Position numbers and translations under genes: made by a program. From the NCBI GenBank assembly GCA_019894955.1, contig JAGXNQ010000006.1, positions 1-40,182 of the forward strand: a stretch of 40,182 bases of DNA, in the 5' to 3' direction. The DNA comes from Promethearchaeota archaeon (GTDB taxonomy: Archaea; Asgardarchaeota; Lokiarchaeia; Sigyniarchaeales; SOKP01). This document shows, one piece after another, positions 1 to 40,182 of this stretch (position 1 is the first letter of the stretch; the number at the start of each line of letters is the position of its first letter). The notes under the pieces were generated by a model. That model had not been told where the DNA came from and did not search any database. It was given only the letters and a program-made list of their open reading frames with translations.

Positions 1-2
1 TT

Positions 3-131
3 GAAGCTCTTCCTCAAGTGGAGTTAGCAGAAATGGGAAGTCACATGGAGAAGATGCATTATTGCTTGAGGTTAGCAAAAAAGCAAGGGCTCACGCAATT
101 TGAGACATATTACAAGCACGTGGAGAGATAG
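3..131 (+). CDS. 3' fragment of an unidentified gene (5' end outside window)
   Basis: Frame 3 is open from the window edge to a TAG at 129-131 and gives 42 residues, including the segments EALPQVELAEMGSHMEK and KKQGLTQFETYYKHVER. The peptide is mostly helical and polar. Its G+C is about 43% by hand count, clearly above the surrounding DNA, so the gene may be a recent arrival or the tail of a mobile-element gene. I do not recognise the family. No terminal inverted repeat is visible after it. Confidence 0.45.
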   Translation, partial: EALPQVELAEMGSHMEKMHYCLRLAKKQGLTQFETYYKHVER

Positions 132-363
132 ATGGTTAAGTGACATTTTAGCAGAAAAGATCGAGAGGATTTTACAAGAATAAATGAAGCCGACATTTAA
201 TGTATCAATTAGTCTTTGAGCCTTGTGAACAAATACTGCACTGTAAGAAACAGAAGCAAGCAAATATTAAAAATTTTACTATTTCACCATCATTCATTAA
301 CATTTCCTTATATTTCTTTTTGAAGAAATTTTATTTTAATGCAATATTTTTAACTATTTGATA
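132..363. other. AT-rich intergenic region, nothing recognised
   Basis: This stretch follows the higher-G+C gene tail and precedes the first membrane-protein gene. Base composition falls sharply to A+T after about position 260. The short minus-strand reading frame here has no family features and is judged spurious. No RNA gene or repeat was recognised. Confidence 0.4.
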
Positions 364-804
364 ATGAAGATTATGATTTTATTAAAAAACAAGCTTTTCC
401 TTGTTATTATTCAATTTTTGATATTAACGTTAATGATTTATGTACTCATTCCTATTATCATCTTTTTTGATTTTAAAAAAGCGTATTCAACCAACTTGAG
501 TACATTCTTTTTATTTAACTTTTTTTTCTATGTGTTTTTGTTCCAACATGAGAACGATTTCTTTGAAAGCCATTTTCCTATTTTTATTATAAATACTCTA
601 TTACTTGGTTCTGCTATAATTGTATTTTCAATTGGATTATCAATAGTTTTAAAATATTTCAAAAAACTGAAGGAAAAACAGAAACAAATACAATTTGATA
701 CAAATGAGGGAAAATTTTTGATGGTATGCCCCAAATGTGGTACCGAATTTCTAAAAGGATTTACTAGTACTATACGCCCTATGGTGTCTAGTAAATCCTT
801 TTAA
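364..804 (+). CDS. Truncated membrane protein with half a zinc ribbon (paralogue of the next gene)
   Basis: This is a short polytopic membrane protein of about 146 residues. It has an N-terminal hydrophobic helix, a second hydrophobic block around FLFNFFFYVFLF, and a third around IINTLLLGSAIIVFSIGLSIV. A charged Lys-rich linker and one CPKCGTEF knuckle follow. The neighbouring gene at 850 is a clear paralogue sharing KKAYS-NL, FNFF-YVFLF, NT-LLG and M-CPKCGTEF. Against it, this copy lacks about 50 residues between the first and second helices, and it lacks the second Cys pair of the ribbon. Its last residues are encoded by a long palindrome (752-803), so the 3' end appears replaced or disrupted. 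ATG at 364 was preferred to TTG at 358. Function is unknown; it may be a decaying copy. Confidence 0.55.
   Translation: MKIMILLKNKLFLVIIQFLILTLMIYVLIPIIIFFDFKKAYSTNLSTFFLFNFFFYVFLFQHENDFFESHFPIFIINTLLLGSAIIVFSIGLSIVLKYFKKLKEKQKQIQFDTNEGKFLMVCPKCGTEFLKGFTSTIRPMVSSKSF
752..803. repeat. Long perfect-arm palindrome (16-bp arms, 20-nt loop)
   Basis: The arms TAAAAGGATTTACTAG (752-767) and CTAGTAAATCCTTTTA (788-803) are exact reverse complements. A further imperfect inner stem pairs 769-774 with 780-785 around a CGCCC loop. The structure sits exactly where the zinc-ribbon coding sequence of the first paralogue should continue, and it supplies the stop codon. It could be a small palindromic (MITE-like) insertion or a strong hairpin terminator. 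Confidence 0.75.
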
Positions 805-849
805 ATTTTTCAAAGAAAGTTAATTTAATACAATAAATATTAATAACTA

Positions 850-1455
850 ATGATGAAAGTCAGATGTTTTTTTGAGCAAAGGATTGTATCTTTCATTTTG
901 CAGTTTATTTTATTGACTCTTCTGATTTATGGTTTTAATTATTCTTACCAAATAGATTTCGATGCAGACGTAGAAAGGGAACAGATAGTTATAATTCAAT
1001 TCTTAGCAAATTATGTTTTATTCCGCGGTGTTGATGATACAATCTTCATGTATTCAGCCTGGTTACTTATTTCGTTCTTGCCTATTTTAATTAATATAGA
1101 CTGTAAAAAAGCCTACTCTGCTAACCTATTGACATATTTCGTATTAAATTTTTTCGTTTATGTTTTTCTTTTTAGTAAGGATATGAGGGTTACAGACGAT
1201 TTTTTTACTTTGAATTTTATAACCTTAATTTGGAACACGATACTATTAGGGTTCACCATCATAATTTTTAGCATTTTAGTATCTTTTTTATTAAAAAAAA
1301 TCAAACCAGCTCAATTCCAACAAATAGATGTTTTAGATAATAAACCCTTAATGATTTGTCCAAAATGTGGTACAGAATTTCAATCTATTCCGATGTTTTG
1401 CTATAATTGTAATACTAAATTAATTAATGAAGAGGATGATAACTCTGAAGTCTGA
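850..1455 (+). CDS. Membrane protein with C-terminal zinc ribbon
   Basis: The predicted protein has 201 residues. It has a hydrophobic helix near residues 10-28, an acidic extracellular-type loop (DFDADVEREQ), then roughly three more hydrophobic segments (AWLLISFLPILI, YFVLNFFVYVFLF, LIWNTILLGFTIIIFSILVSFLL). A cytosolic tail carries a complete C4 zinc ribbon, CPKCG followed by CYNCN. Membrane proteins with a terminal zinc ribbon are common in archaea, but none of this family has a function I can name. It overlaps the start of the acyl-CoA synthetase gene by about 29 bp or 20 bp, depending on that gene's start, so the two are probably co-transcribed. Confidence 0.75.
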   Translation: MMKVRCFFEQRIVSFILQFILLTLLIYGFNYSYQIDFDADVEREQIVIIQFLANYVLFRGVDDTIFMYSAWLLISFLPILINIDCKKAYSANLLTYFVLNFFVYVFLFSKDMRVTDDFFTLNFITLIWNTILLGFTIIIFSILVSFLLKKIKPAQFQQIDVLDNKPLMICPKCGTEFQSIPMFCYNCNTKLINEEDDNSEV

Positions 1456-2905
1456 AACTTCAAATAATTTCGATTTGATGTTTAATCCAAAAACCGTCAT
1501 GTTTTATGGAGCTAACCCTAAAACCTCTTTTTTTATAAGTGGATTCATTAGGCAAAATTATGATCTAAACAATTTGTATCTAGTATCCTCAAAATTGGAT
1601 ACTATTATGGATATAAAATGTTACAAAACGGTAGACGAAGTCCCTGCAGAATCTTTTGATCTAGTAATTCTCTCAGTTAGACGGAGTATTTTAATAGAGA
1701 CTCTTGAAGACATTTTGTTAAAAAAAAAAGTAAAATTCTTCCATATATTTACAGCAGGTACGGGAGAAGCAGATGATATTGGCGTTGAGATTGAAAGCCA
1801 GTTAAAAAAGATTTTAAACCAGCATTCTGACACTAGAGCTATTGGACCTAATTGCATGGGAATCTATAGCCCTAAAGGTAAAATTGCTTATTATTCTTCT
1901 TTTCCAGTTGAAATTGGGAATATTGGTCTGATATTTCAATCTGGAGATTTACATTCGAAAATGGTAAAATTTGGATCAAGAAGATATGATCTAAGGTTTT
2001 CTAAAGGAGTAAGTGTTGGAAACTGTGTGGACATTCAAATTTCTGAACTTTTAGAGTATTTTAATGAAGATATTGATATCGATATAATTTGTGTATATCA
2101 AGAGGGTTTTTCTCCCTTCTATAAAGAAGAAGGGAAGAGCCTGTTTGATACGTTGAAAAAAATGAAAAAGCCTGTTTTATACATTCGAGGTGGAAAAACT
2201 TTAAGAGGTCAAACAGCAGTGTTAACTCATACAGGTGCAATCGCAACTTCAGAAAATATTTGGAGAGCTATATTCAAACAAACACCAACCATTGAGGTAA
2301 CTTCTTCTTTAGATGATTTAATTGATTATACTTACATGTTTTTCCACTACTTTAATTATTTTAAAAAAAATAACCGCCCTCTAGTTTATCCTGATAATAA
2401 GCGAGCTTTAGTCATTTTATGGTCTGGGGGATTCGGGATATTAGCTACAGATACTTTAACGGAGTTAGGTATAGAACTTCCACATTTCACAGGAGATAAA
2501 TTGGCAAAACTTGAAGCTATTTATCCTGCAACAATTGGCAGTTTAGCGAATCCATTTGATTTACCATGGGTAACATCTAGGAAAGAATTTTTAGATGTGT
2601 GTAAGACTGCAATTGATAAAAATATTGATCTCGTAATATTAGAAACCGATGCGTGGAGTGATCTGAACTCAGATCGTTTCAAAGGATATTATCATAATAT
2701 AAGTGAAATTAAAAAACATGTTGAGTCTCATAATAAGGTTTTTATAATTATATTACATGATTATCCAAGTGAATCAAGAAAGCAATTTTATGAAATGCTC
2801 ATAGCAGATAATTTTCTAGTCTACCCAAATCTTTTTACAGCAGCCCAATCTTTTCTTAAACTATATGAGTATGGGCAAAAGCAAAAAAAATTAAGAAATT
2901 TTTGA
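1427..2905 (+). CDS. ADP-forming acyl-CoA synthetase, alpha subunit (stand-alone)
   Basis: This looks like the alpha half of an NDP-forming acyl-CoA synthetase of the succinyl-CoA-ligase superfamily, an enzyme that converts acyl-CoA, ADP and phosphate to acid, CoA and ATP. An N-terminal CoA-binding Rossmann domain covers residues 15-145 and includes GPNCMG at 140-145. The succinyl-CoA-ligase-like domain follows, with QTAVLTHTG; His268 is the expected phosphohistidine. A third flavodoxin-like domain runs from about residue 325. The length of 492 residues fits the alpha subunit alone. The ATP-grasp beta domain is absent here and not encoded nearby, so the partner must be elsewhere. ATG at 1436 is a plausible alternative start that still overlaps the upstream gene. 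Confidence 0.85.
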   Translation: MKRMITLKSETSNNFDLMFNPKTVMFYGANPKTSFFISGFIRQNYDLNNLYLVSSKLDTIMDIKCYKTVDEVPAESFDLVILSVRRSILIETLEDILLKKKVKFFHIFTAGTGEADDIGVEIESQLKKILNQHSDTRAIGPNCMGIYSPKGKIAYYSSFPVEIGNIGLIFQSGDLHSKMVKFGSRRYDLRFSKGVSVGNCVDIQISELLEYFNEDIDIDIICVYQEGFSPFYKEEGKSLFDTLKKMKKPVLYIRGGKTLRGQTAVLTHTGAIATSENIWRAIFKQTPTIEVTSSLDDLIDYTYMFFHYFNYFKKNNRPLVYPDNKRALVILWSGGFGILATDTLTELGIELPHFTGDKLAKLEAIYPATIGSLANPFDLPWVTSRKEFLDVCKTAIDKNIDLVILETDAWSDLNSDRFKGYYHNISEIKKHVESHNKVFIIILHDYPSESRKQFYEMLIADNFLVYPNLFTAAQSFLKLYEYGQKQKKLRNF

Positions 2906-2969
2906 TATTTATTTTTATTCACTCAATATCAATCTGAAAAGATTTATCCAATGATTCATATTTGATCTA

Positions 2970-3923
2970 ATGGCTGGAGAGTTTATTGCAATTTTCGCTG
3001 TGCTAACTTTTGTTATTTCAAATGTGATTTTTAAAAGAACTGAACACGAAGCAAGCCCTACATTCATAAATTTTGTCCGTACTGCCGTTGGAACACTCAC
3101 ATTTTTCATATTTGCTATAATATTCAACGTTTTCTTTCATATTTTTATACTTCCTTGGGAATTATGGATGATTCTATTCACAAGTTTCATATTTGGGCAA
3201 ATAATTGGTGATACTGCATATTTTATAGCACAAAAAGAGTTGGGAACTACAATGGCTCTTGCAGTTTCAATGATTTTTCCCCTCATAACCTTTATTCTCT
3301 CAATGATTTTCTTAAATGAACCATTTGACCTTCGTGTAGTTTTCTCACTTACTCTTGTTGGTTTAGGCATTTATATTATTGGTAAAAGTAAAGTCAGTAT
3401 TAATTTACGATCCAAATCAATCATAGAATCTAAAAATTATCAATCTAAACGCTCCATATCTCGATTTAAAGCCATTAGCTTTGGAATTTTAGCAGCTTTT
3501 GGATGGGCATTTGGCTTAGTTATCATTGATTTTGCTACAAATGAAATCAATCGTATCTTGGCAGTAGAAGAATTAAGTTCTATAATTGGAAATGTCATAA
3601 GGTTTCCATTTGCTCTGATAATATTGCTAACTATGGTTTTACGTGAAAATTATAGAACAAAGCCAGTAAACAGGAATATAGAAAGAAGTGGAAAGACTTG
3701 GGCACTTTTAATTGTAGGTGCGATTATTGGTACATCTATAGGTGCATATTTTTATACCGAAGCTGCTCGTGTAGCAGGTGCGACAGTCATGGCTTTAATT
3801 GCTAGTGCTAGCCCCCTTTTTTCTCTTCCGTTGACATATTTCATAAACAAGGAAAAGATTACGAAATTTGGTTTTGTTGGAGTTATTTTAACCATTTTAG
3901 GAGTAATAGTTATTACATTCTAA
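2970..3923 (+). CDS. EamA/DMT-family transporter
   Basis: This is an integral membrane protein of 317 residues with about ten hydrophobic helices arranged as two similar halves, the hallmark of drug/metabolite transporters with two EamA domains. The second half includes AFGWAFGLVIIDFA and GAIIGTSIGAYFYTEAARVAGATVMALIASASPLF, and ends with FVGVILTILGVIVITF. The phrase A-VAGAT-MALI-SASPLF-LPL is typical of the helix 8-9 region. The substrate cannot be deduced. The GNAT gene begins 15 bp downstream on the same strand, suggesting one transcript. Confidence 0.85.
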   Translation: MAGEFIAIFAVLTFVISNVIFKRTEHEASPTFINFVRTAVGTLTFFIFAIIFNVFFHIFILPWELWMILFTSFIFGQIIGDTAYFIAQKELGTTMALAVSMIFPLITFILSMIFLNEPFDLRVVFSLTLVGLGIYIIGKSKVSINLRSKSIIESKNYQSKRSISRFKAISFGILAAFGWAFGLVIIDFATNEINRILAVEELSSIIGNVIRFPFALIILLTMVLRENYRTKPVNRNIERSGKTWALLIVGAIIGTSIGAYFYTEAARVAGATVMALIASASPLFSLPLTYFINKEKITKFGFVGVILTILGVIVITF

Positions 3924-3938
3924 CGATAATAGGATCAT

Positions 3939-4508
3939 ATGAACATTGAAATTAAATCATTAAATCCAGAATTAATTGATGATTTTTTATATTACTTTGA
4001 TAAAGTAGGATTTACTGATAACCCCGAATGGTCAAGATGCTATTGTTACTTTCATCATTTCCCTGGCTCAACTAAAAAATGGATGAAACGGACTGGGGAG
4101 GAAAATCGCGCTGATTCTGCAAATTTAGTCTTAAGTGGTGTGATAAATGGATTTTTAGCTTATCAAGATGGAAAACCTATTGGATGGATTAATACGGATC
4201 TAAAAGAAAATTACCTGAAGGTGCCTTTTGAAAAAGAAATAAAGCCATCTAAGGATGGAAAAATCGCATCAATAGTGTGTATATTGATAGCTCCTTCACA
4301 TCGAAAGAAGGGTCTTGCCAAACAACTTTTGAAGAAAGTTTTAGTGGAATTAAAAGAGAATGGTGTAAAATGGGTAGAAGCATATCCTCGATTAGGTGAT
4401 TTATCTGATGCACATCATTATCACGGTCCCCTTTCATTATATCAATCAGAAGGCTTTTCCATTGTTAAGGAATTAAAGAACATGGTTGTAGTGCAGAAAG
4501 AGCTTTAA
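3939..4508 (+). CDS. GNAT-family N-acetyltransferase
   Basis: The predicted protein has 189 residues. The N-terminal part (DNPEWSRCYCYFHHFPG) is seen in a GNAT subgroup annotated simply as acetyltransferases. The acetyl-CoA-binding motif A is visible as IVCILIAPSHRKKGLAKQLL (the R/Q-x-x-G-x-A/G loop), followed by VKWVEAYPRL and a C-terminal LYQSEGFSIV, the usual beta6/beta7 signature. The substrate is unknown. An AGGAT purine stretch precedes the ATG. It is probably co-transcribed with the DMT transporter, which could mean modification and export of one small molecule; that link is inference only. Confidence 0.85.
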   Translation: MNIEIKSLNPELIDDFLYYFDKVGFTDNPEWSRCYCYFHHFPGSTKKWMKRTGEENRADSANLVLSGVINGFLAYQDGKPIGWINTDLKENYLKVPFEKEIKPSKDGKIASIVCILIAPSHRKKGLAKQLLKKVLVELKENGVKWVEAYPRLGDLSDAHHYHGPLSLYQSEGFSIVKELKNMVVVQKEL

Positions 4509-4558
4509 AAAGTAAATTAATCATCCTAATCCTTCAAGATAAAAAAGTTGAATTACTC

Positions 4559-5359
4559 ATGAATGATGAAAAAAATAAACGAATGGAAAGGATTCAGAAA
4601 ATTAGAAATTTCATTCAAGAACTCGAAGATATAAAAGAAAGTATTATAAAATTTTTAAACACCCGTTTAAAATTGGACGAAGTAACAAAAAATCTTTGGA
4701 TTTCAGATGTGAAAGATTTTTACTATAATACCGTGTCCGCTTGGGAAATGCTTAATAACGCAGCGAACGGAAATTTAAAATGCGTAGATGATTCTAAGAA
4801 TTTTTTACATCTCGCAAGAGGTCAGTTAGCTAAATCGATAAGTGAATTAAAGTTTTATAAAGAAGAGTTAGTATCTAATCTCATAAAAGAAGTTGAAATT
4901 AATTTTGAAAAATGTTGGAATGCTTTTTATTTTGAATTCGAAAGTTTAACACCAATTAATAAAAGTATTAAACCCATCCCCCGAGTTATTAAGATATCTA
5001 GTTTTGAATATCACTTACCTTGTTCAGTCTGTGGTAAAATTTCTATCACATATAAAATAGGTCCTGATTGGCTTGATGATCATGAATCACTAGTTTATAT
5101 TGGCATTACGCATAGTAGGTCATTAAGAAAGGATCTTGCAAATATGTTATTTGAAATACTAGATAATGAAAACCTTTCTGGGGTTCATCAATTCATGCTA
5201 AAATATCATTCTCTAGAAGGATTAGATGCGTACTGTCCTGAATGCGATAAAATATATTGTTGGGAGCATTATAACGCAAAAGAAGATTATGATGACGGGT
5301 TCTACGATTGCACCTGCGGTGAATGCCCAAATGGACATCGAAGGATGATCGATGATTAA
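4559..5359 (+). CDS. Hypothetical protein with C-terminal Cys/His zinc-binding region
   Basis: The predicted protein has 266 residues and matches no family I know. The first ~130 residues are charged and helical (possible coiled coil: FIQELEDIKESIIKFLNTRL). The second half holds a CSVCGK knuckle near residue 158, then CPECDK, CWEH and a closing CTCGECPNGH cluster, enough ligands for two zinc sites. No signal peptide or membrane helix is visible. It lies 50 bp after the GNAT gene on the same strand and converges on the KARI-like gene. Confidence 0.7.
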   Translation: MNDEKNKRMERIQKIRNFIQELEDIKESIIKFLNTRLKLDEVTKNLWISDVKDFYYNTVSAWEMLNNAANGNLKCVDDSKNFLHLARGQLAKSISELKFYKEELVSNLIKEVEINFEKCWNAFYFEFESLTPINKSIKPIPRVIKISSFEYHLPCSVCGKISITYKIGPDWLDDHESLVYIGITHSRSLRKDLANMLFEILDNENLSGVHQFMLKYHSLEGLDAYCPECDKIYCWEHYNAKEDYDDGFYDCTCGECPNGHRRMIDD

Positions 5360-5406
5360 TAAATTAAAAAAAAATTGCTTTTTTTATTCTAATGAGTTAA
5401 ATTGTC

Positions 5407-6486
5407 TTATTCGTAATATTTTTCAAAGAGTTTTAATTCGTTCGAAATTTCTTTTAATTTATTCATTTCTTCTTCAGTTGGAGTCTCTTCTTTGTAAATA
5501 TCATACAGCTTCAAACCTAGATTTTTTCTAACTTTTTGTTCAAGTTTATTAATTTTTTGCTTGGTTGCATAAAATTTTATCACTTTAAATTTGAGTTTAG
5601 TTAAAGATTTTTCCCATTCTTCAGTGAATGATCCATTCTGAATATCTTCTAGCACTTTTTTCATAATTGGCTTAATAGGGATTTTGCGGTATCTTATTCC
5701 CCTGCTCATGGCTCCATATTGGCTGGTTTGTGAATGAAAGTCTACTTGTTTTATCAAACCAATTTCTGCCATTTTCTTGTATGTATATGACATCTCATTG
5801 CTCATGTATAACTCTACTAAGACTGCTTCAGGTGGATACCCTGCGTCAATTAAAGTGTAGATTGCAGTAAGTAAAACTCGTCCAAAAGCAGGACCAAATC
5901 CTTGCTCATTGAATAAGTCCAATTCAGCTTCTTGTTTAAAAGTCACTTGTATTGCACCCTTTTTTAATGTCCCTATCCCATTCGCTAAAGCTAATAATAT
6001 ATTTAAAGCTTTCCCAGTATAATCTTGTTCCACACTTATAAAGCTAAAGAAACCTTGATTGTTAAGATAATTTTCTCTTACTCCTACTCCAATCATCCTG
6101 GGAGCTAACAAAATTACATCTACATTTTCAGGAGGCTCAATTAACTTAAATCCGATAGTGTATCCCGATGCAAACACTAACGCACATCCAGGTTTTAGGA
6201 TATCCTTTAGACTAGAATCGAATATTTCTTTCATAATTTCATCAGGAATGAGAATAAATACTATGTCAGCCAATTTTGTTGCTTCTTTAATTGTATATGT
6301 AGAAAAATTATCTTTTATGGCAATTTCCTTATATTTATCCTCTCGGTTTCCGATTATGACTTCCATTCCAGAATCTCTTAAATTTAACGCTTGAGCACGT
6401 CCCTGATTTCCATAGCCAATAATTGCAATGGTTTTATCTTTTAAAACTTCTAAATTTGAATCTTTTTCGTGAAAAATATGGGCCAT
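5407..6486 (-). CDS. Ketol-acid reductoisomerase-like protein with altered active site
   Basis: The 359-residue protein has an N-terminal NAD(P)-binding fold with GYGNQG at 24-29, followed by AQALNLRDSG, very close to the IlvC consensus. The knotted C-terminal domain is recognisable in TFKQEAELDLFNEQ, with Asp190 and Glu194 at the first metal-ligand positions, and in DAGYPPEAVLVELYMSNE. Several catalytic positions differ. The canonical PK-PGH loop reads APRMIGV (128-134), losing Lys and the conserved His. The second ligand pair E-x3-E reads Tyr227-x3-Glu231. S-NTAEYG becomes SQTSQYG. No other branched-chain amino-acid gene is nearby. A small GTPase gene starts upstream on the same strand with a 37-bp gap. 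It is a KARI homologue that may have a new role. Confidence 0.75.
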   Translation of the reverse strand: MAHIFHEKDSNLEVLKDKTIAIIGYGNQGRAQALNLRDSGMEVIIGNREDKYKEIAIKDNFSTYTIKEATKLADIVFILIPDEIMKEIFDSSLKDILKPGCALVFASGYTIGFKLIEPPENVDVILLAPRMIGVGVRENYLNNQGFFSFISVEQDYTGKALNILLALANGIGTLKKGAIQVTFKQEAELDLFNEQGFGPAFGRVLLTAIYTLIDAGYPPEAVLVELYMSNEMSYTYKKMAEIGLIKQVDFHSQTSQYGAMSRGIRYRKIPIKPIMKKVLEDIQNGSFTEEWEKSLTKLKFKVIKFYATKQKINKLEQKVRKNLGLKLYDIYKEETPTEEEMNKLKEISNELKLFEKYYE

Positions 6487-6523
6487 TATTATTATCCTCT
6501 ACCATATAGAATTTGTGCTATAT

Positions 6524-7099
6524 TTAAAGAATTTTTTCATACTCAAAATCATTCTTCTTTAAAATGGCTTCAACCATATCTATAAACACACCGCGGATAT
6601 TATGGCTATCTTTAGAAGAAGTTTTATAAAAGGGAATGGAATTATGTTTCACTCTGAAATTTTCTATCACCAATTCATCTACCTTTTCAGGATCTTGGAT
6701 TAAATCACTTTTACATCCTACTAAAATTTTGGGTGTTTCCTTATGAAGTAATTTTGATAGATGATCATTCCACCAATTTAACCCTAAGAGAGAATTATTC
6801 AAATTAAATAAGCTAAAAACAAGAAAAACTCCATTAGCACCATGAATATAATAACTAAACATCTTTTTGAATTGTTCTTGTCCCCCGAAATCCCATATAG
6901 AGAGTCGGACAAACGATTCTTCGCCATTAATGATTACTGGAATGTCATGGGTATAGAAATCAATACCAATTGTCAATTTTGTGTTAGCATCGAACGTATC
7001 TAAGCATAGTCTTCTCGCAATGCAGGTTTTTCCTACGCCCCCATTTCCAATAAGACAAATCTTGAAGATATATGTTGGTTTGATATCGTCTTTAAACAT
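6524..7099 (-). CDS. Ras/Rab-like small GTPase
   Basis: The 191-residue G domain has G1 GNGGVGKT (18-25), switch-I Thr43 in TIGIDF, G3 DFGGQE (70-75, with Gln at the Ras Gln61 position), G4 CKSD (129-132) and G5 TSSK (160-163). The usual first residue of G4, Asn or Thr, is Cys. There is no C-terminal cysteine for prenylation and no obvious amphipathic N-terminal helix, so membrane attachment would need a partner. Small GTPases are greatly expanded in Asgard archaea. The KARI-like gene follows 37 bp downstream, probably in the same transcript. Confidence 0.92.
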   Translation of the reverse strand: MFKDDIKPTYIFKICLIGNGGVGKTCIARRLCLDTFDANTKLTIGIDFYTHDIPVIINGEESFVRLSIWDFGGQEQFKKMFSYYIHGANGVFLVFSLFNLNNSLLGLNWWNDHLSKLLHKETPKILVGCKSDLIQDPEKVDELVIENFRVKHNSIPFYKTSSKDSHNIRGVFIDMVEAILKKNDFEYEKIL

Positions 7100-7263
7100 G
7101 AAGTTCTTTTCTCATTAAATTAATTTTGGTTAAATAATACCTATGTAAGGATAATCGATATTTTCAATTTTAAATCTTTAGAAATTGGAATAAAATTTCC
7201 ACCATAAAGAATATTTTATTGCAATGATTTTACTTTCTTTCACTAATTATTGTAAAATGAGTG

Positions 7264-7271
7264 TATATATA
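7264..7271 (+). promoter_or_regulatory. TATA box for the basic tail-anchored protein gene
   Basis: TATATATA lies 49 bp before the ATG at 7313, so an archaeal start about 25 bp downstream would leave a leader of roughly 15-20 nt. Confidence 0.5.
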
Positions 7272-7312
7272 GTAGATTTTTAACATTAGAATAATATTTG
7301 AATTATTTAACA

Positions 7313-7687
7313 ATGCAAGAGAAGTTTAAAATGCCACGTCGTAAAAATGATAGAGATGGTGATGGATGGTCCGATAGTACGGAACGAGCTCGTGGATCCA
7401 GCCCATATAGAAGATCTTCAAGACCGACTAATGATAGTCGCTCTCATCGAAGACGAGAAGCAGCTAGAAACAGAAAGCGTAGGGAAGCTAGAAGAAAAAG
7501 AAGAAGTTCAACAATGAATTCTTCATTATCTTCTTCATCTAATGTAGGTGGTGCTATGGTAAGTTCTGCAATAGCTTCTCTCTCTCGAGCAATTTTATTA
7601 GTTCCCGTCATTATATTCATTGTTATAGCTGTTGCCATGATAATATTCTTCATAAATTTCAGCAAGATTTTTGGCTCGCTTCCATAA
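7313..7687 (+). CDS. Basic tail-anchored protein with a DxDxDG calcium-loop motif
   Basis: About 124 residues. The N-terminus contains NDRDGDGWSD followed by a Gly and Pro spaced as in thrombospondin type-3 / dockerin-like calcium loops (D-x-D-x-D-G-x-x-D). Next is a strongly Arg/Lys-rich region (about residues 35-65, RRREAARNRKRREARRKRR), then a Ser-rich linker, and near the C-terminus one long hydrophobic helix (AILLVPVIIFIVIAVAMIIFFI). This architecture suggests a C-terminally anchored protein with a basic domain that could contact nucleic acid, anionic lipid or polyphosphate. I do not recognise the family. ATG at 7313 fits the TATA box; ATG at 7331 (MPRRKNDRDG) is also possible. Confidence 0.65.
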   Translation: MQEKFKMPRRKNDRDGDGWSDSTERARGSSPYRRSSRPTNDSRSHRRREAARNRKRREARRKRRSSTMNSSLSSSSNVGGAMVSSAIASLSRAILLVPVIIFIVIAVAMIIFFINFSKIFGSLP

Positions 7688-8022
7688 TCCAGAAATACAA
7701 GTGATATTCTTAATTATAATTTTCTTTTTCTTTTGGCTAATTAAAAAAGAAATATCAATCTTAATTCAGAAATTAATGCTCTAAATAAAGAAAAGTTTTA
7801 TTTAAGAAGCAAATCTCAAGTAATTGGTGTCAAATTTCCTCAGAAACATTATGTAATAACCAGATTGATCCGATCAACATGCTCATTTGAACTCAGTTTT
7901 TGATCACTTTTGCAGATCCGAAATTACTACTAAAAAAATTGTTGCAAATCACATGTGATTTTTTTTGTCGAACAGAATTCATCCATCTTATTTATCAGAA
8001 TTACTTGCATCAACCAACACAT
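7688..8022. other. Intergenic region upstream of the histone gene
   Basis: This is a gene-free stretch with two short perfect inverted repeats: TTGATC-C-GATCAA at 7865-7877 and AAATCACATGTGATTT at 7946-7961. The small plus-strand reading frame crossing it (7900-8088) has no family features and runs through the histone promoter, so it is not called as a gene. No RNA gene was recognised. Confidence 0.5.
7946..7961. promoter_or_regulatory. 16-bp perfect palindrome upstream of the histone promoter
   Basis: AAATCACATGTGATTT is an exact dyad followed by a run of T. It may be a dimeric-regulator operator about 62 bp before the histone TATA box, or a short terminator hairpin for the upstream gene. 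Confidence 0.45.
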
Positions 8023-8030
8023 TTATATAT
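8023..8030 (+). promoter_or_regulatory. Histone gene TATA box
   Basis: TTTATATA lies 81 bp before the histone ATG and matches the archaeal consensus. Transcription would start near 8050, giving a leader of about 60 nt that contains the strong Shine-Dalgarno sequence GGAGGA at 8095-8100, 10 bp before the ATG. Confidence 0.6.
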
Positions 8031-8110
8031 GAGTAATACCAATTTAAAATTGATTAACATAAAAATATTTAAAAAAAATTTAAAATAATAACGTGGAGGA
8101 ATAAAAAATT

Positions 8111-8317
8111 ATGGCAGCTTTCGCATGGTCTCCGCTTCGCTCACTTATGAAAAAGGCAGGTGCTGAAATCGTAAGTCGTGCAGCAGTAGACAAATTAATG
8201 GATTACCTCGAGGAATATGCAAAAACCTTAACTGGGTGCGCCCTCGATATTGCAAAACACTCAGGTCGTAAGAAAGTAACACAAGACGATATGAAAATCG
8301 CTATAAATTTAATTTAA
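8111..8317 (+). CDS. Archaeal histone (single histone fold)
   Basis: The 68-residue protein is a minimal histone fold: helix 1 (PLRSLMKKAG), loop 1, the long helix 2 (RAAVDKLMDYLEEYAKTLTGCALDIAKHSG), loop 2 with RKKVTQDD, and helix 3 (MKIAINLI). The RKKVT-DD signature is diagnostic. It should dimerise and wrap DNA in hypernucleosome-like stacks. It has no N- or C-terminal tail. GGAGGA precedes the ATG by 10 bp, one of the best ribosome-binding sites in the window. The same reading frame continues after the TAA stop without interruption into a C2H2 zinc finger, described separately. Confidence 0.95.
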   Translation: MAAFAWSPLRSLMKKAGAEIVSRAAVDKLMDYLEEYAKTLTGCALDIAKHSGRKKVTQDDMKIAINLI

Positions 8318-8389
8318 ATCGATTTCCATCTTGGGTCTGAATGTTTGGCAAAAAAATCAAACTTTTTTTTTTTTATATTACTGATTCTT
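8311..8389 (+). repeat. Direct repeat, copy 1 (histone 3' flank)
   Basis: The sequence begins at the last histone codons and runs through the 3' flank. It matches copy 2 at 9346-9426. The first ~46 bases, through TTGGGTC-GAATGTTTGGC, differ at only two positions. The A-run, T-run and ATTCTT end are shared with small indels. Confidence 0.85.
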
Positions 8390-8485
8390 GTTAGATCAAT
8401 TGATTGTCGTTATTGCTACAAAAGCTTTCTTTCCAAGAAGGAACTTTATGATCACTTGAAGCAAAGACACCCAAAAAAGAATTAA
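8345..8485 (+). pseudogene. C2H2 zinc-finger ORF in frame after the histone stop
   Basis: Codons 8405-8485 encode a textbook C2H2 finger: C-R-Y-C, twelve residues including F and L at the expected spacing, then H-L-K-Q-R-H, ending PKKN and a TAA at 8483-8485. No ATG or GTG lies in frame upstream; the nearest candidate is TTG at 8345. The frame is open all the way back to the histone stop at 8315. An ATG at 8341 (MFGKK) would reach the finger if one T were removed from the 12-T run at 8363-8374. It may be a small zinc-finger gene with a homopolymer frameshift, a remnant, or a readthrough extension. Single-finger proteins of this size are known in archaea. Confidence 0.45.
8363..8374 (+). terminator. 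Oligo-T terminator after the histone gene
   Basis: A run of 12 T begins 46 bp after the histone stop. Archaeal termination commonly uses such U-runs without a strong hairpin. If it is fully active, the zinc-finger ORF behind it would need its own promoter. Confidence 0.5.
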
Positions 8486-8502
8486 ATTAAATTTTTAAAT
8501 CA

Positions 8503-9042
8503 CTATAAAGTGATTATATTATCTAAAGTATCTAGAAAAGAATTCGGAGGATCATGTCTAAGGTTACCATGAAAATTTCTGATTGTTTCCCACAGGATAG
8601 GGTTTACTCCAATTTTATTTCTTTCTTCTTCCGTCATTCGTTCTAGTTTTCTTTTTTTTGAAATTACTTTGTTTAAATGTTTGAAAATGGGATTTTTTCC
8701 CATTATCCAAACTTTTAAATGTTCTTTGTTTTGAAAGCTCTCAATCTGCTCTATTTTACAATTGCGGAGGTTCAATTCTTCTAATTTTGATAAAGTATCA
8801 AGACCTTTAAGGGTTTGAATTGGGTTTTTGCTGAGGTTTAATTTCACTAAATTTGATAATGATTCTAATCCTTCAATTTGGGAGATGGTATTATTGCTGA
8901 GGTTTAATACTTGTAAATCCGTGATCATATCTAGACCTTTTAATTCAAAAACACTTTTAATTTTTCTGTCAAATATACTTAGCGTTAGGAGCTTTTTTTT
9001 CCTTTTAACCTTGTATTCTTTTCCTTTATACATTACAGACAT
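8503..9042 (-). CDS. SDS22-type leucine-rich-repeat protein
   Basis: The 179-residue protein has about five tandem ~22-residue LRRs from residue 20 to about 125, with the pattern LxxLxxLxLSxNxIxxIxGL (for example LQVLNLSNNTISQIEGLE and LVKLNLSKNPIQTLKGLD). This is the SDS22/protein-phosphatase-regulator subclass, which usually mediates protein-protein contacts. A charged cap follows (KKRKLERMTEEERNKIGVNP). There is no signal peptide or membrane helix, so it is cytosolic. Its partner is unknown. It is convergent with the histone/zinc-finger unit. Confidence 0.85.
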   Translation of the reverse strand: MSVMYKGKEYKVKRKKKLLTLSIFDRKIKSVFELKGLDMITDLQVLNLSNNTISQIEGLESLSNLVKLNLSKNPIQTLKGLDTLSKLEELNLRNCKIEQIESFQNKEHLKVWIMGKNPIFKHLNKVISKKRKLERMTEEERNKIGVNPILWETIRNFHGNLRHDPPNSFLDTLDNIITL

Positions 9043-9216
9043 TAATTACTTCTTTGTCAATTTATTATATAAACCTTTTCAAACTTTTTATTGATAAATT
9101 TGCTTCGATTATGGTTCACGCACCAAAATTACCGCCATAAAGTATAATATTATGGACATCCCAATTTCATTGTATTAGAAATAGATAATTCTGCCTTACT
9201 CTCTCTCCCAGAGTCA

Positions 9217-9345
9217 ATGATAAATATAAAATCATTAAAAGAGATATTATCAAATAATAATTGGGATTCAGATGGTGAAGAGTGCGACACCTTTGACGTG
9301 GATCTTTACTTATTCATATGTAAAGCATGTCATCATTATTTTCAA
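9217..9345 (+). pseudogene. Truncated small zinc-finger-like ORF
   Basis: An ATG at 9217 opens a frame giving MINIKSLKEILSNNNWD, an acidic stretch, then FICKACHHYFQN, which resembles the first half (F-x-C-x2-C-x3-F) of a C2H2 finger. At 9346 the sequence turns into the duplicated histone 3' flank, and the remaining frame (to 9462) reads antisense through the end of the radical SAM gene. No histidine pair follows. This looks like a small finger gene cut off at the repeat junction. Whether it is expressed cannot be told. Confidence 0.35.
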
Positions 9346-9426
9346 AATTTAAATCGATTTCTATCTTGGGTCCGAATGTTTGGCAAAAAAAATCATACTT
9401 TTTTTTATTTTAAAATACTAATTCTT
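9346..9426 (+). repeat. Direct repeat, copy 2
   Basis: This is the second copy of the histone 3' flank, about 1.03 kb from copy 1 and in the same orientation. It ends in the last codons of the radical SAM gene on the opposite strand. Its left junction lies inside the truncated finger ORF. Confidence 0.85.
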
Positions 9427-10527
9427 TTTTGGACCTTTCTTTCTCATTTTATTTCCAGATAAGTAAAGAATACAACATCCGGGGCATATTGATATGAACT
9501 GGTTACGAGAAATATATTCCCTAAACTTTTGATATTTCGATCCAAACCATATCTCTTCAAAAGAATTATCATGTAAATTACCCATAACGAGATCGTAAAA
9601 AACATGGCAAGGTGCAATGTCTCCATTGGCAACAATATCCGTAGAAACCCAGGGAATAATGCAACTTTTATATTGATCACTCATCTTACTCCAGTCTGCC
9701 TTAAGATAAGCATCAAGGTTTTCTAGAGTAAAAGAAGGGGGTAAAAGTAGTAAGTTTTTGTTTTTCTCTTTTAAGGCTTTCTTCACTTTTAAAACTTGAC
9801 GTGATAACTCTGAACATTCTATATTTAAAAAGTCACGAGGTTCTCTTACTAAACCTTTCCAATATTTCGCATCTTCTATATTAAATTCTGTTTTTAGAAA
9901 TTGGGCATAGCTTTCCCCCATTTCTGGAGTGATAAAATTTTGCATTTGGATAGTAATCCAATTAAAATATTCAAGGTTTAAATCTTTAAGAAAGAATTCC
10001 TCAATTGAATCATAATTTTCAGGTGTGACTGTATAAATGATACTTAAATCCGGACTTTTTGAGTTATGTTTCTTTTTCTCTTCTACAATCGCTTCTATCC
10101 CAGCCATTGCTTTATCATAACTGCCAATCCCCCTTTGAATTTCATTTTGTTTACGGGGTCCATCAAGAGACACTCGGACGGAATCAAATTTGGTCTTCAC
10201 TAACAATTTAGCATTTTCCTCAAGCAATGTACCGTTTGTAGGAGTATCGACAAAACATTTAGCTTTCTTAATTTTTAAAATTAATTCTTCAAGATGTGGA
10301 TAAATTAAAGGTTCCCCACCAAATAGAGAATACCTGGGATTTGCTGGAGTTAAATATTCAATTACCTGTTTTAATTTGCCAAAATCTAAAGTATTTGGTT
10401 TCATTTTTAATTTATTTTGAGAATAAACTCCAGTTTCCCCAAAGTAATAACACATCTTACATCTTAAATTACAATTCTCAGTAAGGTGTAAAGTAATATT
10501 TCGAGGGAGATTTAATTGTTTCGTAAT
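9418..10527 (-). CDS. Radical SAM/SPASM protein, apparent ATT start
   Basis: The enzyme should bind a [4Fe-4S] cluster and SAM. The CxxxCxxC motif (NCNLRCKMCYY) is encoded around 10450-10475, upstream of the first in-frame ATG (10455), which itself lies inside the motif. The frame is open from a TAA at 10543-10545 and contains no ATG, GTG or TTG before the motif. ATT at 10525-10527 sits 5 nt after AGAGGA (10533-10538) and would give ITKQLNLPRNITLHLTENC, a normal family beginning. Downstream are FGGEPL, the TNGTLL strand and a C-terminal SPASM-like cysteine set (CIIPW, APCHVF, CPGCC). The substrate is unknown. About 369 residues. Confidence 0.75.
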   Translation of the reverse strand: MTKQLNLPRNITLHLTENCNLRCKMCYYFGETGVYSQNKLKMKPNTLDFGKLKQVIEYLTPANPRYSLFGGEPLIYPHLEELILKIKKAKCFVDTPTNGTLLEENAKLLVKTKFDSVRVSLDGPRKQNEIQRGIGSYDKAMAGIEAIVEEKKKHNSKSPDLSIIYTVTPENYDSIEEFFLKDLNLEYFNWITIQMQNFITPEMGESYAQFLKTEFNIEDAKYWKGLVREPRDFLNIECSELSRQVLKVKKALKEKNKNLLLLPPSFTLENLDAYLKADWSKMSDQYKSCIIPWVSTDIVANGDIAPCHVFYDLVMGNLHDNSFEEIWFGSKYQKFREYISRNQFISICPGCCILYLSGNKMRKKGPKKN

Positions 10528-10532
10528 TCGTA

Positions 10533-10538
10533 TCCTCT
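10533..10538 (-). promoter_or_regulatory. Ribosome-binding site that decides the ATT start of the radical SAM gene
   Basis: AGAGGA on the minus strand lies 5 nt before ATT at 10527-10525, the best-placed candidate initiation codon in this frame. Confidence 0.45.
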
Positions 10539-10678
10539 TATTTTAAATTCTCTTCTTCCTATTTACTAATAAAATCCTTAAATATAGATAATTTATAGAA
10601 ACTTTAAAAGCATATTAAAAAGGATATATGTATAAAAATCAACTCTGATCATTGGTTTTTAATGAATAGAATTGAGGG

Positions 10679-11212
10679 TTAATCACCGATAGGATATTTC
10701 TCAAAAAGAGTGTCTGTCATGACCTCAAATGCTTTCTCTACGTTTTGTCCAGTCTTAGAAGAGAGTTCTATAAATGACTTTAGACTATATGTTTTAGCGG
10801 CTTGAATCCCCTCCTCTCTTGATACGGCACGATATTCCTCCAAATCAAGTTTAGATCCTATTAACATTATGGGTATATCTCCAGCATGTTCTCTAACGAG
10901 TTGAGTCCAAGCAGGAAGATGTTCGAGGGTTCTATTATTTGTGATATCATAAAGGAAAAATGCAGCATTTGCACCTTTACAATATTGAGAAAGCAAGAAT
11001 CGGAATCTTTCTTCACCACCAAAATCCCAAATTTGTAGTTTTACCCTGTGAATGTTATGAAAAATGACGTTTTTTGAATAAAAATCTACTCCAATGGTTA
11101 GTTTTAGATCGCGAAGGAAATAGCCAGAAATGAATCTTATCGTTAAGGAGGTCTTCCCAACGGAAGCATCTCCAAGCATCATAACTTTAAAAGTATAATC
11201 GAAATCCGTCAA
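10679..11212 (-). CDS. Rab-like small GTPase (TTG start)
   Basis: The 177-residue G domain has G1 GDASVGKT (14-21), switch-I Thr39 in TIGVDF, WDFGGEE (62-68), G4 SKLD (120-123) and G5 SSK (151-153). The Ras Gln61 position is Glu67. The Asn of NKxD is Ser. The TIGVDFYSKN and CKGANAAFFLYDIT segments are Rab-like. No C-terminal cysteine is present. The first codon is TTG at 11212, preceded by AAGGAT. An in-frame stop lies just upstream and the next Met falls inside the first beta strand, so the TTG start is well supported. Confidence 0.92.
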   Translation of the reverse strand: MTDFDYTFKVMMLGDASVGKTSLTIRFISGYFLRDLKLTIGVDFYSKNVIFHNIHRVKLQIWDFGGEERFRFLLSQYCKGANAAFFLYDITNNRTLEHLPAWTQLVREHAGDIPIMLIGSKLDLEEYRAVSREEGIQAAKTYSLKSFIELSSKTGQNVEKAFEVMTDTLFEKYPIGD

Positions 11213-11376
11213 TATCCTTAACCTAAATCAAAAAGTCCTTTCCTTTTTATTTTACAAACTCGTCAAGGGGAGAGAGCTTAAAATTTTTATTAGCGATTCT
11301 TTTATTATATGAACTGATTAATGAATAAAAATTATATCTAGTATTATTTAACCTTTCTTCTTAAAAAATTATGCTA

Positions 11377-12030
11377 TTAAAAGATTATAACTAAGATATT
11401 AAAGAGTGAATGTGCGACTAAATTTGGTAGAAGTGATTCTTTATTTATTCTATATAGAACACCAAAGAGTAACCCAAATGTAAAATAATATCCAAAAAAT
11501 GTGATCATTGTAGAAAATGGAACTAAAATCGGAGGAATATGATAAAGCGTGAAACAAAGAGCCGAAATAATCAATGCTATGTAATATTTTGATTTATTCT
11601 TGATTTTTTTAAAAATAAAACCTCGGAAAAATCCTTCTTCACAAGGTCCGACTATTAGAACTTGAAGAACAATTATGATAACAAGCTCAATAATCTGTGG
11701 ATTTATTGGTTCAACATTAATTGTATTATTAATCGCATTCTCTACAAAAACAGTACCCAACACATTTTTAATCACAATATCAACAAAAAAAATAAAAATC
11801 CATCCGCCAATAAAATAAAAAATAACACCTATTAAGATTCCTTGAGAAATCAATAATAGAATTCTCTTGATATTGTAATTTGACAAACTAAAACCCATAT
11901 CTACTAATTCTTCTTTAAATGATTTCTTTTCTATGTACGATGCTATTAAATTGGGAATTATAATTAATAGAATTTCTAAAGTGATAAATAAAATCAAGAT
12001 AAGTGGAGTCGCTCCTAGATTGATCGACAT
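11377..12030 (-). CDS. CPBP-family intramembrane protease (Rce1/Abi-like)
   Basis: The 217-residue polytopic protein has about six to seven hydrophobic segments. All three catalytic motifs of the family are intact: EEGFFR (EExxxR), FTLYH (FxxxH) and HSLFN (HxxxN). Members cleave C-terminal peptides of prenylated proteins in eukaryotes or process bacteriocin-type peptides in bacteria; the archaeal substrate is unknown. It starts divergently from nurA and follows the GTPase gene. None of the small GTPases here carries a CaaX box, so a CaaX-processing role with them is not supported. Confidence 0.9.
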   Translation of the reverse strand: MSINLGATPLILILFITLEILLIIIPNLIASYIEKKSFKEELVDMGFSLSNYNIKRILLLISQGILIGVIFYFIGGWIFIFFVDIVIKNVLGTVFVENAINNTINVEPINPQIIELVIIIVLQVLIVGPCEEGFFRGFIFKKIKNKSKYYIALIISALCFTLYHIPPILVPFSTMITFFGYYFTFGLLFGVLYRINKESLLPNLVAHSLFNILVIIF

Positions 12031-12122
12031 CGTTAATGTGATAACAAATTATTTCCATTTTATAAATTATAAAATTAAATCTCTCATCATTATTATTACT
12101 ATCTTGATTTTATTCAGTCTTG

Positions 12123-13403
12123 ATGACTATAAAGAATACTTTCTCTTTTATTGATGAAAATGAGAAGGATAGCTCAAATTATGATTATTCAATAAATAAA
12201 AAAATCGGATTAACAAAAGAACAGCTACTATTTAAAAACCTGAAAGAAATCGCCCAGGATTATTTGAAAATTGAGGAAACTAAAAAAGAATTCATCAAAA
12301 TAATCAAAAAAAATAAGGAAGAGCTTGATTTTTCTGAATTTATAGAGGACCCATATTTTAATATAAAAGAAAACGTTTTAAGCAACGAAATGGTCCATGC
12401 AAATATTAGGGGATTGAATGTGGCTAGTGTTGATGGTAGTTCTGTTGTTAAACATTTTATGAATGCTGATTTTTCATTTCTGAAAGCGATTTGTGTAAAA
12501 TATTATTTCTATAAAAACGATTCCTCTAATATAAAATATTATCCCGATTTGAGTGGATATAATAACTACATGGTTCAAGGAAATTTTATCAATATGGACG
12601 AAAATAATGTTGATGCTCAGATCTCAATGGATATGAATTTTATGGAGATCAGACTTCTCAATGAATTAATTGAAAATAGTGATAATTTAGATCTTATTAT
12701 TATTGATGGTTCTATCGTCCCAATGCCTATTAATCTCATTTTTACACGAGATATTGATATTTCAAATGAATATGATAAACTCCTGAGAGAATATCGTCAA
12801 TTATACGCCAATTGCATGAATAAAGATATTATCTTAATTGGTTCAATCAAGGACACCAGAACTTCGGCACTGATTCATTCGTTGCGTAGTGGAATTCAAT
12901 TATTAAAACCGAATAATTCTAGATTAAGTGATTTCATCAAAATAAATTACCGTCAGATAATTAATTATTTCTCTGATTTGGATTTTTTTACAAGATTATT
13001 AAATAAATCAGAGAGATCATGTATATTCAATTGTAAAAAAGATATGGAGAAGATACGCGAATCGGGAATTAAAAGGGAAATACCCAATTATTTTCAATAT
13101 AAATTCTATGCATATTATCTAAAAACAGTTAAATATGACACTCCCTGTCGGATCGAATTTTTCACTAATGAAGATAATACGATTGAAGAAGCATCTGAGA
13201 AAGCTGATTTGATTAGCTCTATAATCTTACCAATATCAAGTTATAACGAAAATTACGGCTTACCAATACCACAGATTGAAGCTCATAGGAGAGCCGTATT
13301 TAAACCTTCAGAAATTAATCTCTTATTTAATAATTTAACGAGAAATCTTAGCAAAAACGGGATAACATTGCTTGAAAAAAGGAGAGCAAGAAGACCTTTT
13401 TAA
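12123..13403 (+). CDS. nurA: NurA 5'-3' nuclease
   Basis: The 426-residue NurA-domain protein has the first metal-ligand motif in VASVDGSSV, a second conserved aspartate in LIIIDGS, and the C-terminal PQIEAHRRAVF segment typical of NurA. NurA works with the HerA translocase to resect double-strand breaks in archaea. No herA, mre11 or rad50 gene is in the window, unlike many archaeal operons. ATG at 12123 was chosen over TTG at 12120. The gene is divergent from the CPBP protease and its stop is 2 bp from the convergent methyltransferase gene. Confidence 0.85.
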   Translation: MTIKNTFSFIDENEKDSSNYDYSINKKIGLTKEQLLFKNLKEIAQDYLKIEETKKEFIKIIKKNKEELDFSEFIEDPYFNIKENVLSNEMVHANIRGLNVASVDGSSVVKHFMNADFSFLKAICVKYYFYKNDSSNIKYYPDLSGYNNYMVQGNFINMDENNVDAQISMDMNFMEIRLLNELIENSDNLDLIIIDGSIVPMPINLIFTRDIDISNEYDKLLREYRQLYANCMNKDIILIGSIKDTRTSALIHSLRSGIQLLKPNNSRLSDFIKINYRQIINYFSDLDFFTRLLNKSERSCIFNCKKDMEKIRESGIKREIPNYFQYKFYAYYLKTVKYDTPCRIEFFTNEDNTIEEASEKADLISSIILPISSYNENYGLPIPQIEAHRRAVFKPSEINLLFNNLTRNLSKNGITLLEKRRARRPF

Positions 13404-13405
13404 TT

Positions 13406-14092
13406 TTACTTGAGAGTTGCACGATTTAAGAAGATATCTTCAAAAAAAATATGTCTATTCAACAATACTTCATTTTTAAACCCATTTTCATCAATAAATT
13501 TATAGAGCTCATCTAAATTTGTATTAGAGGAACATATGTAATAGATGTGGCACTTTTTTTGATGATTTAAATACCTTTCCACTTGTGAGAAGAATTTAGA
13601 AAGGACTTTTAGCCCATCGATTCCCCCATCCCATAAATAATCAATTCTTTTTCTTTCAATTCTTTTAATTGAAGGTAAATAAGGTGGATTGAAGATTATT
13701 ATTTCAAAAGAGTCTTTCAAATGATTCGGAAAGGATTCAAATAAATTAGAATGAATATAGTTTATTTTATTATCAATATTATTTCTTTTTTCATTTATCT
13801 GAGCACATTTTATTGCATTTTGTAAAATATCTGAAGCATAAATTTTAGAAGGGAACATGTTTAATAGCTCTAAAAAAATAGCTACGATTCCGGTTCCAGT
13901 TCCTAAATCCAAAATGTTTTCTATCTCTCTAATGGGAATCTCATCAAAAAATTCTTGAGAGATCTTACTTCTTATGAAATCTAAGATTAGAAATGAATCG
14001 TCCGAAGGAGAATAAACATCCTCAAAAGGATTATGAATGATGGGGTCAGGCATCTTTTCTTTCATATACATCAGATCAATTTGTGTATTCAT
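13406..14092 (-). CDS. HemK/PrmC-like N5-glutamine methyltransferase
   Basis: The 228-residue class-I SAM methyltransferase begins with a PSDDSFLILDF segment (the V-x-P-x-DS-L family entry), then motif I ILDLGTGTGIVA, an acidic motif II (ASDI), and the signature NPPYLPS that positions a glutamine amide. Archaeal and eukaryotic homologues (Mtq2 type) methylate the GGQ glutamine of release factor aRF1/eRF1. It overlaps ksgA by 17 bp and is the last gene of the translation cluster, so it is translationally coupled. Confidence 0.88.
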   Translation of the reverse strand: MNTQIDLMYMKEKMPDPIIHNPFEDVYSPSDDSFLILDFIRSKISQEFFDEIPIREIENILDLGTGTGIVAIFLELLNMFPSKIYASDILQNAIKCAQINEKRNNIDNKINYIHSNLFESFPNHLKDSFEIIIFNPPYLPSIKRIERKRIDYLWDGGIDGLKVLSKFFSQVERYLNHQKKCHIYYICSSNTNLDELYKFIDENGFKNEVLLNRHIFFEDIFLNRATLK

Positions 14093-14933
14093 AGAGAAGT
14101 TTGCAAGTTTTAATTAATTCTCCTATTCCCTTATGAAAGACTTTTTCATCTGAAATCGAATTAGATATAATAAGATTTATTATATCTGATTTTGTTAAAG
14201 TATATGATGTTCTGTTCTTTATATATAATTCTAAAGAATTAGAAAATGTTTTATTTTTATAAGGTGTGATACCAGCAATAAATTCAATGAAAAATTTTCG
14301 TTTCATGGGTTCTTTGAGAAAAGAATTCAAGTTTGGTTTTGGTTTGATTTTGATAAGGGCTAAATCAATGTTTGGAATAGGGTAAAAGGAATTTCTTGAA
14401 ACTTGAGATTTACTTATAATACTCATGAATGCATTAAAAGTAACACCTATTCGGGAGAAATTCTTGTATTTTTTAGTATCTGAAATCCTCTTCGAGAGAG
14501 AATTTTCCATTATCATTATACCAACTGGAGAATTTTCTTTATAAAAAAAATGTTCAAGTATTGGACCCGTAATAGTATAAGGAATGTTCGAAACTATTTT
14601 ATCATGAAGAGGAATATCGGATTTTAAAGCATCAGCATTAATAATTTCAACGTTTGTTGAAGTAGAAAAATTTTCGGTGAGGTAATGATAGAGTTTTTTA
14701 TCAATCTCATATGCATAAACTTTTTTTGCTTTTTTCTCCAGCTCTGTAGTTAATGCTCCTAAACCCGCTCCTATTTCTAAGACTGTCTCATCTTTAGAAA
14801 TCTCAGCCTCGTTTATCATTTTAATGAGTATATTTCTATCAGTCAAAAAATTTTGCCCGAGACTCTTATTCGGAGCAACACCGATTTTGTTTAAAATGAG
14901 TCGAGTCTCTGTAAGATTCATTTTTTTATTCAT
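14076..14933 (-). CDS. ksgA: KsgA/Dim1 16S rRNA dimethyladenosine transferase
   Basis: The 285-residue enzyme dimethylates two adjacent adenines in the 3'-terminal helix of 16S rRNA during small-subunit maturation. Seen motifs are SLGQNFLTD (19-27 region), motif I LEIGAGLGALT, the acidic YEID, and the catalytic SNIPY (N-I/L-P-Y). The C-terminal helical domain is complete. It overlaps DUF655 upstream by 8 bp and hemK downstream by 17 bp, consistent with one operon. Confidence 0.95.
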   Translation of the reverse strand: MNKKMNLTETRLILNKIGVAPNKSLGQNFLTDRNILIKMINEAEISKDETVLEIGAGLGALTTELEKKAKKVYAYEIDKKLYHYLTENFSTSTNVEIINADALKSDIPLHDKIVSNIPYTITGPILEHFFYKENSPVGIMIMENSLSKRISDTKKYKNFSRIGVTFNAFMSIISKSQVSRNSFYPIPNIDLALIKIKPKPNLNSFLKEPMKRKFFIEFIAGITPYKNKTFSNSLELYIKNRTSYTLTKSDIINLIISNSISDEKVFHKGIGELIKTCKLLYEYTN

Positions 14934-15576
14934 ATTTTTGTGTCTTGGAAAATAAGTAATATTTAACTCCTTCTCTTTGAAGTTCTTTAATTATTCTTTG
15001 AGCGATTAATTTAGTTGGATTTGATATGCTCGTACGATCAGAAATATCTTGAAAAGTTGTGAATTTTTGTCTATTTCTAGCATTGAGAATCTCCCACATA
15101 TGTTTTTGACCTACTCCTGGTAATAGTTTTAATGCGTGCATTCGTGGTGTGATTGAAGTGGAGTTATTGAAGAAATTAATGAATTCTCCTTCAAAGTTTT
15201 TTACTTCTTGTTCAAGTATTTGCTGAAGAAGTGCTTTTGAAGTGTTTGTTAAGTCTTTATAATCTATTTTTTTAATGACATCTCGAAGTTTATTATGTCT
15301 CATAAATTCTTCATAAGTGCCTTTTTCTTGTACTTTTATTTCAGAATCTCTATTCATTTTCACTTCATATAAAACAAAATCAGGGAATGTAATAACTTGT
15401 GCAATTGGTATTTTTGACCAACTAGGTTTATCTTCCATTGGATGTCCATGGAGAAGTAAGTCTATAATAATAAGCTCTCTATATTTCTTGATGAATTGCT
15501 TTTTTTTCCCTTGATCTTTCCCTCGATAGTCGGGTTTTCGAGGGTCTCGTCTGTATCGATCTCGAGGTCTTTCCAT
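14926..15576 (-). CDS. DUF655 protein (HhH-containing, archaeal)
   Basis: About 216 residues. The basic N-terminus (RPRDRYRRDPRKPDYRGK) is followed by an OB-like domain and a helix-hairpin-helix motif, LKLLPGVGQKHMWEILNAR, which usually binds nucleic acid. The protein is nearly always encoded between rpoF and ksgA in archaea, so a role in RNA metabolism or ribosome maturation is likely, but its activity is not established. ATG at 15576 was chosen. TTG 15585 and GTG 15582 in the same frame would add only three residues or two. Confidence 0.88.
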   Translation of the reverse strand: MERPRDRYRRDPRKPDYRGKDQGKKKQFIKKYRELIIIDLLLHGHPMEDKPSWSKIPIAQVITFPDFVLYEVKMNRDSEIKVQEKGTYEEFMRHNKLRDVIKKIDYKDLTNTSKALLQQILEQEVKNFEGEFINFFNNSTSITPRMHALKLLPGVGQKHMWEILNARNRQKFTTFQDISDRTSISNPTKLIAQRIIKELQREGVKYYLFSKTQKYE

Positions 15577-15747
15577 AAGCACCAATTTTCTTGTTTTTTA
15601 TTTTCCAGAGATCCATAATGAATATTTTTTTATATTCCTTAACTTTGAAGGATTCCTATCCTAAAAAGGACATCTCATTAAATTTAATAATAACATATAT
15701 TTTAAATTCTTCGGGTTGGGATTATATATTTGAAAAAGTATCTTAAC

Positions 15748-16113
15748 TTAAACTGATATAAGTTCTTCAATTTGATAAAAGAGATCTTGCAATTCCTCTT
15801 CACTTAGAGATCTTGCAGTAATAGATTTTTCTAAAATCATTCTTAATTCCGGAACCGATCGTGGATAAATGTTAACGATATTAATAGCATAGATTTCTTC
15901 TATGTCATATTTATCCATTAAGAATTTTTGAAGTTTGGCTCCATCCTTTTCACTCATTTTAGCAAATTTGTTTACATAATTATAGGTTATTTCTTGAAAG
16001 TGAGAGATTCCTTCCTCTTTATCAATCAGTTCAATCTTCTCCTTTACTTGTTCCATAATTTTTTTTACTTCCGGTATCGAAACAACTCTTTCCTTTAATT
16101 TGCGCCCAGACAT
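15748..16113 (-). CDS. rpoF: RNA polymerase subunit Rpo4/RpoF (Rpb4)
   Basis: The 121-residue protein matches archaeal Rpo4, the partner of Rpo7 in the polymerase stalk. It is all-helical, with the opening VSIPEVKKIMEQVKE, a central YNYVNKFAKM, and the C-terminal HRDC-like part containing IVNIYPRSVPELRMILEK (the conserved N-x-x-P-x-x-x-x-E-L). Position directly after eL21 is the standard archaeal order. A 160-bp A+T-rich gap separates it from DUF655, so an additional promoter there is possible. Confidence 0.92.
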   Translation of the reverse strand: MSGRKLKERVVSIPEVKKIMEQVKEKIELIDKEEGISHFQEITYNYVNKFAKMSEKDGAKLQKFLMDKYDIEEIYAINIVNIYPRSVPELRMILEKSITARSLSEEELQDLFYQIEELISV

Positions 16114-16129
16114 AATTATTTATTGAATT

Positions 16130-16438
16130 TTAATTTTTAATATTAGATTTACTTACCCTAAGATGTTCGCGACCAATAATTAGTAATTTCTTTGAATTTC
16201 CTAATTTCACTTGAATCTCAAAGCATCTTCCCCTAAAACCCTTGATTGTTCCAGTTAAACCATGATACCTACGATGAGGCATTCCATGTTTGTGTTCAGA
16301 GGAATCTGTAATGATATCAACTTTATCATTGACTTTAAATTCCAATAAATATTTCTCTACGGAACCTATACCTTTATCTCTTACATTCTTTCTATGCACT
16401 TGTCGACACTTATTTCTATAGCCCTTATGTAAGGTCAT
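16130..16438 (-). CDS. rpl21e: Ribosomal protein eL21 (L21e)
   Basis: About 102 residues. The conserved elements are HKGYRNKCR at the start, the VDIITDSSEHKHGMPHRRYHG segment (family I-x-x-x-x-HxGMPHxRxHG) and the GTIKGFRGRCFEIQV strand. The 50S protein binds 5S/23S rRNA. ATG at 16438 was chosen because GGTGGG (16444-16449) lies 5 nt before it and family members begin here. The ATG at 16465 would add nine residues not seen in the family. rpoF follows after 16 bp. Confidence 0.93.
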   Translation of the reverse strand: MTLHKGYRNKCRQVHRKNVRDKGIGSVEKYLLEFKVNDKVDIITDSSEHKHGMPHRRYHGLTGTIKGFRGRCFEIQVKLGNSKKLLIIGREHLRVSKSNIKN

Positions 16439-16615
16439 TTTTTCCCACCGTAATAAGCGATTCATAAGTTTTTGAGCAAGAGCAAGTGAAAACCATGCTA
16501 TTTACTCTCTAAGCTTTCTGATGAATCGAATTCAGTTATGAGTTTCATAAATGTAATAATTTAGTTAATATATGTATGATAGTTTATTTATTTTGCTATT
16601 TTAAAAGTATCAATT

Positions 16616-17974
16616 TCATATATCTATATGTAGAACATCTAGTTCTTTACAAATAAGAGGAGTGCCAAATAATTCTGTAAATGAATTTGTGGTTCTACCT
16701 TTATCTCCATTAATTAATTCTTTTATGTACGTACCTCCTTGAGTTTTTATTGTAAATTCAAAAAGGTCGGATTTTAAATAGCTTCCGTTTAATTCATAGA
16801 TAAATTTCTGTCTTACTTTATCTGCTCGTCGATGGGATACCCTTTCAGGAGTTCGTTGAGATAGCTTCTTACCGACTAGTTGATCTTTTAATAGAATTAA
16901 AAATAGGTTAAATTGCGATTTTGTAATCTTATTTTCTGATTGTACGAGTGCTTTATACAATTTTTTTGTATTTTCGGCATTATTTTTTATAGAAATTACT
17001 TGATTTTTATTGCTAAATTCTAAATCATTAATCTTAACCTTTTTTCTTGTTATTTTATTCACTCTCTTCTCAAGACTCTCCAGATTCAGTTTTCTTAGTA
17101 GAGGATCTTGTAATTCTAAAATAAAGGGGCGTCCTTTTCCCAACATCCTCACATCTATATCTTCTCTTCCAGCACCATGAAATTTAACTCCAATTGATTT
17201 TGATGCTTTAATAAATTCAGGAATAATCAATTCCTCGACACTTGTTTGGTATTGTTTTCCTGTATGGCTACAAATCTCACATCCTGCACCCTTACATCTT
17301 CTACAATCCCAATGTGTTTGAGGAATCCCTCTTATTAACTTATTATATCTTCCGTAAATAAATAGAGATCTAATTACTAAATTGATTGAAAAGGAATCAA
17401 AACTTAATGAGAAAATAATCGTAATATCGGGATTCGCAAATTCTGTAGACTTACTTATCTTAGTTGATAATAACTTCCCTAATTCTCTATTAAAATGGTT
17501 TTTGAAAGACTCAGCACCTAATATGTGAAACTTGACCTTGAATTCATCTTCTTTATTGATAATCTTACCATTCAAATTTGTTCCTACTAAAAAACTCTCA
17601 TATTCATAATTTTTTAGTGTATTTATTGCTTCTAAAGAGTATGTTTCCAAATCTGAAAAAATATCATTACAAAGAAAACAAGAGAGTTTAGATTTATCGT
17701 TGTTAAATGTCAATCCTTCTTTTTCCAGGACTTTTATAGCTGGTATATATTGGGCTTTTTCAGCTAAAAGTCTTAAATGTTTAACATTATCACTATTTTT
17801 CTCATTGAATGATAAATAATTTTCATGTAATTGCATTGTAAGTGTTAGCAGTATCGAATTACCTCTTTCTAAATTAGTAGTATTTGTAGCGTAAAGAGAA
17901 AACATCCTACCTAGGCAATGAGGACAAATATAATAATCCTTATAAATCTCCAATACTTTCTCGTTTATTGTCAT
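16616..17974 (-). CDS. pus10: tRNA pseudouridine synthase Pus10
   Basis: About 452 residues. Pus10 makes pseudouridine 54 and 55 in the T-loop of archaeal tRNA. The N-terminal accessory domain has zinc-binding CPHC and CFLC pairs plus a later CRRCKGAGCEIC cluster. The catalytic domain contains FHGAGREDIDVRMLGKGRPF, with the Asp nucleophile in the RED-x-D segment, and a C-terminal RTPERVSHRRAD and TQGGTYIKEL signature. ATG at 17974 is two codons after a TTG (17980). It heads the eL21-rpoF-DUF655-ksgA-hemK block, the usual archaeal arrangement. Confidence 0.95.
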   Translation of the reverse strand: MTINEKVLEIYKDYYICPHCLGRMFSLYATNTTNLERGNSILLTLTMQLHENYLSFNEKNSDNVKHLRLLAEKAQYIPAIKVLEKEGLTFNNDKSKLSCFLCNDIFSDLETYSLEAINTLKNYEYESFLVGTNLNGKIINKEDEFKVKFHILGAESFKNHFNRELGKLLSTKISKSTEFANPDITIIFSLSFDSFSINLVIRSLFIYGRYNKLIRGIPQTHWDCRRCKGAGCEICSHTGKQYQTSVEELIIPEFIKASKSIGVKFHGAGREDIDVRMLGKGRPFILELQDPLLRKLNLESLEKRVNKITRKKVKINDLEFSNKNQVISIKNNAENTKKLYKALVQSENKITKSQFNLFLILLKDQLVGKKLSQRTPERVSHRRADKVRQKFIYELNGSYLKSDLFEFTIKTQGGTYIKELINGDKGRTTNSFTELFGTPLICKELDVLHIDI

Positions 17975-18076
17975 GCTCAATTGATAAAAGAAAGCATCTT
18001 ATTTTTCTTTTATGAATAATCGATGATAATTCTTAAGATCATTCTTAAGTTTAATTTTGAAAGAGCATGAAGTGGA

Positions 18077-18088
18077 AAAAAAAAAAAA
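18077..18088 (-). terminator. Oligo-T terminator after the sugar transporter gene
   Basis: Twelve consecutive T on the minus strand begin about 27 nt after the transporter stop codon, a typical archaeal U-run termination signal. Confidence 0.5.
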
Positions 18089-18114
18089 TAAAGATATAAA
18101 TTTAAAGTACTGTA

Positions 18115-19482
18115 TTATTTTTTCTCCCATTCATAATCCAATTTAACATATTTTTTAGTATAAAAGTATGCGATCAATAAGATAGCTGAGGAAATTGGAC
18201 CAAATAGAATTAAACCAAGTGCAACCGATCCTCCTGATAAAGTTATCATGGGAAGACTTTCAATAGCGACTCCCAAAACAAAAACTCCAAATGCTTGAAA
18301 AAGGTTTAATATAATACTATTAAAACCAGCATAGATTCCTGCTTTCAGTTGTCCTGTTTTTTGTTCATCGTCTTCTGCGATATCAGCATAAACTATATAA
18401 GGAAAGAGATACCACCCGCCTAAACTACCAGTACCAATAATTATAAAAATCATTCCTAAAAGTAATCTTGGGAAAGCATCAATTAAGGCTAATAAAGAAA
18501 TTGGCAAAGAAATCACAGCAAAAAGAAATATATTTAGTAATGTTTTCTTTTTTCCACGTTTTTCTAATGTTCTTCTCCAAAAGTATAAAAAAGAAAAAAT
18601 TCCTATAAGTAAAAATCCAGCAATGATATAGAAATCTAGACCACTTAGGAACAATGCTCCTTGAGTATAAGCTAATAAAGCATTATTTAAGATAGACCAT
18701 GCTAAGCTTGCTATTCCAATCATCAGTGTAATTAAGAGATAGTTCCGATTCTTCAAAACAATTTTCAGATTTTCTTTTAATTTCGTTTTGATCTCAAAAT
18801 TGGGTTCCGTAGGCATAAAAATTGCTACTAAAATAAAAGCAACAATCACAATTATCCCAAATACTATCGTGAGAATCAAAAAATCAAAAGGAATGGGAAT
18901 ATTTGGATTTGGTGGCGGACCTGTTAGAGCAGTTACATAGTTAGTAAGGACTAAAATAGATACTATAGCCATTGAACCGTTTCCTATCCAATTAAAGTAA
19001 TTTTGAAATTGAGACACTTTCGGTCGTTCAGAATTAATGAATTGTTCTGCCATCCAAGATTGATAAACAGTCGTTAAAGAATAGCTTATTTTAAATATTA
19101 AGTCCCAGATTAAAAGCCAGATAAACAATGCGGCTTTATCATTTAGATCAGGTAATATCAGTCTAGGTAAAAATAAGAAGATAAATGAAATCCCTAATAA
19201 TGGAGCTAGCATTATTATGTAAGGTTTTCTTCTACCCCATTTTGTATATTTCGCATCACTTACCCATCCAAATAGAAATTGTCCAAAACCTATAACGATA
19301 AATCCAAGAGCTTGAACTAAAGTAACTAATAAAGCAGAAAGACCATATCCATTATAATATAAGTTTAATAGAGCAAATCCCTCCAGTCCTATTACTAATG
19401 AGCTACCAACACGCGGAAACGCGAATAATAACTTTTTTTTTGTATCTGATTTTCTTATGAGTATTTCAGATGATTCAGTCAT
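18115..19482 (-). CDS. MFS transporter of the GPH (glycoside-pentoside-hexuronide) type
   Basis: The 455-residue membrane protein has about twelve hydrophobic helices. The loop 2-3 signature GWVSDAKYTKWGRRKPYI is the diagnostic G-x-x-SD-x-x-x-T/R-x-GRRRP motif of GPH/MFS_2 cation-sugar symporters. The second half repeats it weakly (RRTLEKRGKKK). The likely substrate is a glycoside or hexose-type sugar, which cannot be narrowed from sequence alone. A GH57 enzyme is encoded on the same strand about 3.3 kb away, so a role in sugar uptake or turnover is plausible but only inferred. Confidence 0.88.
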   Translation of the reverse strand: MTESSEILIRKSDTKKKLLFAFPRVGSSLVIGLEGFALLNLYYNGYGLSALLVTLVQALGFIVIGFGQFLFGWVSDAKYTKWGRRKPYIIMLAPLLGISFIFLFLPRLILPDLNDKAALFIWLLIWDLIFKISYSLTTVYQSWMAEQFINSERPKVSQFQNYFNWIGNGSMAIVSILVLTNYVTALTGPPPNPNIPIPFDFLILTIVFGIIVIVAFILVAIFMPTEPNFEIKTKLKENLKIVLKNRNYLLITLMIGIASLAWSILNNALLAYTQGALFLSGLDFYIIAGFLLIGIFSFLYFWRRTLEKRGKKKTLLNIFLFAVISLPISLLALIDAFPRLLLGMIFIIIGTGSLGGWYLFPYIVYADIAEDDEQKTGQLKAGIYAGFNSIILNLFQAFGVFVLGVAIESLPMITLSGGSVALGLILFGPISSAILLIAYFYTKKYVKLDYEWEKK

Positions 19483-19628
19483 ATTTATTCCTTTTTTTAT
19501 TTAGTTTCAATGTTTTTATTAAAAATAAATTTAATATTAGATATGAGAAAATTTTATTTAAGCCTTTTTAGAAAAATAGGTATGTAAGGATAATTTCGAA
19601 AAACTTTTAGATAGATGAAATTGAGAAT

Positions 19629-20600
19629 TTACTCCTCATCTTCATCCCATCCAAGATCTTTAAGAATAGACTCAAAAGCTTCAGATTCTTCATCTAATAC
19701 GAATTCAACCTCATATTCAGAGGCTGCTTCAAATTCTGCTTCAAAATTTGGAGGTGTTAATTCATCAAGGGAGGGTAAAGCACCAGTTGTTATCTGTTCC
19801 TGGACTATTGTAGGTTCATTAACAGATGCATCTTCCTCAATTTCCATGGGTGTGTAATCCTCAAGAGGAACTGGAGGAATTTCATCATCATAAACTTTAA
19901 ATTGAGGTCCTGAATCTATTTGAGCTTGTCTTTGACGCTCCATTGCACCCCTATCGATATGAGGTTCAATTGCCTTCTCATATTCCATGTCAATGGATTT
20001 TGGAATTGATACAATGTTGTTATTAGCATTTATTTCCATTTCACCCTCTTCCACACCCTCTTTTTCCCAAACATCTAAAAATCCAAGTAAATCATCTAGT
20101 GCGGCTTTATCTTGTTCTACAGACGGTTTGATTACTGATAATCCTTCCTCTTCTATACTGATCCCTAATTTTGCTTTTTCAGATTCATCAAGAGATAACG
20201 TCATTTCAGTGATTTCATCCCCAGAAATCAGGCGATTAAGTTTTTTTGCTAATTCACGAAGATATCCTAAGTAGTAGCCAATTCTAAAGACATTTTTCAA
20301 TCCGCCAAATACAATATAATCCTCGTTGATAGCTAAAAGGATGCTATAACCAAAAGTATTATGAAGAATTATCTCTGTAAGTGCTCCATGTGCAGTTGCT
20401 TCACTTAATCGCAAACCTAAATCTATTAATGCTGTACTTGAAGCAGAAGTTGCATCAGCATCTAATTCAAATGATGTAGCAGAAGCAACTTTTATTCCTA
20501 CTCTCGAAAGAACAGCTAAATTCTCTAAATCTGTTTTCCGCTCCTCAGAACTGAGGATGTTCATCATATTTTCTCTTATATCTTGAGCTAAGGACGACAT
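19629..20600 (-). CDS. Roadblock/LC7-domain protein with long acidic tail
   Basis: The 323-residue protein has an N-terminal Roadblock/LC7 fold at about residues 10-115. Segments ENLAVLSRVGIKVASAT, the A-S-A-LI-LG helix, and IILHNTFGYSILLAINEDYIVFGG are the family's beta-alpha-beta signature. The remainder (about 130-323) is low-complexity, very acidic and Pro-containing, probably disordered, ending in WDEDEE. Roadblock proteins dimerise and regulate small GTPases (MglB, Ragulator), and Asgard genomes carry many. Three small GTPases are encoded in this window but none is adjacent. Target unknown. Confidence 0.85.
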   Translation of the reverse strand: MSSLAQDIRENMMNILSSEERKTDLENLAVLSRVGIKVASATSFELDADATSASSTALIDLGLRLSEATAHGALTEIILHNTFGYSILLAINEDYIVFGGLKNVFRIGYYLGYLRELAKKLNRLISGDEITEMTLSLDESEKAKLGISIEEEGLSVIKPSVEQDKAALDDLLGFLDVWEKEGVEEGEMEINANNNIVSIPKSIDMEYEKAIEPHIDRGAMERQRQAQIDSGPQFKVYDDEIPPVPLEDYTPMEIEEDASVNEPTIVQEQITTGALPSLDELTPPNFEAEFEAASEYEVEFVLDEESEAFESILKDLGWDEDEE

Positions 20601-20704
20601 TTTTCTTCAAAGGTAGTAAATTGTAATATCAAATACTGAAATAATAGTAAACAAATATCTGTTTATTAAATCATATAATAAAGACTAATATATTTTTTTA
20701 TGTT

Positions 20705-21424
20705 TCATTTCAAAAAATTTTTTAATGTCATTTGAGTGGATGGAGATTGTTCTATCTTTTTGAATGTATAAGCCGTTAATTGAACAATTAATTCTTCTAT
20801 TTTTTTTATAACCTCTTCTTGTGATAAGTGTTCCGTGTTAATTACTAAGATTTTCGTTTTATTGTTTCTTGAAATCAAAAACTCATCATAATATGAAAGG
20901 ATTTGGAGTAAATATTTTCTTTTATGTTCATTCCACTCTTTCCTAATTGCTTCTAAGGAACCTCGTTGATAAATACGCTTTAAAATAGTATCTGGATCAG
21001 CGATAAGGTAAATAACGTAATCTTCTCTCCAATCCACAGAATTATACATGTTTAAAATGAGATCATAATCTTTAATCTTGAGATTTAGCCCTTTTGAGTA
21101 TATTAAAACACAAATCGGAGTTCTATCAAGAATTATGATCCTTCCATTATATGTTTTATCAAAATTAACTATATTCTTATTCCTACGGATTAATTGCTGG
21201 AGGAAATGAATTTCGCTCCTAAATCCAACATTTTTATCTGTAGATCCAAATGGAAAAGGTGGTTTTTTAATGTATCGTTCTGGAAAAAATTTAAATTTAT
21301 TATTATCATTATATTTTTTCTTTAACATGTTAAACACAGTAGTTTTGCCAACACCGTGAGCTCCTGCTATCGAAATAACGATATTGGCTTTTTTTCCTTT
21401 ATTTCGATAGGTTTTTTTACCCAA
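20705..21424 (-). CDS. P-loop nucleoside/nucleotide-kinase-like protein (TTG start)
   Basis: The 239-residue protein has Walker A GAHGVGKTT near residue 21-29 and a deoxynucleoside-kinase/thymidylate-kinase style IILDRTP (the DR-S/T motif). FPERY and a lid-like Arg-containing segment (RIYQRGSLEAIRKEWNEHKRKYLLQ) follow. It resembles dNK and AAA-type small kinases that phosphorylate a nucleoside or other small molecule. The exact substrate is unclear. The first codon is TTG at 21424; a stop lies just upstream in frame and no earlier ATG exists. Confidence 0.75.
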   Translation of the reverse strand: MGKKTYRNKGKKANIVISIAGAHGVGKTTVFNMLKKKYNDNNKFKFFPERYIKKPPFPFGSTDKNVGFRSEIHFLQQLIRRNKNIVNFDKTYNGRIIILDRTPICVLIYSKGLNLKIKDYDLILNMYNSVDWREDYVIYLIADPDTILKRIYQRGSLEAIRKEWNEHKRKYLLQILSYYDEFLISRNNKTKILVINTEHLSQEEVIKKIEELIVQLTAYTFKKIEQSPSTQMTLKNFLK

Positions 21425-21534
21425 ATTTCAATACTCCAATCATTCTTATGATTTAAAATTTCAATTATTAATAATACCACTAGAGTTATGTAATTTTCTT
21501 ATTATTAATATTGCATATTAAAGCATAAAGAGAA

Positions 21535-22629
21535 TCATGGGAATAAAGTGATATTGAAATAGATTATCAAAACAATTAGAACATCATATATAATGCCTGC
21601 AATTATTGTATTAAAGAGATTTCCATTGATTTCATACATGATTCCTAAAGCAGTAAATACCAAAAAGTTTGATATAACGAAATATATTCCCCCCGGGAAA
21701 GTGAAAAAGAGAATGAGTCCAGTATAGATTAAAGAGACAGTTAAGATAATTGTAATTCGCCCCATCAATTTATTATCAAAATATTCTTTTAAAGCATTAT
21801 GTAATACGCCCCGATAAACTATCTCAGTAGCTATTGTTCCTAAACATAGTAAAATTATTAAGGGAATTATCCAAATAATGCCTGCATTCCTGATGAGCTG
21901 ATTTTCTTCAATAATATAAGTTCTAATATCCTCAACATTAATTCCAATGTCATATATAAAATCAATGAAAAAGCCAGAAGATAAATCAATTAAAATCAAA
22001 CAAGTAGCTCCTACAATACTGATTAAAAAAGTTATAAACATTTTGTTTCTGCTTAAATATAATCCAATTTTTTTGAAATTATGCTTTTTAGAATATATGT
22101 ACCATATAGGATAAACTCCAAAAATAATAGCGGGTATTTGTTCTAAGAATAGGATTGGCATGCTTGTTTCGATTGTTTCTATAGAACCTGTTTGGCTAAC
22201 TATCAACATTATGATTAAAAATCGGAGAAAGACATAAACCATTAAGGAATTGCTGAAAACACTGATACCTTCACGAATAGTCCACACATCTTTTTTCACG
22301 GAGTATCTATTTTCAGATACGAATTTTTTATTTGTAAATATTACTCCTATCTTATTTCGAGATTTTTCTTCAGTTGCTGTTTTTGGGTGTTTGAGAATTT
22401 TTTCTAATTTAGCATTACAAATAGGGCATTGTTCTAAGATTAGAGAGTTAATAATTGATCCACATCCAGAACATTTGCGTGAAATTGATTGCGGTTTTTT
22501 AGATGGAGGTTTAACAAGTTTCGCAGCTAATTTTCCACATTTAGGACAATAAATTTCCGAATCACTTACTTCGGTACCACAATGAACACAATATTTAATT
22601 TTCCTTCCAGATTCTTTCTCATCAGACAT
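21535..22629 (-). CDS. Double zinc ribbon plus degenerate CPBP membrane domain
   Basis: The 364-residue protein begins with two zinc ribbons, Cys 14/17/28/31 (CVHCG...CPKCG) and Cys 53/56/68/71 (CSGCG...CPICN), then a linker and about seven membrane helices. The membrane part has the CPBP layout, including a VYRGVLHNAL helix. The EExxxR motif reads T268-E-I-V-Y-R273 and I find neither the FxxxH nor the HxxxN histidine, so protease activity is probably lost. Its relative at 11377 keeps all three motifs. It may be a membrane scaffold or receptor with a cytosolic zinc module. Confidence 0.8.
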   Translation of the reverse strand: MSDEKESGRKIKYCVHCGTEVSDSEIYCPKCGKLAAKLVKPPSKKPQSISRKCSGCGSIINSLILEQCPICNAKLEKILKHPKTATEEKSRNKIGVIFTNKKFVSENRYSVKKDVWTIREGISVFSNSLMVYVFLRFLIIMLIVSQTGSIETIETSMPILFLEQIPAIIFGVYPIWYIYSKKHNFKKIGLYLSRNKMFITFLISIVGATCLILIDLSSGFFIDFIYDIGINVEDIRTYIIEENQLIRNAGIIWIIPLIILLCLGTIATEIVYRGVLHNALKEYFDNKLMGRITIILTVSLIYTGLILFFTFPGGIYFVISNFLVFTALGIMYEINGNLFNTIIAGIIYDVLIVLIIYFNITLFP

Positions 22630-22794
22630 AATATATCATGGTTAAAGGCTAATCTACATTATAAAATGATTACTATTGTTTCTTAGTACAATATGGAATC
22701 AATAATTTTATAGTTTATCATTATCTTTGCGATTAGGATAATGAACTATTAAAATTGCGGAATATAAAATTTAAGGAGAGGGATCTTGATTTTA

Positions 22795-24057
22795 TCAAGA
22801 TGCAAGAGAGATTTTTTTTTGGGCAAAAAACGATATTTCCATCATTAGCAACCCATGGTAGTTAGATATAGAATCGTAATATACTTCACCATCGTCTCTG
22901 TTAGCATAAATTAATGCTAAGTGTGCATTGAGTGCCGACTTCATTAATAATACTACTCCTTTATATATCATATTTGGACTCCATATTCCACGTTCCGGAT
23001 TTGCCCACCATGTAGTATCTGAACATATACTCCTATCATAAAACCATCGTGCAGTGGTATAATAATTCCGAATATTCCAATCTCTGGATAAATCTAAAGT
23101 ATCTATCAGGTTCATTAGTTTATTTAAGTTTTTCACAATTTTCCAATAGTATTTGTGAATTTTATTTTCTGAATTATTCCAAAGAGGATAAGGTAAATCT
23201 TGGGCTATATCATTCTCAGTAGTACTCCAACTCGATTCTCGTGGAATTACTTTTGTATTACTAATTGGGAAATAGTGATCTAACATGCTGATAAAGGTAA
23301 TTTCAATCTCTTTATCATCATTTATTATTTCTAATACTTTTCCTATGAAGGTTTTTTCATAATTTTTAAAGTGGTGCCCAAAAGTCTCTCCATCCATCGC
23401 AGTTACTATATATGTGTTGTTTTTGTGATGTTGATTTTCATCTTTATGTACATTCCTTAATTCTATAGTGAATTCCTTAGCTGTAATATTATTGAAAGAG
23501 ATCTTATTGCTTAAGATATCATCTCTAAAAAATAGCTTCAACCCATTGGGAGATTTATAGATTATATCATATGGCCATGTTAGACTTTTCGCTTCTCTGG
23601 GATAAGCAATTCCACTTTGAATCACCCACTCATAACCAATTTCTTTGATATATTGAGCAATTTTTGATGATATTGCCATTTCAGGCGAAAAGAATCCCTT
23701 TCTTTTCCAAGAATTACCAAAAACTTTACGATTCACATCTTCATGTATTTGAATCTGGTGAAATGCTTCTTTTTTAGGAATTAGAGGCAAAATAGGATGG
23801 AAGTTTGCAGAACCCATTACTTCGAGTTTTGATTCAGATACAAGATTTTTAATTAAATCTATTGTATCTTCTAAATCAAATTCATTTAGCATATCAATAA
23901 GAGCACCGTTGATATTTAGCGTAAATTTTGCATTATCATATTTTTCCAAAATAGAAAATAGAGGTTTATAACATTCTTTATCAATTTCCTTTAGAACACG
24001 AACATCTTGCGTTGGTGGTTGGTAAATATGAAGTAAAGGTGCCCAGTAAGTGGTCAT
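22795..24057 (-). CDS. Glycoside hydrolase family 57 protein
   Basis: The 420-residue protein has a (beta/alpha)7-type N-terminal domain and family motifs: HIYQPP at 10-15, NINGALIDML, the nucleophile motif GFFSPEMA (Glu within SPE) and the acid motif MDGETFGHHF. GH57 includes alpha-amylases, 4-alpha-glucanotransferases, amylopullulanases and branching enzymes. This protein is shorter than typical branching enzymes (over 500 residues), so an amylase or glucanotransferase activity is more likely. No signal peptide is visible, so it acts inside the cell, perhaps on glycogen made by the GT5 synthase at 33645. Confidence 0.85.
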   Translation of the reverse strand: MTTYWAPLLHIYQPPTQDVRVLKEIDKECYKPLFSILEKYDNAKFTLNINGALIDMLNEFDLEDTIDLIKNLVSESKLEVMGSANFHPILPLIPKKEAFHQIQIHEDVNRKVFGNSWKRKGFFSPEMAISSKIAQYIKEIGYEWVIQSGIAYPREAKSLTWPYDIIYKSPNGLKLFFRDDILSNKISFNNITAKEFTIELRNVHKDENQHHKNNTYIVTAMDGETFGHHFKNYEKTFIGKVLEIINDDKEIEITFISMLDHYFPISNTKVIPRESSWSTTENDIAQDLPYPLWNNSENKIHKYYWKIVKNLNKLMNLIDTLDLSRDWNIRNYYTTARWFYDRSICSDTTWWANPERGIWSPNMIYKGVVLLMKSALNAHLALIYANRDDGEVYYDSISNYHGLLMMEISFFAQKKISLAS

Positions 24058-24096
24058 GAGAACATTCCAAGATTTATTTATTTATTTATATAATTG

Positions 24097-25683
24097 TTAT
24101 TCATTATTTTTAAAGGTCGGATCATCTAAATCATTTTCTAAAAATGCATTCTTTCTATCTGTGCAAGGTTTACATTCATTGCAAGGTTTCTTAAAATCCC
24201 CGTAACAACTCCAAGTAAATTCAAATGGTAAATTCAGTTCCTTTCCTAATTTAATCACTTCTGATTTAGTTAGATTAATTAAAGGCAGCAAAAAATGGAC
24301 TCGAGTTTTATCTGAAGCATGTTTTGAATCATTTATCAGACTTATAAGGTCGGTGAAGAACTTAGGTCTCGCATCAGGGAAGGTGCTCGTATCTTTCATA
24401 ATGTGCCCTCCGATGATAAGTTCGCATCCATAGGTTTCTGCAAAGTAGGCTGCAACAGAATAAAATACTAAATTTCTCATTGGGATAAATCCTTGAGGTG
24501 CTTGAAATACCGAAGGTATGGGATACCCTTCCATTTTAAGATCTGTAGCTTGCTGCATAAAAATGAATGGCACTTCGATTAATTTAATATTTGTTAATTC
24601 GGTAAGCTTTCTAGCAGCGGTAATCTCATTTTTTGCTCGCCATTGGTATAATAATGAAAGGGCAATGATCTCGTAACCTTGATTGATTCCCCAATATAGA
24701 GCCGTAGCTGAATCAATACCTCCTGAAAGCAATAGAATTGCTCTTTTCTTTGTGTTAAATTTAATATTCGTACCGATTTTGGTGGAAATTGCGGCATCTA
24801 TCGCTACTGATAATGGAGTCAATTCAAATCCTAAATCATTAGTAGTAATATTACCATTAGGAGTTAAATCACATCGCATTACATCAACCATTTCTGCACA
24901 GATATCTAGTTTTTCAGGTGCTTCCTCATAAGATATGTGTGTTATTTTGGGTCTTGGTACGTTAAAGCCAAATTGACTCAGTTTTTTAATTACCAATTCA
25001 ACTAAATCATTCATAGTAATAATTTGTGGTCCTACGAGATCATAAATCCTGTTGATATGTCTTTCTTCTGAGGTTGCTGATAGAAAAGCGGTAATTGCAT
25101 CATTCAAGTATATGGGTTGCATTGGAATATTCCCATCTCCAGCGATAATCACCTCTCCATCCACAATTTGATTAATTATCTCAGGAATCAATTCATCATG
25201 AGGACCTACGATGTAAGAGGGTCTAAAAATTATGTAAGGAATATTTGCTTGCTTTAAGATTTTTTCAGCTTCGAATTTAGACCTAAAATATTCATTTTTA
25301 GCCCATTCTACTATATTGTATTTATCAACCCCTAATCCTGATGGATAAATAATTTTCGAAACATTAGCTATTTTAGCAGCTTCCAGAATGTTCTTTAGAC
25401 CTTGAATGTTCACTTTTTCAAATATTTCTTTAGACCCACAAACAATATTAGCAAAATGAAGGATTGCAGTACAATTTTCGAAAGCTTCTGTTAGTGATGG
25501 AATTTCAAAGTTTTTAACTAAAAACACTTTTGAACCTAATAATTGGAGCTCTTTTATGACCTCATTTCTCCTAACAATTGCATTCACATCCCAATTTTGT
25601 GAAAGTGCTTTTTTTATTGTTCCCATGCCGAGGTATCCATTAGCTCCTGTTATGGCAATTTTCTTTTTTTTCATAATACACAT
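24097..25683 (-). CDS. queC: SDR epimerase/dehydratase fused to QueC (7-cyano-7-deazaguanine synthase)
   Basis: One uninterrupted 528-residue frame holds two enzymes. Residues 5-300 are an extended SDR: TGANGYLG (12-19) for NAD(P), a YFRSK active-site pair (Tyr132, Lys136), and VGPHDELIPEI. Residues 313-515 are QueC: LLSGGIDS (318-325) PP-loop, QGFIPMRN, GGHIMKDTSTFPDARP, and the zinc site Cys493/501/504/507 ending CTDRKNAF. QueC converts CDG to preQ0, the precursor of archaeosine in tRNA. queD starts divergently 170 bp away. The SDR role is unknown. ATG at 25674 (MKKKKIAITG) is an alternative start. Confidence 0.88.
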   Translation of the reverse strand: MCIMKKKKIAITGANGYLGMGTIKKALSQNWDVNAIVRRNEVIKELQLLGSKVFLVKNFEIPSLTEAFENCTAILHFANIVCGSKEIFEKVNIQGLKNILEAAKIANVSKIIYPSGLGVDKYNIVEWAKNEYFRSKFEAEKILKQANIPYIIFRPSYIVGPHDELIPEIINQIVDGEVIIAGDGNIPMQPIYLNDAITAFLSATSEERHINRIYDLVGPQIITMNDLVELVIKKLSQFGFNVPRPKITHISYEEAPEKLDICAEMVDVMRCDLTPNGNITTNDLGFELTPLSVAIDAAISTKIGTNIKFNTKKRAILLLSGGIDSATALYWGINQGYEIIALSLLYQWRAKNEITAARKLTELTNIKLIEVPFIFMQQATDLKMEGYPIPSVFQAPQGFIPMRNLVFYSVAAYFAETYGCELIIGGHIMKDTSTFPDARPKFFTDLISLINDSKHASDKTRVHFLLPLINLTKSEVIKLGKELNLPFEFTWSCYGDFKKPCNECKPCTDRKNAFLENDLDDPTFKNNE

Positions 25684-25854
25684 TCCATAGTGATTAAATC
25701 GGCATATTTAAAGATTATTTAAAAAGTTTTTAAAAAATATGATTATAACATATAGCTTGATTTAATTAAAAAAATCCATTTATGATTTTCAATGAAAAAA
25801 TATTTAAATTCGTAAAATTAAATCATACCATCCCTCAATCTTAACTGATAAAAT

Positions 25855-26313
25855 ATGAAGTATAAAGTCTTGATTAACTCAAGTGAAATAAATTTTAGCG
25901 CTTGTCATTTTCTTAAAGAACCCCAGAAATGTTCCAGGCTCCACGGACATAATTATTACGTGTCTGCTGAAATAGGATCTGATTTAAATGAAAATTCTTT
26001 TGTGGTTGACTTTTTCGAACTTAAAAAAGAACTTAAAACAATTATCGAACCACTTGATCATTTTATTTTAATTCCTGAAAAATCTGAGAATCTAAATATC
26101 GAGATCAAGAATGAGAGCATAAAGATCATTACTAAAAGTGGAAAAAAATATGTATTCCCTTTTTCTGATGTCAAATTTCTTCCATTACCTGCTACAACAA
26201 GTGAGTTACTCGCAAAATACCTTCATGATCAATTAAAATTAAGATATGTTGATAAGAAAATTAAGGTTAAAATAGAAGAAAGTAAGAGTACTTGTGCTAT
26301 TTACGAGGATTAA
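25855..26313 (+). CDS. queD: QueD / 6-pyruvoyl-tetrahydropterin synthase family
   Basis: The 152-residue protein carries the zinc ligands and catalytic Cys of 6-carboxytetrahydropterin synthase: ACHFL near residue 20 and CSRLHGHNYYV, in which the Cys precedes the HGH pair by four residues. The VVDFFELK and PLDHF segments and a C-terminal CAIYED with the substrate-binding Glu follow. QueD makes 6-carboxy-5,6,7,8-tetrahydropterin from dihydroneopterin triphosphate for preQ0 synthesis. A TATA-like ATATTTAAA at 25800-25808 precedes it. It faces the QueC fusion divergently and ends 3 bp from the convergent DHQ synthase gene. Confidence 0.9.
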   Translation: MKYKVLINSSEINFSACHFLKEPQKCSRLHGHNYYVSAEIGSDLNENSFVVDFFELKKELKTIIEPLDHFILIPEKSENLNIEIKNESIKIITKSGKKYVFPFSDVKFLPLPATTSELLAKYLHDQLKLRYVDKKIKVKIEESKSTCAIYED

Positions 26314-26316
26314 TGT

Positions 26317-27429
26317 TCATTTTTCAATGATCTTTTCTTTAAGGGGAACACCAAAATGGGTTGCTCCAGGGCCAATGTGAACTAAAATTTCATCTCCTTC
26401 TTTAACGGAAACAACTGATATGGCTTTTCCATTTTTATCAACTAGTCTGATAGTCTCTGCATTTTGACATATAACACTCATTATAACTGGAGAATTATCA
26501 ACTGAAGAGACTAGTTCAAATCTTAGCATCGGTCTGATCTCGATTTTAACTCTAGCCACTGTAACTACTCGTGTAAGTCCGTCCGTATTAATTATTAATA
26601 CTTGATCTCCCCCTTTTAATTCACTAAGATATTTAGTACGATATCCTTGAGAACCACTCGACGGAACTAATATATAAGCTGAAACATCACCAGCATTAAC
26701 TCTAAATGGTCTTGATGATATAAATTTAGTATCAAAAACTTCAGCATGGATTAATACAAATCCTTTAGCTGTACTCCCTATGAGCATCCCCTCTCCTATT
26801 TCAAGAAGGGAAGTTGTATCTACACACACTCGTGCGCTTTCAGATATATTTTGAATATCCATGACTTTCGCTGTCGTTAAGTTAATCTTGACACTTGATT
26901 TAGTAATTTTTTTCAATTCTTCTAATTCATCTGCATCTTTAGGTGTATATAAAATTCCATCTACTCCCATTTCCAAAACATTAAGCATTAATTCAGCTTC
27001 TTTAATAGAACAAACTTCAGCGATTAATTTTGTATCTGTAGAATGCATTGCAGCAATGAGATTTTCATAAGGTATGACTTTCCAATCTTTTGCCGCAACT
27101 ATAATAAAATCATATAAATTTGTTTCAGTTAGTTCTATGATTGTTTTTTCATCATCTTTTGTGATTAACTCTCTATAAATACCGATATTTGCAGGATTTG
27201 ATTCACTTTTAGGGTTGAATCTTTTTACCTTATCTATATCTGAAAAAATGAAATTGTTTACAGGTAAAGTCAGATCTTTAGAATACGTTATCAGTCTTTC
27301 CAATTGAGAAATTTCTTGAAACACTTCTTTTGAAACAAGTATATCCAAGAAATTATGATTTAAAGCCTCTTGAATTAACTCTTTAAAATTAGTGGTTTTG
27401 CGCTCTAAGTTAATTATAATTGTCTTCAT
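26317..27429 (-). CDS. 3-dehydroquinate synthase II (archaeal AroB')
   Basis: The 370-residue protein is the archaeal type-II enzyme that turns 2-amino-3,7-dideoxy-D-threo-hept-6-ulosonate into 3-dehydroquinate in the aromatic amino-acid pathway, unrelated to bacterial AroB. Supporting segments are VAAKDWKVIPYENLIA, GSTAKGFVLIHAE, SRPFRVNAGDVSAY, the long beta-rich C-terminal domain with YLSELKGGDQVLI, and the closing GPGATHFG. Length fits the family. The partner ADH synthase gene is not in the window. Confidence 0.9.
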   Translation of the reverse strand: MKTIIINLERKTTNFKELIQEALNHNFLDILVSKEVFQEISQLERLITYSKDLTLPVNNFIFSDIDKVKRFNPKSESNPANIGIYRELITKDDEKTIIELTETNLYDFIIVAAKDWKVIPYENLIAAMHSTDTKLIAEVCSIKEAELMLNVLEMGVDGILYTPKDADELEELKKITKSSVKINLTTAKVMDIQNISESARVCVDTTSLLEIGEGMLIGSTAKGFVLIHAEVFDTKFISSRPFRVNAGDVSAYILVPSSGSQGYRTKYLSELKGGDQVLIINTDGLTRVVTVARVKIEIRPMLRFELVSSVDNSPVIMSVICQNAETIRLVDKNGKAISVVSVKEGDEILVHIGPGATHFGVPLKEKIIEK

Positions 27430-27591
27430 ATTTCTCCACCAATATAAATAAAATTTGGACTATGAAAGATTAAAGATTAGAAATTATTTTATTTAACTAA
27501 ATTCTATTAAAATATTTAAGTCAAAAATATCTTAATTATTAATAAAGAGAATTAATTAAAATAAACTTCCAATATACTGAGATGAAACCTA

Positions 27592-28242
27592 ATGGGAATT
27601 AAAAAGAAATTATTTCCGAGAAAAGGACAAGAGAAGGAAGAACTCGTAATGAAAGCAAAAGCTCATATTCGCAAGATGGCTCTCGCGAATAAAACATATA
27701 GCAAAAGATCAGAAATTGCAAGAAAGAATGCCAAAATTGCGTTGAAACGAGGTGAAAGGACTAGAGCGAAGAATTATTTGATCCAATTTAAGCAATATCA
27801 ACAAAAAGTGGACCGTGCTAACAATATTCGAGCAAAAATAGAGAGAACTTTAGAAGCGGTAGAAGAAGGCAAAATGATTGCTATGACTGGAGATTTAATG
27901 GGGGGTATTCGCGATGAACTTCAAGATATTTCGACTAAAGTTGCTCCCGAAAAAATTGCAGTAATCGCCGAAGACTCTGAGGCATATGTTGCTGAGATAG
28001 AGGAATCAGCTGAAATATTAGCTGGTGACCCTGAGATTGACTTAGCTATTGATGTGACAGATGAATTAAATCAGCTTGAAACCGAAATGTTATTAGATCA
28101 AGGAGGACAAATCCCTGAAGTGCCTGCAGACGATTTACAATACATTTCAGAGTTTGATCTTGAAGAAGAAGAGCCTGAAATACGGACAAAAGCTAAACTA
28201 GAAGACGAAATAGATAAATTGCGAAAAGAGCTTGAATCATAA
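27592..28242 (+). CDS. Snf7-domain ESCRT-III protein
   Basis: The 216-residue protein starts with a basic MGIKKKLFPRKG segment and a long helical hairpin: KTYSKRSEIARKNAKIALKRGERTRAKNY (helix 1), then LIQFKQYQQKVDRANNIRAKIERTLEAV (helix 2), both typical of Snf7/CHMP cores. Helix 3-5 are acidic (AEDSEAYVAEIEESAEIL). Two tail motifs resemble MIT-interacting motifs: IPEVPADDL at 174-182 (MIM2-like) and EDEIDKLRKEL near 204-214 (MIM1-like). ESCRT-III filaments remodel membranes in division and vesicle scission and are disassembled by Vps4, which is not encoded here. The gene is divergent from DHQ synthase and convergent with the zinc-finger protein. Confidence 0.88.
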   Translation: MGIKKKLFPRKGQEKEELVMKAKAHIRKMALANKTYSKRSEIARKNAKIALKRGERTRAKNYLIQFKQYQQKVDRANNIRAKIERTLEAVEEGKMIAMTGDLMGGIRDELQDISTKVAPEKIAVIAEDSEAYVAEIEESAEILAGDPEIDLAIDVTDELNQLETEMLLDQGGQIPEVPADDLQYISEFDLEEEEPEIRTKAKLEDEIDKLRKELES

Positions 28243-28288
28243 ATTCTATTATAATTTTTCCTTCTTTATAGCAAAAACTTTGCTTAAT

Positions 28289-30376
28289 TTATGAATAATA
28301 TCGTCTACCGTCAAATTCTCGATATGTTCCTTTTAGATCTTCAATACCTTCCAATTCTTGACCTAGATCTTCAATATTTTTATCAATTGAGTAAATCTGT
28401 TTCTGGAGGTTTTTGAAGGTTCTAAAATAATCAACTTCAGAAATAATCCCTTGATCGAATTTTGTATCTAATGCTTTCAAGGTTTCATCCAAACTATATT
28501 TTTCTTTCTCAAAATCACGCAGTTTTCTAAATTTATCTTTTTGTTTTTTGGAATACTTTCTATTAGAATATGTGTCATTTGAATCAAGGCTCTCTTGATT
28601 AAAATATTCTGATAAATGATTTTTAGAGTAATCATTATATATGGAACGTTTTCCTTCATTTATATTGGTATATGAACCCTGTTCTCTTTGGTGGATATCA
28701 TAAGGACCATTTATCTCTGGAGAATGTAATAGGCCATTTTTTTGAACTTGCTCGAGTTGTCTCATTAGAATTTTTTTGTGATTTGGATCAATTCTCTGAT
28801 TCTTGGTAGTAAATCGATTCCTTTCATAATTCTGGATTCTGTTAGGATCATATAGGTTTTGCGGAATAAAGCGATTATCATAAATTGGTTGATTATATTG
28901 ATTGTAAATCCTCGGAGTTCCATAATTAATCATATTTTCTGGATTTTGATTAGGATACACATTTTGTTGTGGGAAGTGATTTTGAAATTGTGGTGTAGGA
29001 GTGGGTTGCGGTACTTGATAATTTTGAGGGGGCGCGTATGGAATGTAATTTATAGGATTATTGTTATAAATCCGATATTGTTGTTGTTGATTGTTCGGAA
29101 TTTCTGGAGGATTATAATTTGGCTGTCCAGTCCTACTAATGGGGATTTGAATTTCTGAATTCTGGTTTATACTATTATATTGACACTTTAAGCTGAAAAA
29201 AGAGTTAATAGTTTCTTCAATAAATGCAGTTATATCATTTAATTCAATATAAATATTGTTAAGTCTCTCTGCAGTTTCTTGATCATATTTAATAGTTTCA
29301 TCAAAATTCCTTGCTAAAATGATATAATCCAAAACGCGGGTAATGTTATTTGGAGGAAGCGTGAACTCATATCTCCCATAGGGAAATTCAATATATAATT
29401 TCTTAAACATTTTACCTTGGGATTTGATTTTGATTAAATCCTTTACAGGAGCCTTAAAAATAACTTCTTTCTTTCTTTTTTGTTTTCCAGATTCTTGTAC
29501 AAATGATAAATCAAGATTTGTAATAAAAAGGATTCCTCTACTTTTTTTCAATTTATCTTGAGTATTTAAACCATTAGCTAATTTTGCATAAATCGCATAA
29601 ATTGGTTTTTCATTTTCAGCTAGATTTAAGTATTTTTTATAGGTTTCAAAGTAGAAAATGATTTTTTCAATAAATTTCAAGTAATCTTGGATGCTTTCTA
29701 AACTTGTAGAAATTGTTTTTACGTTATTAGTAATGTATTCTTGAATTGAATCATTACTCCGTGTCAGATTCTCAAGGATCCCCTCTATAATAATTACATT
29801 TGCATTTGGTTGTGAGTAAATATCAAAGAAATATTCCTTATTTAATGATAAATGATTGAAAAGAATACTAATTTTCTCATGTAGATTTTCTTTAGCATAA
29901 TTTAATAATTTAAATAATGCTAAGAGGTCAGCTTCCAAGTGAGGAAAGTGATAACATTTAATAGGTGGTGCTCTTGCGTTTTTTGCTTTTTGGCGTAATT
30001 GATACAAGTTATTGATAAGCTCATTTAGAGGTTCAATGAAATATCGCACGTTTTTAATTAAATCTAAGAAACTTTTTTCTAAATCCTCTTTTTTCTCATA
30101 AATATTGATTATTGAAGTGGAATGACATTTAGGACAAGCTTTTAATAATTGACTCCCCTGATTTATCTTTTCACTTTCACAATCTTTGCAGGATCCATGT
30201 TTACCTGAATCTGCAATTTCTATATTCTTAGAATTACAATCTTGACATACATAATAATCAATCTTTTCTTCATGTAAGCAATCAGAACAACAACTGGCTC
30301 CACAATCCTCACAATAATAAGCCAGCTTAATATGTCTATGACAGAATCGACAAATTTGCATGTTGTATTCCGACAT
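28289..30376 (-). CDS. Large zinc-finger / PH-GRAM-like / disordered / coiled-coil protein
   Basis: 695 residues, family unknown to me. Residues 9-84 contain at least seven CxxC-type pairs (CRFC, CEDC, CCSDC, CQDC, CKDC, CPKC), in part B-box-like. Residues 95-255 are helical. Residues 280-355 read like a GRAM/PH strand set: SRGILFITNLDLSFV, VIFKAPVKDLIKIKS, LYIEFPYGRYEFTL. Residues 405-530 are rich in Asn, Gln, Pro and Tyr, with poly-Q (NNQQQQYR), and are probably disordered. Residues 615-680 form a coiled coil with a LDTKFDQGIISEVDYFRTFK segment like a SHOCT hairpin. It is convergent with ESCRT-III, with only 46 bp between stops. It is cytosolic; a membrane-lipid adaptor role is a hypothesis. 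Confidence 0.75.
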   Translation of the reverse strand: MSEYNMQICRFCHRHIKLAYYCEDCGASCCSDCLHEEKIDYYVCQDCNSKNIEIADSGKHGSCKDCESEKINQGSQLLKACPKCHSTSIINIYEKKEDLEKSFLDLIKNVRYFIEPLNELINNLYQLRQKAKNARAPPIKCYHFPHLEADLLALFKLLNYAKENLHEKISILFNHLSLNKEYFFDIYSQPNANVIIIEGILENLTRSNDSIQEYITNNVKTISTSLESIQDYLKFIEKIIFYFETYKKYLNLAENEKPIYAIYAKLANGLNTQDKLKKSRGILFITNLDLSFVQESGKQKRKKEVIFKAPVKDLIKIKSQGKMFKKLYIEFPYGRYEFTLPPNNITRVLDYIILARNFDETIKYDQETAERLNNIYIELNDITAFIEETINSFFSLKCQYNSINQNSEIQIPISRTGQPNYNPPEIPNNQQQQYRIYNNNPINYIPYAPPQNYQVPQPTPTPQFQNHFPQQNVYPNQNPENMINYGTPRIYNQYNQPIYDNRFIPQNLYDPNRIQNYERNRFTTKNQRIDPNHKKILMRQLEQVQKNGLLHSPEINGPYDIHQREQGSYTNINEGKRSIYNDYSKNHLSEYFNQESLDSNDTYSNRKYSKKQKDKFRKLRDFEKEKYSLDETLKALDTKFDQGIISEVDYFRTFKNLQKQIYSIDKNIEDLGQELEGIEDLKGTYREFDGRRYYS

Positions 30377-30572
30377 TTTTACATCTAAATCCTAATTTGA
30401 TTATGAAAAAACACAAAATTAACTAGTACTTTCAATAATTTTGAAGGGTTTTTTTAATTTCAATAGGTATGTTATATGAGTAATATCTCTAAAATACCTA
30501 AATTGGGCTTATTTAAATAAATAAGAAAATAATTGAAAGCCTTTTAGCAAGATTTAAAAATTATAGACGAGA

Positions 30573-30869
30573 TTATTTAATGATCCTAATTTTGGTACCT
30601 AAAGCTTGTCCGGGCAATCCTGCTTTTTTGAAATGTGCTCTAACTGCCCCACTATTACCATGAGCTCTAGTAATCACACCTTTCATATCTTTTCCGGTTG
30701 GACTAACCCATGAAACAGTCCTTCCTACTAATTTATTTGCATCTTTTCTAGTTTTAATAGTTGGGAATACTAATATGCAATGTTTAGGGTGAACTGTATG
30801 TCGTCCTCGTTTATAATTTGAAATCGCACCCTCCATTCCCAGTTGCTCTAATCGATTATTTAATGTCAT
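30573..30869 (-). CDS. rpl35ae: Ribosomal protein eL33 (L35Ae)
   Basis: The 98-residue protein has the family signature: KLVGRTVSW, GKDMKGVITRAHGNSGAVRAHFKKAGLPGQALGTKIRII. It is a 50S subunit protein present in archaea and eukaryotes but not bacteria. The N-terminal segment GAISNYKRGRHTVHPKHCILVF is the usual beta strand pair. The upstream 120 bp are shared with the divergent ceramidase-like gene and contain an ATATTTAAA element. Confidence 0.93.
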   Translation of the reverse strand: MTLNNRLEQLGMEGAISNYKRGRHTVHPKHCILVFPTIKTRKDANKLVGRTVSWVSPTGKDMKGVITRAHGNSGAVRAHFKKAGLPGQALGTKIRIIK

Positions 30870-30992
30870 AAAATTCCACTTAAAATAGTTGTATCTTTAA
30901 TTAAAAAAATATTTAAAAAGATAAAAAATTTTCGATATCTTCTTTTTCATAAAGAGTAAAATTTTTGTAGTTTTTAAAGCTATATTAAATTT

Positions 30993-32369
30993 ATGAAAGT
31001 TGCGTTTGGAAAGAGTGTTATTACACCATTAAATTACCTAGGCATGCCATTAGCAGGCTACACTCGTAAAAAACCGTGTTTAGGAAAATTGGATGATATT
31101 CATGTTCATGGTATTTTGATTGAAGAAAATCAAGATTTTCTATTAATGTTCTCATTTGATATACTTAAATTACCTCTAGCTATCGTAGAATACCTGAAAG
31201 ACAAAATTGTATCCATTTTCCCATCTATTAAACCAGAAAAAATCCTCATACATGCTACACACACTCATGCTTCTTTTGATCTAACAGGAGAATTCCATTG
31301 GCCTGGAGGGACTTTAAATGTATTAAGGGGAATAATGTTTGGATCTAATAGAAATGATTCATATATTGTTTGGCTGGTTAATAGAGTTATCCAATTGGTT
31401 GAAAAATTATCAAAGCAGTTAGAGGCATGTAGGATTGCCTGGAAGAAAAAATTATTTAATCCTGATATTGTCATCAATCGAAGGCATCCAACCAGACAAT
31501 CAAAACCAGAACTTGGGGTGATTGTTTTCAAGCAATTGAATAAAGATGAAATAATTGGAATAATTACAAATTACTCTTGTCATCCAACAACACTTTCATT
31601 CAAGAATAATAACTTATCCGCGGATTTTCCAGGAAAATATGTTGAACGAATTGAACAATTATCTGATAAAAAGACTCATGCTACATACTTCAATGGCCCA
31701 TCTGGGGACCTTAATCCGATTACAACTAGTGGAACTGATTATGAAACTTTAGAAGAAGATAAATCGCTGATATACAATCAGTTAGGTACCTATGAAGATA
31801 CTAAAAATATCGGTTATGTTATTGCTGAAGAGGCATTAGATTTGGCGAGATCTATTGATGATAAAGAATTTTTCGATTCTATTAAAATTACTACTGAAAT
31901 AAACGAATTTTGGATTCCAATGAAAGATGCCAAATATTTTAATAAAATTTGGTTCTCTAATAAGCTCTATTATTGTATTAAAAAATTATTTCTCCTTAAG
32001 ATTGCCAGAATAACTCTTTTAAATGCTAATTTTCCTATTTTTAGTTTGAATAAAAAAGGGCGTAAAGTTAAATGCAAAACAATCGTTCAACGTTTTCAGA
32101 TATCAACTGACGTAAAAAATGATTCTAATAACTTAGATCTAATAACTGTACCAGGAGAATTATTTGAAGATTTAGGAAATAAGATTCTTGAAGAATCTTT
32201 GTCTGGAAGAGAGAACACTTTCATTTTTCAAAACTCTCAAGATTGGATTGCTTATTTGTTTTCTATAGAAGAATATATAAATTTTGGAGGATATGAACCA
32301 TTTCCAACCTTTAGTCCATTTTCTGGTGAAATAGTAGTAAATGAAGTTTTAAAATTTTTTCAAAAATAA
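30993..32369 (+). CDS. Neutral/alkaline ceramidase-like protein
   Basis: The 458-residue protein starts with VAFGKSVITPLNYLGMPLAGY, the typical N-terminus of the neutral ceramidase superfamily (G-x-x-x-x-ITP...GY). HATHTHASFDLTGE supplies the zinc-binding THTH-S motif. A later NYSCHPTTL and FNGPSGDLNP complete the domain. The C-terminal third ends without the extra domain of longer bacterial ceramidases. No signal peptide is visible. The natural substrate may not be ceramide, since archaeal lipids differ; a related amidase or esterase activity is possible. Its 3' end overlaps the C69 peptidase gene by 10 bp. Confidence 0.8.
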   Translation: MKVAFGKSVITPLNYLGMPLAGYTRKKPCLGKLDDIHVHGILIEENQDFLLMFSFDILKLPLAIVEYLKDKIVSIFPSIKPEKILIHATHTHASFDLTGEFHWPGGTLNVLRGIMFGSNRNDSYIVWLVNRVIQLVEKLSKQLEACRIAWKKKLFNPDIVINRRHPTRQSKPELGVIVFKQLNKDEIIGIITNYSCHPTTLSFKNNNLSADFPGKYVERIEQLSDKKTHATYFNGPSGDLNPITTSGTDYETLEEDKSLIYNQLGTYEDTKNIGYVIAEEALDLARSIDDKEFFDSIKITTEINEFWIPMKDAKYFNKIWFSNKLYYCIKKLFLLKIARITLLNANFPIFSLNKKGRKVKCKTIVQRFQISTDVKNDSNNLDLITVPGELFEDLGNKILEESLSGRENTFIFQNSQDWIAYLFSIEEYINFGGYEPFPTFSPFSGEIVVNEVLKFFQK

Positions 32370-33541
32370 ATCAATTCTTCTGCCATCTCCCAAGCATGGC
32401 TATTTATTTTTTCAATAGCAGATTTAATATTCTGGTCATTTAGAATAACTTTTTTAACCTGATCAATAACATCTTTCTCAATAAGCTCTATCTTAGATAG
32501 GTATTGATTTTTCAAATCCAGATTACTATGAGTTCGAATGAAATGAGAATGTCGTGTCCAATACCAATCTGAATTTCGTTTTTTATAAGGTCCCGATTTT
32601 AATACTTTCTGATTCTCAAGGGGGAAGGTATATGGTTTATATATGCTTAAACAAGGAAGGGTACTCCCCGTGAGCCAATGTATTGAATCATTTCCTTCTT
32701 TTCTTAGTTCAGAAACTTGAGATCCTGTTGATTCAAATCCACCATGCATACATATTCCCACATCATGTTCTCTCAGAAATTCCATCATTAATGAAGGAGT
32801 GATTTTCCCAATATTTTTTTTTAGTAACGACGTAGACTTCCCTCCACGTGAGAGTGGAGAATTAATATTAGAGGCATAACTCCCTGAAAAAGTTATAGCA
32901 AAATCAAAATCGTCTTCATCTTTACAATATCCCATTTCAATCGCATGATTAATAATTCCTTCTCGTCTAAAATCTCCCTTTCCGCGTATTGAGATACCAT
33001 TAGAGATTGATCTCACATCGATTACCTTTTCAACAATCCACCAATCGTCAGCAGTTTCTAAGATATATGCCTCTTTAGAATCAGCAATAATGAAAGAATT
33101 ATGATAGGTCCAAGTAGAATCCTCATAAGAACATCCCCCTCCTTGATGATATTTTTCTAATATTTCTGTTATTATTTTAGTTGTATTATAAGCCGAATTA
33201 CCTCGTTCTAATCCAAGACGAAGTAGATCCATACCAAGAAGCCCTTCGCTTCTTAAAGGCTCATGTGTGTACACTGCTTCATTTCCAATAACTACACCAT
33301 ATTCATTTGCTCCCATTTCAGCACCCCACATCCAATAAGGCTGACTAAGAAGAATTGCAGCTGTTTCATTTATTTGAGGTATTGATATATAGGTACAGTT
33401 AACCGTATCTCCCTCGTTATAGTGAAATTTAGGTGCATACGTGATCAATTGTATTTCATTTTGGGGTCGATCGCTATTCTTAGCAAAAATTACATTTCCA
33501 TTCTCAGTACTATTTCTCAAAGCTACTAATGTGTCACACAT
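32360..33541 (-). CDS. C69-family / secernin-like Ntn-hydrolase dipeptidase
   Basis: The 393-residue protein begins MCDTLVAL; Cys2 becomes the N-terminal nucleophile after removal of Met. FAKNSDRPQNE is the conserved second strand of C69 peptidases and secernins, and WMWGAEMGANEYGVVIGNEAV with GLLGMDLLRLGLERG is highly characteristic of secernin/PepD-type members. SWILETADDWW-like (YILETADDWWIVEK) strands follow. It is a cytosolic amidohydrolase or dipeptidase. The start is fixed by the catalytic Cys. It is divergent from the glycogen synthase gene and tail-overlaps the ceramidase-like gene. Confidence 0.92.
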   Translation of the reverse strand: MCDTLVALRNSTENGNVIFAKNSDRPQNEIQLITYAPKFHYNEGDTVNCTYISIPQINETAAILLSQPYWMWGAEMGANEYGVVIGNEAVYTHEPLRSEGLLGMDLLRLGLERGNSAYNTTKIITEILEKYHQGGGCSYEDSTWTYHNSFIIADSKEAYILETADDWWIVEKVIDVRSISNGISIRGKGDFRREGIINHAIEMGYCKDEDDFDFAITFSGSYASNINSPLSRGGKSTSLLKKNIGKITPSLMMEFLREHDVGICMHGGFESTGSQVSELRKEGNDSIHWLTGSTLPCLSIYKPYTFPLENQKVLKSGPYKKRNSDWYWTRHSHFIRTHSNLDLKNQYLSKIELIEKDVIDQVKKVILNDQNIKSAIEKINSHAWEMAEELIYF

Positions 33542-33644
33542 CGTGTAATTCTCTTGTTTTTACAATAATAAAGAATCATTTTTAATAATAAAATTTTTTA
33601 TGATTTTTGAATTTATAATATTAGAGAACACTTTATTAAGGAAT

Positions 33645-35447
33645 ATGCTAAATATTTGGATTTTAACCTTTGAATTTGCGGGTGTTGCAAAATTTGGAGG
33701 ATTGGGAGAAGTACCAGCAAATCAAGCAAAGTATCTTTCTGATACTCATAATGTCACTGTTTTAATGCCCTCTCATGGACAAGTTGATCGATTAAAAGGG
33801 AAATATGAATGGATAAAATTACCAATAACTTGTGAAGGAGAAATTGATGGCACACAACTGGGATTAGATACAGCAAAAATGAATTATGAGATATCATTTT
33901 ATCAATTCAAAATTGGAAAAATGAATATAATTTTATTAAGTGGTGAAAATCCCTTAAGTAGATTTTTTCTGGATGATAAAACGATTTACAATCCTGATAC
34001 AATGAAAGGAAAGATTTGTTTATACTCCCATGGAATGAAATGTTTATCGAATCATATTATTAGAGAACAATTAAACATGAATGTCCCTGAAGTTGTTCAT
34101 TTACATGATTATCATGTGGTATTACCTTTTATTGCATTAAAGCAAGTGTTTACAAAAAATAAGTTAGAAATCGCTTCAATATTAACAATCCATTTATTAA
34201 CTTGGCCCAAATTTGGATTAGATTATTATACGATATGCAGTATTGATTCTTCTCCAATTAAAATACGAATGAAAAAAGGATTTATGTTATTGAAATTGAA
34301 GGATATTATCGCTTTATGTTATAATAATCTAAATTGGAATCAAGCTTTTGAACTTCCGACAGTAGAAAAAGTTGGAGCTATAACATGTGACCTTGTTACA
34401 AGTGTGAGCCAATCATATTTAAATTCGGATATTATACCTTATTGTGGTGGAGATTTAATTGATTTTAAGGCTGATTTTATATGGGACGGGTGTGATTGGG
34501 AATATCAAGATATACTTGTATCTGTATTAAATAATATCAGCAGTGAGTTACGCGAGTTTCTCGAAATTGACTCAACAGCTCTAATCTCAAAAAGTCATAT
34601 TAAAAAATATTTATTACAATATAAGATTGGTAATCTAAGCCAGAGTCCATTAATAAGTTCTAAAAAAGTATTAGATACTATTAATGAAATTTCAAATGGA
34701 AATCCATTCATCAAGAATGGATATATTAAACCTTTTGGTGAATCTGGACCTTTAATGTTAACAACTGGGAGAATCTCTCCCCAAAAAGGATTTGAAACGA
34801 TATTTGAATCGTTAGCTTTGGTAATTGAAGAAATTCCCAATGCAAAATTTCTATTTTTAATTCTACCGACAGATTATAGTTTATCTGAAATAAAAACCTA
34901 TGCTCAACACGTAAAAAAATATCCAAATAATTTAAGAATCATTTTTGGAGTTGCTTCTGATATTTTTTACTTAGCGCATATCGCTGCTGATGTATATTGT
35001 GCCGCATCACGATGGGAACCATTTGGTATTATGGCTCTCGAAGCAATGGCATCCAAACTGCCAATAATCGCTACAAAAGTTGGAGGACTACAGGAAACTA
35101 TTATAGATGTAAGAGATTTTCCTGAGATTGGAACAGGGATTTTAATTGAGAAAGATGATCATGTAGAGTTAGCTCATGCTATAATTTCCATCTTTAAATC
35201 TGCAGAAATAGCTGAAAAAACCAATGATTTAAAATCTAATAATATTTTTGAACCTGAACTCCTTAGATTAGCCAACCAAATTCCCGATGAAATAATAAAA
35301 TCAAGAGTGTTAATTGATCCAAGTTTCTACGAGAGTGTCAGAGAGAACTGTTATAAGAGAGTAAAAGAAAATTTTACATGGGACATTGTTACTAAGAAAC
35401 TACTAATTTTATACGATTTCTTAGCAAATCAGAGTTTGAATTCTTGA
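33645..35447 (+). CDS. glgA: GT5 glycogen/starch synthase family glycosyltransferase
   Basis: About 600 residues. The N-terminal GT-B domain opens with the sugar-nucleotide-binding loop FAGVAKFGGLGEVP, followed by VVHLHDYHVVLPF. The C-terminal domain has LTTGRISPQKGFETI and the catalytic region EPFGIMALEAMASKLPIIATKVGGLQETI with the conserved EPFG-E pattern. GT5 enzymes extend alpha-1,4-glucan from ADP- or UDP-glucose. Start at 33645 is preferred because the family begins just here (MLNIWILTFE) and AAGGA lies before it; the ATG at 33600 adds an atypical leader. The GH57 enzyme suggests a glucan storage/turnover cycle. It converges on xpd with an 11-bp gap. Confidence 0.85.
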   Translation: MLNIWILTFEFAGVAKFGGLGEVPANQAKYLSDTHNVTVLMPSHGQVDRLKGKYEWIKLPITCEGEIDGTQLGLDTAKMNYEISFYQFKIGKMNIILLSGENPLSRFFLDDKTIYNPDTMKGKICLYSHGMKCLSNHIIREQLNMNVPEVVHLHDYHVVLPFIALKQVFTKNKLEIASILTIHLLTWPKFGLDYYTICSIDSSPIKIRMKKGFMLLKLKDIIALCYNNLNWNQAFELPTVEKVGAITCDLVTSVSQSYLNSDIIPYCGGDLIDFKADFIWDGCDWEYQDILVSVLNNISSELREFLEIDSTALISKSHIKKYLLQYKIGNLSQSPLISSKKVLDTINEISNGNPFIKNGYIKPFGESGPLMLTTGRISPQKGFETIFESLALVIEEIPNAKFLFLILPTDYSLSEIKTYAQHVKKYPNNLRIIFGVASDIFYLAHIAADVYCAASRWEPFGIMALEAMASKLPIIATKVGGLQETIIDVRDFPEIGTGILIEKDDHVELAHAIISIFKSAEIAEKTNDLKSNNIFEPELLRLANQIPDEIIKSRVLIDPSFYESVRENCYKRVKENFTWDIVTKKLLILYDFLANQSLNS

Positions 35448-35458
35448 TATAGGAATCA

Positions 35459-37426
35459 TTAGTTCCAGAACGGATATAATACATTGCTTATTGCATTAGC
35501 TTCGTCAGGTATAATTTGGAGCACCTTCCGTGCCCAATCTGATATCCATTTGGATTTCTGCTTAAATCTCGAATCCATAAAAATTATTGAACCTTTATCT
35601 TTTATTTTTCTTATGGGTCGTCCAGAAGCTTGATTTGCGCGTTGTACAGCAGGGAAAAGATACGCAAAATCCCATCCTCTTCCATTGAAAGCTATATCAT
35701 AATAAGCTATTTTGGCTTTAACTCGTGGCGTTGGTAGATGATAAGGAAATCCCGCAACAATCACTGAATTCATGTAGTTTCCAGGATAATCTTCTCCTTC
35801 GGAGTTCCTTCCTCCACATACTCCAAGTAAAATAGCTCCTTGATTGGGTGAAGTACCCATGGATTTAAAATCATCAACCATTAAAGCATTTTCAGAAGCA
35901 GACAAACCCGGTTCTTCAACAAATAATTTCTTATTATATTTTCGAGCCAAATGGGAAATACCACTTGAAAATAATGAATTAAGTATCTTATATGAAGCGC
36001 AAAAAATGCCCGTGTTTGCAGGAGTAGAATAGATCACTTCCTCAATTTTAAGGATCATTTTTTTATACATCTCAGGATTTCTATTACTTCCTCGAGTATC
36101 TACTCCCTCTGTAATAAGAACTTTAATATTTTCCTTTTTAAAAGGAGAACCTCCATTAATTTCTTCATATCCCTTGCCACTTTGCTTTAATCCCATTATA
36201 TTATTATATACTTGAGGGTTCACGGTACCAGAGAGGTTCACACTCGTATGGACTTCTTTCAAAACAGGAATAACCATCTCTCTTGGATCAAGAGCGACTA
36301 TCTCAAGAGAAATATTTTGATGGATTTTAGTAGTCCTAATATTATAACAGAAAAAGTAATTATCTAAATTATAGCTATTAATCCACTTTAACCAAAAATC
36401 AGTGAAAGTCCCAACATGATCTCTTGAGATTTCTCCGTTTGCTAGTCTTTCTTCATGAATAGATACACTAAAGTTATGCATTTCTTTGATAAAATTCTTA
36501 AATTCTGTAAGTGAGCGGAACTGTAATCTTTTATTAATTTGATTCAAGAAACCTTCAGGATCAATCTCTTGTTCAGAAAACTGTATAGTTCCTTTTTTCT
36601 TATTTAGGTGAGATGATAATAATTCCACAAATTCTTGCATAAGTGGAGGTGAACGATACATTTCCAAATCCCTCAAGCATAAATTTAAAGAATAGGGTGA
36701 CAATTTTTTAGAATTTATGTCAGTTGCTACATCTATTAAATTATGGCACTCATCGATTACTAGTATACAGTTTTGAAGATCTTTTTCTATAAATGCCAGG
36801 AAATTTTCTCGGATTTGAGGATTAAAAATCCACTGATAATTGCATATTATAAGTTTCATCTTGTTTAGAAGAAATTTACTGAGAAAATAAGGACAAAGAT
36901 GTTTATCTTTACAAATATTGATAAGTTCTTCAGCATCAATTGGTTTTTCTAATATTTTTGGATCTATGAGGAGAGTGTTATCACGTTCATCTCTCTTTTT
37001 AATTAAATTAGCATAATATTTACAATTTCTATTTTTCCTAAGATCGCTACACACCGACATTGATTCTTTTGGACCTAATTTCAGCTTGAGTAACATCTCA
37101 TTTAAACACATTTCATTTCTTCCCCGAATTGAGATACCACTTACTTTATGGTTTAACCCTTTTTCTTTACGAAAATTGGAAATTCTGGTTAATTCTTTAA
37201 TGATTCGGGTATTTTGAGCGTGAGTTCTACAAGTATATATTATTTTAAAATCTTTCTCGTATGCTAAGGGTAATAGCGCACTTAATGCCATAATTGTTTT
37301 ACCACTTCCATTTGGGGCAACCAGTAGCGTATTTTTACCCTCTAGGGAGGATTGTTCTATTTTTTTGATGATACTTTCTTGTTCTTGTCTAAAATTTTTG
37401 TATGGAAAGAAATCAATGTATTTCAT
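35459..37426 (-). CDS. xpd: XPD/Rad3-family Fe-S DNA helicase
   Basis: About 655 residues of an SF2 helicase. Motif I is APNGSGKT, motif II VIDECHNL (DEAH-type DECH), motif VI QASGRPIRK. Four cysteines of the Fe-S domain are present between motifs Ia and II: Cys107 (GRNEMC), Cys126 (SVCSDL), Cys135 (NRNCKYY) and Cys178 (HLCPYF), numbered from ATG 37426. The enzyme unwinds 5'-3' DNA in repair. GTG at 37435 is an alternative start. The first 95 bp upstream are shared with the divergent membrane protein. Confidence 0.95.
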   Translation of the reverse strand: MKYIDFFPYKNFRQEQESIIKKIEQSSLEGKNTLLVAPNGSGKTIMALSALLPLAYEKDFKIIYTCRTHAQNTRIIKELTRISNFRKEKGLNHKVSGISIRGRNEMCLNEMLLKLKLGPKESMSVCSDLRKNRNCKYYANLIKKRDERDNTLLIDPKILEKPIDAEELINICKDKHLCPYFLSKFLLNKMKLIICNYQWIFNPQIRENFLAFIEKDLQNCILVIDECHNLIDVATDINSKKLSPYSLNLCLRDLEMYRSPPLMQEFVELLSSHLNKKKGTIQFSEQEIDPEGFLNQINKRLQFRSLTEFKNFIKEMHNFSVSIHEERLANGEISRDHVGTFTDFWLKWINSYNLDNYFFCYNIRTTKIHQNISLEIVALDPREMVIPVLKEVHTSVNLSGTVNPQVYNNIMGLKQSGKGYEEINGGSPFKKENIKVLITEGVDTRGSNRNPEMYKKMILKIEEVIYSTPANTGIFCASYKILNSLFSSGISHLARKYNKKLFVEEPGLSASENALMVDDFKSMGTSPNQGAILLGVCGGRNSEGEDYPGNYMNSVIVAGFPYHLPTPRVKAKIAYYDIAFNGRGWDFAYLFPAVQRANQASGRPIRKIKDKGSIIFMDSRFKQKSKWISDWARKVLQIIPDEANAISNVLYPFWN

Positions 37427-37492
37427 ATTGTACACTTTGGTATAGTGGCTTGTTATATTAAGATTTTTTCTATGCTTTATATTAGCAAAGAG

Positions 37493-37500
37493 TATAAAAG
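37493..37500 (+). promoter_or_regulatory. TATA box for the polytopic membrane protein
   Basis: TATAAAAG lies 39 bp before the ATG at 37532, which predicts a leader of about 10 nt and argues against the longer readings that begin upstream in this frame. Confidence 0.55.
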
Positions 37501-37531
37501 TTTAATTATTAAGAAAGTTTACATAGAAATT

Positions 37532-38395
37532 ATGAAGGAAAATAATACAAATGATGAATACTTGCCCCTAAAAGATATTTTGAATGAAAATTTGCTCCGA
37601 GATTTAATCATATTTATTGTATTGTTTTTATTTATTCTCACTCAATCATGGAATGATCTATTTTTATTCATATTTCCTCTCATACTATTTACATTTTCTT
37701 TGACATTCAGAATTATTAACACGAATAAATGGCGAATTTATTTATCAAATGGAATGATTATCTATAACCCTCTTGGATCTGAAAAAAAAATTGCAGATAG
37801 ATTGTACTTCTCATCAATATTATCACTTATTTTGTTATTTTGGATTGGTTCAGAGTCACTATACCATCCTCAATTAGTAGATGATTATAATTTATATTTT
37901 AATATTTTATTCATATTAGTCTACACTTTTAGTTTTTATTGGATTCTTATTGATATATGGAAAAATGCTAAAATCGAACTTCGTATTACAGGAGAGCAAG
38001 ATCAAAACATAAATACAGTTCTATCTTCTCTTGGAAGAGAGAAATCCATTCATATATCAATATACAGCATGTTAATCTTTTTAATCTTAAACGCTGTAAA
38101 TATTTTCGTCACATATCTTATTGATTTCAAATTCATATCCAGTATCTCTTATTATTTACCTGGTACGGGTATTGAAGGATCTCTTCCTCTTGAAATTTCT
38201 ATTTTTCATTTATTCCTAATGATATTATCTCCTAGTTTAACTATTTTATTTCTATTCTTGATACATAAACACATCCAAGATTTTAATGTTGATCTTCTTA
38301 ACGACACAATTCAATCTCTTCCTGAAAGCAAAAAGAATGAGATTTTGCATAATCTCTCACACATGAATAAAAATAAAAATGGGAATAATCAATAG
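37532..38395 (+). CDS. Polytopic membrane protein of unknown function
   Basis: About 287 residues. Roughly six hydrophobic segments are visible: two near residues 20-65 (LIIFIVLFLFILTQSW, FLFIFPLILFTFSLTF), then SSILSLILLFWIG, ILFILVYTFSFYWILI, IYSMLIFLILNAVNIFVTYL and ISIFHLFLMILSPSLTILFLF. The tail after the last helix is charged and Asn-rich. No recognisable motif or family. ATG at 37532 is chosen from the TATA box; ATG 37472 is in the same frame but upstream of that box. It is followed by a small GTPase gene on the same strand after 67 bp. Confidence 0.7.
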   Translation: MKENNTNDEYLPLKDILNENLLRDLIIFIVLFLFILTQSWNDLFLFIFPLILFTFSLTFRIINTNKWRIYLSNGMIIYNPLGSEKKIADRLYFSSILSLILLFWIGSESLYHPQLVDDYNLYFNILFILVYTFSFYWILIDIWKNAKIELRITGEQDQNINTVLSSLGREKSIHISIYSMLIFLILNAVNIFVTYLIDFKFISSISYYLPGTGIEGSLPLEISIFHLFLMILSPSLTILFLFLIHKHIQDFNVDLLNDTIQSLPESKKNEILHNLSHMNKNKNGNNQ

Positions 38396-38462
38396 CAATA
38401 AAGATTAATAAAAATCTATTATATTATTTATATTGATCAAACGTATTGCTTGAATTAAACTC

Positions 38463-38993
38463 ATGAGCCAATTAAAAAAATTTGTGTTTAAAATTGTTGT
38501 TGTTGGAGATGGAGGTATTGGAAAAAGTACAATGATACAACGTTTGATTACTGGAAGATTCATTGAACAGAAGATAACAATTGGAACTGATTTAGCTAGT
38601 TGGAGCATAAATTTAGATGATTTAGCAATAAGGCTTCAAATTTGGGATTTTGCTGGGGAGAAGCGCTTCCGTTTCTTTTTACCAAACTATTCCAGAGGCG
38701 CGGATGGCTGCTTGCTCTGTTATGATATTACAAGATATACAAGTTTTCAGAATCTTCAAGAGTGGTATGATATTATTAAGGAAAACACTTCAAATCCCGG
38801 ATATGTACTTGTTGGTGGAAAAGTCGATTTAGCCGATTCGAGAAGGACTGTTCAATTAGAAGAGGCTGAAGAGTTCCAAAATGAATATAATATTCCTTAT
38901 CATTTTGAAACGTCAAGCAAATCTGGTTATAAGACAAATGAAATATTTGAAACTTTAACTAGACTAATCCTAAAAAAAAGAAATTTAATATAA
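38463..38993 (+). CDS. Rab-like small GTPase
   Basis: The 176-residue G domain has G1 GDGGIGKS (15-22), Thr39 in TIGTDL, WDFAGEKRF (61-69), G4 GKVD (119-122) and G5 SSK (151-153). The Ras Gln61 position is Glu66 and the preceding DxxG reads DFAG. The Asn of NKxD is Gly. No lipid-modification cysteine is present at the C-terminus (KKRNLI). SRGADGCLLCYDIT resembles Rab-family sequences. FrhB-like protein converges on it with a 14-bp gap. Confidence 0.92.
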   Translation: MSQLKKFVFKIVVVGDGGIGKSTMIQRLITGRFIEQKITIGTDLASWSINLDDLAIRLQIWDFAGEKRFRFFLPNYSRGADGCLLCYDITRYTSFQNLQEWYDIIKENTSNPGYVLVGGKVDLADSRRTVQLEEAEEFQNEYNIPYHFETSSKSGYKTNEIFETLTRLILKKRNLI

Positions 38994-39007
38994 AAAGAGA
39001 GAATGAA

Positions 39008-39949
39008 TTATTCTAATAAATCTTTTAATTCATCAATATTCAATTCTAAATATTTAGCTGTAATATTATCCTTTCCAATGAGATTCTTGAAGTTCTTCCT
39101 TCTCTTCTTGTTAACAAAATTCTTCATTTCACTTAAGTCAGGTTCTTTAACCGTGATCTCTAAATATTTTTGTTTTAATGCATGATCCATGACTTTTTGA
39201 CCTACATCCGTTCTGATAATTAGGAATGCTTCATCACTTCCCTTAGGAGCACCCCATGGACTAAATGAAATATCTGAAAATTCTCCAGAAAAATCGGTAC
39301 AATATTTACATCCACTCATTCCTCCTGAAGAGCAAGCAAAAGCGATTTTAAATGATGTTCGTTCAGCACCAGTGTTAAAGTCTGAAACTAGAATTTTTGC
39401 TAAACCTTGGAGATGACAAGGGTTGGCTAAGATACCTATTTCTTTCTTTTTATCCATATATGCCTTTCCTATACCTGTTATCAATGGTCCAGCATTATCC
39501 ATTGTTTTTTTAGGAATATATTTTTTTGCATCCTTTGCATTATCTACTACAACTGGGAATGCTACTGGAGGTTTTGTGCTTTTTGGTTCACTTAATACAA
39601 AATGTTTTACAACTCCAAGCTCAAAAGCAGCAAGAACGAGATTATATAAAATATCATCCTTCGTTTTTGATATAACTTGCAATATATCCTTATAAACTCC
39701 AATAGCTAAATCAATTCGTTTTTGGCCAAATAATTTTTCTTCAATTTCAGGAATATTAAGAAAAGTTCTGGGGCAGGCATTATAACATAATCCTACAGTC
39801 TCGGAGCATTCATCAACAACATAAGCTTCACCTGAGTCTTCGTTAAAATCCATGTGAGGACAAAATGCATTACAACTTCCACAGTGAATGCATAAATCAG
39901 CATAAATTACTTCGTTTTCGAGATCTTGGCTGGATTTTTCTATTTTCAT
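39008..39949 (-). CDS. FrhB-like coenzyme F420 / Fe-S oxidoreductase subunit
   Basis: The 313-residue protein starts with a ferredoxin-like 4Fe-4S site (CIHCGSCNAFCP, then CSETVGLCYNACPR) followed by FrhB N- and C-domains. These are seen in VYKDILQVISKTKDD, AFELGVVKHFVLSEP, ANPCHLQGLAK, FACSSGGMSGCKYC, and SPWGAPKGSDEAFLIIRT, the flavin/F420-binding segments of the family. FrhB-type subunits reduce F420 or a ferredoxin in hydrogenases, formate dehydrogenase, and heterodisulfide-reductase-linked complexes. No partner subunit is in view; the redox partner cannot be named. Confidence 0.85.
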   Translation of the reverse strand: MKIEKSSQDLENEVIYADLCIHCGSCNAFCPHMDFNEDSGEAYVVDECSETVGLCYNACPRTFLNIPEIEEKLFGQKRIDLAIGVYKDILQVISKTKDDILYNLVLAAFELGVVKHFVLSEPKSTKPPVAFPVVVDNAKDAKKYIPKKTMDNAGPLITGIGKAYMDKKKEIGILANPCHLQGLAKILVSDFNTGAERTSFKIAFACSSGGMSGCKYCTDFSGEFSDISFSPWGAPKGSDEAFLIIRTDVGQKVMDHALKQKYLEITVKEPDLSEMKNFVNKKRRKNFKNLIGKDNITAKYLELNIDELKDLLE

Positions 39950-40073
39950 AAGATTGTTTCACTATCTTTTAATATGTATAATATTTAGGGTTTTAATAAT
40001 TAATATTTGAAATTTTTTATAAAATTTAAAGGTGTAGATCTATAGTGTGAATTTTCACACTAATCCTATTTAT

Positions 40074-40181
40074 TTAACATTCTCTTTCAGGTTCATTTTC
40101 ATTTAGATAACGTGAACAAGTATCATCTAGTTTTTTAAGTACATGCTCTCTATCTTTCCAAACTATCCAGGCACTTCCAGA
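40074..40181 (-). CDS. 3' fragment of an unidentified gene (5' end outside window)
   Basis: A minus-strand frame enters from the window edge and ends at TAA (40074-40076), giving 35 residues: SGSAWIVWKDREHVLKK, then LDDTCSRYLNENEPEREC. The peptide has a Trp-rich strand followed by a charged helix. Family not recognised. The frame is open to the edge and codon use is unremarkable. Confidence 0.5.
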   Translation of the reverse strand, partial: SGSAWIVWKDREHVLKKLDDTCSRYLNENEPEREC

Positions 40182-40182
40182 T

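Follow-up and report, generated by a model that had tools for sequence, protein, structure and literature searches.

Archaea are known to join QueC to a second catalytic domain: in the GAT-QueC archaeosine enzymes of Crenarchaeota, the partner is an amidotransferase. To our knowledge, no extended or atypical SDR has been reported fused to a PP-loop ATPase of the QueC kind, and no earlier description of an SDR–QueC fusion was found in the literature searched, subscription papers lying outside that search.

Canonical QueC proteins share the signature SGGxDS, YxQxHxxE, VPxRN, YPDC and a zinc motif (2026 family survey, PMC13329287). Residues Y35, R99, Y131 and Y189 are essential in E. coli QueC, with Y131F partly active (PMC13329287), and in the Cap9 and B. 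subtilis QueC structures a Tyr stacks on the deazaguanine while an Asp reads its Watson-Crick edge (N1/N2) (PMC13279940). QueC was recently shown to be reused in immunity for protein modification, and the SDR–QueC proteins described here represent a further remodelled lineage.

The fusion gene lies in a 40,182-nt stretch of a Promethearchaeota archaeon contig (JAGXNQ010000006.1; hereafter the window), as a single frame of 528 aa with 0 internal stops (Table 1). Pfam assigned the N-terminal half to Epimerase/SDR (residues 9-208, E 2e-18), with NmrA and NAD_binding_10 as further matches, and the C-terminal half to QueC (PF06508, residues 314-517, E 5e-49). This agrees with the initial annotation, which had proposed an SDR and a QueC in one polypeptide; the fusion recurs in 24 genomes, and each of the motifs that the annotation listed is present (TGANGYLG, Tyr132/Lys136, SGGIDS and zinc cysteines 493/501/504/507). 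Met4 is a likelier start than the first codon because relatives begin at a Met directly preceding "(I/V)AITGANG". The window also encodes proteins characteristic of Asgard archaea, namely an Snf7/ESCRT-III protein and Ras-like small GTPases (27592-28242, 10679-11212 and 38463-38993).

Table 1. Features of the SDR–QueC locus, in window coordinates
Feature	Position	Strand	Remarks
SDR–QueC fusion gene	24097..25683	-	528 aa; Met4 (25674) is the likelier start
SDR domain, residues 4-300	24784..25674	-	Gly motif 25627-25650
Ser115/Tyr132/Lys136 of SDR domain	inside 25276-25341	-	
Short linker, residues 301-312	24748..24783	-	helix end and low-confidence 305-311
QueC-family domain, residues 313-528	24100..24747	-	
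PP-loop SGGIDS, residues 320-325	24709..24726	-	
FPDAR, altered substrate motif, residues 435-439	24367..24381	-	YPDCR in canonical QueC; Asp437 kept
Zinc site C493-x7-C501xxC504xxC507, with Tyr494	24163..24207	-	
Intergenic region separating queD from the divergent fusion gene	25684..25854	.	171 bp, AT-rich, 19% GC
queD, PTPS family, CxxxHGH, head-to-head partner	25855..26313	+	catalytic Cys, Asp-His and Glu retained

Collectively, both the SDR–QueC architecture and its divergent lineage are new within a well-known fold, and the function proposed below is putative.

Distribution and conservation of the fusion

To follow up the suggestion that the same fusion be sought in Asgard genomes, we surveyed the phylum and identified it in 24 of 228 genomes, all from the window's order. 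Ten carriers belong to the window's genus, 10 to the second genus of the same family, 1 to family f3 and 3 to family f4. In one second-genus genome (G155) the fusion lies on a single 3.3-Mb contig, and the very N-terminus is missing from the G158 copy. Identity to the window protein is 53-57% within the family and 34-37% in the f3/f4 members compared.

Pairwise dN/dS across seven pairs was 0.09-0.24 for the SDR half and 0.07-0.23 for the QueC half, and purifying selection thus acts on both. Recurrence in 24 genomes together with dN/dS of 0.07-0.24 places the fusion far beyond chance and argues against a frameshift. The fusion is ancient and conserved, with the predicted catalytic cores retained in both halves. 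One genome of family f2 (G040) carries the halves as separate, unlinked genes, the SDR on contig 15 and a QueC-like gene on contig 2; this arrangement may represent either the pre-fusion state or a later split.

The SDR half displays a Rossmann fold, TGANGYLG and a complete Ser115-Tyr132-Lys136 triad, features of extended/atypical SDRs that bear out its earlier description as complete. The three triad residues are invariant wherever the region is present (24 fusions and 2 standalone SDRs), and Arg38, following strand 2, suggests NADP(H) as the cofactor. The best sequence and fold matches are the NDUFA9 (complex I 39-kDa) family and other SDRs; HpnA, 2-alkyl-3-oxoalkanoate reductase, triphenylmethane reductase and NDUFA9 share the complete triad, but identity in structural alignments is only ~15-22%. 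The AlphaFold2 model (14 homologues) comprises two confident domains (pLDDT 85.8) whose mutual placement is uncertain (pTM 0.62), and Foldseek matches obtained with the full fusion model were dominated by the SDR half.

Spread by viruses was considered and rejected: QueC relatives on viral contigs have no upstream SDR, and 73 of 84 viral QueC frames carry YPDC/FPDC. A seemingly longer match at one viral locus (L253) proved to be an ordinary QueC.

Motifs and phylogeny of the QueC domain

With residues numbered by alignment to E. coli QueC, the fused domain shares with the canonical enzyme its fold, domain length and TWSC motif. The SGGxDS phosphate-binding loop is invariant across the 24 fusions, all of which retain Y35, E42, D133, K165 and the four zinc cysteines (C-x7/8-CxxCxxC). 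VPxRN is present as (V/I)Px(R/K)N, position 99 being R or K.

Two motifs differ from those of canonical QueC. YxQxHxxE keeps its Tyr and Glu, but Q37 and H39 are replaced in every fusion (YxWxAxxE in the window protein). YPDC has become F/L-P/S/N/L-D-A/S/T/V/I (FPDA in the window protein), with C134 lost throughout and Y131 changed to Phe in the window's family and to Leu in f3/f4. The window's family retains Y189, for which f3/f4 have Glu or Ala. The initial view of a complete QueC therefore holds for the PP-loop and the zinc cysteines but not for these two motifs, and the window protein scores below the TIGR00364 equivalog cutoff (140 versus 150.3 bits). Of the canonical Asgard QueCs aligned, all display the full signature except G053 (Ser for H39) and G176 (YPDTT).

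In the phylogenetic tree, all fused QueC domains cluster with the G040 homologue, itself a long branch, with 100/100 support, and canonical QueCs from Asgard archaea and E. coli fall outside this clade. The retained Asp, combined with the loss of Q37, H39 and C134, indicates that the predicted base-reading residue is kept while what surrounds it is altered. In sequence terms, the QueC half keeps what would read a 2-amino-4-oxopyrimidine (Asp437) within a putatively remodelled substrate pocket.

Association with queD and separation from QueE and TGT

Wherever the locus is intact, both genera of the window's family have the fusion gene head-to-head with queD, although the other neighbours differ between genera. 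In G018, the contig ends at the fusion and queD sits at the end of another contig; the f3/f4 fusions do not adjoin queD. GH57, 3-dehydroquinate synthase II, zinc-ribbon/CPBP, dNK and Snf7 genes were rejected as partners, since their synteny is confined to one genus and absent from the second genus's loci. This leaves queD as the sole partner conserved across fusion contexts, and queD with SDR-queC forms a defined two-gene system.

Counting the family members in the relatives set, we found QueD in 11 of 11 genomes with the fusion, 6 of 6 with canonical QueC and 1 of 20 lacking QueC. The comparison of fusion carriers with QueC-less genomes (Fisher p 1e-7) ignores kinship, and such non-independence inflates co-occurrence statistics. 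Joint loss gives a second line of evidence: at three second-genus loci (G144, G149 and G157) the fusion is reduced to a C-terminal remnant of 90-106 aa, with one zinc Cys replaced in two, and queD is gone from two and frameshifted in G149. The G149 locus (L207:5670-6393) displays a decaying module, comprising a frameshift-split queD and a 91-aa remnant whose last zinc Cys is Trp.

The QueDs that partner the fusion form one clade (99/95) nested within the family's canonical QueDs, as expected if the fusion settled beside a pre-existing queD and took it over. Their alignment revealed CxxxHGH, the Asp-His pair and the C-terminal Glu, with no conserved Gly2.

Canonical loci in the window's family are arranged queC-queD-queE, and canonical QueC co-occurs with both partners. 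Fusion genomes of this family have QueD, but profile searches recovered QueE in 0 of 11, compared with 6 of 6 genomes with canonical QueC (p 8e-5; mostly draft genomes). Nor did any genome of the second genus, the one-contig G155 included, give a QueE-like match. All three profile searches found QueE in the canonical-QueC genomes, and one also matched distant controls.

Weak radical-SAM matches were rejected as QueE candidates: similar ones occur in genomes without any QueC, a ~250-aa family from several fusion genomes is NrdG-like at its N-terminus and has no SxQGEG, and the G015 match is a glycyl-radical activase. The family's canonical QueE (L081:8095-8958, L082:8818-9681 and L083:5782-6645) is itself unusual, at ~287 aa with a cluster-Cys spacing of C-x11-CxxC and an insert, and scores far under the cutoffs of QueE models.

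Besides the fusion, f4 genomes carry queC in its canonical form together with a queD and a short gene resembling queE; given this full canonical set, the fusion there does something else or is redundant. One of them (G045) encodes about six QueD-like genes.

TGT and ArcS-like genes are common across the family, QueC-less genomes included, and occur in most fusion genomes. The presence of arcTGT is independent of the module (15 of 20 genomes with it and 17 of 22 without, many of them incomplete): G155, G030 and G015 have the module and no arcTGT match, while G144, G149 and G157 kept arcTGT and lost the module. This independence makes it less likely that the module mainly serves to produce archaeosine. 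Lokiarchaeal genomes with TGT and ArcS-like genes and none of QueC, QueD and QueE are numerous (G002, G004, G014, G028, G029, G034 and others), implying that preQ0 is salvaged or that the base comes from elsewhere. All 11 fusion genomes that the relatives set includes from the window's family have a GTP cyclohydrolase, belonging to one or the other enzyme family.

Candidate functions of the module

Tentatively, and with a probability somewhat short of even, we predict that the substrate of the QueD–SDR/QueC module is a QueD-type pterin or another carboxylate that is not CDG, which would be amidated and either reduced or oxidised. QueD would form 6-carboxytetrahydropterin (CPH4) or a related 6-substituted pterin, whose 2-amino-4-oxopyrimidine face could be held by Asp437 of the QueC half, with Phe435 stacking on it. 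The QueC half would use ATP to activate the carboxylate and ammonia to yield an amide, perhaps a nitrile, and the same small molecule may undergo NADP(H)-dependent reduction or oxidation at the SDR half. Because the ring contraction by QueE would be skipped, the product would not be preQ0.

This prediction draws on the conserved fusion, the adjacency and co-loss of queD, the failure to find QueE, the remodelled pocket and the GTP cyclohydrolase common to the family's fusion genomes. The main unexplained observation against it is the split pair of G040, a genome in which QueD, QueE and canonical QueC are all undetectable; the f3/f4 fusions, which lie away from queD, also count against it. A more specific version, in which a neofunctionalised QueC amidates or nitrilates the QueD product and the SDR adds a redox step, so that a QueE-independent Lokiarchaeal pterin branch would yield a pterin cofactor or base precursor not yet described, is unlikely as formulated. 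In these archaea, which are kin to the ancestors of eukaryotes, fusion, adjacency and co-loss tie the remodelled QueC lineage to a pterin enzyme, cut off from QueE.

In the main rival reading, the fused QueC could still turn CDG into preQ0 for use in archaeosine, while an enzyme not recognised as such stands in for QueE and the SDR is an accessory or regulator. We consider this rather unlikely, but it retains some weight because window-family proteins keep, or replace with tolerated residues, what is essential in E. coli: Y35, R99 or Lys, Y189 and the partly active Y131F (PMC13329287), alongside E42 and Asp133. Within that family the fusion and canonical QueC are also mutually exclusive, the adjoining QueD derives from the canonical cluster, and most fusion genomes encode arcTGT and ArcS-like genes. 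However, Cys134, Gln37 and His39 are missing from every fusion, arcTGT is unrelated to the module, and the full canonical set also occurs in f4 genomes. Three profile searches whose positive controls worked failed to detect QueE, and the best matches examined in fusion genomes look like NrdG-type activases. The initial annotation had suggested that the SDR might act on a deazapurine; the adjacency and co-loss of queD favour a connection with the pterin/deazapurine branch, but the absence of QueE and the independence of TGT speak against plain preQ0/archaeosine synthesis. QueC–QueD pairs should accordingly not all be annotated as archaeosine synthesis.

It is less probable still that ammonia is not the amine to which the QueC half couples a carboxylate; the acceptor would then be the N-terminus of a protein, following Cap9, or a sugar, following the WbpG-like group, and would be supplied or tailored by the SDR. 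Such reuse of the family has precedents (PMC13279940, PMC13329287). The PADLOC QueC (defence) model gives the fused domain, a short one, 82 bits versus 57 for a canonical Lokiarchaeal QueC. Extended SDRs include many nucleotide-sugar enzymes, and SDR family membership is the sole pointer to the sugar-nucleotide substrate that had also been suggested. Like the fusion, Cap9 and QatC reuse the QueC scaffold with altered substrate residues, but neither has an SDR domain. Cap9 (type IV CBASS) retains YxDC, which the fusions have lost; QatC has Thr residues, N- and C-terminal extensions and qatABD neighbours, and the fusion has neither such extensions nor such neighbours. No CD-NTase, QatB, glycosyltransferase or other defence partner is conserved beside the fusion, where queD alone is. 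Moreover, CDG would be lacking without QueE, and QueD has no conserved Gly2.

A sequencing or assembly error joining two genes is practically ruled out: the source assembly is a MAG and G040 has two genes, but G040 is the only relative in which separate genes were found, the 23 others being fused, and the 24 fusions come from separate genomes and many assemblies, a one-contig genome among them, with both halves under purifying selection.

Altered QueC proteins were also observed outside the fusion clade. G112 (L210:3939-6377) carries a queD-queE-queC operon followed by a divergent QueC paralogue with DYGDA in place of YPDCR, another altered QueC lineage among Asgard archaea, and G176 (L194:1306-2034) encodes a standalone QueC in which YPDTT replaces YPDCR and the other motifs are canonical.
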